Notes under the pieces: generated by a model
The model's input: the letters and a program-made list of their open reading frames with translations, nothing else
Told to the model about the DNA's origin: nothing
Databases searched by the model: none
Translations under genes and position numbers: made by a program
In this document: positions 1 to 64,000 of the stretch, piece by piece
How the letters are laid out: every line of letters begins with the position of its first letter
How positions within the stretch are numbered: position 1 is the first letter of the stretch
NCBI GenBank assembly: GCA_016125405.1
Contig: WGLW01000021.1
Coordinates: 62,001-126,000, forward strand
Reading direction: 5' to 3'
Origin: Alphaproteobacteria bacterium
GTDB taxonomy: Bacteria > Pseudomonadota > Alphaproteobacteria > Caulobacterales > Hyphomonadaceae
DNA: 64,000 bases

Positions 1-176
1 GCGGCGGCGTTGCGCCCACTGCCGGACAGCTCGACAAGTCGCATCGCAAGTTCGGCCCCAGTTTCAAGACCGACAATCCTGGCCTGATCCTGCTTGGCTG
101 GCTGCTGTCCACCTTCGCAGCGGCCCAGGGCGCCCCCTTCTGGTTCGACGCGCTGCGCCGGGTTCTGCGCCGCTAG
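1..176 (+). CDS. C-terminal fragment of an unidentified membrane protein
   Basis: Only the last 57 codons are inside the window; the frame is open from base 3 to the TAG at 174-176. The visible tail has one hydrophobic segment (GLILLGWLLSTFAAAQGAPF) followed by a short basic end (DALRRVLRR). The pattern LGWLL-x6-AQGAPFWFD resembles the C-terminus of a widespread group of uncharacterised membrane proteins, but the fragment is too short for a family call. The next gene starts 80 bases downstream on the same strand. Confidence 0.6.
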   Translation, partial: GGVAPTAGQLDKSHRKFGPSFKTDNPGLILLGWLLSTFAAAQGAPFWFDALRRVLRR

Positions 177-255
177 GAAGGCACTGCGCAACGCCGTTGC
201 CTTGGGGCCTGCGCAGGTCTCATGCTTGCGGCCGTCCTCGAAGGATCTGGTCGCC

Positions 256-648
256 ATGCGCGATTCCGCTATCCCGGCGCTCGTCCTGCTGGCGGCTGCC
301 GTCGCCGCGCCCGCCGCGCCGCAAGAGGCGCCGGGCCCCGATCTGCTCGACGCCCTTTCCGGCCGCTATTCCTTTGGTCTGGCCGAAAAGAAGCCTGAAG
401 GCTGCATCGTGACGCTTGAGGCGTCCGGGGATCAGGCGGTGCGCATGGGCGGGCGCTGCAAACGCTATGCGGTGCTTCACGAGATCACCCGCTGGGAGCC
501 TACGGGCGGCGGCGGCATCCGTTTGATGGGCGGCAAACCGCTGCGTGAAATCTCCGACTTCTCCCCGGTGCAGGACGGCAGCGGCGTCTATCTCCGCGGC
601 GGCTTCGCAGATGATTCCCAGATTTACGAGTTGCGTCCGCCCCAGTAG
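256..648 (+). CDS. Secreted AprI/Inh-like (protease inhibitor-type) protein
   Basis: A 130-residue protein with an N-terminal signal peptide (hydrophobic LVLLAAAVAAPAAP) and a small beta-rich body. A pair of cysteines (in EGCIVTL and GGRCKRY), the tryptophan in ITRWEP, and the ending GVYLRGGFADDSQIYEL fit the AprI/Inh fold, an eight-stranded barrel found in periplasmic inhibitors of metalloproteases and in many orphan lipocalin-like proteins. The start was chosen at the ATG preceding the signal peptide, with AAGGAT about a dozen bases upstream; a longer open frame begins at 94 but its extra residues look non-coding. No protease target is encoded next to it, although an M20 peptidase follows, so the inhibitor role is only a family inference. 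Confidence 0.6.
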   Translation: MRDSAIPALVLLAAAVAAPAAPQEAPGPDLLDALSGRYSFGLAEKKPEGCIVTLEASGDQAVRMGGRCKRYAVLHEITRWEPTGGGGIRLMGGKPLREISDFSPVQDGSGVYLRGGFADDSQIYELRPPQ

Positions 649-723
649 GCGTGCAACCCAATTGCGCTTGGCGGCCGGGACATGACGTGATCCTCTCCCT
701 TCAAACGGAACAGGGATTCAGTC

Positions 724-2181
724 ATGCCGAGCCGCCATTTTCTTGCAGCAACGGTCCTCGGCGCCATGGCGGTCAGTGCAGGCGCATTCCCCGTGCTCGC
801 CAAGGCGCCGAGCAAGGCCGAGAACGCCAAGGCCCACGCCGAAGCCACTCAGGGCGAGCCGGCCTTCAAGGCGCTCTACAAGGAGCTGATCGAGATCAAC
901 ACCACGTTGTCGGTGGGTTCGTGCACCAAGGCCGCCGAGGCGATGAAGGCGCATCTGGTCGCCGCAGGTTATCCCGAAAGCGATCTCCACATCATCCTGT
1001 CGCCCGAACGCAAGCAGGATGGCAACATCATTGCCGTTCTGCCGGGAGCGGATCCTTCGCTCAAGGCCCTGCTCCTGCTGGCGCACATCGACGTGGTCGA
1101 GGCCGACCGGGCAGACTGGGTGCGCGATCCGTTCAAGCTGACCGAGGACGGCGGCTACTACTACGGACGCGGCACGGCGGACGACAAGGCGATGGCCGCG
1201 ATCTTCACGGACTCGATGGTCCGCTTCAAGAAGTCGGGCTACAGGCCGAAGCGCACGATCAAGCTCGCGCTCACCTGCGGCGAGGAAAGCGCCGACACCA
1301 CGCCGGGCGCCAGCTACATCGTCGACAACTACCGCAGTCTCATCGACGCCGCCTTCGCGCTCAACGAGGGCGCGGGCGGACAGCTCGATCCAGCGACCGG
1401 AAAATACATCTTCAATGGCGTCCAGGCGGGCGAGAAAGTCTATCAGGACTATACGCTGGAAGTGACAAACCCCGGCGGCCATTCCTCGCGGCCAATGCCG
1501 AACAACGCGATCTACCACCTCGCCGCCGGCCTGCTCAAAGTCCAGCAGCTCGACTTCCCGGTCGAGTTCAATGACGCTACGCGCGGCTTCTTCGCGCGCA
1601 TGGGCAAGCTTCAGGGCGGCGCCATGGGCGCGGACATGATCGCCGCCTCGAAAGGCGACAAGGCCGCGATCGAGCGGCTGAAGAAGGACCCGGGCGCCAA
1701 CTCGGTGCTGCACACCAACTGCGTCGCGACCCAGCTCGCGGCGGGCCATGCGCCCAATGCGCTGCCGCAACGCGCCACCGCCAACGTCAATTGCCGAATC
1801 TTCCCGGGCCACAGTCAGGATGAGATTCTCAAGACGATCCAGGATGCGATCAACGATCCAGAAGTGAAGGTGACGCTTCGCGATCCGGCGGAAAAGGTCT
1901 CGCCGCCGCCGCCACTGACGCCGGAAATTCTGGGGCCTATCGAAACGTTGACGGAGGCGATGTGGCCGGGCGTGCCGGTGATCCCCGCCATGGCCGCCGG
2001 CGCCACCGACGGCCGCTTCCTCACTGCGGCCGGCATTCCAACCTATGGCGTCTCCGGCATTTTCGCGGATCCGGCGACCACCAACATGCACGGCCTCAAC
2101 GAACGGGTGAAGGTGACGTCGCTGCTTGAAGGCCGCGAGTTCCTCTACCGTCTCGCAAAGATGTACGCGGGGGGGAAATAG
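724..2181 (+). CDS. Secreted M20-family metallopeptidase
   Basis: A 485-residue zinc peptidase of the M20/M25/M40 family, which removes amino acids from peptides or hydrolyses N-acyl amino acids. Visible metal and catalytic positions are H121 and D123 (LLAHIDVVEAD), D153/D154 (GRGTADDKAMAA), E187/E188 (CGEES) and H456 (NMHGLNERV). The dimerisation domain contains NPGGHSSRPMPNN. Residues 1-26 form a signal peptide (cut after VLA), so the enzyme acts in the periplasm or outside. Length is normal for secreted members annotated as M20/M25/M40 family metallo-hydrolase. It stands alone, convergent with the SDR gene that ends 9 bases away. The exact substrate cannot be read from the sequence. Confidence 0.92.
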   Translation: MPSRHFLAATVLGAMAVSAGAFPVLAKAPSKAENAKAHAEATQGEPAFKALYKELIEINTTLSVGSCTKAAEAMKAHLVAAGYPESDLHIILSPERKQDGNIIAVLPGADPSLKALLLLAHIDVVEADRADWVRDPFKLTEDGGYYYGRGTADDKAMAAIFTDSMVRFKKSGYRPKRTIKLALTCGEESADTTPGASYIVDNYRSLIDAAFALNEGAGGQLDPATGKYIFNGVQAGEKVYQDYTLEVTNPGGHSSRPMPNNAIYHLAAGLLKVQQLDFPVEFNDATRGFFARMGKLQGGAMGADMIAASKGDKAAIERLKKDPGANSVLHTNCVATQLAAGHAPNALPQRATANVNCRIFPGHSQDEILKTIQDAINDPEVKVTLRDPAEKVSPPPPLTPEILGPIETLTEAMWPGVPVIPAMAAGATDGRFLTAAGIPTYGVSGIFADPATTNMHGLNERVKVTSLLEGREFLYRLAKMYAGGK

Positions 2182-2190
2182 CGCGCGCGG

Positions 2191-3177
2191 CTAGCCGCCT
2201 GCATACCCGCCGATGATCGGAAGCACCTCGCCGGTGATGTAGCTGGAGCATTGGGGCGAGGCGAGGAAGACGAAGGCCGGGGCGATCTCTTCCGGCTGCG
2301 CCGGCCGCTTCATTGGCGTGTCCGCGCCGAACTTCGTGATATCGCGGGCCGACTTGTCCGCCGGATTGAGGGGCGTCCAGACCGGGCCCGGCGCAACAGC
2401 ATTCACGCGAATGCCCTTCGGAACCAGATGCGTCGCGAGGGATCGGGTAAAGGCATGAATGCCGCCTTTGGTGGTGGAATAATCCAGCAGGTCCTTGTTG
2501 CCCAACAGTCCGGTGACTGACCCGGTGTTCACAATGGCGCTCCCCGGTTTCATGTGCGGCACGGAGGCTTTCGACATGTGGTACATGCCATAGAGGTTGG
2601 TCTTCATCGTGCGGTCGAAATGCGCCTCGTCGAGGTCCTCGAAGTCGTCGACATGCTCCTGAAAGGCGGCGTTGTTGACCAGTACATCTAGCCCGCCCAG
2701 TTCCTCGACCGTGCGGGCTGCAGCCGTCTTGCAAAAGGCGGCATCGGCGATATCCCCCGACAGCAGGATGCATTTGCGACCCTCGTCATTGACGGCCAGC
2801 CGCGTTGTTTCCGCGTCTTCGTCCTCATTGAGATAGACGACCGCAACGTCCGCCCCCTCACGGGCAAACAGCACCGCCACGGACCTGCCGATGCCGGAAT
2901 CCGCACCGGTCACGATCGCGACCTTGCCCTCAAGCTTGCCTGACCCCTTGTAGAAAGGCGCGTCATACATGGGGGCCGGATCAAGGTCTTCCTCGGAGCC
3001 CGGCTTGGCCTGGTGCTGCCTCGGAAGCGGCGGTTCCGGATAATGGCGCGCGCCAGCCTGCATGGCGCCGCTTCTCGACCTTCCGTCGTCCCTGTCGGCA
3101 CTCTCCTTGGCGTCCACCTTTTCCTGTATTTTTCGGTAGGTTGCGGCGGCCGTATCCGCCTGGTCTTGTTTCGACAT
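2191..3177 (-). CDS. Short-chain dehydrogenase/reductase, YghA-like
   Basis: A 328-residue NAD(P)-dependent oxidoreductase. The Rossmann core begins near residue 80 with VAIVTGADSGIGRSVAV, followed by LVNNAAF, the catalytic serine in NTGSVTG, and the Y-x3-K pair in DYSTTKGG; the end SSYITGEVLPIIGGYAGG is typical of classical SDRs. The first 80 residues form a charged, proline-rich extension (ARHYPEPPLPRQHQ) and the segment DAPFYKGSGKLEGK, characteristic of the YghA/YhdF/YhxC group often linked to general stress. Substrate unknown. It is monocistronic, convergent with the peptidase gene and separated by 122 bases from the receptor gene end at 3300. Confidence 0.92.
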   Translation of the reverse strand: MSKQDQADTAAATYRKIQEKVDAKESADRDDGRSRSGAMQAGARHYPEPPLPRQHQAKPGSEEDLDPAPMYDAPFYKGSGKLEGKVAIVTGADSGIGRSVAVLFAREGADVAVVYLNEDEDAETTRLAVNDEGRKCILLSGDIADAAFCKTAAARTVEELGGLDVLVNNAAFQEHVDDFEDLDEAHFDRTMKTNLYGMYHMSKASVPHMKPGSAIVNTGSVTGLLGNKDLLDYSTTKGGIHAFTRSLATHLVPKGIRVNAVAPGPVWTPLNPADKSARDITKFGADTPMKRPAQPEEIAPAFVFLASPQCSSYITGEVLPIIGGYAGG

Positions 3178-3299
3178 GACTCAAGGCTCCGTGCGTTCAA
3201 CTTGAATGAACGAACGGCGGCCGGCCTTGCCTGTTCCCATGCCCTCTACCATTCCCTGCTCGACCCGGCGCCTGGCCGGGCAAGCGGAATCACGCCCTC

Positions 3300-5336
3300 C
3301 TAAAAGCCCACAGTGTAATCAACGTGCAGCGTTCGCCCGGTTCCGAGATTGCCGACCGGATATCGCGTGGTCGTCCCGTCGATGCGACCGCGTGCGTAAG
3401 AGGAATAGTATTCCTCATCGAACAGGTTCTCGATGCGAAGGCCGATGCGCTGTTTGCGAGAGCTGTCGAGATACCAGCGACCTGTCAGGTCCACGACGGT
3501 ATAATCGCCGTAGTTCGGGTCGGCGACGCCAGCCACGCTGGTGACGGTATCGCCGACATAGATCACCGATGCGCCGAGGCCGACCGGAAGGGTATCCGGC
3601 GCCCAGTCGATCTGAAGCTTCACCGTATCCTTGGGAATGTCGGGGATCTGGCCGATGCCGGAATTCTTCACTTTCGAGTCTGTGTGCGTCCAGTCGGCGC
3701 TGGCGGTAAAGGCGCCGAAGACGGCTGCGGCAAAGGCCTCGGCGCCATCGGTCGTGACGGGCGTACCGTTGTTGTCGAACGTGTCGTAGCAGCCTTCCGG
3801 GCCTACGGTGATGGAGCAGTCCGCCTGATCGAGATGGCCGGGCGCACCGGCGGGCCGGTCCTCCGGGATTTCAATGATCTGGATCAGGTCCTTGATGCGG
3901 CGGTGGAAGCCGGTGACCTCCCATGTGAACCAGTTGAGGCGGCCGCCCAGGGCGAGTTCGTAGTTCTCGCTCTTTTCGCCAACCAGGTTCGGGTTGCCCT
4001 GCTCGCAGCAATCGTCGTTGACGAAGAGTTCGTAGGCGTCCGGCAGGCGGAACGACGTGCCGGCCATGGTGCGCGCATAAAGCCAGTCGTTGATGTCGAG
4101 TTTGCCCGAGGTGTTCCACACCGTCGTCGTCTCGTCTTCCTTGGTTATGTTGGTGCGTACGCCGACAGCGAGGCTAAGTCCTTTCAGCACAGGCGCCCGG
4201 TAGCGCACCTGCGCAAAGGGCGCGGTTACGTATTCCGTCTGTTTCTCGATGCGGAAAACCTGGTCGCGGCCATTGTAGTTCTGATAATCGAGCCCGCCGA
4301 GCACATCGAGACTGGGCGTCAGGCTGTACTGGCCCAGCAGGTTGACGCCGTAATCCTTGTATCCCCAGAACTCGTTGTCATCCTGAACGATCAGCGTGCC
4401 GTCCGGCGGTTCGTTGTTGTCGATCTCGGTGAAGTGCGTCGTCCACCAATGGTAATAGCCCTTTACGAAGAACGAGAGCTTGTCGGTCGGCGTCCAGTCG
4501 ATCTTGGTGGAAAGAATATCCTCGACACGCTTGTTGAACTCCGTCGCCACCTGGCTGGGCGCAGCGAAGTCGAGTTTTGCGTCCGTGTGGATGTAGTTCA
4601 CCGAAGCTTTCAGCGCGTCGGAGAATTCGTATCCGTATTTGGCGCCCAGCGTGGTGACATTGTAGCCGCGATCCCGGTCTGTCGCGCTCGGCTGATAGTC
4701 CTGGTCGCGATAGGGCTTGATGCCGTCGGCCTCATCATGGCTGCCGAACAGGACATAGCTGGAATTGCCGAAGCTGCCGCTGTCGAAGGCGCTGATATGA
4801 CGGCCGTCATTGGTGTCGGTGCCGAGGCTGAATTCGCCTTCATGGTCGCGGGTAAAACCGCGCGTCACGATATTGATCGCGCCGGACGTCGCCGAGGTGC
4901 CGTAGAACAGGCTCTGCCCGCCCTTCAGAACCTCGATCTTGTCGATCATGTGCGAGGGAATCGTGTCGAGCGGCGTCGTCGTCGTGTAGAGCCGGTTCGA
5001 AATGCGCACGCCGTCCAGCAGCCAGATCACATCCTGCTTGCGACCACCGAGCAGCGACACATTCACATAGTCGAAAGCGCCGTTCTTCGGGGCGATGTAG
5101 AGACCCGGAACCTTCATCTGCAGCGCCTGCGACGCATCATCGAAACCGCCGTTCTTGATGTCTTCTGCGGTGACCGTCTCGACCCGCGAGCCATAGTCGG
5201 ACAATTCCGTGGCCAGCGATTCCTCGAGTTGCCCCCAAACCTCGACGACGTCGGTCGGCGAGGTCTGCGCAACGGCTGGCGAGCAGACAAGCATCATCGT
5301 GGCGAGCGCAGCGGTCGCGCGAAGCTGGTATTTCAT
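3300..5336 (-). CDS. TonB-dependent outer-membrane receptor
   Basis: A 678-residue receptor. Residues 1-23 are a signal peptide ending AVAQ. The plug domain carries LLDGVRISNRL and IDKIEVLKGGQSLFYGTSA, the usual plug signature, followed by a barrel rich in aromatic strands and the terminal GRTLHVDYTVGF. The cysteine pair CCEQGNPNL in an extracellular loop is unusual. The start is fixed by GGGAGGGA upstream of the ATG; a frame extending to 5750 has no start support. The gene lies downstream of, and co-directional with, the GntR-type regulator, with a TTGTATACAA palindrome in the gap. Substrate is not evident; the neighbourhood (CphA-like ligases) makes a peptide or peptide-derived ligand a reasonable guess, no more. 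Confidence 0.93.
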   Translation of the reverse strand: MKYQLRATAALATMMLVCSPAVAQTSPTDVVEVWGQLEESLATELSDYGSRVETVTAEDIKNGGFDDASQALQMKVPGLYIAPKNGAFDYVNVSLLGGRKQDVIWLLDGVRISNRLYTTTTPLDTIPSHMIDKIEVLKGGQSLFYGTSATSGAINIVTRGFTRDHEGEFSLGTDTNDGRHISAFDSGSFGNSSYVLFGSHDEADGIKPYRDQDYQPSATDRDRGYNVTTLGAKYGYEFSDALKASVNYIHTDAKLDFAAPSQVATEFNKRVEDILSTKIDWTPTDKLSFFVKGYYHWWTTHFTEIDNNEPPDGTLIVQDDNEFWGYKDYGVNLLGQYSLTPSLDVLGGLDYQNYNGRDQVFRIEKQTEYVTAPFAQVRYRAPVLKGLSLAVGVRTNITKEDETTTVWNTSGKLDINDWLYARTMAGTSFRLPDAYELFVNDDCCEQGNPNLVGEKSENYELALGGRLNWFTWEVTGFHRRIKDLIQIIEIPEDRPAGAPGHLDQADCSITVGPEGCYDTFDNNGTPVTTDGAEAFAAAVFGAFTASADWTHTDSKVKNSGIGQIPDIPKDTVKLQIDWAPDTLPVGLGASVIYVGDTVTSVAGVADPNYGDYTVVDLTGRWYLDSSRKQRIGLRIENLFDEEYYSSYARGRIDGTTTRYPVGNLGTGRTLHVDYTVGF

Positions 5337-5411
5337 CTGGGCGTCCCTCCCGGTTTGGCCGGCGGCGCACGGCCAGCACGACTCCAAGGGTGTGTAGGGC
5401 ATCGCGTCCAT

Positions 5412-5423
5412 ATTGTATACAAT
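5412..5423. promoter_or_regulatory. Perfect ATTGTATACAAT palindrome, likely GntR operator over the receptor promoter
   Basis: The 12-base perfect palindrome contains TTGTATACAA, the form commonly bound by FCD-type GntR regulators (TNGT/ACNA half-sites). It sits about 75 bases upstream of the receptor start and, read on the minus strand, its right half supplies a TACAAT that could serve as the -10 element. A GntR-type regulator is encoded immediately upstream, so local repression of the receptor is the simplest reading; this is inferred, not shown. Confidence 0.65.
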
Positions 5424-5460
5424 TTTGTAGGCGATACGGAGTGATCGCGCAGCCGTTCGC

Positions 5461-5475
5461 TGACGCAGTGCGTCA
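5461..5475. repeat. 15-base perfect palindrome TGACGCA-G-TGCGTCA
   Basis: A perfect inverted repeat with a one-base centre lies in the gap between the regulator stop and the receptor. No T-run follows on either strand, so it is not a convincing terminator; with a 1-base centre it would make a poor RNA hairpin and looks more like a protein-binding site. Nothing else in the gap explains it. Confidence 0.4.
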
Positions 5476-5499
5476 TGGAGCAATCGACGGCGGAAAAGG

Positions 5500-6225
5500 T
5501 CAGGCCGCTCGCGCGCGGCGCGTGCGTTGCGGTTCGACCGGCGGATCGGCCTCCCGTACACGATCGCCGTGCACCTGGAGCATGCGTGCGGCGGCGATGG
5601 CGGCCGACTTGGCGTCGTGTTGCGCAACAGCGTTGTAGACGTCGCGCGCCAATTGCGCCGCTTCCTTACGTCCGTGTGCGGTAGACAGGTCGTGCAACGC
5701 ACGATCGTGGTGCGGCACTGCGGGGGCGGCGGCGCGAACGCGCTCCGCAATCACAGGTCCGGCGCCTTCGGCCAACGCACGCGAAAAACCAACGCGCAGG
5801 TGTTGCATCTCGCGCGCATCGCCCCCTTCGTCGGCGACGTGCAGCATCATGTCGACGAAACGCCGCATCACATGAAGTTGGTCCGTTGTCGCGCGATTGG
5901 CGGAATGTCGTGCGCAAAGTGACGACAGCGCCGAATGAAGTTCGATCAGATCGGGAATTGCGTCCGAACGGACCGAACGAACGCGCGCGCCCTTGTTCAG
6001 GACAATGTCCGCCAATCCCTGAGCTTCGAGCCGTTGCAACGACGCACGCACAATCGTGCGCGAAACGCCATGTGCGTCCGCCAGTTCGACTTCGCGCAAC
6101 GGGGCGCCAGGTCGCAAATCGCCGAGATGGATCAACATCGCGAGTTCATCGGCGAGTTTCGTCGATTGCGACCCATCGTCCGAAACGGCGGGAAGCGGCA
6201 TATAGTGTTGATGACCACAACTCAT
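5500..6225 (-). CDS. GntR-family (FCD-type) transcriptional regulator
   Basis: A 241-residue regulator. The N-terminal winged helix is seen in LADELAMLIHLGDLRPGAPL, REVELADAHGVSRTIVRASL and LEAQGLADIVLNKGARVRSV, the canonical GntR pattern. The rest is helical like FCD ligand domains, with IPDLIELHSAL, the H/R-rich middle and DVYNAVAQHDAKSAAIAAARMLQVHGDRV near the end. The start at 6225 is preceded by GAGGA; an open frame runs up to 6348 and an internal ATG lies at 6201. Codon choice (many CAA, TTG, GCA, TCG) differs from most neighbours. It reads toward the TonB receptor and is divergent from the ATP-grasp/Mur ligase pair, so it probably controls both. FCD ligands are usually small organic acids or amino acids. 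Confidence 0.85.
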   Translation of the reverse strand: MSCGHQHYMPLPAVSDDGSQSTKLADELAMLIHLGDLRPGAPLREVELADAHGVSRTIVRASLQRLEAQGLADIVLNKGARVRSVRSDAIPDLIELHSALSSLCARHSANRATTDQLHVMRRFVDMMLHVADEGGDAREMQHLRVGFSRALAEGAGPVIAERVRAAAPAVPHHDRALHDLSTAHGRKEAAQLARDVYNAVAQHDAKSAAIAAARMLQVHGDRVREADPPVEPQRTRRARAA

Positions 6226-6273
6226 CGACAACCGGTCCTCGAAACGCAACGGCCAACCGTAACGGCATGTCAT

Positions 6274-6285
6274 CCTGCATACAAT
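6274..6285. promoter_or_regulatory. Degenerate copy of the TTGTATACAA operator in the divergent region
   Basis: CCTGCATACAAT matches the perfect palindrome at 5412-5423 in 9 of 12 positions, with the half-site ATACAAT intact. It lies about 50 bases upstream of the regulator start and about 110 bases upstream of the ATP-grasp start, where an autoregulatory and divergent control site would be expected. One such half-site can occur by chance, so support is moderate. Confidence 0.4.
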
Positions 6286-6314
6286 CCACCGCAAACGGCC
6301 TAGACAACGCCAGG

Positions 6315-6340
6315 ACCGAACAGACGAACTTCCGTTCGGT
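6315..6340. promoter_or_regulatory. Inverted repeat ACCGAAC-N12-GTTCGGT upstream of the ATP-grasp gene
   Basis: Two 7-base arms in perfect inverted orientation separated by 12 bases lie about 50-75 bases before the ATP-grasp start, inside the divergent promoter region. A third ACCGAA copy occurs at 6386-6391 next to the start. Could be an operator or chance given the CGAAC-rich local composition. Confidence 0.3.
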
Positions 6341-6391
6341 TCGCCCATAACGGGAGTTATTCGATGCCGCCGAACGTTATCCAGGACCGAA

Positions 6392-7357
6392 ATGCGGCTG
6401 GTTGATCCACTTCGCTACGCATGTGACGCGGCGACGGCGTTCGGGGCCGACGTTCGGGTGCTGGACGACAACGGCTATCTGATACGGATTTCCGTCAACG
6501 ACCGTTCGATCGTTCTGGGCGCCGGTCCGGTCAGTCCATTCTTCATCAACAACGCAACGGCGGTTTCGATCGCACGTGACAAAGGATTTTCATCAACGAC
6601 CTTCACCGACCGGGGCCTGCCGGCCATTCCGGGAGAGGTTTTCTTTGCACATTCAAGGCGTGCGGCCCTGCGCGCGCCCGGCCGCGAGGCCGCCGACGCC
6701 CTTGCCCACGCCGCCCGCCTGGGCTTTCCCGTCTTCGCCAAGCCCTGCACCGGCGCCCGGGGAAATTACGCCGAGGTCGTCCGCGACGCCGCCGCCCTTG
6801 AGGATTACATCGGCCGCCTCGCGGTGGACTTCGAGGCCTTCCTGATCCAGCCGGTCGTCCAGGGCGTCGAGCACCGGGTGCTGATTCATGACGGCCGGTC
6901 CATCTTCCATGCCGTGAAGCAGCCCGCCGCCCTCACCGGGGATGGCGTTTCCACCCTCTCAGCCCTGCTGGACCGCCTCAACGCCGGCTTCCCGGGCAGC
7001 GGCCTCTCGCCGTGGCCGGCCAGCGTCATCGCCGACGAGCCGCAACGCATCCTGGCCGCGGGCGAGCGGTTTTCCCTCCCTGGCCGCCGCAATCTCAGCG
7101 CCGAGGGGGACATCGCGAGCTTCAGCACGGAGGTTCCACCCGTCCTCCACGCCCTCGCCCGCGACGCCGTGGCCGCTGTCGGCCTGCGGTTCGGCGCCGT
7201 GGACATCTTCGACGTTTCGCCCCGGAGTGACCTTGGCGACCTGCTCATCATCGAGGTGAACGGCAATCCCGGCCTCCGCACGCTGGAGCTGGCGGGTCGC
7301 TCCGACATCATTCGCGAGATCTGGACGGACATGCTTCGCGAGAGCCTTGGGACATGA
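6392..7357 (+). CDS. CphA-like ATP-grasp amide ligase
   Basis: A 321-residue ATP-grasp enzyme, predicted to form an amide bond through an acyl-phosphate. ATP-binding lysine K117 lies in FPVFAKPCTGARGN; HRVLIHDG and LTGDGVSTLSALL match the central strands of cyanophycin-synthetase ATP-grasp domains; NLSAEGD and the metal-binding IIEVNGNPGL (E288, N290) complete it. It lacks the CphA N-terminal domain and the fused Mur ligase module, but the next gene supplies a Mur/FolC-type ligase, with the ATG of that gene overlapping this TGA. The first ~90 codons use GCA, CGT, TCA and ACG like the neighbouring regulator, whereas the remainder has the GCC/CTG-rich style of the window. The product is unknown; it could be an amino-acid polymer, a short isopeptide or a modified peptide. 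Confidence 0.8.
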   Translation: MRLVDPLRYACDAATAFGADVRVLDDNGYLIRISVNDRSIVLGAGPVSPFFINNATAVSIARDKGFSSTTFTDRGLPAIPGEVFFAHSRRAALRAPGREAADALAHAARLGFPVFAKPCTGARGNYAEVVRDAAALEDYIGRLAVDFEAFLIQPVVQGVEHRVLIHDGRSIFHAVKQPAALTGDGVSTLSALLDRLNAGFPGSGLSPWPASVIADEPQRILAAGERFSLPGRRNLSAEGDIASFSTEVPPVLHALARDAVAAVGLRFGAVDIFDVSPRSDLGDLLIIEVNGNPGLRTLELAGRSDIIREIWTDMLRESLGT

Positions 7358-8652
7358 TGTACGGCCTGCCGAAATTCGGCGACGGCATCGGACTGTCCCG
7401 CATCCGGCGCTTCATGCTGGCGCGCGGCCTCGACCGGATCGGCGCGCGCTCCATCGTCGTCACCGGATCGAACGGCAAGGGATCGACGGCGCGCCTGCTG
7501 GCGGCGGCGCTTGGGGCCCGGGGCCAGCGCGTCGGCCTCTTCACCTCGCCGCACCTGTTCGACATCCGCGAGCGCTTTGTTGTCGGCGACGCCCGCATCT
7601 CACAGGCCGACTATGAGCGCCACGCAACGACCGTGCTCGCCTACACCGACACCCTGCCGGCGGGCGACCGGATGGGCGGGTTCGAGTTTCTCTTCCTGCT
7701 GGCCCTGTTGTGGTTCGAGGAGCAGGCGCCCGATGTGATCGTCTGGGAGGCCGGCATCGGCGGACGCTACGATCCCGTGCGGACGCTGAAGTCGCGGCTG
7801 AGCCTGCTGACCGGCCTGGAGCTGGAGCACACGCAACTGCTGGGCGCCACGGAAGAACTGATCGCCTACGACAAGATCGACGCGCTGGCGCCCGGCGGCC
7901 GGCTGATCGTCTCGCCCTCCGTGGCGGCGGACCATCGCCAGCGCATTTCGGACTACTGCGCCCTGTCCGACCGGAGGCCGCTGTTCGTCTCCGACGACTT
8001 CACGGTTGCAGATATCGACAACCGGCCGGACGGAACCCGCTTCCAGGCCTCGCAGCCGGGCGGCGCGGCGCTGCAGGTGCATCTGAACTTGATCGGCGCC
8101 CATCAGGCCGACAACGCCCTGACGGCCTTCCTCGCCGCCTGCGCGTGGCTGGGCGAGACGCCCGACCTTTTCGGCGCCGACAACCGCCTCAACCCCATGC
8201 TCGCCGCGATGGGCGAAACCAGCTGGCCCGGGCGGCTGGAGCATGTGGCCTCCGGCCCCGACCTCTGGATCGATGTCGGCCACACGCCCCATGCGCTCGA
8301 CCTGGTGACGTCCGCCTATCTCGATTTCGCACCCGCCGAGCGGACGCTGGTGGTGTTCGGCGTCTCGGCCGTGAAGGAGGTCTCGCGGATCGCGGAGATC
8401 GTGGCCGGGCGCTTCGACCATTTCATCCTGACGCGGGCCCACAAGGGGGGCGCAGATATCGACAGCTTCGCCAGCGCCTTCGCCGGACGGGACGTGACCA
8501 TCGAACCGGACATCGCCAAGGCGGCGCAGATGGCCCGCGCACGCGCATCGGCCGAGGGCCTTGGCGTGCTTGCGCTGGGCGGCATGTTCCTCGCCGTGGA
8601 GCTGCAACACGCCTGGACCGGCGGCGATCCGGCGGAGCTGGAATTCTTCTGA
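7354..8652 (+). CDS. FolC/Mur-type ligase, partner of the ATP-grasp enzyme
   Basis: A 432-residue ligase with the FolC arrangement: P-loop VVTGSNGKGSTA (K42), FTSPHLFDIRERF, the central HTQLLGATEELIAYDKI and the C-terminal DVGHTPHALD. Such enzymes add an amino acid to a carboxylate through an acyl-phosphate. True folylpolyglutamate synthase is normally paired with accD or other folate genes; here the start codon overlaps the stop of a CphA-like ATP-grasp gene, so the pair mirrors the two catalytic modules of cyanophycin synthetase as separate proteins. ATGATG at the start leaves the choice of first Met open by one codon. Convergent with the frameshifted gene that ends 12 bases on. FolC activity on folates cannot be excluded from sequence alone. 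Confidence 0.82.
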   Translation: MMYGLPKFGDGIGLSRIRRFMLARGLDRIGARSIVVTGSNGKGSTARLLAAALGARGQRVGLFTSPHLFDIRERFVVGDARISQADYERHATTVLAYTDTLPAGDRMGGFEFLFLLALLWFEEQAPDVIVWEAGIGGRYDPVRTLKSRLSLLTGLELEHTQLLGATEELIAYDKIDALAPGGRLIVSPSVAADHRQRISDYCALSDRRPLFVSDDFTVADIDNRPDGTRFQASQPGGAALQVHLNLIGAHQADNALTAFLAACAWLGETPDLFGADNRLNPMLAAMGETSWPGRLEHVASGPDLWIDVGHTPHALDLVTSAYLDFAPAERTLVVFGVSAVKEVSRIAEIVAGRFDHFILTRAHKGGADIDSFASAFAGRDVTIEPDIAKAAQMARARASAEGLGVLALGGMFLAVELQHAWTGGDPAELEFF

Positions 8653-8664
8653 GGACGCGCCCGG

Positions 8665-9662
8665 TCAGGAGACCGGCCGGAAAATCTCGATGGCGGCGCT
8701 GGACTTGCCGTTGTTTGCACGCGCCGCAAGGAAGAGGCGATCCATCGCCGGGGAATAGAGCGCCGTGCGGGCGCCCGAACCGGTCTGGACACGGGACAGG
8801 CGCACAAGCTTCGCGCCGCGTACGTCGAAGACATCCACCGACCCGGCGCCGCACGCGACATAGAGGCGCCGGCGTGGGCCGTCATAATAGAGATCGTCGG
8901 AATCGCCGCAGAGCCCGTGCGAGGCCACCGGCTTTCCGCTTTCCGTGTCGAACACAAAGAGGCGGGCCGGAGCGCGAAACGCCACGGCGATCCGCGAACC
9001 GGCAGGATCGCGCGCCATCGGAAAATTCCACAGCGCCACGGGAAGACGCCAGCGCGCGTCGAGCTTGCCGGCGTCGAGATCAACGACGCCGATTGTACGC
9101 GCGTCCGGCAGGTTGACGAAGGTGCGGCCGGTGGCGGGATCGATCTCGAACGCTTCCGGGTGGGCGGGAAGCGATGTTCTCGACAGGACCTGCCTGCCTC
9201 AACATCGATGACGGCGAGCCCGCCCGACCCGAAGCCAACGACGGCATGGCCGTTTCGCGGATCGATCCGTATGTCGTCGGCGTCGTCGCCCAGCGGAAGG
9301 GTGGCGACCATCGCCCAGGTCTGCGTGTCGAATATCCGCACGTCTCCGGTTCCGCCTTCAGCGACGACAAGCCGCCGTCCCTCCGACCCGAAGCCAAGAC
9401 CCTGCGGCTCCTTCAGGCCGGTGATGCGGTGCGCGAGCTTGCCGGTTGCGATGTCGAGGACGTCGACGCTGCCATTGCCCAGTTCGGCGATCGCGAGGCG
9501 CTGGCCTGCGGAATCGAGCGCCAGGTGATCGATGCGGCCCGAAACGTCCGGCAGCGGGACCGTGCGTTCGAGGACAAGCGCCTTCTGGCCGCCGTCGGCA
9601 TGGGCGCAACCGGCAAACCCGAGCGCCGCGCCGAGCGCAAAGACGAAGGCGAGGCCGCGCAT
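8665..9662 (-). pseudogene. YncE-like beta-propeller protein, interrupted by a frameshift
   Basis: Signal peptide MRGLAFVFALGAALGFAGCA with a possible lipobox, then propeller blades such as SVDVLDIATGKL, DVRIFDTQTWAMV and GLAVIDVEAG. After VEAGR the frame breaks at about 9188-9192; shifting by one base restores LPAHPEAFEIDPATGRTFVN and continues without stops to SAAIEIFRPVS and TGA. Joined, the protein would be about 332 residues, normal for YncE/YVTN-repeat proteins, whose role is poorly known (periplasmic binding or scaffold). The shift adjoins AGGACCTG, with no long homopolymer, so it may be a real mutation or a sequencing error. It follows the superoxide dismutase gene by 5 bases and was probably co-transcribed with it. 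Confidence 0.85.
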
Positions 9663-9667
9663 CCGGC

Positions 9668-10372
9668 CTAGACCCGGGTGGCGGCGGCGAAGACGCGATC
9701 CGCGTTCGTCCAGTCCAGCGCCCGCATGAAGGCGTCGACATAGGCCCCCGCCTTGGCCCCATAGTCCATGTGATAGGCGTGTTCGTACATGTCGAGCGCC
9801 AGAAGCACGTGGCCGTCGGCAAGCGTCGTCGAATGGTCGGCGGCCCACTGGTTGACCAGCTTGCCCGCGCGTGGCGACCAGGTGAGCAGCACCCATCCCG
9901 ATCCGCCGCCCTGCGCCTTGCCCATCGCGGCGAACTGGGCGGCCCACTGTTCGGCGCCGCCGAAATCCGTTGCGACCTGTTTTGCAAGCGGGGCGCCGGC
10001 CTTGCCGCCGCCCTTCCCGAGCGACGCGAAATAGACCTCGTGCAGGATCATCGAGTTCATCGCCATCAGCTCTTCGCGCTTGAGGCCGTTGTACATGAAA
10101 CCTGGCGCGGTCGCCGGATCGAGCTGGGCCACCTGCGCCTCGATCGCGCCGATGCGTTTCACGGCGCCGACATAGTTGTTGTCGTGGTGGCTGACGAGGA
10201 TCTTCTCCGAAAGGCCGGGGATCGTCTTCGGATCGAACGGCAGTGGTTTCGGCTGGTAGGCGGATGCAGGCCCTGACGCCTTCTGCGCAGAGGCCGGGCC
10301 CTGTGCGGTCAACAATGCGCCTGCGGCGACGACCGCCGTAAGGGCGGCGCGCCGATCGATTTCGATGGACAT
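9668..10372 (-). CDS. Exported Fe/Mn superoxide dismutase
   Basis: A 234-residue superoxide dismutase converting superoxide to peroxide and oxygen. Signatures: SHHDNNYVGAVKR (first metal histidine), MNSMILHEVYF, GSGWVLLTWSPRAGKL and the ligand pair in LALDMYEHAYHMDYG. The first ~30 residues (DRRAALTAVVAAGALLTAQG) form a signal with a twin-arginine pair, so export, perhaps by Tat with metal already bound, is likely; cytoplasmic SodB lacks this extension. Downstream and nearly contiguous is the YncE-like gene. The helix MEYHAxHMDYG region and lack of obvious Mn-specific markers do not let me choose between Fe and Mn. Confidence 0.93.
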   Translation of the reverse strand: MSIEIDRRAALTAVVAAGALLTAQGPASAQKASGPASAYQPKPLPFDPKTIPGLSEKILVSHHDNNYVGAVKRIGAIEAQVAQLDPATAPGFMYNGLKREELMAMNSMILHEVYFASLGKGGGKAGAPLAKQVATDFGGAEQWAAQFAAMGKAQGGGSGWVLLTWSPRAGKLVNQWAADHSTTLADGHVLLALDMYEHAYHMDYGAKAGAYVDAFMRALDWTNADRVFAAATRV

Positions 10373-10459
10373 GACGCCATTCTCCTGAGGATTGGGTGCG
10401 GAGAGGCTAGCGCGTCTAACGCGCCTTGCCGAGGCGCCGCAAGGGTAAGCGGCGAGGCG

Positions 10460-11899
10460 TCAGCTTCCGGTCTTCGCGAGGTCCGGTTCGGCGAGGCCGA
10501 GGAGGCGGTGGATCTTGGCGACCAGTTCGCGCTGGTCGACCGGCTTGGCGAGATAGCCGGTCATGCCGAGGTCGAGATACTTCTCGCGGTCGCCGCTCAT
10601 GGCGTCGGCGGTGAGCGCGACCACCGGAACGTCGCGCCAGGACTGCGGCGTGGCGCGGATGCGCCGGATCGTCTCCTTCCCGTCCATCACCGGCATGTGG
10701 ACGTCGAGCAGCACGATGTCGACCGACGACATCGCCAGCCGGTCGAGCGTTTCCTTGCCGTTGGTCGCCTCGAAGATTTCACAGCCGTGCGGTGCGAGGA
10801 ACAGGCGGATGACCTGGCGGTTGACCGCATTGTCGTCGGCCAGCAGCACCTTGACGCCCCGGATGGACGATCGCCGCTCGCCGGACGGCTGGGCTGGGTC
10901 CGTGCCGGGCGGGGCCACGGGCGCGGCTTCCATGGCGCGGAAGGTGAAGCGGAAGGTCGATCCCTGACCCATGACGCTGGCGACCGTGATGTCGCCGCCC
11001 ATCAGGCGCGCAAGCTGGCGCGAAATGGCGAGGCCGAGGCCGGAGCCGCCGAAGCTGCGCGTCGTGGCGCCGTCGGCCTGGGTGAAAGCGGAAAAGAGTT
11101 TCGCCTGCGTCTCCGGCGCGATGCCAATGCCGGTGTCAGTTACCTCGACGCAGACGAGTCGCTGGCCCCCGCCTTCGGCCCTCGAGGAGAGCGCCGCCTC
11201 GACCCGGCCGCTGGCCGTGAACTTCACCCCATTGGACAGGAGGTTCGAGAGGCACTGGCGCACGCGCAACGCGTCGTAGACCAGACGCTGCGGGAAATCC
11301 GCTTCGTGGCGGACGAGAAGCTCCAGGCCCTTGTCCTCGGCCTGCGCCTGGAAGAGCTGGCGCGTGCGCTTCATGGTGTGGAGGAAGTCGCCCGGCGTCG
11401 GCGAAATCTCGAGCTTGCCGGCTTCGATCTTGGACAGGTCCAGCACGTCGTTGAGGAGGCTCAGCAGCGACTTGCCGGAATCGAGAATGACCGCGACCTT
11501 CTCGCGCTGGTCGGGCGTCAGGTCGTCGGCCTCGAGCGACTGCGCCATGCCGAGGACGCCATTCATCGGCGTGCGGATCTCGTGGCTCATGTTGGCGAGG
11601 AATTCGCTTTTCGCACGCGTCGCCGCCTCGGCCAGATCTCGCGCACGCTCGACCTCGACGATGCGCGCTTCCTTTTCGATGGCGAGCGCGCGCTGGACCT
11701 TCTGGAAGCGCACATTCTGGCGGATCAGGAAGAAGGACGAGGGCGGCGCGACCAGGCAGACGATCAGGACCGTGGTGAGCGGCGTATAGGGCGTCTCACC
11801 GGCGAACAGAACGCCGTTGACCAGGTAGTCCATGAGGACGACCACGATCAGGATGGCGGCCGAAAAGACCGCGGTCTGCAGCAGCTGGCGCTTGAGCAT
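10460..11899 (-). CDS. Hybrid sensor histidine kinase with receiver domain
   Basis: A 479-residue membrane kinase. Two hydrophobic segments lie in residues 8-70 ([33 protein letters not shown]), with almost no periplasmic loop, so no obvious extracellular sensor. A short coiled coil leads to the HisKA phospho-site ([15 protein letters not shown]), then ATPase boxes [16 protein letters not shown] and [10 protein letters not shown], and a C-terminal receiver ([13 protein letters not shown]; phospho-Asp in [13 protein letters not shown]; conserved Lys in GYLAKPV). No response regulator with an output domain or Hpt protein is adjacent, so the phosphorelay partner is elsewhere. The gene stands alone, divergent from the pilin. 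Confidence 0.93.
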
Positions 11900-12082
11900 C
11901 CGATTCGATCCCCGACCCTTGCGCAGCAGTCTAAGGAGGACGGGTTAACACTTTTTTCGTTCGCTGCCGCAGCGGCCCACGGGCGCAGGGACTGCAAATT
12001 TGCAGGAAATTGTGGCCTCGCCGGCAGGTTTCCGGCAATCCGGCGGCGGCGAGGATGCCGCCTTCGAGTTGGGGACTTCCAC

Positions 12083-12253
12083 ATGCAGAAACTGAAGCGG
12101 CTGGCGCGCTGCACGCGCGGCGCCACGGCCATCGAGTATGGGCTGATCGCCGGAATGATCGCACTGGCGGCGATCATTTCGATGCAGCTCCTGGGCATCA
12201 ATCTCGCCGACACGTTCTGGACGCTGGCCAACGTCATAGGCGGCGCGCTCTAG
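12083..12253 (+). CDS. Flp/Fap-type pilin subunit
   Basis: A 56-residue type IVb pilin. A short basic leader (KLKRLARCTRG) is followed by ATAIEYGLIAGMIALAAII, the Flp signature with the conserved glutamate and tyrosine after the prepilin cleavage site, then a single hydrophobic helix and short tail. Flp pilins are assembled by a Tad machine for surface attachment. No tad/cpa genes are in the window, so this is an orphan copy or a second pilin. Cleavage by a CpaA-type peptidase after the glycine (G/ATAIEYG) is expected. It ends 3 bases before the convergent patatin gene. Confidence 0.93.
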   Translation: MQKLKRLARCTRGATAIEYGLIAGMIALAAIISMQLLGINLADTFWTLANVIGGAL

Positions 12254-12256
12254 GCT

Positions 12257-13348
12257 CTATTTCGCAGCCTTGAGTTTTGTGCGTTTCGGCGGCTGGAGCT
12301 GGGAGCCATCGAGCGAATCATCCTCGCCCTGGAACATCTTGCGGACGTCCACGGTGGAGCGCTTGCCGAGGCTGTTGAAATTCGCCTTCAGCCAGTCGTC
12401 GGCGGCGCTGCGGCCGTGGTCGAACAGCATGTCGATGAAGCCGGTCTCGACGTTGAACTTCGAGGAGGCGCCGAGCTGGGACAATTCCGCCTCGTCGCTG
12501 ATCGTGTGCACCAGCATGCGGCGGTAGCCGGTGCCCTCTAGCCGGCCCGCCTCGATGAGGCGGGTGACGAAATCGACGGCGCGCAGGTCACGCAGGAGCG
12601 AGGCATTGAAGGTGATCTCGTTGATGCGGTTGATGATGTCGCGCGCGGTCTTCGGGGCGCCGGGGCGACGGATCGGATTGATCTGCACCAGCACCACATC
12701 ATCGGAGACGCAGTTCTCGAACAGCGGCCACAGCGCGGGATTGCCGGTGAAGCCTCCGTCCCAGTAGGGCACGCTGTCGATCTCCACGGCCTGGAACAGC
12801 CAAGGCAGGCAGGCGGACGCCATGACGTGGTCGGCCGTAAGCTCCGACTTGTCCCAGACTTCGGCGCGGCCGGTTTCGACATTGGTGGCCGACACGAACA
12901 GCTTCAGCCTGGATTTCCGCACCTTGTCGAAATCCACCAGTTCGACCAGCAGGTCGCGCAACGGATTGAGGTTGAGCGGATTGAAATCGTACGGGCTGGC
13001 GATGCGGGTGATGAGATCGAACATCACGAAGGCGGGCGAGGTGTCGAGGTTCCAGCCGGAGAGCATGGCCTCGATCGGCGAACGCCTGAGCGGGCTTTGC
13101 CCGGCTTCGCGCAGGACGCCCTCCCAGAATTCGCGGAGAGACTGGCGGGCGTGTTCGCGGTCGCCATCGACCATGCCGTCGGCCAGCGCCACGGCGTTCA
13201 TGGCGCCCGCCGACGCGCCGGTGATCGCCTCGATCTCGATGCGGTCGTCTTCCAGCAGCCGGTCGAGGACGCCCCACGAGAAGGCGCCATGCGACCCGCC
13301 GCCCTGCAGAGCGAGGTTGATGAGTCGGGGTTCGGACTTTGCAGCCAT
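12257..13348 (-). CDS. Patatin-like phospholipase
   Basis: A 363-residue lipid acyl hydrolase using a Ser-Asp dyad. The oxyanion strand is LALQGGGSHGAFSWGVL, the nucleophile is in ITGASAGAMNAV (GxSxG), and the aspartate is in WDGGFTGNPAL (DGG). No signal peptide or membrane segment is seen, so it is cytosolic or peripheral. The C-terminal tail is rich in lysine and proline (QLQPPKRTKLKAAK). This architecture (patatin core plus about 150 residues, DUF3734-like) is common in proteobacteria, sometimes near polyhydroxybutyrate genes, which are absent here. It starts 116 bases downstream of the murI stop, on the same strand. Confidence 0.92.
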   Translation of the reverse strand: MAAKSEPRLINLALQGGGSHGAFSWGVLDRLLEDDRIEIEAITGASAGAMNAVALADGMVDGDREHARQSLREFWEGVLREAGQSPLRRSPIEAMLSGWNLDTSPAFVMFDLITRIASPYDFNPLNLNPLRDLLVELVDFDKVRKSRLKLFVSATNVETGRAEVWDKSELTADHVMASACLPWLFQAVEIDSVPYWDGGFTGNPALWPLFENCVSDDVVLVQINPIRRPGAPKTARDIINRINEITFNASLLRDLRAVDFVTRLIEAGRLEGTGYRRMLVHTISDEAELSQLGASSKFNVETGFIDMLFDHGRSAADDWLKANFNSLGKRSTVDVRKMFQGEDDSLDGSQLQPPKRTKLKAAK

Positions 13349-13464
13349 GTCGCCAGCGTGTTGCGGAGCATCTGTCTGGTTCCGGACTTAGCACACGGCG
13401 TCCGCGCTGCCACGGGCGTGTGGGCGCCATGCGCGCATTCGGCGCGGTCTGCCCGAGGGGATGG

Positions 13465-14259
13465 CTAGAGATCGACCACCCGGACGTCGGCATAGCCGAA
13501 GCGGGCCAGCACCGGGGCCATGGCGGCGAGGTTGGCGTGACCGCCGGTGACATAGGCGACCGGGGCGCCGCCGGGATCGTTGCCGGTGCTGGCCGGCGCA
13601 ACGCGCAGGGCCTGGCGCGCCACCGCCTCGCCAGTATCGATGAGCGTCACGGCGGGCGGACAGGCGGCGGCGATGGCCTCCCGGATGAGCGGGAAATGCG
13701 TGCAGGCCAGCACGACGACATCGATGCGGGCGCCCTCGGGCCCATCGAACATCGGCTGGACGGCGTAGGCGACCGCATCGGCGTCGGGCGCCATGCCGCG
13801 CACCGCCCGCTCGGCCATATCGACCAAACCCGCCGATCCGCGCCGGATGACGGTCTTGCCGGCAGCGAACTGGCGTTCGAGGTCGTCGAGATAGGCGCGC
13901 TTCACCGTGCCGGGCGTCGCCAGCACGCCGATAACGCCGGTGCGGGTGAGGTCTGCGGCGGGCTTGATCGCGGGAACGGTGCCGACGACGGGGATCGCCA
14001 CACACGCGCGGATATCGGCGAGCGACAGGGTGGAGGCCGTGTTGCAGGCGATGACCAGCACGTCCGGCCGGGCGATATCGACGAGGGACGCGCACAGGCC
14101 CGGCAACCGGACGCGCAGTTCGTCGTCGGTTTTGACGCCGTATGGGAAGAAGCCCGCATCGGCGGCGTAATCCACCGTCCAGTCCGGCGCGGCCCTGCGC
14201 AATTCTGTTGCAATCGTGAGCCCGCCCACGCCCGAATCGAACACCAGCGCCCGCGTCAT
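13465..14259 (-). CDS. murI: Glutamate racemase
   Basis: A 264-residue cofactor-independent racemase that makes D-glutamate for peptidoglycan. The two catalytic cysteines are in VLVIACNTAST and VLACTHFPLI; FDSGVGGLTI and ADAGFFPYG near the N-terminus and DTGEAVARQ near the end are further family signatures. Length is standard. The gene is divergent from the potassium channel gene, with 82 bases between them, and precedes the patatin gene in the same direction, though with a gap large enough for separate transcription. Confidence 0.95.
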   Translation of the reverse strand: MTRALVFDSGVGGLTIATELRRAAPDWTVDYAADAGFFPYGVKTDDELRVRLPGLCASLVDIARPDVLVIACNTASTLSLADIRACVAIPVVGTVPAIKPAADLTRTGVIGVLATPGTVKRAYLDDLERQFAAGKTVIRRGSAGLVDMAERAVRGMAPDADAVAYAVQPMFDGPEGARIDVVVLACTHFPLIREAIAAACPPAVTLIDTGEAVARQALRVAPASTGNDPGGAPVAYVTGGHANLAAMAPVLARFGYADVRVVDL

Positions 14260-14341
14260 GACGCCCGCGCCCCTGTCAGACGACAGGTATTCGCCAGAGG
14301 CATTTTTGGCGTGCTAGAAACGCGCGCGGGGAGGTTGCTCA

Positions 14342-15256
14342 ATGGTTGCTCAACAGGTCGCGGTTCAGGCGGGCTTGCGGTACAAGCTCTACCTTGAGAT
14401 GGAGCCACATGCCCGCAGCAAGCCGGGCTTGTCGAGCACAAACACATTCATCGTCGCGCTGGTGCTATTCTCTTTCCTGCTGTTCGCGCTGGAAACCGAG
14501 CCCACGATCACCGGGTCTGCGCGGCAATGGATCGTCATTCTCAACTATGCCGTGCTGGTGGCGTTCGCCGTCGAATACATCGTTCGGCTCTGGGTGGTCG
14601 GTCTCGACGGGCGCCATGGCGGGATGATGGGGCGGCTGCGCTATGCGCTGTCGATCTACGCCCTTGCCGACCTGGCGGCTTTCCTGCCGGAACTTCTGTG
14701 GCTGTCGCTACCGCACACGGGCGACGACGAGCGCATGCTGATGTTCCTGCGCGTGTTGCGGCTGGTGCGGCTGCTGAAGATCGCCCGCTTCAGCCCGGCC
14801 TTCGACATACTTGGCGCCGCCTTCAAGCGCGCTTCGAGCCAGTTGCTGACCGCTCTGGCGCTGGCCATGGCGCTGGTGTTCGTGTCCGCCGTTACGCTCT
14901 ATTTCATCGAGGGCGTCGGACAGGGGCGGCAGCAATTCGCCTCCATTCCGCGCGCGATCTGGTGGGCGGTCGCGACGCTGACCACGGTGGGATATGGCGA
15001 CGTTTACCCGGTCACCGTGTGGGGCAAGGTCGCCGCCGCGCTGATCGCTTTTGCGGGTATCGGCGTGGTCGCCCTGCCGACCGGCATATTCGCCAGCGCG
15101 TTTTCCGCGGAACTGCGCCATCGCGAACGCCTGCGGCACCAGCACGACGAAGCGCAGGAGATCGCGCGCGACGTGGTCGAGGAAATCGAATCCTCGCCGG
15201 ATATCGTGGTCACCCGCAGAGAAGCGAAAGGGCCCGAAGAGCCGCCGCTTCTCTAG
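14342..15256 (+). CDS. Voltage-gated-type potassium channel
   Basis: A 304-residue six-helix ion channel. After a short cytoplasmic start, helices S1-S3 are hydrophobic (VALVLFSFLLFALETEP; IVILNYAVLVAFAVEYIVRL), S4 is arginine-spaced (RVLRLVRLLKIARF), and the pore has the filter TTVGYGDVYP between two further helices. The filter TVGYGD marks potassium selectivity. A C-terminal coiled, charged tail (LRHRERLRHQHDEAQEI) follows S6. Bacterial Kv homologues of this size are tetrameric inner-membrane channels; the physiological role is generally unclear. It ends one base before the convergent aguB gene. Confidence 0.93.
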   Translation: MVAQQVAVQAGLRYKLYLEMEPHARSKPGLSSTNTFIVALVLFSFLLFALETEPTITGSARQWIVILNYAVLVAFAVEYIVRLWVVGLDGRHGGMMGRLRYALSIYALADLAAFLPELLWLSLPHTGDDERMLMFLRVLRLVRLLKIARFSPAFDILGAAFKRASSQLLTALALAMALVFVSAVTLYFIEGVGQGRQQFASIPRAIWWAVATLTTVGYGDVYPVTVWGKVAAALIAFAGIGVVALPTGIFASAFSAELRHRERLRHQHDEAQEIARDVVEEIESSPDIVVTRREAKGPEEPPLL

Positions 15257-15257
15257 G

Positions 15258-16121
<864 letters not shown>

Positions 16122-16132
16122 CACGGGTCTCC

Positions 16133-17140
16133 CTAGGCCGGCTGCTGCTGCGTGATGCAGTGGAAGGCGCCGCCGCCGGAGAGAATATGGCGCGCCGACA
16201 GCCCCACAACAGCCCTGTCGGGGAAGAGCGGCTTCAGCGCTTCGACCGCCGACGCCGCGCTGGGCGTACCGTAGGTGGGGACGACCACGGTGGCGTTGCC
16301 GATCAGGAAGTTCATGTGGCTGGCGGGGACCACCTCGCCATCATCGCCCAGCACGCGGCCAGGCGAGGGAATGCGGATCACCTGCAGCTTGCGGCCGCGG
16401 GCGTCACGCGCCGACTTCAGCGTTTCGGCGATGGCCTCCAGCGCTTCGGCGTTTGGATCATCGGCGCCGCTCGGCTGCTGGCAGACAACGACGCCCGGCG
16501 CGACAAAGCGGGCGATGTTGTCGACATGGCCGTCGGTGTGGTCGTTGGCGAGGCCGCGGTCGATCCAGATGATCTTCGCGGCGCCCAGTGCATTCTGCAG
16601 GAAGGCTTCGGCGTCCGCCTCGGTCCAGTCGTTGCGGTTGGGGTTGAGCACGCATTCGCGCGTGGTGAGCAACGTGCCCTCACCGTCCCAGTCCAGCGCG
16701 CCGCCTTCGAGCACGCGGGCGAACTCCGCGGCGGAGGCTCCGGCCGCGTGGGCGATGAAGCCGGCGACCCTGTCGTCGTGCTCGTAGACGAATTTCGAGC
16801 CCCAGCCGTTGAAGCCGAAGGTGAGGCAACGATCGTTGGAAAGAAATATGGGGCCGATGTCGCGCAGCCAGATGTCGCCGTATTTCGCGGGGATCACCTC
16901 GGCGTAATCGCCCACAGCGCGTTCGGCGGAGAGCACCGCTTCCGGCCCGTTGGCCAGCACGCGGACCATGTCGCCGACGAGCCCATCCGGGCCGTCGCCG
17001 CTGAGCGCGCGGATCATGGCGCCGACCTCGCGCTGGGCGCCCTCGAAATTGCCAGGCCAGATATCGGGATCAGCCGGCCACGCCGTCCAGATGGCGGAAT
17101 GCGGGGTCCATTCGGCGGGCGGATGCAGGGACTGGCTCAT
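16133..17140 (-). CDS. aguA: Agmatine deiminase
   Basis: A 335-residue guanidine-modifying enzyme of the pentein fold that converts agmatine to N-carbamoylputrescine and ammonia. Signatures: PPAEWTPHSAIWTAWP at the start, the histidine in NDHTDGHVDNIARFV, and the catalytic cysteine in GGGAFHCITQQQPA at the end. The start chosen is MSQSLHPP; an open frame runs 11 codons further upstream. It leads the two-gene aguA-aguB operon. In other bacteria this pathway feeds putrescine and spermidine synthesis or agmatine use as nitrogen source. Confidence 0.95.
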   Translation of the reverse strand: MSQSLHPPAEWTPHSAIWTAWPADPDIWPGNFEGAQREVGAMIRALSGDGPDGLVGDMVRVLANGPEAVLSAERAVGDYAEVIPAKYGDIWLRDIGPIFLSNDRCLTFGFNGWGSKFVYEHDDRVAGFIAHAAGASAAEFARVLEGGALDWDGEGTLLTTRECVLNPNRNDWTEADAEAFLQNALGAAKIIWIDRGLANDHTDGHVDNIARFVAPGVVVCQQPSGADDPNAEALEAIAETLKSARDARGRKLQVIRIPSPGRVLGDDGEVVPASHMNFLIGNATVVVPTYGTPSAASAVEALKPLFPDRAVVGLSARHILSGGGAFHCITQQQPA

Positions 17141-17271
17141 GCCGCCCGCTCTAGCATCGCGGGCCGGGCGCACAAGGGGCCGGCCCGCTTCAGCGCCAGC
17201 GCCCCACCGCCCAGGAACTGGCCAGTCAAAGTGTCACGCCAACGTGCTGGATGGATGCTGCCTTGATGAAC

Positions 17272-17288
17272 CTCCGGAAAATCCGGAG
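17272..17288. promoter_or_regulatory. Short palindrome CTCCGGA-AAA-TCCGGAG
   Basis: Perfect 7-base arms around a 3-base centre lie about 115 bases upstream of the Oar-like receptor start. It could be an operator or a weak hairpin ending transcription from the left; it lacks a T-run. Confidence 0.3.
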
Positions 17289-17401
17289 CGTTCGCTGCTG
17301 TCATCAAACTTTCTGAAAAGCGTCACCCAACCTTTGAAACCGCCGGGCATGGGCGGGGCATCGCTCGAAGAGCGGGAAAAATGGATTCTCAGGAGGGGTA
17401 G

Positions 17402-20400
17402 ATGATGAATTCGTGGAAGCGGATTGCCGGTGGGGTGGCTCTTTCGGCGATTTCGGCCGTGCTCGCGCAGCCGTCCTTCGCCCAGGTGACGACCTCGGGC
17501 GTGCATGGGGTGATCACCAACGCCGACGGCACGCCGGCGCCGAACGCCTCGGTTACGGTGATCGACACGCGCTCCGGCCTGCGCCGCGACACCAACACCG
17601 ACGTCTCCGGCGCGTTCGATGTGCGCAACCTGGCCGTTGGCGGCCCCTACAGCGTGTCCGTGCAGGCGCCAGACAAGCAACCGACCCGTCTTGAGGGCGT
17701 GTTCCTCACGCTCGGCCAGGAAGCCGACGTCAACCTCGCCTTCAGCGGCGAAACCAGCTCCGACGTGGTGGTCGTTTCCGCCACCCGCGAAACGGTCGGC
17801 GCCTCGGCCATCGGACCGGCCGCCACCTTCGACCTCGCCCAGCTCCAGGATGAGCCTGCCGCGAACCGGGACATCAAGGACATCATCCGGATGGACCCGC
17901 GCGTCTACATGGACGAGGCGTTCGTCGACTCCATTTCATGCGCCGGCGCCAACCCGCGCTACAACTCGCTGACCGTCGACGGCGTGCGGTTGAACGACGA
18001 CTTCGGCCTCAACTCCAACGGCTATCCGACAGAGCGGATGCCGTTCTCCTACGATGCGATCCAGCAGGTTTCGGTGGAGCTGGCGCCATTTGACGTGATG
18101 TACGGCCAGTTCACCGCGTGCACCATCAACGCCGTCACCAAATCCGGCGGCAACAATTTCCACGGCGGCGCCTTCTTCGACTACACGAGCGACAACCTGA
18201 CAGGCAAGAACACCGACGGCATCAAGCGCGATCTCGGAAACTTCGACGAGAAGCGCTACGGCCTCAACATCGGCGGCCCGATCATCCAGGACAAGCTGTT
18301 CTTCTTCGCCGCCTACGAGAAGTTCGAAGGCGCGAACATCTTCGGCTACCAGCCGGCCGACGTCGGCCTGACCGACGCCGCTTACCAGCAGGTGATCGAT
18401 ATCGCGACCAACCAGTATGGCTACAAGGCCGGCGGCCTGCCGACCTCCATCCCGGTCACCGACGAGAAGTTCTTCGCCAAGATCGACTGGAACATTTCAG
18501 ACCGCCATCGCGCGGTCTTCACCTACGACTACAATGACGGCGACAACTTCAACCCGTCCGACAACAGCTCGTCGCAGATATCCGACGGCAACCACTACTA
18601 CGACCGTGGCGCGACGCTGAACGCCTACACCGGCAGCCTCTATTCGGACTGGACGGACAACTTCTCCACCGAGGCGCGCGTTTCCTACCTGAAACTCGAC
18701 AACCGCCAAATCCCGGTCGCCGGTCTCACCTTCGGCGAAGTGCAGGTGCGGGTGCCGAAGACCACGGGCGGATCGTCGACGGTCTATATCGGCGCGGACG
18801 ACAGCCGCCAGGCCAACAAGCTGAACTACGAGGAATGGAACTACAAACTGGCCGGCACCTACAAGGTGGGCGCCCATGCGCTGACCGCCGGTTTCGAACG
18901 TCAGGAGTTCAGCGTCTTCAACCTGTTCGTCCAGCAGCCGCTGGGTGAATGGCACTTCTCGAGCCCGGCCGATTTCGCCAATGGCGACTTCAACTTCTTC
19001 CAGTACACCAACGCCGCCGGCACAAACAACGTGGACGACGGCGCGGCGAAGTTCGGCTACGAGGTCAACACCGCCTACGTGCAGGACAAGTGGCAACCAA
19101 CGTCGAAGATCGATATCGTCGCAGGCCTGCGTTATGACTGGTACACGTCTGGCGACAAGCCGCGCTTCAACCAGGCCTTCCAGACCAAGTACGGCTTCCG
19201 CAACGACTCGAACATGGACGGCCGCTCGTTGCTGCAACCGCGCGTTGGCGCGACCTTTGACGTCAGCAACAACCTGCAAATCCATGCTGGCGCGGGCCTG
19301 TTCTCGGGCGGCAACCCCAACGTCTGGATATCCAACAACTATTCGAACAACGGGGTGACGCTGGCGGACTACTATGGCGTACCGCAGGGCGTGGCGACCA
19401 TGAATCTCGCGGACTTCACATACCCGGGCACCGGCACGCCCTTCCAGAACGTGCCGCAACAGGCGATCGACGCCATCGCCAACGCAACCGGCGCCGGCAA
19501 CGTCAACGCCCTCGACCCGGACTTCAAGATTCCCTCGGAATGGAAGTTCGACATCGGCGCGGTCTGGGATCTGAACAGCAATATCGGCTGGATCGGCAAC
19601 GACTGGCGCCTGACGACGGATTACTACTTCTCCAAGACCCACGAGGCGGCGGTTGTGGTTCCGCTCGGTTATACGCAGACGGGCAACGCCCCCGACGGAC
19701 GGCCGATCTACGGCGGCAACACCAACGACTTCCTGCTCACCAACGCCTACAAAAAGGGCTCCGCGCAGGTCGCCTCGATCGCCGTGCAGAAGAGTTATGA
19801 CAACGGCATCGACTGGACCCTTGGCTACGCCTACACCTACGCCAAGGATCTGAACCCGATGACGTCCTCGGTGGCGTATTCAAACTTCACCAACGTCTCG
19901 ACATCCGACCCGCTGCACATGGACCTCGCGACATCTGACTACCAGATCGCCCACCGGTTCACATTCGCGCTCAACTGGAAGGCCGAGTTCATCCGGAACT
20001 ACGCGACCAAGGTGTCGCTGTTCGGCACCGCCCACCAGGGCCCGGGCTACAGCTACACGTTCGCGTACAACAACATGTTCGAGACGCCCTACAAGTCCAG
20101 CCGCCAGCTGGCCTACCTGCCCACGGGCGTGAACGATCCGCTGATCTCGCCGAATTCCGATCCGAATGCGGTGCAGCAGCTGGTCAACTTCATCGACAGC
20201 AATGACCGGCTGAAGAACCACAAGGGCGAAATCGCGGCGCGTAACATCGGTCGCGACGACTGGTGGGGCAAGCTCGACCTCAAGCTCACGCAAGAGTTCC
20301 CGGGCTTCATGGGCGGCGACCACTTCGAAGGCTTCCTGGTCATCAACAACCTGACCAACCTTCTCAACAACAGGTGGGGCATTCTCCGCGAACATGGCTT

Positions 20401-20545
20401 CCCGGGGAACGCCGAACTCTACACGGCGACGATCGAGAACGGGCAGTACAACATCTCGTCCTTCAGCCCGAGCGTCGACAAGGGCAGCATCCAGATCACG
20501 CCCTCGCTATGGCAGGTCCACGTCGGTATCAACTACAAGTTCTGA
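17402..20545 (+). CDS. Oar-like TonB-dependent receptor
   Basis: A 1047-residue outer-membrane protein. Signal peptide to about residue 28 (ISAVLAQPSFAQ), then a carboxypeptidase-regulatory-like beta domain (residues ~32-115, GVITNADGTPAPNASVTVID), a plug (LTVDGVRLNDDFGLNSNGYP; VELAPFDVMYGQFTACTINA) and a long barrel with Asn/Tyr-rich strands. This is the Oar organisation, used for uptake of proteins, oligosaccharides or complex ligands and, in myxobacteria, for adhesion-related processes. AGGAGG lies 6 bases before the ATGATG start. It is monocistronic, closed by a strong terminator. Ligand unknown. Confidence 0.93.
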   Translation: MMNSWKRIAGGVALSAISAVLAQPSFAQVTTSGVHGVITNADGTPAPNASVTVIDTRSGLRRDTNTDVSGAFDVRNLAVGGPYSVSVQAPDKQPTRLEGVFLTLGQEADVNLAFSGETSSDVVVVSATRETVGASAIGPAATFDLAQLQDEPAANRDIKDIIRMDPRVYMDEAFVDSISCAGANPRYNSLTVDGVRLNDDFGLNSNGYPTERMPFSYDAIQQVSVELAPFDVMYGQFTACTINAVTKSGGNNFHGGAFFDYTSDNLTGKNTDGIKRDLGNFDEKRYGLNIGGPIIQDKLFFFAAYEKFEGANIFGYQPADVGLTDAAYQQVIDIATNQYGYKAGGLPTSIPVTDEKFFAKIDWNISDRHRAVFTYDYNDGDNFNPSDNSSSQISDGNHYYDRGATLNAYTGSLYSDWTDNFSTEARVSYLKLDNRQIPVAGLTFGEVQVRVPKTTGGSSTVYIGADDSRQANKLNYEEWNYKLAGTYKVGAHALTAGFERQEFSVFNLFVQQPLGEWHFSSPADFANGDFNFFQYTNAAGTNNVDDGAAKFGYEVNTAYVQDKWQPTSKIDIVAGLRYDWYTSGDKPRFNQAFQTKYGFRNDSNMDGRSLLQPRVGATFDVSNNLQIHAGAGLFSGGNPNVWISNNYSNNGVTLADYYGVPQGVATMNLADFTYPGTGTPFQNVPQQAIDAIANATGAGNVNALDPDFKIPSEWKFDIGAVWDLNSNIGWIGNDWRLTTDYYFSKTHEAAVVVPLGYTQTGNAPDGRPIYGGNTNDFLLTNAYKKGSAQVASIAVQKSYDNGIDWTLGYAYTYAKDLNPMTSSVAYSNFTNVSTSDPLHMDLATSDYQIAHRFTFALNWKAEFIRNYATKVSLFGTAHQGPGYSYTFAYNNMFETPYKSSRQLAYLPTGVNDPLISPNSDPNAVQQLVNFIDSNDRLKNHKGEIAARNIGRDDWWGKLDLKLTQEFPGFMGGDHFEGFLVINNLTNLLNNRWGILREHGFPGNAELYTATIENGQYNISSFSPSVDKGSIQITPSLWQVHVGINYKF

Positions 20546-20572
20546 TCCTGTCCGGATCATGAGCTGGAAGGA

Positions 20573-20603
20573 GGGGCGACCGGCGAGTCCGGTCGCCCCT
20601 TTT
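20573..20603 (+). terminator. Rho-independent terminator of the Oar-like receptor
   Basis: An 11-base perfect stem (GGGGCGACCGG / CCGGTCGCCCC) with loop CGAGT is followed by four T residues, about 28 bases after the receptor stop codon. This is the clearest intrinsic terminator in the window. Confidence 0.9.
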
Positions 20604-20710
20604 CTGATTCCTGGGTATCAGCAGCCCGGTCACGCGCCTTGATACGGACGGACGGACATGTAACGTCCCGATTCTCCGGCCGCTGCGCCGATCCTTCCAA
20701 GGGCCGCATT

Positions 20711-22237
20711 ATGGATCGCGCGATCGACTATTGGCGCCGTCAGCCCGCTTTTTGCGTGGGCCTTGCGATTGCCGCGCTCGTTCTGGTGCGGATCATCGCC
20801 GTGATCGTGACGCCGCTGGAGATCGGACCGGACGAGGCGCAGTACTGGCGATGGTCGCGCACGCTGGACTGGGGGTATTATTCCAAGCCGCCGCTGATTG
20901 CGTGGGCCATCGCGCTCACCACGGGACTATTCGGCAACGGCGAATGGGCGATCCGTCTTTCGGCGCCGATCGCACATGGTCTTGCGGGCTTCTTTCTTTT
21001 CCTGCTGGGCCGCAGCGCGTTTGATGCGCGTGTCGGCGCGTGGTCGGCGGCGCTCTACCTGTTCATGCCCGGCGTGTGGCTTTCCTCGACCATCATGTCG
21101 ACGGACGCCCTTCTGCTTCCGCTGTGGTCCGCCGCCATGCTGTGCCTGTGGCGCCTGCGGGACCAGCCGGCGCTCGCGCACGGCGCGCTGCTCGGCCTGG
21201 CGCTCGGGCTGGCGATGTTGGCGAAATACGCCGCGCTCTATCTGTTCATTGGGGCGGCGCTGGCGGCCATCGTCGACACCCCCACGCGACGCGCGCTGCT
21301 GTCGTGGAGCGGACTCGCCGCGCTGGCCGTATTCATCGCGGTGCTTGCGCCCAACCTTGTCTGGAACGCCGCCAACAAGTTCGAGACGCTGAGCCACACG
21401 ACCGATAACGCCAACTGGAACAACGCCAGTTTCGACTTCGGCCATCTCGGGCAGTTTATTCTCGACCAGATGGGGGTGTTCGGCCCGCTGACCTTCCTGG
21501 TGCTGGCGGCGGGCGTGGCGATGCTGATGCGGCCCTCGTCAGGAGAGACATTCCGGCGGGAGCTGTGGTTCGCCTCGTTCATCGCCCCGCCGCTTCTGGT
21601 CATCATGGTGCAGGCGGTCATCAGCCGGGCCCACGCGAACTGGGCGGCGACAGCCTATCCGGCGGCGGCCGTTCTGGCCGCCTCGTGGATCGCACGTCCG
21701 CGCTGGAGCGTCGCCCTAAAGGCGGGCGTCGCGCTGAACGTATTTCTCGGTCTGGTGTTTCTGGTGGCCTGGACCGTTCCCTCGATCGGCGACGCGGGCG
21801 GCGCGGCCAACGCCTACAAGCGCGTGCGTGGTTGGCGCGAAGCCACGATGGCGCTGCAGAAGCTCGCCGCTCAGGATGGCGCAACGGCGCTGATGTTCGA
21901 TGATCGCGAAGTGTGGCACGGCGTCGACTACTATGGACGCAATCTCGACATTCCGCCGGTGCGCGCCTGGCGGCGGGGAGACGAGCCGCACAGCTATGCA
22001 GAAGGCGCAGGAACCATGCGGCCGGGCGAGGACAGGAAAATTCTGATCGCCAGCGTCGTGCCGCCGTTCCGCGACATGATAAAAGCTGACTTCGACACCA
22101 TCGAACCGGCCGGCGATCTCGTCATCCCGCTCGGACCCAAACGCAAGCGCGTGCTAAAGCTGTTCCTGGCGTCAGGCTATCATCCGAAGCCGCGCACGCC
22201 GGAATTCGAGGCGCAGTTTCAGGGTGAGGACGACTAG
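20711..22237 (+). CDS. GT39/ArnT-like membrane glycosyltransferase
   Basis: A 508-residue polytopic membrane enzyme. Near the first helix it has EIGPDEAQYWRWSRTLDWGYYSKPPL, the DE-containing periplasmic motif and the YSKPP signature of the ArnT/PMT_2 family, which transfers sugars from polyprenyl-phosphate donors to lipid A or protein. About ten hydrophobic segments follow, then a soluble C-terminal part with DREVWHGVDYYGRN. The start is the ATG before DRAIDYW; the longer frame from 20639 has no hydrophobic or conserved content. Its end overlaps that of the RND adaptor gene by 4 bases on the opposite strand. Donor and acceptor are not identifiable. Confidence 0.88.
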   Translation: MDRAIDYWRRQPAFCVGLAIAALVLVRIIAVIVTPLEIGPDEAQYWRWSRTLDWGYYSKPPLIAWAIALTTGLFGNGEWAIRLSAPIAHGLAGFFLFLLGRSAFDARVGAWSAALYLFMPGVWLSSTIMSTDALLLPLWSAAMLCLWRLRDQPALAHGALLGLALGLAMLAKYAALYLFIGAALAAIVDTPTRRALLSWSGLAALAVFIAVLAPNLVWNAANKFETLSHTTDNANWNNASFDFGHLGQFILDQMGVFGPLTFLVLAAGVAMLMRPSSGETFRRELWFASFIAPPLLVIMVQAVISRAHANWAATAYPAAAVLAASWIARPRWSVALKAGVALNVFLGLVFLVAWTVPSIGDAGGAANAYKRVRGWREATMALQKLAAQDGATALMFDDREVWHGVDYYGRNLDIPPVRAWRRGDEPHSYAEGAGTMRPGEDRKILIASVVPPFRDMIKADFDTIEPAGDLVIPLGPKRKRVLKLFLASGYHPKPRTPEFEAQFQGEDD

Positions 22238-23340
22238 CGCGCCGCGTCGCGGATGACGGGCGTCACGCGCAGGCCCGGCTTCACGCCATCCTGCCCCTCG
22301 GCAACAATGAGCGTCTCGTGCGGCAGGCCGGTGATCCACACGCCGTCGGGCGTTTCGTCGACCACATCAGCCGGCGCAAAACTGACGACGCCGCCGACAT
22401 CGAGATAACGCACGCCGATGCGGCCCTGATCGTCGGTGGTCAGAAGCGCGGGGTTGACCTTGTGCGCATCGCCCTGCCCGGTCTGGATGCGGACTTCGGC
22501 GATGCGGCCGACCGGGATCGATCCCTCGTGGTTGGCTACCTCGACCTCGACACGGTAGGCGCGGGTCTGCGGATCCGCGGTCTTGGCGACATAACGCACG
22601 CTGCCGGAGGCTTCTGACCCGTCCGCGAGCTTCAGCTTTGCGGGCGCGTCGAGGTGGATCAGGCCCGCGCTCTTCTCCGACGCTTCGCCGATCACGACGA
22701 TCGGATCGAGCTCCACGACCGTGCCGCATGACGTTCCGGGCGACATGAAGTCGCCCACATCGGACAGACGCTTTTCGAAGACACCGGGAAACGGCGCGCG
22801 TATCTGCGTCTTGGCGAAATCCAGTTTGGCGACCTCGAGCGCCGCCTTGGCCGAATCCAGCGCTGCCTTGGTAATGTCCACGCGGGCGGGCGAGGCCCAG
22901 CCCTTGGCCTGGAGTTCAACTGCCGCGTTGTAGTCGAGCTGTTTCTGGGCGGCGGCGGCGTCCGCCTCGCGTACCTTGGCCGCGCGCGCCGCGCCGTCTA
23001 GCCCGCAGAGAATGTCGCCCTTGTCGACCTGCCGGCCCTCGACCGCAGGCGCGGATACGACCGTGCCCGAGGTCTCCGATTTCACCGTCGCGGTGCGGGC
23101 CGCTTCCGAACGCCCGCTGAGGGTCAGGAACAGGGGCCGGACCTCGGCGACTGAACGCCGCACGACCACCTGCATCCCGTCTCGGACGCTGCCCGTGGCG
23201 GCCATGGGCTTGTCCAGGGTCGGAACGGTTTCCGCCTGCACGGTCGCGATCTTCTGGCCGCCGGGCATCATGGCCCGGAAACCGAGGACCACGGCCACGA
23301 TTGCGACAGCCCCGAGAATGATCGTCAACCAGCGCGGCAA
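22234..23340 (-). CDS. RND-type periplasmic adaptor (membrane fusion protein), without adjacent pump
   Basis: A 368-residue HlyD/AcrA-family adaptor. One N-terminal anchor (WLTIILGAVAIVAVVLGF), then a lipoyl half-motif (VVSAPAVEGRQVDKGDILCGLD), an alpha-hairpin rich in A/K/D, the second lipoyl half (KTQIRAPFPGVFEKRLSDVGDFMSPG) and beta-barrel domains. Such proteins link an inner-membrane RND transporter to an outer-membrane channel. The gene is isolated: the convergent neighbour is a glycosyltransferase and no transporter follows, so it must serve a pump encoded elsewhere or is a remnant of a lost operon. The cysteine in ILCGLD is uncommon. Confidence 0.88.
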   Translation of the reverse strand: MPRWLTIILGAVAIVAVVLGFRAMMPGGQKIATVQAETVPTLDKPMAATGSVRDGMQVVVRRSVAEVRPLFLTLSGRSEAARTATVKSETSGTVVSAPAVEGRQVDKGDILCGLDGAARAAKVREADAAAAQKQLDYNAAVELQAKGWASPARVDITKAALDSAKAALEVAKLDFAKTQIRAPFPGVFEKRLSDVGDFMSPGTSCGTVVELDPIVVIGEASEKSAGLIHLDAPAKLKLADGSEASGSVRYVAKTADPQTRAYRVEVEVANHEGSIPVGRIAEVRIQTGQGDAHKVNPALLTTDDQGRIGVRYLDVGGVVSFAPADVVDETPDGVWITGLPHETLIVAEGQDGVKPGLRVTPVIRDAAR

Positions 23341-23643
23341 GGCGCTATCCTTTCATCAACTTCCGCCAGCGCGTCCCGTCGCGGGACGGACCGCCGAATC
23401 CGCCCGGAATCGTGGCCTTTTGAGGACTATATGGGCGTTCGCCCGCGACCGGAATCAAAATGGCGCGGCAGGCAAGATTATGGCGCCGGCGGAGGGGGCC
23501 GCAGCCGGGGCTTTCCGGGGGCGTCGGAGGCGCTAAACACTGCTTTTAGTTGCAAATCAACACATCCCTCATTAGCTGCATCCTCGCGCGCAGCCTCTCA
23601 AAACCGCTGTTAAGCGCCGTATGCCGCACCCTCAGGGACGACG
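23341..23643. other. Divergent intergenic region of about 300 bases
   Basis: Divergent promoters for the RND adaptor and ferredoxin reductase must lie here. A perfect palindrome CGTCCCG-TCG-CGGGACG occurs near 23371-23387, close to the adaptor start, and an AT-richer tract with TTGCAAATCAACACATCCC near 23548 is a possible promoter for the reductase gene. No small open frame with a convincing ribosome site was found. Confidence 0.4.
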
Positions 23644-24456
23644 ATGACAGTGACGCAGCCAGCCGCCGCAGCCCCCGTGAAGTCCCCCAACGCGCCCACA
23701 GAGGAAACCGTGCTGTCGGTGCGGCACTATACCGACCGCATGTTCGCCTTCCGGATTACCCGGCCAGCCGCGTTCCGTTTCAGGTCCGGCGAGTTCGTGA
23801 TGATCGGGCTGGAGGGCGCCAACGGCAAACCGCTGCTGCGCGCCTACTCCATCGCCAGTCCGTCGTGGGACGATGAACTCGAGTTCTTCTCGATCAAGGT
23901 TCCCGACGGCCCGCTGACCTCGCGCCTGCAGAATATCAAACCGGGCGACAAGGTGTTGCTGGGGCGCAAATCGGTGGGCACGCTGGTCCACGATGCGCTC
24001 ACGCCGGGCAAACGGCTCTACCTGTTTTCGACGGGTACCGGTATCGCCCCCTTCGCCTCAATCATCCGCGACCCGGAAACCTACGAACGGTTCGAACAGG
24101 TGATCCTGACGCACACCTGCCGCGAAGCCGGGGAGCTGAAATACGGCCAGGAGCTTGTCGCAGCGCTGAAGGACGACCCGCTGGTCGGAGAGCATTCTGG
24201 CCGGCTGGTCCACTACACCACGGTCACGCGCGAACCATGGCCGAACCAGAACCGCATCACCACCTGCATCGAGAGCGGACAGCTCTTCGCGGACCTCGGC
24301 GTGCCGCCGCTCGATCCCGCCACGGACCGCGTGATGATCTGCGGCTCGCTGGAGATGCTGGCTGACACCAAGGCCCTGGTGGAAAAGGCGGGACTGATCG
24401 AAGGCTCGAACTCTTCGCCGGCGCAGTTCGTCGTCGAAAAAGCCTTCGTCGGCTGA
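23644..24456 (+). CDS. fpr: Ferredoxin--NADP reductase
   Basis: A 270-residue FAD enzyme passing electrons between NADPH and ferredoxin or flavodoxin. FAD-binding LLRAYSIASPSWDDELEFF (RxYS) and KVPDGPLTSRLQ, the NADP loop FSTGTGIAPFASIIRD, and a C-terminal AFVG that stacks on the flavin are typical of the bacterial class (Fpr subclass IA). AGGGACGACG directly precedes the ATG. In related bacteria fpr responds to oxidative stress and iron limitation; no SoxR or Fur site is recognisable here. Monocistronic. Confidence 0.94.
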   Translation: MTVTQPAAAAPVKSPNAPTEETVLSVRHYTDRMFAFRITRPAAFRFRSGEFVMIGLEGANGKPLLRAYSIASPSWDDELEFFSIKVPDGPLTSRLQNIKPGDKVLLGRKSVGTLVHDALTPGKRLYLFSTGTGIAPFASIIRDPETYERFEQVILTHTCREAGELKYGQELVAALKDDPLVGEHSGRLVHYTTVTREPWPNQNRITTCIESGQLFADLGVPPLDPATDRVMICGSLEMLADTKALVEKAGLIEGSNSSPAQFVVEKAFVG

Positions 24457-24632
24457 GAATAAGGGCCATCTGGCGCCCTTCGGCGGTCAAATCCCGACCA
24501 CCTTTGCCCGACTTTTACCCGATCCGGAACGGTATCGGCCCTGGGGCCGGTGGATTGCCGTAACATACTGGCTCCCAACCGACCTGAGCGCGAAACTTTT
24601 CTCCTCACAAAAATTGCAAAGGGAGAATCGCG

Positions 24633-25772
24633 ATGGGCCAGGCCGTTTCGAGACGGGGCTTGCTGATTTCTGGAGCGCTTGGCGGCGCGGCTCTGGCCGC
24701 GACCGCCTCACGGCTGGTGCAGCCAGCCCAGGCGACGCCGACGCCCGACGCCGTGGCGCTGCCGCCGCATCTGTTCGGACCCAAACCGGGCATTGCGCTG
24801 TTGTCGCGTAATGAAAATCCATACGGACCTTCGCCAAAGGTCGCGGCGGCCGTCGCCGAAGCGACATCGCTGGGCGCCTATTACGCGGACAATTCCTACC
24901 TTGCCGCGATGATCGCGGAAAAGAACGGCATCAAGCCGGACCAGGTCGCCCTGTCGACCGGCTCGGGTGAGGCGCTGTCCGCCATGGCCCTGGCCTGGGG
25001 CGCCAAGGGCACCATCGTCGTGCCGTCGCTGTTCTGGGAAACCACCGCCGTCTACGCCGAGAAGAAAGGCGCCAAGCTGAAGCGCATTCCGCTGACAGCA
25101 GAATGGGACATCGATCTCAACGCCATGGAGGCCGCTATCGATGACGGCGTCTCGCTGGTGCATATCTGCAATCCCAACAACCCGACCGGCAAGCTTCTCG
25201 ATCCGGCCAGGCTGAAAGCGTTCTGCAAGCGCGTGTCCAAGAAATGCACGGTCGTTGTCGACGAGGCCTACAACGAACTGACGGACGAACCGGCGAAGAA
25301 CTCGATCATGGATCTCGTGCGCGCAGGCGACAACGTCATCGTCGCCCGCACCTTCTCGAAGATCTACGGCATGGCCGGCATGCGCATCGGCTACATGATG
25401 ACGACGCCGGAAAACGCAAAGCTCGTCAGCAGCTATGTGATGTCGTGGATGGGCGCGCCGCAGGTTGCCGCCGCCGTCTCGTCCTACAATGACGAGCCCT
25501 TCCTCGCCTATTCCAAGGGCAAGGTGAAGGAAGCGAGGGAGATGGTGTTCGCCGCGATCAAATCCGCCGGGCTGACTCACCTGCCGACCGAGACGAACTT
25601 CGTCTATGTGAAGGTTCCGGATGCGGCGGTCCTGCAGAAGAAGATGGCCGAGAAGGGCATCATGATCCGCGGTGTCTATGGCGATCACACCCAGTGGTCG
25701 CGCGTCTCGATGGGCAAGATCGAGGACGTGAAGCGCTATACAGCAGCGCTGAAGGAAATCTACCAGGCCTGA
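24633..25772 (+). CDS. Tat-exported class I aminotransferase, HisC-like
   Basis: A 379-residue PLP-dependent aminotransferase with an N-terminal twin-arginine signal (SRRGLLISGALGGAALAATA, AxA-type cleavage near residue 35). The core has GSGEALSAMALAW, the substrate loop ICNPNNPTGKLL, the aspartate in VVVDEAYNEL and the PLP lysine in RTFSKIYGMAGMRIGYM, all close to histidinol-phosphate aminotransferase. True HisC is cytoplasmic; the Tat signal suggests the folded, PLP-loaded enzyme works in the periplasm on another amino acid. A class of Tat-secreted HisC-like enzymes is known in proteobacteria without a firm role. It stands alone after fpr, and a GC hairpin follows. Confidence 0.88.
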   Translation: MGQAVSRRGLLISGALGGAALAATASRLVQPAQATPTPDAVALPPHLFGPKPGIALLSRNENPYGPSPKVAAAVAEATSLGAYYADNSYLAAMIAEKNGIKPDQVALSTGSGEALSAMALAWGAKGTIVVPSLFWETTAVYAEKKGAKLKRIPLTAEWDIDLNAMEAAIDDGVSLVHICNPNNPTGKLLDPARLKAFCKRVSKKCTVVVDEAYNELTDEPAKNSIMDLVRAGDNVIVARTFSKIYGMAGMRIGYMMTTPENAKLVSSYVMSWMGAPQVAAAVSSYNDEPFLAYSKGKVKEAREMVFAAIKSAGLTHLPTETNFVYVKVPDAAVLQKKMAEKGIMIRGVYGDHTQWSRVSMGKIEDVKRYTAALKEIYQA

Positions 25773-25811
25773 GGCGAGACGCGGCTTCAGAGACGAGACA
25801 AGAAACCTACC

Positions 25812-25841
25812 CGCCCGTTCCGGCCCAGACCGGGACGGGCG
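25812..25841 (+). terminator. GC-rich hairpin after the aminotransferase gene
   Basis: A 12-base stem (CGCCCGTTCCGG / CCGGGACGGGCG, one G-T wobble) with a 6-base loop lies 40 bases after the stop codon. The following bases contain only a short T-stretch (CATTTC), so termination is plausible but not certain. Confidence 0.5.
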
Positions 25842-25941
25842 TCGCATTTCTGCGGGCCGGAAATGACCTCGTCCGCGCTCTTCAACTTCGCGCCCAAAGG
25901 CGCCACAACCGGGGAAAACCGAAACTTACGGGAGACGCCCC

Positions 25942-27903
25942 ATGTCCGAGTCGCACGTCTATCCGGTCCCCCCCGATTTTGCCGCTCACGCATTGGTGAA
26001 CGCCGAGAAATACGAGGAAATGTATGCCGCCTCGATCGCCGATCCGGAGGCGTTCTGGGCGAAGGAAGGCAAGCGTCTGCGCTGGACCCGCCCCTACACC
26101 AAGGTCAAGAACGTCAACTGGGACATTTCGAAAACCGGCAACCCGGACGACCTGCACGTCAAATGGTTCGAGGATGGCGTCCTCAATGTCTCCGCCAACT
26201 GCATCGACCGTCACCTGCCTGTCATGGCCGACAAGACGGCGATCATCTTCGAGGGCGACAGCCCGGGCCAGTCGAGACACATCAGTTATGCGGAGCTGTA
26301 TTCCAGCGTCTGCCGCTTCGCCAACGTGCTGAAGGCGCGAGGCGTCAAGAAGGGCGACCGCGTCACCATCTACATGCCAATGATTCCCGAAGCGGCCTTC
26401 GCCATGCTGGCCTGCGCCCGGATCGGCGCGATCCACTCGGTCGTGTTCGGCGGGTTTTCTCCCGAGGCGTTGCATGGCCGCCTCGATGACTGCACGTCCA
26501 ACTGCATCATCACCGCCGACGAGGGCGTACGCGGCGGCAAGATCATCCCGCTGAAACGCAATGTCGACGAGGCGCTGACACTTTCCAGCGGCACCGTGAA
26601 ATCTGTCATCGTGGTGAAGCGCACCGGCGCGGCAATGGACATGCAGGACGGCCGCGACGTCTACTACGACGACGCGGCTAAAGAAGTTTCTGACGAGTGC
26701 GAGCCGGAGGACATGAGCGCGGAGGACCCGCTGTTCATCCTCTACACGTCCGGCTCGACCGGAAAACCGAAGGGCGTGCTGCATACGTCCGGCGGCTATC
26801 TCGTCTGGGCGTCGATGACCCACCAAATCATTTTCGACTACAAGCCGGGAGAGGTCTTCTGGTGCTCCGCTGACGTCGGCTGGGTGACCGGGCACAGCTA
26901 CATCGTCTACGGACCGCTGGCCAACGGCGCGACCACCGTGATGTTCGAAGGCATCCCGACCTGGCCGGACGCGTCGCGTTTCTGGAACATCGTGGACGAG
27001 CACAAGGTGGACATCTTCTACACCGCGCCGACCGCCATTCGCGCGCTGATGGGCGCGGGCGACGAGTTCGTCAAATCGACCTCGCGCAAGTCCCTGCGCC
27101 TGCTCGGTTCCGTGGGCGAGCCGATCAACCCGGAAGCGTGGGAGTGGTATTACCGCGTGGTGGGGGAAACGCGCTGTCCGATCGTGGACACCTACTGGCA
27201 GACGGAAACCGGCGCCTGCATGATGACGCCCCTGCCCGGCGCCCATGCGCTGAAGCCCGGCGCGGCGGCCAAGCCGTTCTTCGGAGTGAAACCGCAGCTT
27301 GTCGACGACAAGGGTGCAACGCTTGAAGGCGCGGTCGCCGGCAATCTCTGCATTCTCGATTCATGGCCCGGCCAGATGCGTACCGTCTATGGCGATCATG
27401 ACCGCTTCGTCTCGACCTATTTCAAGACCTATCCCGGCAAGTACTTCACGGGCGACGGATGCCGGCGCGACGAGGATGGATATTTCTGGATCACGGGCCG
27501 GGTCGACGATGTGATCAACGTCTCCGGCCACCGGCTGGGGACCGCCGAAGTGGAAAGCGCGCTGGTGGCCTATCCCGCCGTTTCGGAAGCGGCGGTCGTC
27601 GGCTTCCCGCACCCCATCAAGGGCCAGGGCATCTATGCCTATGTCTCCCTGATGGCGGGTGAAACGCCGTCGGATTCGATGAAGGCGGATCTTGTGAAGT
27701 GGGTGCGCAAGGAGATCGGCGCGATCGCGACGCCCGACCACATCCAGTTCGCCGCCGGGCTGCCGAAGACGCGTTCGGGCAAGATCATGCGTCGCATCCT
27801 GCGCAAGATCGCGGAGAACGACTATGGTTCGCTGGGCGACACCTCGACGCTGGCCGATCCCGGCGTGGTGCAGGACCTGATCGACAACCGCCTGAACCGA
27901 TAG
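25942..27903 (+). CDS. acsA: Acetyl-CoA synthetase
   Basis: A 653-residue AMP-forming ligase making acetyl-CoA from acetate, ATP and CoA. It shows the P-loop [27 protein letters not shown], the hinge [20 protein letters not shown], and near the end the catalytic lysine in [18 protein letters not shown], whose acetylation controls activity in other bacteria. Length and motifs are full. A ribosome site TACGGGAGACGCCCC precedes the ATG. It stands as a likely two-gene unit with the cold-shock/DUF1294 gene 13 bases downstream. No actP or pta-ack is in the window. Confidence 0.97.
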
Positions 27904-27916
27904 CAGGCGGCGCACC

Positions 27917-28579
27917 GTGGATCGCGAGACAGGGGAACTCGTCGACTGGAAGGACGACAGGGGCTTCGGCTTCATCCGCAGGCCGGATGGGCTGAACACG
28001 ATCTTCGTCCATATCCGGTCCATCCGGCGAGGGGCGGAGCGGCCGAAGATCGGCGACCGGATGGCCTATGGCATTGGCGAGGGCAAGGGCGGCCGCCCTG
28101 TGGCCACCGATGTGGAAATTCTCGCCGACGCGCCGAAGGCGGCGGCGCCGGCCGAGAAGAAGCTGCTTGGCCGTCCCGTGCGCCCCGCTCCGCTGCTCTC
28201 CGCGCGGGTCTGGGCCGCAGCCATTCTTCTCGCCCTGCTGGCGGCGAACATCATCTTCGGCCTGCTGCCGGCCTGGACGCTGGCGCTTTACCTGATCGCA
28301 GGCGCCGGGTCCTTCTGGTTCTATCGTGACGACAAGCAGGCGGCCAACGCGCGGCGTTCAAGAACGCCCGAGCGCAAGCTGCATATCCTTGATCTTTGCT
28401 TCGGCATCATCGGCGGGCTGCTGGCGCAACATCTCTTCCGCCACAAGACCTACAAGCCCGGCTACGTGTTCGTGACAGGGTTGATCACCGCTCTGCACAT
28501 ACTGGTGCTGGGGCTGATCCTGCTGGGCGTGCTGGCGCCCAACTCACTCGGGCGGGGCCTGCAGCAGCTTACAGGCTGA
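27917..28579 (+). CDS. Cold-shock domain / DUF1294 membrane fusion protein
   Basis: A 220-residue protein starting at GTG. Residues 5-70 form a cold-shock-type OB domain (LVDWKDDRGFGFIRRPDG; TIFVHIRSI) with the RNP1-like GFGFI. A linker rich in alanine and proline leads to four hydrophobic segments; the motif HILDLCFGIIGGLLAQHLFRHK-type stretch (residues ~155-180) is the DUF1294 signature. The family is usually annotated as DUF1294 with N-terminal CSD, function unknown; tethering an RNA-binding domain to the membrane is suggested by the architecture. It follows acsA closely and may be transcribed with it. Confidence 0.88.
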   Translation: MDRETGELVDWKDDRGFGFIRRPDGLNTIFVHIRSIRRGAERPKIGDRMAYGIGEGKGGRPVATDVEILADAPKAAAPAEKKLLGRPVRPAPLLSARVWAAAILLALLAANIIFGLLPAWTLALYLIAGAGSFWFYRDDKQAANARRSRTPERKLHILDLCFGIIGGLLAQHLFRHKTYKPGYVFVTGLITALHILVLGLILLGVLAPNSLGRGLQQLTG

Positions 28580-28588
28580 CGGCGCCGG

Positions 28589-31375
28589 CTAGATAGCGAC
28601 GTCAAGGTCATCCAGGTCGAATGTGATGTCGTCCAGCGTCGAGATTTTGCGCGCGGACGGTCTTGCGTAGCGCGCAATCGCCTCGAACAGCACTTCGCGG
28701 ACGATGGGCTTGGCGACGTGGTCGTCCGCGCCGGCTTCCTTGGCCTCCTCGACATGGTCCGTGGTGGCATTGGCGGAGACGGCGAGGATGGGTGTGTGGC
28801 CGCGATCGTTGGCCCTCTCCCACTCACGGATCGCCCGCGTGGCCGCAAGCCCGCCCATGATCGGCATCTGCAGGTCCATCAGAACGAGGTCGTAGGTGCG
28901 CTCGGCGAACTTGGCGACGGCTTCCTTGCCGTTCTCGGCAAAGTGGATCTCCATACCGCTTCCCGCCAGGAGCAGCTCGACGACGCGGCGGTTCATCGGG
29001 TTGTCCTCGGCGACGAGCAGCCGGAGGTTCTCGATCATCGTCTCGGCGTCGAAGTCCTCGATGTCGACCGCCGCCAGCGGGCCCAGGGCCGCGATGCGGT
29101 CACGGGTCAGCGGGATCGTCACCTCGAATGTCGAGCCCTGCCCCTCGGCCGAGCGCGCGGTCACGGTGCCGGACATCAGGTCGACCAGCCGTTTGACGAT
29201 CGACAGTCCAAGGCCAAGGCCGCCATACCGACGCGACGTCGAGATGTCCGCCTGCTCGAACCGCTCGAAGATGCGCTGCGCCACTTCCGGCGCGAATCCG
29301 ACGCCCGTGTCGGTGACGGAGAAATGCAGAATGGCCTGGCCGTCGTCGGATTCCTCGACGGACGCCGAAACGCTGATCTCGCCTGAATCGGTGAACTTGA
29401 CTGCGTTGTTCAGCAGGTTGCCGAGCACCTGGCCGATGCGAACGGCGTCGCCCCGGAACACGCCATCGACGCCGGCGGAAATGAAGCTGTCGAACTTGAG
29501 ATCCTTGGCCTCGGCCCGGACCTTCGCGGTTTCGCACGCCTGACGAACGGTTTCCTCCAGTTCGAACGGCCGCACGTCGAACTGGATATCGTCGCCTTCC
29601 AGACGTGAAAATTCGAGAAGGTCGTCCATCACCCGCAGCAAGGTGCGCCCGGAGGTCGTGATCAGACGGACCATTTCCGACTGCTTCTCGTCGAGCGTGG
29701 TGCGCGCGAGAACTTCGGAAACCGCAAGCACGCCGTTGAGCGGCGTTCGGATCTCGTGGCTCATGTTGGACAGGAAGTCGGACTTGGCGGCGCCGGCGAC
29801 AAGGGCGCGTTGCTCCGCCTCCATCGCCTTGGCCTCGACCTGCTTGCGGGCCGTGATGTCCTGGATCATCGCGAAGGCGCGCGCAGGCGATCCCTTCGCG
29901 GTCTTGAGCACCCGGATCGAGGCGCTGTGCCAGATATCGCGTCCATCCGCGAGCGTGACGCGATACTCCGCGGTGAAGGGCGGGCCACCGGCCATGTGCG
30001 CGCGCCACCGGTTGGCGAACATCTCGCGGTCGCCGGGATGGATCCAGGTTTCGCCGCCGGTGAGCAGATCGTAGGTCGGCCGTTCGGGGAAAAAGTCCGT
30101 CCAGTCGCCTTCGAGATAGACTTCGCGTGCGTCGAAATCGACTTCCCAGATCATCATCCGGGTCATCGACATGCCGAACGCCATGCGCTCCTTGGAGGCC
30201 TCCACCTCGTGCTGGGCCCGCACGATCTCGGTGACGTCCTCGTGGATGCTGATCAGGCCGCCAATGTCTCCGTTGGCGTCGCGCCAGGGAGCGCAGGTCC
30301 ACTTCATCCACCCCTGGCCCCGGCCATCGCCTGAATCATATGGGTCACGCTCGTGCCGAAGGGTCTCCCCTCTCAGCACCTGCCGATGGACGGTGCGCCA
30401 CTTTTCCGGGAGCCAAGGCATGATGTCGTACATCGAGCGGCCAAGCAGGTCTTCCGCCGGCACGCCCCGTTCGGCGACCCAGTCCTGGCTAGCCATCAGC
30501 AACCGCATATCGCGATCGAACATGGCGACGCTCATGGGCGCCGCCTCAACGAACCGGCGCACGGTGGAATCGGCGTTCATGGCCGCGTTGAGCGCCGCAT
30601 GGCTGTCTGTCTTGTCGACAACGACGCCATGCATCGCCTCGATCTGGCCCCGGGCGTCGATCGATGGCGAGCCGGAAACACGCAACACGCGCGTAGCGCC
30701 GTCTGGACGCTTGATCCGCAGCATCGTTTTCAGCGGCCGGCATTTATCGACGGCATCCCGTGCGGCGGCCACCGCCTCGTTGCGGTCCGCCGCCTCGATC
30801 ATCTCGACGAAATCGGTCAGCACCAGGGGTGGGGCGGTCGGGTCAAGACCAAGGATGCGAGATGTCCCCGGCGAACACTGCAGCTTGAAATCCCGGGTCG
30901 CGCGCCAGTGGCCGATTTCGCCCACCTGCTCCACTGCGTCGCGCGCCGTCGCTGTTTCCAGGCGCTCGCGCTCGAGCGTGTCTTCACGCGTCACATCGTG
31001 GCCGACAAACCCGATGAAACCGCTTTCGCCGAGCCAGCTCAGTTCCGCATCGATCAGCTTGAGCTGGTTGCCGATGCGCATCCGCATCTGCAAGGCGCGC
31101 GTGGGCGTCGCCTCACTCATCGTTTTCAGCGCTTCGCGCACAGCCTCGCGACGATCCGCGTCGACAAATGATATGATCGAGGCGTCATGGGCGCCGCCGG
31201 CGGGACCCGTCAGGCGACGATAGGCGATGTTCGCGCGGATAACGCGTCCCTCGGCGTCCACCATTGCGAACGCATCGCTCACCAGGTTCAGAAAATGCTC
31301 GACAGCCCGATTGAAACTGCGGTCGGTTTCCGACGCGGTCGAACCATAGCTGTTTGGCGGCGAGGTCGATGTCAT
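28589..31375 (-). CDS. Multi-PAS hybrid sensor histidine kinase
   Basis: A 928-residue kinase lacking transmembrane segments. About four PAS-type domains fill residues 20-520 (starts near FLNLVSDAFAMVDAEGRVI, VEAAPMSVAMFDRDMRLL and RMAFGMSMTRMMIWEVDF), with PAC-type ends WHSASIRVL. Then HisKA ([15 protein letters not shown]), ATPase boxes NLLNNAVKFT, DTGVGFAPEV and GGLGLGLSIV, and a receiver (LLVAEDNPMNRRVV; phospho-Asp in LVLMDLQMPIMGG; DDHVAKPI). The domain order resembles cytosolic redox- or ligand-sensing kinases. The C-terminal tail is acidic (DDITFDLDDLD). No partner regulator is adjacent. It converges with the CSD/DUF1294 gene 9 bases away. Confidence 0.93.
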   Translation of the reverse strand: MTSTSPPNSYGSTASETDRSFNRAVEHFLNLVSDAFAMVDAEGRVIRANIAYRRLTGPAGGAHDASIISFVDADRREAVREALKTMSEATPTRALQMRMRIGNQLKLIDAELSWLGESGFIGFVGHDVTREDTLERERLETATARDAVEQVGEIGHWRATRDFKLQCSPGTSRILGLDPTAPPLVLTDFVEMIEAADRNEAVAAARDAVDKCRPLKTMLRIKRPDGATRVLRVSGSPSIDARGQIEAMHGVVVDKTDSHAALNAAMNADSTVRRFVEAAPMSVAMFDRDMRLLMASQDWVAERGVPAEDLLGRSMYDIMPWLPEKWRTVHRQVLRGETLRHERDPYDSGDGRGQGWMKWTCAPWRDANGDIGGLISIHEDVTEIVRAQHEVEASKERMAFGMSMTRMMIWEVDFDAREVYLEGDWTDFFPERPTYDLLTGGETWIHPGDREMFANRWRAHMAGGPPFTAEYRVTLADGRDIWHSASIRVLKTAKGSPARAFAMIQDITARKQVEAKAMEAEQRALVAGAAKSDFLSNMSHEIRTPLNGVLAVSEVLARTTLDEKQSEMVRLITTSGRTLLRVMDDLLEFSRLEGDDIQFDVRPFELEETVRQACETAKVRAEAKDLKFDSFISAGVDGVFRGDAVRIGQVLGNLLNNAVKFTDSGEISVSASVEESDDGQAILHFSVTDTGVGFAPEVAQRIFERFEQADISTSRRYGGLGLGLSIVKRLVDLMSGTVTARSAEGQGSTFEVTIPLTRDRIAALGPLAAVDIEDFDAETMIENLRLLVAEDNPMNRRVVELLLAGSGMEIHFAENGKEAVAKFAERTYDLVLMDLQMPIMGGLAATRAIREWERANDRGHTPILAVSANATTDHVEEAKEAGADDHVAKPIVREVLFEAIARYARPSARKISTLDDITFDLDDLDVAI

Positions 31376-31498
31376 TTGCTACAGGCGAGAGATTGCAGGA
31401 TTACAAGCCATCTCGCTTGATAACGGTTAACAAAACCGTATCCGGAATAAGGACTGACGCGTTTTCCACCCGGGAATCATTGGAGATTCACGGGCGCC

Positions 31499-32935
31499 TC
31501 AGTCTTTCGGCCGCAGGTCCAGAGCCTGCCGCGCGACATCGATCTGTTCCATCGTGGCGTGAAATACAGACCAGTCGTCGCCGGCGTCGATTTTCGCCCA
31601 GATCCGCTCCACGTCTTCGATGAGGAGGCTGACAGGTTCGGACCCTGAAAAATACGGGTTCGACAATCGTTCCGGGTGCAGCGGAGTGCGCGCCAGTATC
31701 AGGGCGCGCAACGGCTGGAACGCCGCTGCTCGATAGAGCCCGCCGCGCGGCCCTGCATCGGCCCGCGCCTCGCTCGCGGACCCGCCGAACCAGTCGAAGA
31801 AAACATGCGGCCATGGCGCACGCGTTTCGCCCATCCAGCCGAACAACGCCTTCAGGAGCGCAAGGTCATCCGCCTCCTCGCCAGGGGCGAGGCCGAGCAT
31901 CGCGAGCGTTCGCCGACGGAAAGCCAGACGATAGGCAGCCTCGAATTCGCCCAGGGCCGCCTCAAGCGGCGGAATTTCCGAAACTAGGGTGAGGCAGGTG
32001 GCGAACTGCTGCAGATTCCAGGCTGCGGCGCTCGGCTGGCGCCCGAAGGCGTAGAGCCCTGTCTCGTCGAAATAAGCGGCCGTGAACGCAGGATCGGAAT
32101 ACGGCAGGAAGCGCCACGGCCCGTAGTCGAAGCTTTCTCCGGTGACCACCATGTTGTCGGTGTTGAGTACGCCATGGACAAAACCGGCTGACATCCAGGA
32201 AGCCGCAAGATCCGCCGTCGCCAGAACAGTTTCACGCAGCAAGCCGGCGGCCGAAGCGGTCGTGTCGGCGCCAGCTGCATCGGGATAGAAATGCCGGATC
32301 GAATAATCGACAAGCTTCGCAATCGCGTCCTTGTCACCCAGAAACGCCTGCCGCTGGAATGTGCCGAAGCGGATGTGGCTGTGGGACAGACGCACCAGCA
32401 CCGAGGAGCGCGTGGGGCTTGGCTCGTCATTGCGCGCCAGCTGTTCGCCGGTCTCGATCAGCGAGAAAGCTTTCGATGTATAGACACCCAACGCCTCAAG
32501 CATGCCCGCCGCGAGCACTTCGCGCACGCCACCCTTAAGCGTGAGGCGCCCGTCCCCGGTTCGCGACCATGGCGTTTGCCCGGAGCCCTTCGTGCCGAGA
32601 TCCAGCAACCTGCCCTCGCCGTCGCGAAGCTGGGCGAAGAGAAACCCCCGACCGTCGCCGATCTGTGGATTGTAGGCCTGGAACTGATGGCCGTGATAGG
32701 CGAGCGCCAGCGGCTTTCCAAGCGATCCTTCAAGTGGCTCGAAGCGGCCGAAATGATCAATCCATTCGACCTCGGACAAGTCACCAAGGCCGACGGCTGT
32801 CGCCCAGCGCTGGTTGCGCCAGCGCGGGATGTGCTCTGGAAAAGCCGCCGGCTCCACTTCGGCGTAGAAGCGGTCGTCGAGTTCGAGAATTGCGCGCTCA
32901 GCCTGAAAGGGCGTTTGTTCTGCCATCCAACTCAT
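31499..32935 (-). CDS. selO: SelO-type protein adenylyltransferase
   Basis: A 478-residue pseudokinase-fold enzyme (YdiU/SelO, UPF0061) that transfers AMP to Ser/Thr/Tyr of target proteins and in studied organisms participates in redox-stress response. Motifs: LAYHGHQFQAYNPQIGDGRG, DLGTKGSGQTPWSRTGDGRL, SSVLVRLSHSHIRFGTFQ and HGVLNTDNMVVTGESFDYGP, which carries the active-site Asn/Asp residues. Many SelO proteins end with a selenocysteine or Cys-x-x-C/U motif; here the tail is DVARQALDLRPKD, with no cysteine. Length is slightly short for the family, consistent with that missing end. Alternative start at 32926 is possible. Confidence 0.94.
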   Translation of the reverse strand: MSWMAEQTPFQAERAILELDDRFYAEVEPAAFPEHIPRWRNQRWATAVGLGDLSEVEWIDHFGRFEPLEGSLGKPLALAYHGHQFQAYNPQIGDGRGFLFAQLRDGEGRLLDLGTKGSGQTPWSRTGDGRLTLKGGVREVLAAGMLEALGVYTSKAFSLIETGEQLARNDEPSPTRSSVLVRLSHSHIRFGTFQRQAFLGDKDAIAKLVDYSIRHFYPDAAGADTTASAAGLLRETVLATADLAASWMSAGFVHGVLNTDNMVVTGESFDYGPWRFLPYSDPAFTAAYFDETGLYAFGRQPSAAAWNLQQFATCLTLVSEIPPLEAALGEFEAAYRLAFRRRTLAMLGLAPGEEADDLALLKALFGWMGETRAPWPHVFFDWFGGSASEARADAGPRGGLYRAAAFQPLRALILARTPLHPERLSNPYFSGSEPVSLLIEDVERIWAKIDAGDDWSVFHATMEQIDVARQALDLRPKD

Positions 32936-33288
32936 AGACGACAGTCAGCCTGCGGGCACAAGCGTCAGGGCTCGCCCCGGCAGGCGAGGATCAGAAAAAC
33001 CTGGACACGGTTGCGGCTGCCAAATTCCCGCCCAGATTTTGCGTCAGACCGACGCGGGTCGGGGGAGCACTCCTCTGACAGAATTACACTGGAGCCATCG
33101 CATGAGGCGAATGCTGAAAAGTTGCATTTCGCCCCTGTTCGAAACAGGGGCCGGTCGGCGCCCCTGGCTTTGGCCTGGTAGCGTCTGACCTCGCACCAAT
33201 GATCAACGTCTGACGCTCGCTTCTCGCGAGCGCGGCGGCGCGCCCGCAGCCATTGCGCGCGCGCCTGTGAGGAAGGAGGCGCGGCGTC
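32936..33288. other. Divergent intergenic region with a strong hairpin
   Basis: About 350 bases without a supported gene. A perfect inverted repeat GCCCCTGTT-CGA-AACAGGGGC lies at 33131-33151. Its loop resembles a tRNA T-arm (GTTCGAA) but no acceptor, D or anticodon arms can be folded around it. A second stem CGCTCGC-TTCTC-GCGAGCG lies near 33211-33229. These may belong to a small RNA or act as a transcription barrier; nothing else is recognised. Confidence 0.35.
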
Positions 33289-34344
33289 ATGACCGCGAAA
33301 CTCATCGCGCGACTTCGTGCGCCTGAACGCGCCGTTGCGGCGACGCCGCTGCTGCGCTTCATCGCCGGCGATTTCGCCGATGAGGTGGCGTATGTCTGGC
33401 GCGCCCCGCACGCGGAGTTCTTCGCCCTGCCCGCCGCCCGTCGCCATGCTGCGGCGGTCGTGCTGGCCGGCCTTGGTCGGCGTCCTCTCGAGATAAGCGC
33501 GCTGCGGCGCATGATCGAATTCGCACGCGATCCTGACGTTGCGGCGGCCATTGCTGGCGATGACTGGCGCGGGATCATGCCTACGCTGGCGAAAGCCGGA
33601 GAGCCGCTCTGGGCCACCGAGGAGTATGAGCGCTTTCTTCGTCTCTTCGCCGAACCCGCTGCGCGTCAGGCGTTGCGCCACATGGAGATGGTTCGCCCCG
33701 GCGCGCTCGCGCCACTGGCCGAACTGCCTCCGGCACTGCGTGTCGCCCCCATCCTCCGCATCCTCACGGGTGTGGATGCTGCGGCCGATCTCGCCCATGC
33801 ATTTCATCTCGTGACGAGAATGCGCGGGCCCGAGGGAGCGCAAGCCGTCGCGCGCCGCTGGGGAGCGGGCGGAGATGCGGCGGCAGTCTTCGGCCGGGCG
33901 ATGCAAGACCTTGTGCCCGACCGGTTCCGGCCCGCCGATCCCGCGCCGCAGCCTGGCGATCCCTTCCACCGGATCGCCAGCCGCAAGCTGCTGGAGCAGG
34001 TGGCGCTGGAGTTCCGCAACTGCCTCCGCGACCATGCGGTGCGCATCGCGGAAGGTCGGATGGCGGTGTTCGTCTGGCGTGTTCAGCCGGCGGCGGTGAT
34101 CGCCCTTAACTGGGATGTCGCCGGTTGGCGGCTCGCCGAGGCCAAAGCCGCGGAGAACGCCGACCTGGACGAAGACCGCCTTCGGGAGCTGGTGCAGATC
34201 CTTGATCTGCACGGCGTCCGCAGCGGTTGTTCCGTGCAGGCGCTGACCAGCCGGCTCGACGATCACGCCAGCGGCACGAACTACTGCAGCCGCCCCGGCC
34301 CGGGTTTCGTCGATCAACTCTCTCTCGGCGACCTCTGGAGCTGA
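33289..34344 (+). CDS. PcfJ-like protein of unknown function
   Basis: A 351-residue soluble protein, preceded by GGAGG nine bases before the ATG. The N-terminal two thirds are helical and rich in Ala, Arg and Leu without a known motif. The C-terminal part (residues ~230-310: EFRNCLRDHAVRIAEG, MAVFVWRVQPAAVIALN, WRLAEAKAAENADLDED) follows the pattern of PcfJ-type domains: an 'NCL' cysteine element, two short strands, then W-x(3)-E-x(2)-A/G-x-x-N. PcfJ homologues are known from conjugative plasmids and many chromosomal orphans, function undefined. An equally long open frame on the other strand (32965-34416) is judged a shadow. No mobile genes lie nearby. Confidence 0.6.
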   Translation: MTAKLIARLRAPERAVAATPLLRFIAGDFADEVAYVWRAPHAEFFALPAARRHAAAVVLAGLGRRPLEISALRRMIEFARDPDVAAAIAGDDWRGIMPTLAKAGEPLWATEEYERFLRLFAEPAARQALRHMEMVRPGALAPLAELPPALRVAPILRILTGVDAAADLAHAFHLVTRMRGPEGAQAVARRWGAGGDAAAVFGRAMQDLVPDRFRPADPAPQPGDPFHRIASRKLLEQVALEFRNCLRDHAVRIAEGRMAVFVWRVQPAAVIALNWDVAGWRLAEAKAAENADLDEDRLRELVQILDLHGVRSGCSVQALTSRLDDHASGTNYCSRPGPGFVDQLSLGDLWS

Positions 34345-34459
34345 GACGGCAAGCTCCGGCCCCTTCGCTCCCGCCTTGACGGCTGGGTGCGAAGGGGTTG
34401 GGCAGGCCGGAACCATTCCGCCTCGGCATTGTTCCTCATGTTACGGTGAGGAGCAGATC

Positions 34460-36370
34460 GTGTCTGAAGTGGATAACCGGCGCTTCGACTGGCTGCGGTC
34501 GTTGACGCAGACCCAGCGCCTGATTGTCTGGATCGCTGTCGGCTTTCTCCTTGCGATCCTGGCCGTGTGGCTGGCCTTCAACATTGCGATGGCGAACGCC
34601 AAGTTTGCGACCCCCACGCTCAACTGGGCGCTCCATACATTTGGAAACAAGTCTGCGCATATCCAGAGAGGACGGCTGGAACATCCATTCGGATCGCGTC
34701 TTTTGATGCGCACGCTCGACTGGCCGGGACGCGCCGACGCAGAAGAACTCGACGTCGCATTCGACCTGTTCGGTTTCCTCCCCGGTCGTCCCTGGACACG
34801 CTATATCCGCGTGCGCGACGGCGATCTCATTCTCGACAGCAAGGCTTCGGGCCCGAAAACGATCGATCCGCAAAAGTGGGTGAACCACATCGACGCCCAG
34901 AATGTAACGCTGCGCTACACCCGGCGTGGCGAGCCGCACGAAGTGAAGATCATTTCTGCCAGCGGCTCCTTCGCAAAGGGCACCGTCAAGGCGGAAGCTT
35001 TCTCCGGCGCTTCGCACATCTCGTTCGACGGCATGGCGCGTCAGGGCGGTGGCTCCCTTTCGGGAGAGGTCGCGGCGAAAGGCGACAATCTCCGGCGCCT
35101 TGCCGATCTTGTCGGCGCATCTGCGCCGGACACCCCGCCCTTCGACATCAAGGGAAAACTTGAGATGCACGCCCGCACCTGGTCGGTCTCCGACATCAAC
35201 GGCAAGATGGGCGACAGCGACCTTGGCGGGAAGGTCGCCATCGATCTCACTCACGACAAGCCATTCCTCAAGGTTGATCTCGCCTCGAAGAAACTCGACT
35301 TCGACGATCTCGGCGTGGTGTTTGGCGTCCCGGTGGGCGTGGGCGAAGGCGAGACCGCCAACGCCGAACAACGACAGGCGCGCGCGGCTTTCAACAAGTC
35401 AGGCCGCCTCATTCCTGACGCCCGCATCGACTTCTCGCGACTCAAGGCGGTGAACGCCGATATCCGTTTCGCTGCCGCGAAGGTTGTCGATGCGCCCGCA
35501 GGCGTCGCCAGCCTTACGCTTTCGGGGACGCTACGGGACCAGGTTCTCGATTTCAACCAGGCGCTGGTGAAGACATCCACAGGAGACCTCGACGCGAAAA
35601 TCCACATTGATGCACGCTCCGATCCTGCTCACTCGACGGCCCGCGGCACGCTCAGTCACGTGCAGATCAACCGGCTGATCAGCTCGAATTATGTGACCGG
35701 TTCGCTCAACGGGACCTTCAACCTCAAATTCACGGGATCGGGTTTCCGCGAAGCAGCCGCCACGGCGACCGGCGAGGCCGGCGTCTGGTCCCCCGACAGC
35801 AAGATCGCCAAGCTCGCGGATGAGGCGGCGGGACTCGACATCGGAGAAATCCTGCTTCTGTACGCAAAACGGGAAGCGCACGACTACATCCCGTCCACAT
35901 GCGCTGCCGGAAATATTGCGTTCTCAAAGGGCGTAGCGCAGCTGGCGCCCGCAGTGATTGACAACAAGGACAGCACTATACTTGCGACGGGCGGCGCCAA
36001 CCTGAAATCGGAATCGCTCGATGTTCACGTCATGGCGAAGCCGAAGGACATTTCTCTTGGCAAGCTTAACGGCGAGATACATGTGCGCGGCACATTGCGG
36101 CATCCCTCGGTTTCTGCGCTGAATGGCAAAACCCTTCTGCAGGGCGTCTTTTCCTCTGCGCTATCAACCGTCACCGGCGCGCTGGCGGTCCTGCCCTTCA
36201 TTGAAACGGGCGGCGGAAAGGACGCGCCGTGCGCCACGCTGATCGCGGACGCCAAATCCGCCAGCGAGGCGAGGAACCCGGCGAAGAAGGTGGCAGAATC
36301 CAAGGCGTCGGCGAAGGACAAGCCGAAAAAACAGATCGAGGAACTGTCGAAAAAAGCCACGGAAAAATAG
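34460..36370 (+). CDS. AsmA-family-like membrane protein
   Basis: A 636-residue protein starting at GTG with GAGGAG upstream. One N-terminal transmembrane helix (IVWIAVGFLLAILAVWLAFN) is followed by a long periplasmic beta-rich body with short repeating strands (DLDAKIHIDARSD, GSLNGTFNLKFTGSG) and an AsmA-like C-terminal region (GNIAFSKGVAQLAPAVIDNK; GGANLKSESLDVHVMAKPKD; GEIHVRGTLRHPSVSALNGK). AsmA/TamB-like proteins form grooves that carry phospholipids between membranes. The C-terminus ends in a lysine-rich tail (KKQIEELSKKATEK). It is flanked by the PcfJ-like gene upstream and converges with an acyl-CoA synthetase 6 bases downstream. Confidence 0.85.
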   Translation: MSEVDNRRFDWLRSLTQTQRLIVWIAVGFLLAILAVWLAFNIAMANAKFATPTLNWALHTFGNKSAHIQRGRLEHPFGSRLLMRTLDWPGRADAEELDVAFDLFGFLPGRPWTRYIRVRDGDLILDSKASGPKTIDPQKWVNHIDAQNVTLRYTRRGEPHEVKIISASGSFAKGTVKAEAFSGASHISFDGMARQGGGSLSGEVAAKGDNLRRLADLVGASAPDTPPFDIKGKLEMHARTWSVSDINGKMGDSDLGGKVAIDLTHDKPFLKVDLASKKLDFDDLGVVFGVPVGVGEGETANAEQRQARAAFNKSGRLIPDARIDFSRLKAVNADIRFAAAKVVDAPAGVASLTLSGTLRDQVLDFNQALVKTSTGDLDAKIHIDARSDPAHSTARGTLSHVQINRLISSNYVTGSLNGTFNLKFTGSGFREAAATATGEAGVWSPDSKIAKLADEAAGLDIGEILLLYAKREAHDYIPSTCAAGNIAFSKGVAQLAPAVIDNKDSTILATGGANLKSESLDVHVMAKPKDISLGKLNGEIHVRGTLRHPSVSALNGKTLLQGVFSSALSTVTGALAVLPFIETGGGKDAPCATLIADAKSASEARNPAKKVAESKASAKDKPKKQIEELSKKATEK

Positions 36371-36376
36371 ACCGCG

Positions 36377-38173
36377 CTAGAGCCGCATTGCCCCGCCCAT
36401 CAACTGCTCGAACATCGTCGCATCGATCGGGACGTAGGTTCCCTGAGCTGCATCGGCGACAAATAGCGGATCGCCGGTCTTGCCCGGATCAAAGCCGGCC
36501 GCCACCAGATCAACCTTGCGATATTTCAGCGTGCCGGTCGTTTCGGCCTCCTGCTGGAAGCGGACAAATACCGGTCGCGCATAACTGGGGAGCGTACGCC
36601 CGAGATGCGCGTAAAGCGCCTTGAGGTCGATGGAGCCCCGGGACCCGATTGCCGCCATGCCGGCGCGCCCATCCTGGCCCGGCACCTTCACGCCATAGAC
36701 GATGGCGTGCTCGACGCCCGGGAAGGACGAGATGGCGATCTCCACCTCGCCTGTCGACACATTCTCCGACTTCCAGCGGAAGGTGTCGCCGATGCGATCG
36801 ACGAAATAGACGTATCCGTCCTTGTCCTTGCGCATCAGATCACCGGTACGGAACCACATGTCGCCTTTGACGAAGGCGTCGCGCAGGATCTTCTTCTTGG
36901 TCTGGCTTTCATCCTCATAGCCGTCGAACCGCTGGCGCGGCGCATCCGAGATCGGCCCGATCGCCTCGCCCGGTTCGTTCGGCTTCGCTTCGATGCAGAG
37001 CCCGTCCGGCCCACGCACCGGCTCTTCCTTTTCGATATCGAAGCGCACGAAGCGCGCCTTCAGGATGCCTTTCAGGATCGGCGGGATGCGGCCGACCGCG
37101 CCGATTTTCCCATCCACGTTGAAGAACGAGACGTTTCCTTCCGTCGATCCATAGAACTCGACCAGATGGCGAATGCCTGTCCGCTCGACGAATTCGGTCC
37201 ACACATCGGCACGCAGGCCATTGCCGAAGCCCTTGACGATGCTGTGAGCCCTCTCCTGGGGCGATGGCGGCTGGTTCATGAGATAGCGGCCCAGCTCGCC
37301 GATATAGACCATCATCGTGGCGCGGTTATCGATTGCCTCCTGCCAGAAATGAGACGCCGAAAATTTTCGCCGCAAAATCAGCGTCGCGCCGGCGTAGAGC
37401 GCCGAACCGACGCCGCACATGCCGCCGGTCGCGTGATAGAGCGGCAGCGTGAGGAGCACGCGATCGTCCTCGTTGACGCCGACGGCTTTCCAGAAGGCCG
37501 CCATCAGGCCCTGCGCGCGCACATTGGTGATCTTTGCAGCTTTTGGCAGGCCGGTTGTGCCCGATGTGTAGATGTAGAGCGCCACCTCCCCTGCCTTGTG
37601 ACCCGCGCGGGCAGATTTATCAGGGCGCTCCTCCGACACATCACCCAAAGCGATCTCGAGAGACTGCGAGCCGGGCGCGCCTTCGGGATCGCCGAGATGC
37701 CAGATGCCGGCATCCAGCGTCAGCAGGGAGCGTGCGGATTCAAGAGCCGGCCCAAGCTCGGCGTTCATCACCAGCGCGCGGGCGTCAGCGACCTTCACAC
37801 AATGCGCCAGCCCGGCGCCGGAAAGATTGGAGTTTATCAGCGCGGTGCGGACAGCGATCTTCGCCATGCCAGCCCAGAAGGCGATGTAGTCCGGCCTGTT
37901 CTCCATGAACAAGGCGACGCAATCACCCGGCTTCAGCCCGATGCCCTGGCCCCATCGTGCAAAGCGGTTCGCCCGCGCATCGAACTGCCGGTAGGTGATC
38001 GTTTCACCGTCGAAAACGATGAACGTGCGATCCGCGTGCTTGTCGACCTGTTGTTCGATGACATCGCCCACAAGCACGTCGCTGTCGGGCGTCACATCCT
38101 TCGTTGCGTTGATAATCTCGTAGAGCTTGCTGAGGTAGATCCAGTCGCTTTTCAGGCGCTCGAACAGGTTCAT
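36377..38173 (-). CDS. Long-chain acyl-CoA synthetase, FATP/FadD6 type
   Basis: A 598-residue AMP-forming ligase. ATP-binding ALYIYTSGTTGLPKAAKITN, EFYGSTEGNVSFFN, and the hinge DKDGYVYFVDRIGDTFRWK, with NVSTGEVEIAIS after it, place it in the very-long-chain/FATP (SLC27-like) group rather than in the E. coli FadD group. It activates fatty acids, possibly coupled to uptake. No beta-oxidation genes are adjacent. The start at 38173 gives the usual length. It converges with the AsmA-like gene. Confidence 0.93.
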   Translation of the reverse strand: MNLFERLKSDWIYLSKLYEIINATKDVTPDSDVLVGDVIEQQVDKHADRTFIVFDGETITYRQFDARANRFARWGQGIGLKPGDCVALFMENRPDYIAFWAGMAKIAVRTALINSNLSGAGLAHCVKVADARALVMNAELGPALESARSLLTLDAGIWHLGDPEGAPGSQSLEIALGDVSEERPDKSARAGHKAGEVALYIYTSGTTGLPKAAKITNVRAQGLMAAFWKAVGVNEDDRVLLTLPLYHATGGMCGVGSALYAGATLILRRKFSASHFWQEAIDNRATMMVYIGELGRYLMNQPPSPQERAHSIVKGFGNGLRADVWTEFVERTGIRHLVEFYGSTEGNVSFFNVDGKIGAVGRIPPILKGILKARFVRFDIEKEEPVRGPDGLCIEAKPNEPGEAIGPISDAPRQRFDGYEDESQTKKKILRDAFVKGDMWFRTGDLMRKDKDGYVYFVDRIGDTFRWKSENVSTGEVEIAISSFPGVEHAIVYGVKVPGQDGRAGMAAIGSRGSIDLKALYAHLGRTLPSYARPVFVRFQQEAETTGTLKYRKVDLVAAGFDPGKTGDPLFVADAAQGTYVPIDATMFEQLMGGAMRL

Positions 38174-38505
38174 GGCGGTCGCCCCTCGACGGCGTGAAAT
38201 GCGAGTCTCGGCCGACCCGATTAAGCCTATGTTTACGAGCCGACCGCCGCCCGCCCCGCGTCTCGCCAGATGGTCGCCCTCAGCTGAAAGACCGCCAAGA
38301 ACGTCAGTCTCACGAAAATTATCCTATGTGTGACCGCTTCGGAGTCATTCGGCCTTTTGACTGTCAAAGCGGCAGGCGCCGGAGCGATTTCCACGCGTCT
38401 GCGTCCCTTAACCCCATTCTTACCACATTGCTCCCCTGTAATAGTGGGACTGGGACGACGGGATTCACATGCGATCGAGGAAGCGATCGCGAAACAGGGG
38501 CCCAG
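38174..38505. other. Divergent intergenic region of about 330 bases
   Basis: Promoters for the acyl-CoA synthetase (left) and the Tic22-like protein (right) must be here. AT-richer stretches occur near 38316-38330 (ACGAAAATTATCCTATG) and 38430-38455, the latter a plausible promoter for the right-hand gene. The open frame from 38194 running into the Tic22-like gene has no ribosome site and non-coding composition. No RNA motif was recognised. Confidence 0.4.
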
Positions 38506-39216
38506 ATGTTCGGAACCTATATGAAGACTGCCATCGCGGCAGCGTGCCTGACTGTTGCCACGGGACTGGCGCCGCCAGCCGCCCATGCCGATAACAAGGC
38601 AGGATCGATCCCGGCTCGTGACCTGCTGCACAACGTGCCGGTCTTCTACGTCGCGGACGAGGACGGTGCGCCGGTCAAAATTAATGGCTCCGATGAAGTC
38701 ACATATTATCTGACGCGCGCCCAGGCCTCGATCGCCGTCGGCATGGCCCGCGCTGATCTTGCCGAGGCTGGCAAGAACGGGGACGCCCTTCACGTCGAGC
38801 TGACCGATCTTCGCGAGGCGGCGGTCGACAAGCGTCCGCATGAATTCTTCAAGCCATCCAGCCGGTTGCCGGCTGCGGCGAGCATTCCGGGCGTGCCGCT
38901 GTTTCTTGTGCGCGACGGTGAGGGCACGCCATTCACACTGCGCGACGCGAACGGAAAACAGCGCGTCTACTTCTACCTTTCGGAGAAGGACGCGCAGGCC
39001 TTTGCCCTGCGGATCCTCAAGGAAACCGGCCGCAAGACCGACGACGTCACCTTGTCCATCGTCAGTCTGGACCCCGTTCTTGACAGCATTCTCAATTCCC
39101 GGGATCCGCTGGTGCAGAACTGGACGATCTGGTCGAGCGCCGAAACGCGCAAGGATGCCGATAGCCTCAAGACGGCCGAACAGGCCCTTCTGGCGCCAGC
39201 GCTGCGTCCCGAATAG
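38506..39216 (+). CDS. Secreted Tic22-like protein
   Basis: A 236-residue exported protein; signal peptide to about residue 34 (TAIAAACLTVATGLAPPAAHA). Two similar halves follow, each beginning with V-P-V/L-F-x-V-x-D/E-G (VPVFYVADEDGAPVKI and VPLFLVRDGEGTPFTL) and containing Y/F-x-L-S/T-x-x-x-A (TYYLTRAQASIAV; YFYLSEKDAQAFA). This duplicated pattern matches the Tic22 family, which in cyanobacteria and apicoplasts is a chaperone-like periplasmic/intermembrane protein and also occurs in proteobacteria without known role. The start at 38506 is preceded by CAGGGG; ATG at 38521 is possible. Followed after 36 bases by the NIPSNAP-like gene, likely co-transcribed. Confidence 0.75.
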   Translation: MFGTYMKTAIAAACLTVATGLAPPAAHADNKAGSIPARDLLHNVPVFYVADEDGAPVKINGSDEVTYYLTRAQASIAVGMARADLAEAGKNGDALHVELTDLREAAVDKRPHEFFKPSSRLPAAASIPGVPLFLVRDGEGTPFTLRDANGKQRVYFYLSEKDAQAFALRILKETGRKTDDVTLSIVSLDPVLDSILNSRDPLVQNWTIWSSAETRKDADSLKTAEQALLAPALRPE

Positions 39217-39252
39217 GCTCTCGCGTGGCATCGCCAGCGCAGGAGCCTTCAA

Positions 39253-39834
39253 ATGCCCGGATGTTCGCCTCGCGCCAGCCTCGCGCTGGCATTTGGCCTG
39301 TTCGCCCTGATATCAACCGCGCCCTGGCCAGCCCTGGCGGCGCCCCCGGCAAGCGGCGCGGTTTCGTCCCCATCTGCCGATCATATCGGGCCGGTGCGCA
39401 ATCTTGCCGCCCAGCCTGGCGAGGAGATCGTCACCATCCGCTACTGGAAGATCAAGAAAGGCAGCTTTCCGGAATTCCTGAAGGCGAGTGAAACAGGCGT
39501 CTGGCCGTATTTCGAAAAGATCGGCGCCCGCGTCGTCGGCATGTGGGAGGTGATCCCGGCGCCAGGATCGAAGGAAGCTTCGGCAGACTACGATGAAGTT
39601 TATCTGACCACGCGGTATGCGAGTCTCGACCATTGGGCCGCCACGCGCGACGCGGCGAAGATGGGCGGCGACGGAGCCGACTACAAGGCGCTGCAGGCGG
39701 CGCTTGCGGTCCGGCGGTCGCTGACAATCGAAACCAGGGTCACGTTTCTCAAGGGTCTGAGCGGGCCGCTTCCGCCTGTTTTCCTGCCCGGCACGGGGGA
39801 GGCTTTTGTTCCGAAAAGAAGTGTCGGTCAGTGA
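39253..39834 (+). CDS. Secreted NIPSNAP-like protein
   Basis: A 193-residue protein with a signal peptide (SLALAFGLFALISTAPWPALA). The mature part begins VTIRYWKIKKGSFPEFLKAS and contains ARVVGMWEVIP, YDEVYLTTRYASLDHW and a closing RRSLTIETRVTFLKGL, the pattern of the NIPSNAP/EthD-like ferredoxin fold in which a dimeric alpha+beta barrel is built from RYWKIKxGxxxEFL-type strands. NIPSNAP proteins have no settled enzymatic function; export is less usual. AGGAG stands before the ATG. It probably shares a transcript with the Tic22-like gene. Confidence 0.7.
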   Translation: MPGCSPRASLALAFGLFALISTAPWPALAAPPASGAVSSPSADHIGPVRNLAAQPGEEIVTIRYWKIKKGSFPEFLKASETGVWPYFEKIGARVVGMWEVIPAPGSKEASADYDEVYLTTRYASLDHWAATRDAAKMGGDGADYKALQAALAVRRSLTIETRVTFLKGLSGPLPPVFLPGTGEAFVPKRSVGQ

Positions 39835-39923
39835 CCTGAGCGGACCGGAAAACGCATCCGCTTCCCTGACCCGCTATTGCGCGCGGCTCTCTGGCACTGG
39901 TCGTACTTCCGAACCATCACCGA

Positions 39924-40382
39924 TCAGGGCGTCTCGATGGTGTAACCGGGGACCGGCTTCCTCTCGACATATCCCGGAAAGAAGCCGTCCATCACGATCA
40001 CTGAATGCCGAGGCTCACCAGTGGCGCAAAGCACGTCGTACGTGTCGACCACGGAATGATAGATGCCGGGGGCGGGCGTCGTCGGCCGCTCATATGTCGG
40101 CCGCGTGCCATCCGAACAGCGCAGACGGTTAAGATAGGCGTGCTCACCGATATTGAGGTCAGCCCGCACTGGGTTCTGCGCCGAGCCGAGCGGGTGCTTT
40201 TGGGCCTCTTTCAGCGCCGCATCCAGTTCCGCGCCCGTCATCCGGCCCGACATCAGCAGTTCGACGGTCTTTTCATCCGAAGACGTCGTCACCTTTGAGG
40301 GATCAGTCGATGAACAGGCTGAAATACTGACAGGCGCCAGCATCGCGAGGGCCGCACCACAAACGAGTCGTCGCATTCTCAA
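39924..40382 (-). CDS. Putative lipoprotein of unknown function
   Basis: A 152-residue protein with a lipoprotein signal (LVCGAALAMLAPVSISACSS; cysteine after ISA). The middle has the charged helix ELLMSGRMTGAELDAALKEA and the end has a conserved-looking patch YNRLR-like (LNRLRCSDGTRP) with two further cysteines (LRCSDG, VLCATG) that may pair. Not assigned to a family. It is alone, with about 90 bases to the NIPSNAP-like gene on the other strand. Confidence 0.75.
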   Translation of the reverse strand: MRMRRLVCGAALAMLAPVSISACSSTDPSKVTTSSDEKTVELLMSGRMTGAELDAALKEAQKHPLGSAQNPVRADLNIGEHAYLNRLRCSDGTRPTYERPTTPAPGIYHSVVDTYDVLCATGEPRHSVIVMDGFFPGYVERKPVPGYTIETP

Positions 40383-40596
40383 CCCTTCCGGCCGGTTCGG
40401 CCCTTCGTCCGGAGGACGTTGACTGGTGAATTAGGGCGAGCATGCGGCGATGACAGGCGCGGCGCAATGCCGAAGCCCAATTTCGCTCTTCCGCGCGTCT
40501 CCCCAGGCAAGTTTTGCGATCAGGCCATTGTTTTCAAAATCAAAATTGGAGCCATATCGGTTGTGCGTCCTGCCAGCTTGACGCCGGCGCCGCCCC

Positions 40597-41208
40597 ATGG
40601 CTGACACGGACCTCATCTCCACACTGAGGCGTCTCATGAGCCCCGTCGAGTTCCGCTACGCCACGCCAGACGACGCCGGGGTCATCACGGATCTCATTGA
40701 GCGCGCATATCGTGGGCCAGCGACCGCCGGCCAATGGGATTCCGAAAGCCATCTTCTCACCGGGCCGCGCACCAGCACGTCCGAGATCAGAGGCCTTCTC
40801 CTGCGCGACGACAGCCGGTTCGTGCTGGCCGAGCAGGATGGCCGCATCGCTGGATGCGCCTTGATCCAGGCAAACGGAGCGGCCCCGCAGGCAAAAAACC
40901 CCTGCAGTCCGCCGATGGCGGCCAACAGCGCATATTTCGGGATGTTCGCGATCGATCCCGGTATCCGATCCGCCGGGCTGGGCAAGCTGGTGCTGGCCGC
41001 CGCCGAAGCCCGCGCGCGAGAGCTCTGGTCCGTCAGGTCCATGGTGATGACGGTGATCAACGTACGCGAGCAACTGATTGGCTGGTATCAACGGCGCGGC
41101 TATCAACTGACCGGCGCCCGTCTGCCATTCCCCTTCACGGAAACGTCCGGCGAAACGACGCGCGATTTCGACCTGGTGGAGATGCGCAAGGATTTGCCTG
41201 AGGAGTGA
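40597..41208 (+). CDS. GNAT-family N-acetyltransferase
   Basis: A 203-residue acetyltransferase. EFRYATPDDAGVITDLIERA opens the fold; SRFVLAEQDGRIAGCALI is strand beta3-4 and YFGMFAIDPGIRSAGLGKLV carries the acetyl-CoA loop (Q/R-x-x-G-x-G/A type: RSAGLGK). VINVREQLIGWYQRRGYQLTG is the typical C-terminal part. Start is uncertain: GAGGCG before an internal ATG at 40636 is the better ribosome site, leaving 13 fewer residues outside the domain. The substrate is unknown. The DUF1697 gene follows after 4 bases, so the two form an operon. Confidence 0.9.
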   Translation: MADTDLISTLRRLMSPVEFRYATPDDAGVITDLIERAYRGPATAGQWDSESHLLTGPRTSTSEIRGLLLRDDSRFVLAEQDGRIAGCALIQANGAAPQAKNPCSPPMAANSAYFGMFAIDPGIRSAGLGKLVLAAAEARARELWSVRSMVMTVINVREQLIGWYQRRGYQLTGARLPFPFTETSGETTRDFDLVEMRKDLPEE

Positions 41209-41212
41209 GCCG

Positions 41213-41749
41213 ATGCGCTACGCCGCCCTTCTTCGCGCTGTGAATGTCGGCGGCCGGAAGGTGACGATGGCCGAACTGCGGAGCGCGGCCGCAGACCTCG
41301 GGTTCAGCGAGGTGCAGACGCTGCTGGCCAGCGGCAACCTGGTCTTTGAAACGAAAGCGACGCCGGCGGGCTCGCTTGAACGCAAGCTTGAAGCCGCAAT
41401 CGATAGCACCTTCGGCCTCTTCTCGGATGTGATGGTGCGGGACCCCGGGGAGTGGAAAGCGATTCTTGAGGCCAACCCATTCCCCGAAAAGGCCAGCCGT
41501 GACCCGGCGCACCTGGTCTGCATGGTCTGCAAGGAGACGCCCGACGCAGCGGTGATCGCCACTTACCTCAAGAGCTTCCGGCAGAAGCATGACAAGGGTG
41601 AACAGCTGAAGATCGTTGGTCGCGAAATCTTCATCGACTACGGCGCGTCCATTGGCCAGTCGAAACTCCTGCTCCCGAAAAAGGCCGCGACCGGCACGGC
41701 GCGCAACTGGAACACCATGCTGAAATTGGGCGAAATGCTGGGTCTGTAG
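41213..41749 (+). CDS. DUF1697 protein
   Basis: A 178-residue protein beginning MRYAALLRAVNVGGRKVTMA and containing VQTLLASGNLVFET, the signature of the DUF1697 family, with VVRDPGEW-type and AATGTARNWNTMLKLGEMLG at the end (TARNWNT is the most conserved stretch). Family proteins are small cytosolic alpha/beta proteins of unknown activity. GAGGAG precedes the ATG, and the start lies 4 bases after the acetyltransferase stop. Confidence 0.92.
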   Translation: MRYAALLRAVNVGGRKVTMAELRSAAADLGFSEVQTLLASGNLVFETKATPAGSLERKLEAAIDSTFGLFSDVMVRDPGEWKAILEANPFPEKASRDPAHLVCMVCKETPDAAVIATYLKSFRQKHDKGEQLKIVGREIFIDYGASIGQSKLLLPKKAATGTARNWNTMLKLGEMLGL

Positions 41750-41817
41750 AGGTTTTGAAATTCGCCACTTTGGTGCGCTAGTATGGGAACGGTCGAATTA
41801 GTCCATGGGGGCGCTGG

Positions 41818-42075
41818 ATGACGTTGCGCGTTGCGATCGGGCTCGCCCTTGCCGCAACATTGGCGGCTTCGGGCTGTATTACCCATGTGCCGCGGGCGTT
41901 GCCACGAACCAACCCGGAGGCGCGGCGAGACCCCGAGCCCGATACATCCTGTCCGCCAGGCGAAGTGCGCGTCTATCGCCCGTCGCGCAAATCGAAATCG
42001 CCTGCCGATGCGGCCATCCCGCCAGCCTACGATACACCCAGCCGCGCCGAGTCCCATTGCGCGCGGCCGTACTGA
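41818..42075 (+). CDS. Small putative lipoprotein
   Basis: An 85-residue protein with a lipoprotein signal (IGLALAATLAASGC) followed by a proline-, arginine- and serine-rich stretch with two further cysteines (DTSCPPGEV and SHCARPY) that could form a disulfide. No family recognised. It lies between the DUF1697 gene and the MBL-rhodanese gene. Confidence 0.65.
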   Translation: MTLRVAIGLALAATLAASGCITHVPRALPRTNPEARRDPEPDTSCPPGEVRVYRPSRKSKSPADAAIPPAYDTPSRAESHCARPY

Positions 42076-42111
42076 AGCGCATTCAATGTTACCGCGCGGA
42101 AGGGGTGTGGA

Positions 42112-43140
42112 ATGATCCTTGAAACAATCGAAGTGGGCGGATGCCGTTCCTACCTGGTGGGCTGCCCGAAAACATTCGTCGCCGCCGTCATCGATCCCGA
42201 GATCAGCGCGATCGAGCGATATCGCGGTCTTGCGTCCAGGCATGGCCTTTCGATCCGCTTTGCGATCGACACCCATACGCACGCAGATCACTTCACCGGC
42301 GCGCGTGAAATCGCGCACGCGCTCGGCGCAAAGGTGGTGATGAGCCATGTCAGCCCCGCGCCCTTCGTCGATATCAAGCTCGACGATGGCGACATGCTGC
42401 GGGTCGGAGACATGCGGATTACCGCGATGTCCACCCCGGGGCATACGGCTGACTCCACCTGCCTGCTCATTGAAGATCACGTCTTCACCGGCGACACGTT
42501 GCTGATTGGCGGGACTGGCCGCACGGATCTGCCCACCGGCGATCCGGACCAGCTCTATGACAGCCTCTTTGGCCGGTTACTGGAGCTTGACCCAGCCACT
42601 CATGTTCATCCGGCGCACGAGTACAAGGGTCGTAGCGGCACAACGATTGGCGAAGAGATCAGGACAAATCCACGACTGCAGAAAACCGGTCGCGCCGAAT
42701 TCGTGGAGATGATGCGATCGCTCGACCTGAAAGCGCCAACGCATCTCACCGAAGCGCTGCGCGTCAACATGAGCGGCGCCAAGTCTGTCGCACAGACGCT
42801 GGCGGAAGCTGCCGCCGCTGTTCCCTTCATATCGATCGAGGAACTCTCTCGCCGGATCGCCGCGCGCCAGAATGATCTGGTCGTGCTGGATGTTCGGGAA
42901 AAGGACCTGTTCGATGCGGGTCACATCGCCGGCGCCACATGGCTGCCGCGCGGCCAGCTCGAACTGCGTGTCAACGAGGTCTTTCCGGACCCAACCATTC
43001 GCATCGTGGCTGTCTGCGAGTTTGGCAAGATCTCGACGCTCGCCGCTGCCACGCTTCGATCGCTCGGCTACTTGCATGCCGCCGCGCTGGACGGTGGGAT
43101 GAACACATGGCGCGAGGCGAACCTGGGGGTCGAAGCCTGA
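42112..43140 (+). CDS. ETHE1-type metallo-beta-lactamase-fold protein with C-terminal rhodanese domain
   Basis: A 342-residue two-domain enzyme. Residues 1-220 carry metal ligands THTHADHFTG, TPGHTADST, FTGDTLLIGGTGRTDLP and VHPAHEYKG, the ETHE1/persulfide dioxygenase pattern. Residues ~245-342 form a rhodanese domain (VVLDVREKDLFDAGHIAGA) with the active-site cysteine in AVCEFGKIS. Such fusions (PRF type) oxidise glutathione persulfide to sulfite and pass sulfane sulfur to the rhodanese domain. GGAAGGGG precedes the ATG. No sqr or other sulfide gene is nearby. Confidence 0.93.
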   Translation: MILETIEVGGCRSYLVGCPKTFVAAVIDPEISAIERYRGLASRHGLSIRFAIDTHTHADHFTGAREIAHALGAKVVMSHVSPAPFVDIKLDDGDMLRVGDMRITAMSTPGHTADSTCLLIEDHVFTGDTLLIGGTGRTDLPTGDPDQLYDSLFGRLLELDPATHVHPAHEYKGRSGTTIGEEIRTNPRLQKTGRAEFVEMMRSLDLKAPTHLTEALRVNMSGAKSVAQTLAEAAAAVPFISIEELSRRIAARQNDLVVLDVREKDLFDAGHIAGATWLPRGQLELRVNEVFPDPTIRIVAVCEFGKISTLAAATLRSLGYLHAAALDGGMNTWREANLGVEA

Positions 43141-43229
43141 TTTCATCCGGTGCGGCGCTACCCGTGTGCCGGTAGATGTTGCCTGAGCGCCGCCAGCCGC
43201 TAGCTTCCCGACGAGTCTGCGGAGAAATT

Positions 43230-44030
43230 ATGGATATTGCATCGTCCTCAGGTCGCACGCTGTGCATTGATCGCCGGTTTAATGGGCCGGTGGCTTCGGG
43301 GAATGGCGGCTACGCCGCCGGCTTGGCGGCGCAGCTTCTTGCGGGTGGTGAACGTGGCGCGGAGGCGACCTTGCGCGCGGCAATCCCTCTCGACCAGACA
43401 TTACGCGTGCAGGAAACCGGCAACGGCATTGATGTGCTGACGGACGATGCATCAAACCGCATTCTTGTGATGTCGCTGAAGCCGGTGGTTCTTGAACTGC
43501 CAATCGTCAAATCCCCCGGACTTGAAGCCGCAAGTGTGGCCGCGCAGACATTCCGCAGCGCGGATGATCACGTACTTCCGACTTGCTTTGTCTGCGGCCC
43601 GCTGCGCGCGGAAGGAGATGGGCTGCGCATTTTCCCCGACTGGACCAAGGACCCGGCTGGCGTGGACAATCCCAACCCGTTTCGCATCGTCACGGCGCCC
43701 TGGCGCCCCACACCCGACCTTGCAGACAGGAACGGTCGCATCGCGCCCGAATTCCTCTGGGCGGCGCTCGACTGCCCCGGCGCCTTTGCAATCGAGAAAG
43801 AGCCAATTCTGCTTGGCCGCATCTCGGTGCGCGTGCTCGATCGCCCTCAGGTCAATGAGGCGCTCGTCGTCGTCGCATGGGCAAATGGCTCGGACCGTCG
43901 CAAGCACTTCGCCGGCTCCGCACTCTTCACAGCGGATGGCCGCATGGTCGCCTTTTCGGAGCAGACATGGATTCAGATCGACGCCCACGCGCATCTGAAG
44001 CCGGGTCCGGCGGGGGAACACCAGAACTGA
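43230..44030 (+). CDS. Hotdog-fold thioesterase-like protein
   Basis: A 266-residue protein. SGNGGYAAGLAAQLL near the N-terminus and the central LPTCFVCGPLRAEGDGLRIF (with CxxC) match a family annotated as hypothetical or thioesterase-like, made of two hotdog repeats; the second repeat contains PEFLWAALDCPGAFA and the closing ADGRMVAFSEQTWI. Acyl-CoA thioester chemistry is inferred from the fold. The start chosen (ATG at 43230) has CGGAGA upstream; the frame is open from 43176. Follows the MBL-rhodanese gene in the same direction. Confidence 0.65.
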   Translation: MDIASSSGRTLCIDRRFNGPVASGNGGYAAGLAAQLLAGGERGAEATLRAAIPLDQTLRVQETGNGIDVLTDDASNRILVMSLKPVVLELPIVKSPGLEAASVAAQTFRSADDHVLPTCFVCGPLRAEGDGLRIFPDWTKDPAGVDNPNPFRIVTAPWRPTPDLADRNGRIAPEFLWAALDCPGAFAIEKEPILLGRISVRVLDRPQVNEALVVVAWANGSDRRKHFAGSALFTADGRMVAFSEQTWIQIDAHAHLKPGPAGEHQN

Positions 44031-44108
44031 CGACACTCGCGACCATGCGGCTGGCGGAACAATTTATCTGCTGACGCACTTTTCTTCCGGCGGACTGGGA
44101 GCAGCGCG

Positions 44109-44528
44109 ATGATTCTGACATTTTCCATACTCACCCTCACGCTGGCGAAGGCCTACGGTCTTTACATGCTCGTCACGGGACTCAGCGGCATTGTCGCGCC
44201 CGGGCGCTGGAATGCGATGGTCGTCGACTTCCAGGACTCGCCGGGGCTCACCTATCTTACAGCGGTCATCACCTTTGTTCTTGGGCTCGTGCTGGTCGGC
44301 ATCCATTCGTTCTGGACCGATCCGCTGGCGGTCGTGATTAGCCTCATTGGCTGGATCGTCCTGATCGAGGGTTTGCTCCTCTTCGCCGTGCCGCAGGGAT
44401 TCCTGCGTCTAGGCGCTTCGCTGGTGGGCACGGCCGGCCGCGCCCGCGCGTACGCCGTGTTCGCTGTAATCCTTGGCGTTGTCCTTCTTGTTCTCGGTGT
44501 GATGGGCCGCGCGGACGCTTCCGTCTGA
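44109..44528 (+). CDS. Small integral membrane protein (DUF2065-like)
   Basis: A 139-residue protein with four hydrophobic segments (SILTLTLAKAYGLYMLVTGL; LTYLTAVITFVLGLVLVGI; AVVISLIGWIVLIEGLLLFA; AYAVFAVILGVVLLVLGV) joined by short loops. The GLSGIVAPGRW and HSFWTDPLAVVISLIGW parts resemble small conserved membrane proteins of the DUF2065-type. Function unknown. Confidence 0.7.
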   Translation: MILTFSILTLTLAKAYGLYMLVTGLSGIVAPGRWNAMVVDFQDSPGLTYLTAVITFVLGLVLVGIHSFWTDPLAVVISLIGWIVLIEGLLLFAVPQGFLRLGASLVGTAGRARAYAVFAVILGVVLLVLGVMGRADASV

Positions 44529-44634
44529 TCCCGCTAGTCACCGCAAGGGCTCGACATCGGGCGATAACTCGGAAATGACGACGGCCGAAGCGTCCGCAAT
44601 CGCACTGCGGCGCGAAAACGCATCGGAGGCCTGA

Positions 44635-46311
44635 ATGAAGCGGCTTGCTCGGATCTGTATCTTCATTGCAGCTCTCGTCTCCGCTTCAGCAGAGCCTGCC
44701 CTTTCGCAGGAACACCTCCTCAAGTCCGGCGCTGTTGCGTCACCCGACAAATATGGCGCGCTCGCGGCTCGCGAAATTCTGAAGGAAGGCGGCAACGCCG
44801 TTGACGCCGCCGTCGCGACTGCCTTCACGCTGGCCGTGACGTATCCGGAAGCCGGCAATCTTGGCGGCGGCGGGTTCATGACCCTCTTTGTCGACGGCAA
44901 ACCCTATTTTCTCGATTACCGGGAAATGGCGCCGGGCGGAGCGACCGCCGACATGTATCTCGATGAGAAGGGTGACTTCGTTCAGGATCGCAGCCTATAC
45001 GGCAACCTGGCCTCCGGCGTACCGGGAACCGTGCGCGGAATGGCAGAAGCGCACCGACGGTTCGGAAAGTTGAGCTGGAAGCAGGATCTTGCGCCCGCCA
45101 TCCGCTACGCCCGCGAAGGATTTCTCGTGACCGAACAGTTGATGAAGATCGACAAAGGCAGCCACGAGCCTTTCGTCGGCGTCACGAATTTCGAGACGTA
45201 TTTCGGCGGCATGAAAGCAGGACAGAAATTCCGGCAACCGGAACTCGCAGCCACGCTTGAGCGCATCGCCGAAAACGGCGATGCCGAATTCTATGAAGGC
45301 AAGACCGCCGACCTCCTGGTGGCGCAAATGGCGCGCGGCAAACCGGGACTGATCACGAAGGCCGACCTTGCCGGCTATAAGGCGGTGTGGCGCGAACCTG
45401 TGACGGCCAACTGGCGCGACTTCCAGGTCATCACCGCTCCGCCGCCGAGTTCGGGCGGCATCGCCCTGCTGCAGATGCTGATGATGAAGCAGGACGCCGC
45501 TTCGCTATTCGCCGGCGTCGCGCTCAATTCAACGCAATATGTTCATCTCATTTCCGAGATCGAAAAGCGCGTTTTCGCTGACCGGGCGCAGTATCTGGGC
45601 GATCCGGATTTTGTGAAGGTTCCAGTAGATGCCCTGATCGACCCTGCCTATTCCGCGCGACGCGCAAAGGAGATTGACCCTGCGCACCCCTCCAAAACGG
45701 CGAACGTGCAGCCCGGCCTAGAAAAGCCTCAGACGACCCACTTCTCGATCGTCGACCACTGGGGCAACGCCGTATCGAACACCTACACGCTGAACGGATG
45801 GTTCGGCTCCGGCGTCGTCGTCAAAGGAGCAGGCTTCCTGCTTAACGATGAAATGGACGATTTTTCCGCCAAGCCTGGCGCGCCAAACCAGTTTGGCGTC
45901 GTTGGTGGAGACGCCAACGCCATCGCGCCACGCAAACGCCCCCTGTCTTCAATGACGCCGACTATCATTCTCAAGGACGGAAAGGTGGCGATGGTGATCG
46001 GCACGCCCGGCGGGTCGCGGATCTTCACCTCGATCTTTCAGGTCCTCACCGACGTCTACGACTTCAACCTGTCGCTGAAGGACGCGCAGAAGCAGCTTCG
46101 TTTCCATCACCAGCTGCTGCCGGAGAACACCATCTTCACGGAACCGTTCGCATCCTTTTCTCCGAAGGAGATCGCAGCTCTCCAGCAGCGCGGCTACACC
46201 GTCACGCCGCAGGACTTCAACGGCGACATCGAGGCGATCCGCGTCATCGATGGCCAGCCCGAACCTCGTCCGGATCCCCGCGCCCGGGGCGTCGGGATGG
46301 TGACGCCCTGA
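44635..46311 (+). CDS. ggt: Gamma-glutamyltransferase
   Basis: A 558-residue periplasmic Ntn-hydrolase, synthesised as a proenzyme that cuts itself before the nucleophile Thr367 (KPQTTHFSIVDHWGNAVS). Signal peptide to about residue 25 (ALVSASAEPALS). Further motifs: ATAFTLAVTYPEAGNLGGGG, RPLSSMTPTIIL and VIGTPGGSRIFTSI. It hydrolyses glutathione and other gamma-glutamyl compounds or transfers the glutamyl group to an acceptor. GGAGG is close to the ATG. A YfcC-type carrier gene begins 64 bases after its stop, so released amino acids could be taken up by a co-expressed transporter. Confidence 0.96.
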   Translation: MKRLARICIFIAALVSASAEPALSQEHLLKSGAVASPDKYGALAAREILKEGGNAVDAAVATAFTLAVTYPEAGNLGGGGFMTLFVDGKPYFLDYREMAPGGATADMYLDEKGDFVQDRSLYGNLASGVPGTVRGMAEAHRRFGKLSWKQDLAPAIRYAREGFLVTEQLMKIDKGSHEPFVGVTNFETYFGGMKAGQKFRQPELAATLERIAENGDAEFYEGKTADLLVAQMARGKPGLITKADLAGYKAVWREPVTANWRDFQVITAPPPSSGGIALLQMLMMKQDAASLFAGVALNSTQYVHLISEIEKRVFADRAQYLGDPDFVKVPVDALIDPAYSARRAKEIDPAHPSKTANVQPGLEKPQTTHFSIVDHWGNAVSNTYTLNGWFGSGVVVKGAGFLLNDEMDDFSAKPGAPNQFGVVGGDANAIAPRKRPLSSMTPTIILKDGKVAMVIGTPGGSRIFTSIFQVLTDVYDFNLSLKDAQKQLRFHHQLLPENTIFTEPFASFSPKEIAALQQRGYTVTPQDFNGDIEAIRVIDGQPEPRPDPRARGVGMVTP

Positions 46312-46375
46312 CGGCGACCGCAGAGTAGACAGCCACGGGATACCGTGGAACCGTCACGTCGGCGAGGGGCGGTCG

Positions 46376-47815
46376 ATGAATCAGAAAGTCGCAGGCGCGC
46401 AGGCGTCAGGGAAACGCCCTGTCGAGTTTCCGTCCGCCTACACGATCCTCTTCGCCCTGATCGCGATCTTCGCAGCCCTTACCTGGGTCGTACCGGCCGG
46501 CCAGTACAATCGTGTCCAGGACCCCGAGATCGGGCGTGAAGTCACGGTACGCGGATCCTACCACTCCATAGACGCCCATCCTCAAACGCCTCTCGACATA
46601 ATCATGGCGCCCATCGGCGGCTTCTACGATGCAAAAAGCGGCAAGACCCGCGCCGCAGACATCGTGCTGTTCGTGCTGTTCGTTGGCGGGTTCATGGGCA
46701 TGGTCAATCGCACGGGCGCCATCGACGTCGCCATGACGACCGCCATGACCGCCCTCAAAGGGCGCGAGCATCTGCTAATTCCGGTTCTGATGGGCCTGTT
46801 CGCTCTTGGCGGAACCGTTTACGGCATGGAGGAGGAGGCAATCCCGATCCTCGCGCTGCTCGTGCCTGTGATGATGCGAGCCGGATACGACAGCATTGTT
46901 GCTGCAGCGATTGTCATCGTCGGAACAAGTGTTGGCAGGTTTGGCGGGTTGATAAATCCATTCGCCACCGGAATCGCTTCCAGCGTCGCCGGCGTCAGTC
47001 TCACCGACGGCATTGCGCTTCGTGCGGTCCTGCTTGTTATCGGCTGGACGATCAGCTCGGCCTGGGTCATGCGCTACGCGGCGCGTGTGCGAAAGACCCC
47101 GGAGCTTTCCCTCATCGCCGACCGCCGCCGCGAAATCGAGGCGCATTTCGAAACGTCGCACGTTCCAGAGGCCAGGCTTTCGGCCCGGCAGATATTTGTG
47201 CTCGCGATCTTCATACTGACATTCGCCGTCCTGATCTGGGGCGTCGCCAGCCAGGGCTGGTGGATGGCGGAGATGTCCGCACTGTTTCTCGGCAGCTCCC
47301 TCCTCATGGCCGTCGCCGCCGGGACGGGCGAGAGAGAATTTGTCGACGCGTTCGTCAGCGGCGCCCGCGAATTGCTGGGCGTCGCCCTCATCGTCGCGCT
47401 CGCGCGCGGCGTGTTGGTGGTGATGGACAACGGCCACATCACAGACACGATCCTCCACGGCGGCGAAGTTCTGTTGAACGGACTGCCCTCCATCATCTTC
47501 ATCAACGGAATTCAGGCCGTCGATGTCCTGATGTCGTTCGTTGTGCCGTCCTCGTCAGGACTGTCAGTGCTGGCGACGCCGGTCTTCGCGCCGCTCGCCG
47601 ATTTCGCGGACGTGCCGCGCGCACTGATCGTCACCGCCAACCAGACTGGCATAAACATCACCCAGCTGCTCACGCCGACGTCCGCCGGCCTCATGGGCAT
47701 GCTGGCTATCGCCCGCGTCCCCTACGACCGCTGGCTGCGTTTCGTCGCGCCGCTGGCGCTGATCCTGTTCGCTCTGGGCGCGGCGGCGCTGAGCATCGGT
47801 CTCACGCTTGGGTAG
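46376..47815 (+). CDS. YfcC-family membrane carrier
   Basis: A 479-residue polytopic inner-membrane protein with about 11-12 hydrophobic segments. FPSAYTILFALIAIFAALTW at the start, a periplasmic loop VPAGQYNRVQDPEI, and the paired re-entrant patterns VGTSVGRFGGLINPFATGIAS and VVPSSSGLSVLATPVFAPLAD identify the YfcC/C4-dicarboxylate anaerobic carrier-like family (arginine/ornithine antiporter-type members included). Ligand unclear. Located downstream of ggt in the same direction, probably co-transcribed. Confidence 0.92.
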   Translation: MNQKVAGAQASGKRPVEFPSAYTILFALIAIFAALTWVVPAGQYNRVQDPEIGREVTVRGSYHSIDAHPQTPLDIIMAPIGGFYDAKSGKTRAADIVLFVLFVGGFMGMVNRTGAIDVAMTTAMTALKGREHLLIPVLMGLFALGGTVYGMEEEAIPILALLVPVMMRAGYDSIVAAAIVIVGTSVGRFGGLINPFATGIASSVAGVSLTDGIALRAVLLVIGWTISSAWVMRYAARVRKTPELSLIADRRREIEAHFETSHVPEARLSARQIFVLAIFILTFAVLIWGVASQGWWMAEMSALFLGSSLLMAVAAGTGEREFVDAFVSGARELLGVALIVALARGVLVVMDNGHITDTILHGGEVLLNGLPSIIFINGIQAVDVLMSFVVPSSSGLSVLATPVFAPLADFADVPRALIVTANQTGINITQLLTPTSAGLMGMLAIARVPYDRWLRFVAPLALILFALGAAALSIGLTLG

Positions 47816-47860
47816 CGCCCCCGACATCGCCCTTGCGCACGCCCGGCTCGCCAGCCCGTG

Positions 47861-48172
47861 TTACTCCGCGGCGCGCGCCGCCATCTGCACCAGCTGCTGC
47901 AGGGCCGCGACATGGGCTGCGAACGACTTGCGGCCCTTGCGGGTCAGCGCCGCCCAGGTCCGTTGGCGGCCGTCGAGCTTTGATTTTCGCAACTCGACAA
48001 GTCCCACATCGCTCAGCGCGGAGAGCTGCTTTGACAGCACCGAGTCGCTGACGCCCGCCATGTCGCGCAAGACGGCGAACTCCGCTTCGGCCACGCCCGA
48101 CAGAAAGGCCGTGATCTGAAGCCGCGTGGGCGCATTGAACAGCGGCTCAAGACCGTTTGCCGGATTGGTCAC
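47861..48172 (-). CDS. Winged-helix transcriptional regulator, MarR/ArsR-like
   Basis: A 103-residue regulator starting at GTG, whose start overlaps the stop of the upstream membrane-protein gene (GTGA). Helix-turn-helix: NAPTRLQITAFLSGVAEAEF, MAGVSDSVLSKQLSALSDVG, followed by the wing VELRKSKLDGRQRTWAALT. The family (transcriptional regulator with membrane partner, sometimes DUF2089/PadR-like) commonly represses its own operon. Three ACTTTCCA-type sites in front of the pair are the likely operators. Confidence 0.85.
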   Translation of the reverse strand: MTNPANGLEPLFNAPTRLQITAFLSGVAEAEFAVLRDMAGVSDSVLSKQLSALSDVGLVELRKSKLDGRQRTWAALTRKGRKSFAAHVAALQQLVQMAARAAE

Positions 48173-48624
48173 GACATTTTCCCCGTCAGGTCGCGGTGGC
48201 GCAGCTTCTCCCAGACGAGGCTCATTGCGACCATAACCGGGAAAAGAGCCGCCCCGATCGCCGCGGCGGGCCAATCAAGTCCATAGGTTCGTTTCAGCCA
48301 GAAAATCGCGAACATGGCCGCGAGCGTCAAAACGATCAGAAGCGACGCCAGAAGGTACGACACGGCGCCTCGAAGGTTGCCCACCCAGACGCCGCGTTTG
48401 CGCACGCGCCATAAAACCAGCGCCAGAAGCGCCATCGTCGCAGCCGTCACCGCAAGCTGAAGGCCGTCCCTCAGCGCGAACGAGGCGATGAGACAGCCGA
48501 CAATCGCCGGCAGGGCGAGATGATAGACCAGCGGCTTCTTGCCGGCATCGGCCGCCGCAGCGCGCGATTTCTTGGCCATCTCAAGCGCTTCGTCCGGGGT
48601 CTGGATGTCCGTTTCGTCCTTCAT
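48169..48624 (-). CDS. Membrane protein encoded with a winged-helix regulator
   Basis: A 151-residue protein. A charged N-terminal stretch (KDETDIQTPDEALEMAKKSR) precedes four hydrophobic segments (LALPAIVGCLIASFALRD; LQLAVTAATMALLALVLW; YLLASLLIVLTLAAMFAIFW; AAIGAALFPVMVAMSLVW). No known domain. The stop codon overlaps the regulator's GTG, so the two are co-expressed, a common pairing of small membrane protein with HTH regulator. The start at 48624 was chosen because the frame beyond it runs through the operator repeats. Confidence 0.8.
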   Translation of the reverse strand: MKDETDIQTPDEALEMAKKSRAAAADAGKKPLVYHLALPAIVGCLIASFALRDGLQLAVTAATMALLALVLWRVRKRGVWVGNLRGAVSYLLASLLIVLTLAAMFAIFWLKRTYGLDWPAAAIGAALFPVMVAMSLVWEKLRHRDLTGKMS

Positions 48625-48643
48625 GGGCTGCGTCCAGCTATTC

Positions 48644-48714
48644 ACTTTCCAATATGGAAAGTCATATCCATCACTTTCCACATCGTCAAGTCATAACTTT
48701 CCAATCTGGAAAGC
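48644..48714. promoter_or_regulatory. Three ACTTTCCA-N3-TGGAAAGT operator copies
   Basis: Site 1 (48644-48662) has perfect 8-base arms; site 2 (48673-48691) has a perfect left arm and a degenerate right arm (CGTCAAGT); site 3 (48696-48714) has one mismatch at the last base. Starts are 29 and 23 bases apart. They stand 20-90 bases upstream of the membrane-protein/winged-helix pair, where the promoter should be. Binding by the small winged-helix protein is the natural inference. Confidence 0.75.
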
Positions 48715-48802
48715 GAAGGCTGGTCACCGGCAGCTCCCCCCGCAGCTCCCGTCGTGATGGACGTCTTTCATCGGCGACGCGAACGCCCTATGGTCGCCGC
48801 CT

Positions 48803-51326
<2,524 letters not shown>

Positions 51327-51427
51327 CCTCACCACCCCCCTGAGACGCGCGAATTGGCATACTGTAGATGATACGTCGATAGCATCACATAGTGGGTAGA
51401 GCCGCATCAAGTGCTGGGGGAATCGAC

Positions 51428-52825
51428 GTGTCACATCCAAAAGATCTGGGTCAGATTAATGACTACCTAGATTCCGCCGCGTTGGCGTCGGACGATGACC
51501 AACTGTCGGCTTATGGCTATGTGGCGGTAAAGCTAAACGGAACATTCGCTCTTATTGGCGGCCGTGTGATTTTCAATGTGGTAATGCCGACTCCGGCGCC
51601 ATTTTCTTTTTTTAGCGACACGGTCATTGCAGAGTCGTTCCTTGTGCGCGGCACCGAAAAATCTCCTCGCGAAATTTTGGAAAGCCTCATTGAGGGCAAG
51701 ATTTTTTCAACAAAGGAAGACGTGAGATTCGTGCCGAGAGACCAGAACTCGTTCGGAATTTCTCACTACGCGCTTGGGCCTCCACCTCAAGGGCAAGTTC
51801 GCTTGAACTCTCTAAAAATCTTCGGGGCCGATCTGGCGGAGAAGGTGAACTATCCAGAGATAGCGTGGGACCTTCGGTCACATGAAACTCCATACGATGG
51901 CCTTCCCGAGATTTTTGACGCGTGCGGGGTTTTGCATCCATCCGGTCCGCAGTCCGTGTTTGAAGTTGTTGCCCAAGTTCTAACTGCTATCGACACCGGT
52001 CGGTCCGTAGTGAACGGCGGAATCGCGACAATAGGCGTCAACGCTCTACACGGAGTTGACCTCGCCGAGGTTTCATTGGGGCTCAAGATTGCGGTTCCCA
52101 AGGGTGATGTCGAACGGCGCCAAGTACAAGCTGACCAGATGAATTGGCTGACTACCGACACAAAACAGGAAGGCACAGTTGAGATATCCGTGCCGACCGG
52201 AGCCGTAGTTGAATGCATTGCCTGCTATCGAGGAAGGGCGCTCCACTACTACTGGATCGCGGACCCAAGTGAGACGGCAAACGGTCGAAAAGTTTCTGTA
52301 GAAACGTTCGACGCTGGACTTAGCCGGTTCCAAGAATCCCTGAAATGGGAAAACGCGCGAGGCAGAAATTCGCGGGACTTTGAGTCGGGGTTTTGTTCAA
52401 TGCTGTGGATGCTCGGAGTTTCCCCACTACATTTTGATCGAGGGGGAAAAACGCAAGAGGCCGTCGATATACTCTCCGTCGCCGGGGCCGATCAGATGAT
52501 GCTGATAGAATGCACCGTTGGCATCCTAAAGGCCGAAGGGAAACTAGCCAACTTGATAGCAAGAACTGAGCGCCTGCGGAGGCAGTTTCGCGACAAAGGG
52601 CGAAATGTGGAACTGTTGCCCGTCATAGTCTCCCCAATGTCGCGCCAAGAACTGGCAAGCGAGCTTGCCGCTGCGGGCGCACATGGTGTGGCTGTGGTGG
52701 CACAAGAACAGCTTGCAGAACTACAAGCTCGCATTGATCGTCCAATCGACGCAAATGCAGTTTTTAAAGAAATCAAATCGTACGTCCCCGCCGATCCCAA
52801 TGCGGTCGCGATCGACATTAACTAG
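51428..52825 (+). CDS. Unknown protein with PD-(D/E)XK-like C-terminal region, lower-GC gene
   Basis: A 465-residue soluble protein, GTG start with GGGGGA 6 bases upstream. Base composition is visibly AT-richer than all neighbours (many AAA, TTT, GAA codons), suggesting transfer. N-terminal ~300 residues have no recognised motif. The C-terminal region shows RDFESGFCSMLW, TQEAVDILSV (D347), MMLIECTVG (E361) and ARTERLRRQF, the order E-D-E seen in PD-(D/E)XK nucleases, although the lysine after the second acidic residue is replaced by CT; a lysine in GILKAEGK may substitute. Similar orphan genes are scattered among bacteria. A restriction or defence nuclease is my inference, not proven. Confidence 0.65.
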   Translation: MSHPKDLGQINDYLDSAALASDDDQLSAYGYVAVKLNGTFALIGGRVIFNVVMPTPAPFSFFSDTVIAESFLVRGTEKSPREILESLIEGKIFSTKEDVRFVPRDQNSFGISHYALGPPPQGQVRLNSLKIFGADLAEKVNYPEIAWDLRSHETPYDGLPEIFDACGVLHPSGPQSVFEVVAQVLTAIDTGRSVVNGGIATIGVNALHGVDLAEVSLGLKIAVPKGDVERRQVQADQMNWLTTDTKQEGTVEISVPTGAVVECIACYRGRALHYYWIADPSETANGRKVSVETFDAGLSRFQESLKWENARGRNSRDFESGFCSMLWMLGVSPLHFDRGGKTQEAVDILSVAGADQMMLIECTVGILKAEGKLANLIARTERLRRQFRDKGRNVELLPVIVSPMSRQELASELAAAGAHGVAVVAQEQLAELQARIDRPIDANAVFKEIKSYVPADPNAVAIDIN

Positions 52826-52871
52826 AAACGCCCGATGTCATCTAAGCCTTGCTACGCTTGCACAACAGACC

Positions 52872-53504
52872 CTACTCCGCCGGAACCAATCCCGGGCCGG
52901 GCTTCGGCGTTTGCGGCGAGGTTGGCGCGGGCGGCGGGGTTGGGCCGCCGAACAGGCCGTCCTTCGGACAGGCGAGGCCCTGCAGGCGGCTCATGCGCTT
53001 GAGGCCGAGGTCCTGCACGGCGAGGCGGAGGCCGGTGTACGTCAGCTTGTAGCCTTCGTGGTAGGGATCGAAGCGGCGCGACGTGGCCGACCATGTCGCG
53101 ATGAACTCGTCCACGCGCATCATGTACCACTCGATGCGGTCGAGCTGTTTGCGGCTGAGGCTCTTCTGTTCGTTGAGGCTGGAATAGAGGAAGCGCAGGC
53201 GCGCCACGAAGGGATGCAGCATCCACGCCTCGCGCTGGCCGTCCTGTTTCCAGACCGTGGGATAGGCGCGAGCGAACAGCTCTGACTGGCAGAGGATCAG
53301 CTCGTCCACGATGCGGGCCTTGAGCTTGCCCGTCGAACTGTTGAGCGAGAGCAGCCAGCCGAAGGCGAAGGTGAGGATCGTGAAGGCGCCGTTGCGCGCC
53401 AGGTCCGGGTCCGGCAGCAGGCTGTCGCCCTTGTCGTTCCAGAATGTGCGGAGGAGCCACGAGCCCGTGTGCGCCGCATCCACCCCCAGAAAGTGCCAGT
53501 GCAT
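52872..53504 (-). CDS. Conserved hypothetical protein
   Basis: A 210-residue protein with a GGGGGAG ribosome site. HWHFLGVDAAHTGSWLLRTF opens it; one hydrophobic stretch (GAFTILTFAFGWLLSLNSS) is followed by a charged helical part (IVDELILCQSELFARAYPTV; LSRKQLDRIEWYMMRVDEF) and a proline-rich tail (GGPTPPPAPTSPQTPK). No domain recognised. Isolated between the lower-GC gene and slyX, in opposite orientation to both. Confidence 0.7.
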   Translation of the reverse strand: MHWHFLGVDAAHTGSWLLRTFWNDKGDSLLPDPDLARNGAFTILTFAFGWLLSLNSSTGKLKARIVDELILCQSELFARAYPTVWKQDGQREAWMLHPFVARLRFLYSSLNEQKSLSRKQLDRIEWYMMRVDEFIATWSATSRRFDPYHEGYKLTYTGLRLAVQDLGLKRMSRLQGLACPKDGLFGGPTPPPAPTSPQTPKPGPGLVPAE

Positions 53505-53650
53505 CGCCGGCTCCCCCCTCGTTTAACCAACACCCGGGAGCGTTCTAGCAGCAAGATTGCGGGGCGCCGAGTCTGGGTGGCCGGGGAAGTTGAAGCGGGA
53601 AGGTGCGCGGCGGCTCGCGCGGGGGGCGCGATGCGGCTAGTCTGGCACCC

Positions 53651-53860
53651 ATGACACAGGAAGACCGCCTCGACGCCCTTGAGATGCGCATCGTCCACCA
53701 GGACGCGACCATCGACGAGCTCAACGCCACGGTGACGGAGCAGTGGAAGGCCATCGACCGGCTGTCGCGGGAGGTCGCGTTCCTGAGGGACCAGCTGGCC
53801 GCAGCCGAAACCGCGCCCGGCCGCGACCCGCGCGAGGAGCCGCCCCCGCCGCATTACTAG
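53651..53860 (+). CDS. slyX: SlyX-family protein
   Basis: A 69-residue coiled-coil protein: EDRLDALEMRIVHQDATIDE and VTEQWKAIDRLSREVAFLRD are the heptad repeats of SlyX, and the tail ending PPPPHY is the family mark. Function unknown; usually near slyD in enterics, absent here. The ATG at MTQEDRL was taken as start since the upstream codons (from 53603) are arginine/glycine-rich and unlike SlyX. Confidence 0.9.
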   Translation: MTQEDRLDALEMRIVHQDATIDELNATVTEQWKAIDRLSREVAFLRDQLAAAETAPGRDPREEPPPPHY

Positions 53861-53958
53861 CGCGTGCGGTTTGCCTGACCCTGCGTCCACTCTTGTTGTC
53901 TGAGCTTCAGACAGGCGGGGCTAGCCTGCCCTCATCGACGACAGAGGGGGATCTCAAC

Positions 53959-55218
53959 ATGCGTCTTTCAGTTCAACCGGCTGGCCGTATTACGGCGCTG
54001 GTCCTGCAGGCCTGCGCGGTCTTCGCATTCCTGTTCACGGCCTCGCCATCCGCGCACGCGCAGGCCGTCATCGAGGAAGCGCCTGCGACCTATACCGGCG
54101 CGATGGGCTGTCCCTCCGGGTCGTTTCTCGACATCGGCCGCGGCGATTGCTGGAGCTGTCCGCCCAACGCCCCGGCGCGCACCATCTTTGCGGTGACCAG
54201 CGCGGACGCCTGCGAGGCGCCGCTGCACGAGGAATTCCGCCGCGCCACGGGTCCGAAAAATCCCACGGGCCTGATCCACACCGACTGTCAGCCGGGCTGG
54301 TTCCTCGATATCGGGCTGGGCAAATGCTATTCGTGCAATGGCTATAACCGCACCGCCTATCCGATCTCGAACCCGCGCGCGTGCTCGCGGCTGGTTCCCG
54401 CCCGGCGCGCGCGTGCGAAACTGGAGCGGGCTTCGGCCTACTGTCCGCCGGGATCGTTCCAGCACCTGCTGACGGGGCGCTGCTATAGCTGCCCGCCGGA
54501 CATGGACCGCAACCTGCGCACCGGCGCTGATCCCAGCACGTTCAACGCCTGCTCGCTGACCGAGGCCGGCAAGGCACGGCGGCTCGGTCTCGCCAAGGCC
54601 GAAGAGCTGGCGCCGCAGATGGTCCAGGCCATGCTGGCCTCGCTGACGCTGTCGAACGACTCAAGCACCACGACACGGCTGAAGAACCATGACGATGCGC
54701 TGGCGGCGGATGCGGAGCGGGCGACCGGCGCCAATCCATGCGCGCTCGACGCCTTCAACACCTGGTCGCTCGGCGGCACCGCGGACGTCAACGCCATCAT
54801 CGGCGCCGCGCTGGACACCGGCATGGCGGTGGACATCCGCAAGCCGGCGCGCGAAGGCCGCACGCCACAGCGCAACGCCTACTGGTATGGCGCGGTCAGC
54901 TACAGCATCGGCCTCAACGCCGGCGGCAGCGCGGGCGTCAACTATGGCTGCTGGATCGACGACAACAACCACATCGGCGGCGATTATCACGGCTTCGTCT
55001 TCGACCCGCTGGAGATCGGCGAACTCGCCACCGCGCTCAAGGCCGCCAAGGGCGGCGAACATCTCAAGGACGCCTTCAAGACCTCCGGCGCCTCGCTCGC
55101 ATTCGGCGTGTGGTTCGACTATGACTGGCGCTTCCTTGGAGTCACCATGACGCCGGCCTATGGCCGTGGCATTTCCATCGGTGGATATTCCAAGGGAACG
55201 ACGCTGCAGATCCCCTGA
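53959..55218 (+). CDS. Secreted protein with three four-cysteine repeats
   Basis: A 419-residue exported protein, signal peptide to about residue 35 (AFLFTASPSAHAQA). Three repeats share C-x2-G-x-F/W-F/L-x-D-I/L-G-x-G-x-C-x2-C and a further cysteine 15-19 residues on: C51/64/67/85, C110/123/126/142 and C162/175/178/198 (CPSGSFLDIGRGDCWSC; CQPGWFLDIGLGKCYSC; CPPGSFQHLLTGRCYSC). They resemble GCC2/GCC3-type ephrin-receptor repeats. The C-terminal half (residues ~270-419) is glycine-rich with SYSIGLNAGGSAGVNYGC and FGVWFDYDWRFLGVTMTP, a beta-rich part of unknown fold. GAGGGGGAT precedes the start. Function unknown; an adhesive or ligand-binding surface protein is plausible. Confidence 0.75.
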   Translation: MRLSVQPAGRITALVLQACAVFAFLFTASPSAHAQAVIEEAPATYTGAMGCPSGSFLDIGRGDCWSCPPNAPARTIFAVTSADACEAPLHEEFRRATGPKNPTGLIHTDCQPGWFLDIGLGKCYSCNGYNRTAYPISNPRACSRLVPARRARAKLERASAYCPPGSFQHLLTGRCYSCPPDMDRNLRTGADPSTFNACSLTEAGKARRLGLAKAEELAPQMVQAMLASLTLSNDSSTTTRLKNHDDALAADAERATGANPCALDAFNTWSLGGTADVNAIIGAALDTGMAVDIRKPAREGRTPQRNAYWYGAVSYSIGLNAGGSAGVNYGCWIDDNNHIGGDYHGFVFDPLEIGELATALKAAKGGEHLKDAFKTSGASLAFGVWFDYDWRFLGVTMTPAYGRGISIGGYSKGTTLQIP

Positions 55219-55240
55219 GACCGTCGGCCCGGAGACGCCC

Positions 55241-55681
55241 ATGCGCACCGCCCTGCTCGCCCTTGCCCTCCTTGCAGGCAGCAGTGTCGGCGGTTGCGCG
55301 CACGCGCCCACCGCCGCTTCGGCCAGCGCGTGGACGGAGGGCGTCAACTTCGCCGCGATGGGAAACGCGGAGAAGGCCGAGGCGACGTATCTTGTGGGCT
55401 CGGGCCGGACCGCGGCGCTTTATACGATCCGCGTACATATCGCAAAAGGCGGTCGTATCGCGCCGCACACCCATCCCGATACGCGCATCCTCACCATCGT
55501 ATCGGGCGAGGTCTATTACGGCTTCGGCGAGACGGTCGACCTCGCCAACGCGAAGCTCTATCGCGCGGGCGACGTGCTGAGCGTGCCGGCGGGCAAGCCG
55601 CATTGGGCCGAGGCGTCGACCAGCGACGTCGTCTACCAGGAAGCCGGCATGGGGCCGACGGCGTTGACGCCCGTAAAGTAG
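55241..55681 (+). CDS. Cupin-domain lipoprotein
   Basis: A 146-residue protein with a lipoprotein signal (LALALLAGSSVGGC). The cupin core has HTHPDTRILTIVSGEVYYGFGE (metal-binding His pattern HxHx4,E later) and LYRAGDVLSVPAGKPHWAEA. Small cupins of this kind bind divalent metal and may sense or convert small molecules; ligand unknown. It follows the cysteine-repeat gene after 22 bases and is likely co-transcribed. Confidence 0.85.
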   Translation: MRTALLALALLAGSSVGGCAHAPTAASASAWTEGVNFAAMGNAEKAEATYLVGSGRTAALYTIRVHIAKGGRIAPHTHPDTRILTIVSGEVYYGFGETVDLANAKLYRAGDVLSVPAGKPHWAEASTSDVVYQEAGMGPTALTPVK

Positions 55682-55704
55682 CCGGGCGTCAGACGGTCCG
55701 CCGC

Positions 55705-56655
55705 TTATTTCCGCGTGAAGGTCCACTTCGCGGTGAGCACGCCCTTCTCGCCGAGCAGCGCATCGTCGATCTCGCGCGAGAACGTGCCCGAGGCCGAGCG
55801 GCATTCGCCGCACGTGACCTTCACCGGCACGTTGGAGACCTGCGACAGCGTCTCGCGGCGGCCGATGGCCTCCGTTCCGGTCTTGATGCCCTTGCCGGCG
55901 GAGGTGACCGTCTTCGTCGCCTTCACATAGCCGGGGAACGGCGCCACCACCATCAGCGTGCCGGCCTGGTAGTCGATCTCGGCGTGAGCCTCCGAGGCGA
56001 AGCTTTCCGATGTGCTGTCCGTCAGCTTGCCCGCGCCCTTGATCGTGGTGTCGTAGGCGCACGGCGTTTCGTTGCGGAGCGAGCAGGCCGCATCGAAATA
56101 AGCCTGGTGCGCGCTTTCATCCACCGTGTACGAGCCGGTCTGCTTGCCGGTGTTGAAAGCCTGGTAGCGCGTCTTGATGGGAACGCTCGCAGCCGCGCCG
56201 TTGGCCCGCGCGTTCTTCATGGCGGCCGAGTTCGGATCGACGCCTTGCGCCATCTTCATCACTTCGCGCTGCAGGCACGCCTCGTCGTCGCCGCACTTGG
56301 CCGCCGCGGCCTGCGCCGCCGCCATCATCGGCGCCATGTCCTTCGCCGCCGCCTGAGCCGAAGCCTGGCGCTGGGCGATCTGGGCCTCGCCGCTGCCGTC
56401 TGACTTGTGCAGGCCCGGCACCGGAGACATCACCTCCGCCGGCATGGTCGCCGAAATCTCGTAGCGGTCGGCCACCGCCCATTTGAGATGCCGTTCGTGG
56501 GAGGCCGGGATGTCCTCGCCCGATCCCTTGAACTCGTAGACCACGGTGAGCGTCGCGACCGACTTCGGCGGCGAGGGCGTTTCCGTGAGTCCCCCTTGCG
56601 CAAACAGACACCCGCCACCGAGAACGGCGGCGAACCGAACCAGCAAACCCTTCAT
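55705..56655 (-). CDS. Secreted protein of unknown function
   Basis: A 316-residue protein with an N-terminal signal (VRFAAVLGGGCLFAQGG), possibly a lipoprotein. TLTVVYEFKGSGEDIPASHE opens the mature part, then a long alanine/glutamine-rich helical region (QRQASAQAAAKDMAPMMAAA), and a beta-rich half with AHAEIDYQAGTLMVVAPFPG and CGECRSASGTFSREID. Four or more cysteines may pair. No family recognised. GGGAG precedes the start; the frame extends further upstream without support. It converges with the cupin gene. Confidence 0.65.
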   Translation of the reverse strand: MKGLLVRFAAVLGGGCLFAQGGLTETPSPPKSVATLTVVYEFKGSGEDIPASHERHLKWAVADRYEISATMPAEVMSPVPGLHKSDGSGEAQIAQRQASAQAAAKDMAPMMAAAQAAAAKCGDDEACLQREVMKMAQGVDPNSAAMKNARANGAAASVPIKTRYQAFNTGKQTGSYTVDESAHQAYFDAACSLRNETPCAYDTTIKGAGKLTDSTSESFASEAHAEIDYQAGTLMVVAPFPGYVKATKTVTSAGKGIKTGTEAIGRRETLSQVSNVPVKVTCGECRSASGTFSREIDDALLGEKGVLTAKWTFTRK

Positions 56656-56823
56656 GCGATGATGCTCCCAACGCCCCCCGGGAACCGGGCAGCGGCGGCA
56701 CGCTAGCAATGGCCCAAATCGGCGCCAATGGAGCTTTGACAGGCCGGCGCACAGCAGCCGTTCAAGGAACCCGGCGGCGGGTCAGGCCGTTTGTTCAGAC
56801 GGGGGATGAAGAAGGCGTTCGCC

Positions 56824-57024
56824 ATGGCTGACGGCAATCTCATCGGGCGTGCTCCGCCCTTCGACTGGTCCACGGCAGGCCGGCCGATGACCCCCGAACA
56901 GGCCGCCGAGCTGCGGGCGCTGGCCGAGGCCGCGCACCTTCCGGCCGCTTTCGATGAAAGCCTGACACGGGGCGAGGCGGCCCTTCGCGTTCATGCCCTG
57001 CGGGCCGAACTGGCGCGTCCCTGA
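56824..57024 (+). CDS. DUF3072 small protein
   Basis: A 66-residue protein containing MTPEQAAELRALAEAAHLP and LTRGEAALRVHALRAEL, the signature of DUF3072, whose members are short cytosolic proteins of unknown function. The start is taken at ATG with AAGAAGG eight bases upstream; an ATG 18 bases earlier follows GGGGG closely and is an alternative. Confidence 0.8.
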   Translation: MADGNLIGRAPPFDWSTAGRPMTPEQAAELRALAEAAHLPAAFDESLTRGEAALRVHALRAELARP

Positions 57025-57051
57025 CCCCTACCCGCTCAATGGCCCGCCCGC

Positions 57052-57216
57052 TTAATGGTGGGTGACAAGGTCCATCAGCAGCAGGGCGACAGCGCCCAGA
57101 CCCAGCGCGCCCAGAAGGGCGAATACGGCGGCGAGGTCCGGCTCGCCCGCCCAGCCCCAGGAATTGCGGGTTTTATCGTCGTGGGGGGTGTTTGTCAGTT
57201 TGGGAGATTCGGCCAT
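57052..57216 (-). CDS. 54-residue single-span membrane protein
   Basis: A short frame with start ATG at 57216 and stop TAA, encoding a charged N-terminus (AESPKLTNTPHDDKTRN), a tryptophan pair (SWGWAGEP) and one hydrophobic helix (LAAVFALLGALGLGAVALLL) ending MDLVTHH. Small proteins like this are easily missed; the clean hydrophobic segment, start codon and length make it credible though without a known family. It is convergent with the DUF3072 gene, the two stops being 28 bases apart. Confidence 0.55.
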   Translation of the reverse strand: MAESPKLTNTPHDDKTRNSWGWAGEPDLAAVFALLGALGLGAVALLLMDLVTHH

Positions 57217-57322
57217 GGCATGGGCTCCAGAAGACCTGCGTCTCCTCCGGACCCGCCCGAACTTTTATCCTACGCCTTTGCGGGGGAAATTGCACGCCTG
57301 CCGGGCGCCGGCGCCTGCCGCT

Positions 57323-57336
57323 GACTCATATGAGTC
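57323..57336. repeat. 14-base perfect palindrome GACTCATATGAGTC
   Basis: A perfect inverted repeat about 105 bases upstream of the 54-residue gene start (on the minus strand) and 145 bases before the small gene at 57480. It is a good candidate for a dimer-binding site serving one or both; no cognate regulator is apparent. Confidence 0.35.
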
Positions 57337-57479
57337 CGGAAAGCCACATATCGCCGGACGGATGCATTCCTGACTGCATCTTAATCCGGCGTGCACCGTT
57401 TTCGCCTTATTCGAATCGTTGTTTCGGTAGAACCGGAGCACGGGAAGCGCTTCGGACGTCACCGACGGAGAGTTGCGTA

Positions 57480-57704
57480 ATGTCGCTTCAGGAATGCACC
57501 CAGGCCCTTCAGACGGTTGGGCAGATCCGGATCAACGGCGGAGAGTTTTCCGCAGCTGAACTGGAAGCCGCCGCCGCCGCCGCGCGCGAGGCTCATGCCC
57601 GGCTCTTCGTCTACAACCTGAAAGGCCTCAGCTGCGCCGAGATCGGCCGCATCGCCGAAGCCGGCGGCCGCCAAGTCTATTTCGACGACATCCGCCTCAT
57701 CTAG
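57480..57704 (+). CDS. Small conserved hypothetical protein
   Basis: A 74-residue protein (SLQECTQALQTVGQIRINGG, then an alanine-rich helix FSAAELEAAAAAAREAH) ending ARLFVYNLKGLSCAEIGRIA plus QVYFDDIRLI. The ATG follows GGAG by ten bases; a frame extending back to 57192 is unlikely. The pattern suggests a small alpha/beta protein; no family recognised. The large lipoprotein gene starts about 110 bases downstream on the same strand. Confidence 0.6.
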   Translation: MSLQECTQALQTVGQIRINGGEFSAAELEAAAAAAREAHARLFVYNLKGLSCAEIGRIAEAGGRQVYFDDIRLI

Positions 57705-57812
57705 TCAGACCAAAAGGACGTCGGCGTCCCGGCCCTTATCGTGCGGGTTTGCCGGGCACGCCTATGGCCGCTATGCCTGTGCATCGAGACAGCCACAGGG
57801 GACGGCCGCTCC

Positions 57813-59684
57813 ATGCATCTCATCCGCACGATCGCCGCAGCGCTCGCCTTTGCTGTCCTCGCCGCTGGCTGCGGCCAGGTAAAGTCCGCCGCCATCGCGC
57901 CTGTACAGACGAACGCGAAGGCGATGCAGGCCCGCATCGAGAAGATGCGATCAGCAACCTTCAAGCTGAAAGCCGACAAGCCTGCTGATATGGCCGCCCT
58001 CGCCGCGGCCATGCCGAAGACGCTCGCGCTCACCTGGGACAAGCTCCAGCTGGACGAGGCCACCGGCGCAACCGTGCTGACCGGCGCGAAACTCAGCCAG
58101 ACGGATGGCGGCGCAACGCTTGTTACAGCCGACAAGCTGAGCGTGTGGGGACTGGATGTCGATCTTCTCCGCGCGCGGTTCGCCGGTCAGCGGCTTCAGG
58201 AAACCGCGCCCCTTGCCCGGCGCATCGAAGCAGAAGGCCTGAAGTTGAACTTTGCATCCCTGCTTGGCGACACGATGTCGGCCTATGAAAAATCACTCGG
58301 CCGGCTTGCCTCGCCGGCAGGGGCTCCCGTGCCTGTGCTCAAACTGGACGCGGATACGACCACCTACACGGCCACCGTCGGCCGCATCGTTGTGGACGAT
58401 CTGAGATTGCGACCCTGGGAGCTGAAGACCCGCAAGCTGGACGACGGGAACGAATGGGCGACAGCCCTGCCCGCTGTTCAAACCTTGGTGGCCGGCTTCC
58501 GGTCCATCGCGCTCGACACGCTGGTTTATTACGACACATCGACCGAAGCGGCGCTCAGCATCGATGGCGCGCCCTCCACAGTTTCTGTCCAGATCAAGGA
58601 TGCCGGCGTGCGGGGCATGCGCGGCGGAGATGTTGACTTCGCCTCGATCGACGGAACGGCAATGAACATGTCGATGCCGGCCTCCACGCTGGGGCCGGCG
58701 ACCAAATTAACGGCCTCTGTCGATCGCGAGTCGCTGTCTGCGGTCCGGCTCGACAAGCTGGCCGGCTATCTCGCGCGCGGAGAGATGCCGCCCCGCACCG
58801 AAACCAGCCTGCTGAGCCTAGGCGTCTTGTCCTATGACGGGTTCAGGGAGGCGGTCGGTGGGCACGACCTGTTCAGCGTCAAATCCGTCATGCTTGACGG
58901 ATCGGGATTCTACTGGGCGATCCCCACGCATGCCCGACTGAAAATAACGGGCGTCACGTATGACGTGGATGGCTTCATGTCTTACATGCGTGAGGCCATG
59001 GGAGCGACCAATCCGGAATACGCCAAGGATCTCGATCCCCGGATAATCGAAGCGCTCAACCGTCACGGCCTGGCGAAGCCCACGATGGACATGGAGGGCG
59101 GCTGGGACTGGGATGCGACCACCGGCGCCGCGCATCTGGATGGCCGGTACAGCCTGAACGGCTATCTCGACCTCGATTTCAAGGCGGATGGCGCCCTGCC
59201 CAACTTCAAGAACGTTTCCGATCTCATTCCCGGCGGGTTTGAAACCGCGAAGCAGGACGAGCTGTCCGCCCTGTTCCAGAAAGACATGCTTGTGAAATCC
59301 GCCGAGATGAACCTGACCGACAAGGGCGGGCTGGATAACGGCTTCCAGCTCGCCGTCGAGATCATGGCCCTGCTGCCCGCGGACCAGCAGCAATCGCTTG
59401 GACCGCTCAGAAACGCGACGCCGGCGTCGCTGCGTCAGCTGGCGTATTCAGCGGTCTACATGGCTGCCGACGAATACGCCAAGACGGAGCCCCGCCAGCG
59501 CGAGATGATGCGCAGCGTCGCCGCGTTCATCGAAAAGGGCGGCGCCCTTCACCTGCGCATCGAACCCGACAAACCCTTGCCGCTCTCCCAGCTGGGCGGC
59601 GGCATGAGTTCGTCGCAGGAGTTGCTCGACATGCTCCACCTGACGCTGGTCAACGACCCGCCGGCGGGCGCGAAGAAGAATTAG
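57813..59684 (+). CDS. Large putative lipoprotein of unknown function
   Basis: A 623-residue protein with lipoprotein signal ([17 protein letters not shown]). The mature protein is beta-rich and repetitive ([76 protein letters not shown]) like DUF945/AsmA-type or lipid-carrier proteins; the closing part is helical. No confident domain. Its TAG overlaps the convergent alaS stop. ATG at 57813 was chosen for the signal peptide; the frame opens at 57741. Confidence 0.75.
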
Positions 59685-62392
59685 TTGGCCAGCGCAGCCT
59701 TCACTGCGGCGATGGCGTCCGCCGCCCTGGCGCCGTCCGGGCCGCCGGCCTGAGCCATGTCTGGCCGGCCGCCGCCGCCGGACCCGCCGAGCGCCGAGGC
59801 CGCGACCTTGACCAGATCGACCGCGCTGAACTTCGCTTTCAGATCGTCGGTCACGCCGACCACGACCGCGGCCTTGCCGTCGTTCACCGCCACAAACACG
59901 GCGACGCCCGAGCCAAGCGATTTCTTGGCCTCATCCGCCATCGACTTCAGGTCCTTCGCGGCGACGCCTTCGGCGATCTTGCCGATGAACTTCACGCCCG
60001 CGACGTCCTCCGGGCCGGAGGCCGCGCCGCCGCCGCCCATCGCCAGCTTGCGGCGCGCATCCGCGAGATCCTGCTCCAGCTTGCGGCGCTGATCGGCCAG
60101 CACCGCAACGCGCGCGGGGGCGTCTGCAATCGGCGACTTGAGCTGGTCGGCTATCTCCCGCGCCACGGAGGCGCGTGACTTGAGGAAGGCCAGCGCCGCA
60201 GCGCCCGTTGCGCCCTCGATCCGCCGGATGCCGGCGGAAACGCCGCTTTCGCCCGTGACCACGAAGAGCGCGATATCGCCCGTGCGGCCAACGTGCGTGC
60301 CGCCGCAGAGCTCGACCGAATAGGGCGTATTTGCCTCCGTCGGCGAATTGCCGAGGCGCAGCACGCGAACGATCTCGCCATATTTTTCGCCGAACAGCGC
60401 CAACGCTCCGGCCTTCACGGCGGCTTCGGGAGACATCTCGCGCACCTCGGCCGGCGCGTTCTGCCGGATCACCGCGTTGACCTCTTCTTCCACCGCGTCG
60501 ATGTCGTCGCGGGTGAGCGGCGCCGGGTGCGAGAAGTCGAAGCGGAAATAGTCGGCCTCGACCAGCGAGCCCTTCTGCGACACATGGCGGCCCAGCCGGT
60601 TGCGCAACGCCGCGTGCAACAGGTGGGTGGCGGAATGGTTGGCGCGAATGCGGGCGCGGCGGACGCGGTTGATCTTGAGTTCGGCGAGGTCGCCGGTCTT
60701 TGCCGTTCCCTCGGTCATCTCGCCGATGTGGGCGAAGACGTCGCCCGCCCGCTTCTGCATGTCGTCGACGCGGAAACGACCGCCGCCGGCGAACAGGATC
60801 TCGCCCTTGTCGCCGGACTGGCCGCCGGATTCGGCGTAGAACGGCGTGTGGTCGAACACGAGTTCAGCCTTGTCGCCCTTGCCGAGAGATGCCTTCCGCA
60901 CGCCATCCACGAGGATGGCGGAGAGCATTCCGCTGGTTTCCTCGACATCATAGCCGCGGAAATCCGTCGCGCCCGAGGCGTCGCGAACGGCGAACCAGAC
61001 TTCACCCGAACCGGTTTCGCCCGAACCCTTCCAGCTTTCCTGGCTGCGCGCGCGCTGCTCTTCCATCGCCGCCTTGAAGCCGGCCTCGTCGACCGAGAGA
61101 TCGCGGGCGCGGAGAACGTCCTGCGTGAGGTCGAGCGGGAAACCGAAGGTGTCGTAGAGCCGGAACGCCGTTTCGCCGGCCAGGACGCCGCCCTTGCCGA
61201 TGCCGGCGGTGGCTTCATCCAGCAGTTGAAGTCCGCGGCCCAGCGTGCGCTGGAAGCTGGCTTCTTCCTGCGACAGCACGCTTTCGATCGCCGCCTGGGC
61301 GCGGCCAAGTTCGGGATAGGCTTCGCCCATCTCGTCAACCAGCGTCTGCACCAGACGGTACATCGACGGCTCGCGCGCGCCGAGCATGTGGCCGTGGCGC
61401 ATGGCGCGCCGCATGATGCGGCGCAGGACGTAGCCGCGCCCGTCATTCGATGGCATGACGCCGTCGGCGATCAGGAAGGATGTGGCGCGGAGATGGTCCG
61501 CGATGACGCGGAACGAGGCTGTCTGCTCACCCTTCGCCTTGACGCCGTAGACCTCTTCCTCGGCGGCGATCAGGTTGGCGAACAGATCGATCTCGTAGTT
61601 CGAGTGGACGCCCTGCAGGATGGCGGAAATGCGCTCGAGCCCCATGCCCGTGTCGATCGACGGCTTGGGAAGGGGCGTGCGCGACCCGTCCTGCGCCTGG
61701 TCGAACTGCATGAAGACGAGGTTCCAGATCTCGATGAACCGGTCGCCGTCCTGGTCCGGCGAGCCGGGCGGGCCGCCGGGAATCTTGTCGCCGTGGTCGT
61801 AGAAGATTTCCGAACAGGGACCGCACGGGCCGGTATCGCCCATCGACCAGAAATTGTCCGATGTCGGAATACGGATGATCCGCGAGTCCGGCAGGCCGGA
61901 AATCTTGCGCCAGAGGGCGGCGGCCTCCTCATCTTCGGAATAGACCGTGGCGAGCAGTTTTTCCGGCGGCAGGCCGAAGGAGCCGGTGACCAGCTTCCAG
62001 GCGTATTCGATCGCCTGCTCCTTGAAGTAGTCGCCGAAGGAGAAGTTGCCGAGCATTTCGAAGAAGGTGTGGTGGCGCGCCGTGTAGCCCACATTGTCGA
62101 GGTCATTGTGCTTGCCGCCGGCGCGGACGCATTTCTGCGACGAGGCCGCGCGCGGCGCGAACGGCTTTTCGACCCCTGTGAAGATGTTCTTGAACGGCAC
62201 CATGCCGGCGTTGGTGAACAGCAGCGTCGCATCGCCCTGGGGGACGAGCGGCGCAGACGGTTTCACGACGTGTCCCGACCTGGCGAAGAAGTCGAGAAAC
62301 TCCGCCCGGATCGCGTTGACGCTGGTCGCGGTGCCCGCCTTCTTGCCCGCTGAAGCGGCGGCGGATGGGCTGGACGGACGTCGGGTCGGCAT
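59681..62392 (-). CDS. alaS: Alanine--tRNA ligase
   Basis: A 903-residue class II synthetase charging tRNA-Ala and correcting mischarged Ser/Gly. Catalytic core: [54 protein letters not shown]; editing domain: [18 protein letters not shown] (HxxxH) and [14 protein letters not shown] (CxGxH) ; C-terminal DHHA1-like part with [20 protein letters not shown]. About 25 residues ([20 protein letters not shown]) precede the usual start, so the true start may be further in. recA lies upstream in the same direction with about 230 bases between, an alphaproteobacterial arrangement. Confidence 0.97.
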
Positions 62393-62619
62393 GAACAGGG
62401 CTCCGCGGGCGAATTCGCCGGCCGCAACGGCGGCGCGCATCTGCCCCGGATACAACGACCGCGGCGGACAGGGCGATATAAGCCCCGCCCGCCGCGGCGC
62501 CAAGTTCAGGCGCCGGTGTCGGCGACCTTATCAGCCGCAGGGAGGAAACCGGCCTGAACCGGGACCTGAAGCCGGACAGCGGCCGGTAAACCGGAACCCG
62601 CGCCCGTCCTCCGCCCCTT

Positions 62620-63693
62620 TCAGCCTTCCGCGGCTTCGTCCCCGCTTTCCTCGCCGACCAGCAACGTCTCGGATATCAGCCCGGCGTTCTTGCGGACGGT
62701 GTCCTCGATCTCGTGCGCGATCGCGGGGTTGTCCTTGAGGAATTTCCGCGCGTTCTCACGGCCCTGACCGATACGCTGGGAGCCATAGGAGAACCACGAT
62801 CCCGCCTTGTCGATCACGTTGGCCTTGACGCCGAGATCGATCAGCTCGCCCGTCTTGGAGATGCCCTCGCCATAGATCACGTCGAACTCGACCTGCCGGA
62901 AGGGCGGCGCGACCTTGTTCTTGACCACCTTCACCCGGGTCTGGTTGCCGATCACCTCGTCACGATCCTTGATCGCCCCGATGCGGCGGATGTCGAGCCG
63001 CACCGACGAATAGAATTTCAGCGCATTGCCGCCCGTGGTCGTTTCGGGCGAGCCATACATGACGCCGATCTTCATGCGGATCTGGTTGATGAAGATCACC
63101 ATCGTCTTCGACTTCGAGATCGAGCCGGTCAGCTTCCGCAGCGCCTGGCTCATCAGGCGCGCCTGAAGGCCCGGCAGGCTGTCGCCCATCTCGCCTTCCA
63201 GCTCGGCGCGCGGCGTCAGCGCCGCAACCGAGTCGACCACGAGAACATCGACAGCGCCGGACCGCACCAGTGTGTCTGCGATCTCAAGCGCCTGCTCGCC
63301 CGTATCGGGCTGGGACACCAGCAGGTCATCCAGATCGACGCCCAGCTTGGCGGCGTAGGTGGGATCAAGCGCGTGCTCGGCGTCGATGAAGGCGCTTACG
63401 CCGCCGCTCTTCTGGGCTTCGGCGACGACATGAAGGGCGAGCGTGGTCTTGCCGGAACTTTCCGGCCCGTAGATCTCGATGATGCGCCCCTTGGGCAGGC
63501 CGCCTATCCCGAGCGCAATGTCGAGACCGAGCGATCCGGTCGACACAGCTTCGATGTCCAGCGCCTGCTGGTCGCCCAGGCGCATGATGGAACCCTTGCC
63601 GAAGCTGCGCTCGATCTGCCCGAGCGCTGTCTCCAGAGCCTTCGACTTGTCCATGCCTGAATTGTCCACCACCCGAAGCGTCGCGCTCGCCAT
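62620..63693 (-). CDS. recA: RecA recombinase
   Basis: A 357-residue DNA strand-exchange ATPase and LexA co-protease. Walker [14 protein letters not shown], Walker [31 protein letters not shown] (L2/neighbouring), and an acidic end [11 protein letters not shown]. The start at 63693 has GGTGGAG six bases upstream; an in-frame ATG at 63714 lacks a site. A palindromic promoter with LexA-like elements lies upstream. Confidence 0.97.
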
Positions 63694-63756
63694 ATCGATC
63701 TCCACCTCTGCCATGGGGGGCGAAAGCGGGCAAACCGCGCCACCAACCCTTCAAGG

Positions 63757-63795
63757 CATTTGTACTACAAATGTTCTCATGAACAAAGCGTGAAA
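63757..63795 (-). promoter_or_regulatory. recA promoter with palindromes and possible LexA box
   Basis: Read on the minus strand, TTTC-N7-GTTC (63781-63795) is one mismatch from the alphaproteobacterial LexA box GTTC-N7-GTTC. It is followed by TTGTTC-N16-TACAAA, a plausible -35/-10 pair. A 17-base perfect palindrome CATTTGTA-C-TACAAATG (63757-63773) and a second TGTTC-TCAT-GAACA (63772-63785) overlap it. SOS control is expected for recA; which element LexA uses here is uncertain. Confidence 0.55.
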
Positions 63796-63832
63796 GTCGT
63801 TCCGGCTGAAAAAATCTCTGGGTCCGCGCGAT

Positions 63833-64000
63833 TCAGGCCTGTCTTGGCGCAAAAACCCAGAAGCGGGACAGGGTGTAGTTGATCATGAGGGAGACCATCG
63901 CGCCCAGCCAGATATAGCTGGCGGCCCCGACCAGGCCCGGCTCGTGCCAGGCTTCCAGGAGGGCGATGAGGCCGATTCGGCCCACCATCGAAAGCGCCGA
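63833..64000 (-). CDS. GtrA-family protein, C-terminal part
   Basis: The last 55 codons of a gene entering from the right. Two hydrophobic segments (LSMVGRIGLIALLEAWHE; GAASYIWLGAMVSLMINYTL) end with SRFWVFAPRQA; the NYxxSRFWVF ending is the hallmark of GtrA-like proteins, four-helix membrane proteins linked to transfer of polyprenyl-linked sugars for cell-surface polysaccharides. The N-terminus lies outside the window. Confidence 0.8.
   Translation of the reverse strand, partial: SALSMVGRIGLIALLEAWHEPGLVGAASYIWLGAMVSLMINYTLSRFWVFAPRQA

Follow-up and report, generated by a model that had tools for sequence, protein, structure and literature searches.

A co-inherited pair of ATP-grasp and FolC-type Mur ligases in the Caulobacterales: a probable two-step amide-ligation module

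In the window analysed here (the whole stretch of 64,000 nucleotides from a contig of a Hyphomonadaceae genome), the gene for a stand-alone ATP-grasp enzyme overlaps that of a Mur-type ligase, which raises the question of whether the two constitute a split cyanophycin synthetase, as a sequence-only reading of the locus had proposed, or belong to a different pathway. In CphA the N, G and M domains are fused in one chain of approximately 870 residues, and the product is multi-L-arginyl-poly-L-aspartate. The four genes named in that reading (ATP-grasp, Mur ligase, GntR/FCD regulator and TonB receptor) were all found where it had placed them, and the locus has the following layout:

3300-5336, minus strand: TonB-dependent receptor, BtuB/Cir-like, with Plug and barrel domains (PF07715 and PF00593)
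5412-5423: perfect palindrome ATTGTATACAAT, from which the GntR/FCD protein probably controls the receptor gene
5500-6225, minus strand: GntR/FCD transcriptional regulator (PF00392 and PF07729); longest ORF 5500-6348
6276-6285, plus strand: half site TGCATACAAT, between GntR and ligase 1
6392-7357, plus strand: ATP-grasp carboxylate-amine ligase, stand-alone, CphA G-domain type (ligase 1), 321 aa
7354-8652, plus strand: FolC-type Mur ligase (ligase 2), 432 aa, in ATGA overlap with ligase 1
12257-13348, minus strand: patatin-like protein, adjoining the pair in 10 of 15 congeners, with other genes between in the window
13465-14259, minus strand: MurI glutamate racemase, near the pair in at least 13 of 15 congeners

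The ligase genes are coupled as had been described, with a 4-base ATGA overlap at their junction (...ACATGATGTAC), and their distribution indicates that they are inherited as one unit. The ligase 2 type was detected in 56 of 398 genomes of the order (at least 176 bits, next best 145, among the best four candidates per genome), 53 of which also encode the ATP-grasp (among the best five candidates per genome). In 52 of the 53 genomes carrying both, the ATP-grasp gene lies directly upstream of ligase 2 on the same strand, and because the arrangement recurs so consistently, the adjacency is not attributable to chance. No ATP-grasp of the ligase 1 type without ligase 2 was found within the order (398 genomes, best four to five candidates per genome). 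In genome G214 the two genes are on separate contigs; the ATP-grasp there scores lowest of all members (164 bits) and groups with an unpaired ATP-grasp. Score limits for these scans were chosen after the gap was visible. Genomes G328 (104.7 bits, ATP-grasp cut by a contig end beside the Mur gene) and G097 (ATP-grasp split across two contigs) were counted, and G021 (110.8 bits), which groups with other ATP-grasps, was left out. Co-occurrence is given as plain counts of genomes that are not independent of one another.

In the remaining three of the 56 genomes a different Mur-type ligase, here termed MurX (among the best four candidates per genome), adjoins ligase 2, and no ligase 1-type ATP-grasp was recovered among the best five candidates per genome. 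With G099, which is outside the 398, the genomes in which MurX stands in for ligase 1 number four. A family scan with the window protein, in which all listed candidates were scored, gave no ATP-grasp match in G098 or G099. In G098, MurX occupies the same locus and overlaps the Mur gene; genes for GntR, receptor and patatin surround it. By profile MurX is a FolC relative that keeps the P-loop, Glu, His and Lys, and its grouping with ligase 2 in the Mur tree is weak (81/63). The chief finding of this analysis is that the pair is co-inherited and that ligase 1 can be replaced, which speaks for a pathway with two amide-forming steps.

The translation of ligase 1 carries all the CphA-type motifs ascribed to it (FPVFAKPCTGARGN, GDGVSTL, NLSAEGD and IIEVNGNPG). 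Its match to the NCBIfam cyanophycin synthetase model is partial (70.6 bits against a cut-off of 850), and no Pfam model matched at E 1e-3. The closest fold to its predicted model (AF2, pLDDT 95.1) is that of CphA1 residues 161-485 (Z 23.0, 292 aligned, rmsd 4.5), tied with that of ArgX (Z 22.8); LysX scores 21.4 and RimK 19.9. Residues R162 and N234, equivalent to the primer-carboxylate contact Arg309 and the Asp contact Asn394 of CphA, are invariant in 40 rows. Glu215 of CphA, which holds the side chain of the primer Arg, aligns with Ser59, and Arg323 corresponds to Lys176; the Arg458 counterpart is kept in 11 of the 14 rows of profile A1 and varies outside the genus.

Twelve other ATP-grasps split from the ligase 1 family at 98/99. 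Deep forks within the family are weak, with paired and unpaired rows mixed and four changes needed for the paired rows; rows CphA_L083 and CphA_L084 (on a 5.3-long branch and apparently mis-cut) were left out of use. Unpaired members outside the order are L068, which adjoins PEP carboxylase, L077, G513/L256 and G412/L257. Relatives in the named genomes were detected by profile A1 and not by a single-sequence query with the window ATP-grasp. A plasmid search gave no DNA match and, at the protein level, 18 matches, all below 30% identity, of which 15 are annotated as cyanophycin synthetase.

Ligase 2 scores above the cut-off of the FolC subfamily model TIGR01499 (208.4 against 162.65 bits), and its predicted model (AF2, pLDDT 94.5) is closest to FPGS/FolC (Z 41.2, 396 aligned, rmsd 2.8). 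Neither the PgsB profile nor the Pfam Mur catalytic N-terminal domain matched it at E 1e-3. In a Mur tree built without folC_L144 and folC_L145, which are other ORFs, a 100/99 branch separates ligase 2 and FolC from the two CphA M domains; the 25 pair rows lie on one side of a 99/97 branch and 19 FolC rows on one side of a 98/96 branch. The FolC P-loop, E146, H173, K188, D302 and H305 are kept in all or nearly all of the 25 ligase 2-clade rows. Positions conserved in the 19 FolC rows and changed in these 25 are T122 (T or S) to G, N157 to R, D172 to E, G190 to D, Q291 to E, N306 to T and S403 to G. The earlier reading would have failed had the Mur protein been inside the FolC clade and the sole FolC of its genome, which is not the case: it stands outside the FolC clade (99/97), and a true FolC is encoded on another contig of the window genome. 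A true FolC is likewise present in 12 of 15 congeners (at least 293 bits) and in 17 of 18 further genomes (at least 289 bits). Besides FolC, the window genome has five further Mur-type genes, which we take from reading to be MurC, D, E, F and Mpl.

The divergent regulator carries GntR winged helix and FCD domains, both above the Pfam cut-off. Its start is more likely at 6225 than at 6348, judging from the sequences of relatives, which begin with M(S/N)CG at that point. An 816-aa receptor ORF reaching 5750 was taken as a start-codon artefact. At E 1e-10 the solved chains matched by the receptor are BtuB and the colicin I receptor. The expectation that all four genes would co-occur in relatives largely failed: two of 15 congeners have a receptor at the locus (in one of the two, MurX stands in for the ATP-grasp) and at least 5 of 15 a GntR/FCD homologue, whereas the ligases go together nearly order-wide. 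A receptor orthologue (59%) occurs at the locus in G098 only.

Upstream of the receptor, the palindrome ATTGTATACAAT is perfect and has no second copy in the 3.86-Mb assembly, where approximately 0.014 would be expected from the window base composition. In G098 it occurs twice, once ahead of the receptor orthologue and once elsewhere, and it was found in none of the 13 other congeners. Allowing up to three mismatches, the window holds 3 matches against 3.2 expected by chance, and the weight of the half site at 6276-6285 therefore rests on its recurrence in a relative: TGCATACAAT is also found between GntR and MurX of G098, and TGCATAGAAT in the gap of G103. The operator-like sites that had been described as shared comprise one perfect palindrome and only a half site in front of the ligases. 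Through the putative operator, GntR/FCD probably also controls the TonB receptor in the window genome and one relative. The proposed tie of receptor to ligases holds for the receptor-GntR link, with an orthologue at the locus and a conserved operator in G098, but not for the genus at large; it is real but rare, and says little about the core product.

Other neighbours were also considered. The genome has no second match to the MurI family; MurI is therefore probably housekeeping, and was rejected as a dedicated partner of the pair. Patatin genes flank the pair in families f1 and f3, with differing types and orientations. Two polyamine-type genes, which by reading are presumably an agmatine deiminase and an N-carbamoylputrescine amidase, stand beside MurI in the genus and are absent beside the pair in f3 and f4, where neighbours are mostly oxidoreductases, patatin and hydrolase; in f3 a transglycosylase-domain gene lies downstream. 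Since neighbours vary between families, gene context points to no single pathway.

We favour, with a probability of about 0.65, a two-gene, two-step ATP-dependent amide-ligation module that makes a small metabolite or cofactor of peptide-like or isopeptide nature; on this reading the product is not cyanophycin, and it is probably not folate either. Its observed basis is the conservation and co-inheritance of the genes, the catalytic residues kept, the predicted folds and the MurX swap in four genomes. We infer that both ligases act on one molecule, together with their order, chemistry and all substrates. Ligase 1 would convert a carboxylate to an acyl-phosphate and couple it with an amine, probably one belonging to an acidic amino acid, and ligase 2 would couple a carboxylate of the same molecule, as it grows, with a second amine, probably that of an amino acid. 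The TonB receptor may import this product, either as such or as a metal complex, or else a precursor, and the best reading is that in this genome the ligases were secondarily wired to an importer.

Among the alternatives, a folate-related accessory system, in which the ligases would lengthen the glutamate tail of folate or another pterin by gamma and then alpha links, is unlikely. FolC and RimK/MptN-type ligases extend such tails, ligase 2 is above the FolC cut-off, ligase 1 is also close to the ArgX, LysX and RimK folds, and in G530 an ORF that reads as AccD-like, a true FolC and the two ligases stand in a single run; yet a true FolC coexists with the pair in most genomes, and seven FolC-conserved positions are changed in the ligase 2 clade. 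A true split cyanophycin-like polymerase, its enzymes alternating on a storage polymer, one on the backbone and the other on the side chains, seems quite improbable. Both CphA catalytic types are present and coupled, and ligase 1 corresponds to the G domain in extent, fold and motifs, so that this half of the earlier proposal stands. The other half does not, as the Mur enzyme groups with FolC and apart from the CphA M domain, the N domain is missing, and the primer-Arg contact is lost (Glu215 to Ser59), along with the change of Arg323 to Lys176. A search of the genus for the cyanophycinase family PF03575 gave a match in one of 15 genomes and none in the window genome, which disfavours cyanophycin storage. 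A cell-wall recycling or modification pair acting on muropeptides would suit the Mur-type fold of ligase 2, the nearby MurI in the genus and the transglycosylase-domain gene of f3, but is highly improbable given a MurI that is probably housekeeping, the chiefly oxidoreductase, patatin and hydrolase surroundings in f3 and f4, the five Mur-type genes already in the genome and the unmatched Mur catalytic N-terminal domain.

A pathway is defined by the presence of the pair in 53 of 56 genomes and by the exchange of ligase 1 for another fold in the remaining three, and the searches returned no name for its product; in titles and abstract openings no description of this ligase pair was found. If the step is shared, MurX and the ATP-grasp should perform the same chemistry. 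A bolder reading, less likely than not, is an undescribed small-molecule pathway of Caulobacterales and a few other bacteria, with ligase 1 exchangeable between unrelated folds (ATP-grasp and P-loop Mur), so that one chemical step would have been kept while its enzyme changed. In the lineage of the window the product or its metal complex, a new metallophore or vitamin-like compound, would then enter through a TonB receptor dedicated to it, with one GntR/FCD switch shared by both. The automatic names cyanophycin synthetase and FolC would mislead annotation of these genomes.

Compared with known systems, ligase 1 resembles the CphA1 G domain in its ATP-grasp fold over residues 161-485, its GDG and NLSxGG motifs and the invariant counterparts of Arg309 and Asn394, and differs in standing alone, without N or M domain, in lacking the primer-Arg contact Glu215, in having Lys for Arg323 and in the variable Arg458 counterpart outside the genus. 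Two ORFs (321 and 432 aa) replace the single chain of CphA, and ligase 2 is not of its M-module branch (100/99). Ligase 1 shares with RimK, LysX and ArgX the fold class of ATP-grasp ligases that add amino acids to carboxylates, although by sequence profile and aligned length it is closer to the CphA G domain. Like the poly-gamma-glutamate synthase PgsB/CapB, ligase 2 is a Mur-like ligase of approximately 400 aa, and a relative, L126, matches that profile weakly (4e-7), unlike the window protein, which gives no match to the model at E 1e-3. FolC, which adds glutamate to dihydropteroate or folates, shares with ligase 2 the fold (Z 41.2, 396 aligned), the P-loop and the catalytic Glu, His and Lys positions; in contrast to FolC, ligase 2 forms a separate clade with seven conserved positions changed and adjoins an ATP-grasp ligase, usually in genomes that also encode a true FolC.

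The source assembly (3.86 Mb in 56 contigs, 99.99% complete) carries, as the sequence-only reading had described, a locus of four genes in the following order:

3300-8652, the four-gene locus as a whole
minus strand, TonB receptor
minus strand, GntR/FCD regulator
6392-7357, plus strand, ATP-grasp ligase (ligase 1)
7354-8652, plus strand, Mur-type ligase (ligase 2)

An ATGA is common to both ligase genes at their junction, in agreement with the coupling proposed for them. An M20 peptidase-family protein (724-2181) is encoded upstream of the locus.

The two ligases are inherited together. In a scan of 398 genomes of the order, in which scoring was limited to the top 4 or 5 candidates per genome, the ligase 2 profile (A2) scored at least 176 bits in 56 genomes, with a drop to 145 thereafter. 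The ligase 1 profile (A1) found its target in 53 of these, including G328, whose ATP-grasp gene is truncated at a contig end, and G097, where it is split over two contigs. In 52 of the 53, ligase 1 lies directly upstream of ligase 2 on the same strand, with no more than 262 bases separating the matched stretches. The exception, G214, is a doubtful case, since its two genes are on different contigs and its ATP-grasp protein (164 bits) clusters with an unpaired relative in the ATP-grasp tree. At these thresholds, and among the candidates so scored in the 398 genomes, neither ligase 2 alone, nor the ATP-grasp alone, nor both types of first ligase together were seen. Profile matching also recovered 36 named loci, with nine from Hyphomonadaceae bacterium and one from Hyphomonas all among the closest, which makes Caulobacterales the probable order. 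The two amide ligases likely act in one pathway; no paper on such a pair was found in the open-access literature searched.

The other three of the 56 genomes carry a second Mur-type ligase, MurX, in place of ligase 1 (897 bits in G098, 253 in G257 and 236 in G265; next best match 79, among the best 4 or 5 candidates per genome). In G098, a member of the same genus, MurX occupies the ATP-grasp position between the GntR gene and ligase 2, and the receptor, patatin and downstream genes are retained. In G257 and G265, from another family, MurX is divergent from ligase 2, with a patatin-like ORF beyond. In a further congener, G099 (73% complete, outside the 398), MurX is preceded by one additional gene and accompanied by ligase 2, patatin and a GntR gene truncated at the contig end. 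The G099 MurX gene shares 4 bases with a 364-aa ORF (L206 813-1907) for which Pfam gave no match at E 0.01. MurX retains the P-loop, Glu156, His183 and Lys198, and its C-terminal part is short. By this exchange, MurX would have taken over the step otherwise carried out by the ATP-grasp.

Beyond the order, scanning 385 genomes of the class yielded six more at E <1e-40 for ligase 1. Ligase 2 adjoins it in three (G448, G530, G633), was not found near it in G513 and G412, and cannot be judged in G474 because of a contig end. Among the named matches, the pair occurs in L071, L072 and L075 and is absent from L068 and L077. L068 (7938-11935, Bradyrhizobiaceae MAG) has a PEP carboxylase gene sharing 4 bases with its ATP-grasp gene, which has no such Mur ligase alongside; a 4-base overlap is also seen in L072 (2747-3571, Candidatus Achromatium palustre), between the ATP-grasp gene and a 274-aa ORF that matches nothing in Pfam at E 1e-3.

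Besides the two ligases, no partner common to all compared loci was seen. Within the genus, the opposite strand beyond ligase 2 encodes MurI in at least 13 of 15 genomes and a patatin-like protein in 10 of 15. Downstream of ligase 2, on its own strand, the eight loci read from family f3 encode patatin, a small protein, a FAD oxidoreductase of the DAO family and, reading by eye, an acyl-CoA dehydrogenase-like protein; the genes at this position in the five loci from family f4 are for a flavin monooxygenase, SDR and alpha/beta hydrolase. The patatin-like genes are of two types, exemplified by window 12257-13348 (f1, opposite strand) and L126 10853-12085 (f3, same strand, 38-base gap).

A GntR homologue is present at the locus in at least five of the 15 congeners (window genome, G096, G103, G098, G099); the contig end is too near to judge in G102, and the G096 and G099 contigs end at or near the gene, leaving the locus unreadable beyond. 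The G103 copy (L039 10214-10886) matches in two frames and may be broken. The receptor has an orthologue only in G098, at the locus (59% identity); of the other 13 congeners, ten have 41-44% relatives elsewhere and three none at E 1e-60. The perfect palindrome ATTGTATACAAT occurs once in the window genome and twice in G098, where one copy precedes the receptor orthologue; the other 13 congeners lack it. A half site recurs in the G098 gap between GntR and the ligase 1 position. The second G098 copy (L263 1501-1512; C95:38009-38020) lies between a small haem-protein-like ORF (reading by eye) and a beta-lactamase-family serine hydrolase, upstream of the latter, a possible further regulon member. 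Because of the palindrome and half sites, the receptor would belong to the regulator's circuit in two genomes; it lies outside the core. The product may be a receptor-coupled metallophore or vitamin-like compound.

The locus had been likened to a split cyanophycin synthetase. Ligase 1 matched no Pfam family at E 1e-3 and gave only partial NCBIfam matches, all far under cut-offs, to CphA, RimK, LysX and similar models. CphA chains rank first by sequence profile (4.9e-40), and the AlphaFold2 model (40 sequences, mean pLDDT 95.1) aligns best with CphA1 residues 161-485 (Z 23.0, rmsd 4.5, 292 aligned), with ArgX tied within 1 Z (Z 22.8, rmsd 2.7, 244 aligned). In CphA, the G domain spans residues 162-487, and Arg309 contacts the primer carboxylate, Asn394 the Asp side chain and Glu215 the primer Arg side chain (PMC9427784). 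Reading the profile alignment by eye, the counterparts of Arg309 and Asn394 are R162 and N234, both invariant in 40 rows, whereas Glu215 is replaced by S59 and Arg323 by K176; Arg458 corresponds to R296 (Arg in 11 of 14 A1 rows). Given the invariant R162 and N234 and the serine at Glu215, ligase 1 is predicted still to work through an acyl-phosphate, perhaps with an acidic amino acid as substrate, but to have lost the cyanophycin primer contact. Ligase 2 also departs from the CphA comparison: in a 55-row Mur tree, the two CphA M domains group with other Mur ligases, apart from it, and its AlphaFold2 model (41 sequences, mean pLDDT 94.5) aligns with FPGS/FolC (Z 41.2, rmsd 2.8, 396 aligned) much more closely than with MurC (Z 30.6) or CphA (Z 26.4). 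Cyanophycin is an unlikely product.

A role in folate-tail synthesis is possible, though disfavoured. The best argument for it is a run in G530 (L255 6882-11541), the only place among the loci read where the pair touches folC: an AccD-like ORF, true FolC, ligase 1 and ligase 2 are consecutive on one strand. In the tree, the 25 ligase 2 proteins form one side of a 99/97 branch and the 19 FolC proteins, with those of the window genome and E. coli, one side of a 98/96 branch. Ligase 2 is thus neither within the FolC clade nor its genome's sole FolC-like protein; the true FolC gene is on contig C50, following an AccD-like ORF (reading by eye), and its product scores 310.8 bits against 208.3 for ligase 2. 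In two congeners with ligase 2 (G091, G104), no true FolC reaching 290 bits was found, perhaps owing to gaps in their fragmented assemblies. In the single-contig G078, a frameshift or an error of assembly divides the FolC match (C1:3184337-3185561) between two frames. E. coli FolC F124 is kept in ligase 2; T122, reported to touch the pterin together with F124, is changed. Compared with FolC, ligase 2 is alike in fold and in the catalytic positions, common to both in all or nearly all rows, but forms a separate clade in which seven conserved FolC positions (E. coli T122, N157, D172, G190, Q291, N306 and S403) have become other conserved residues.
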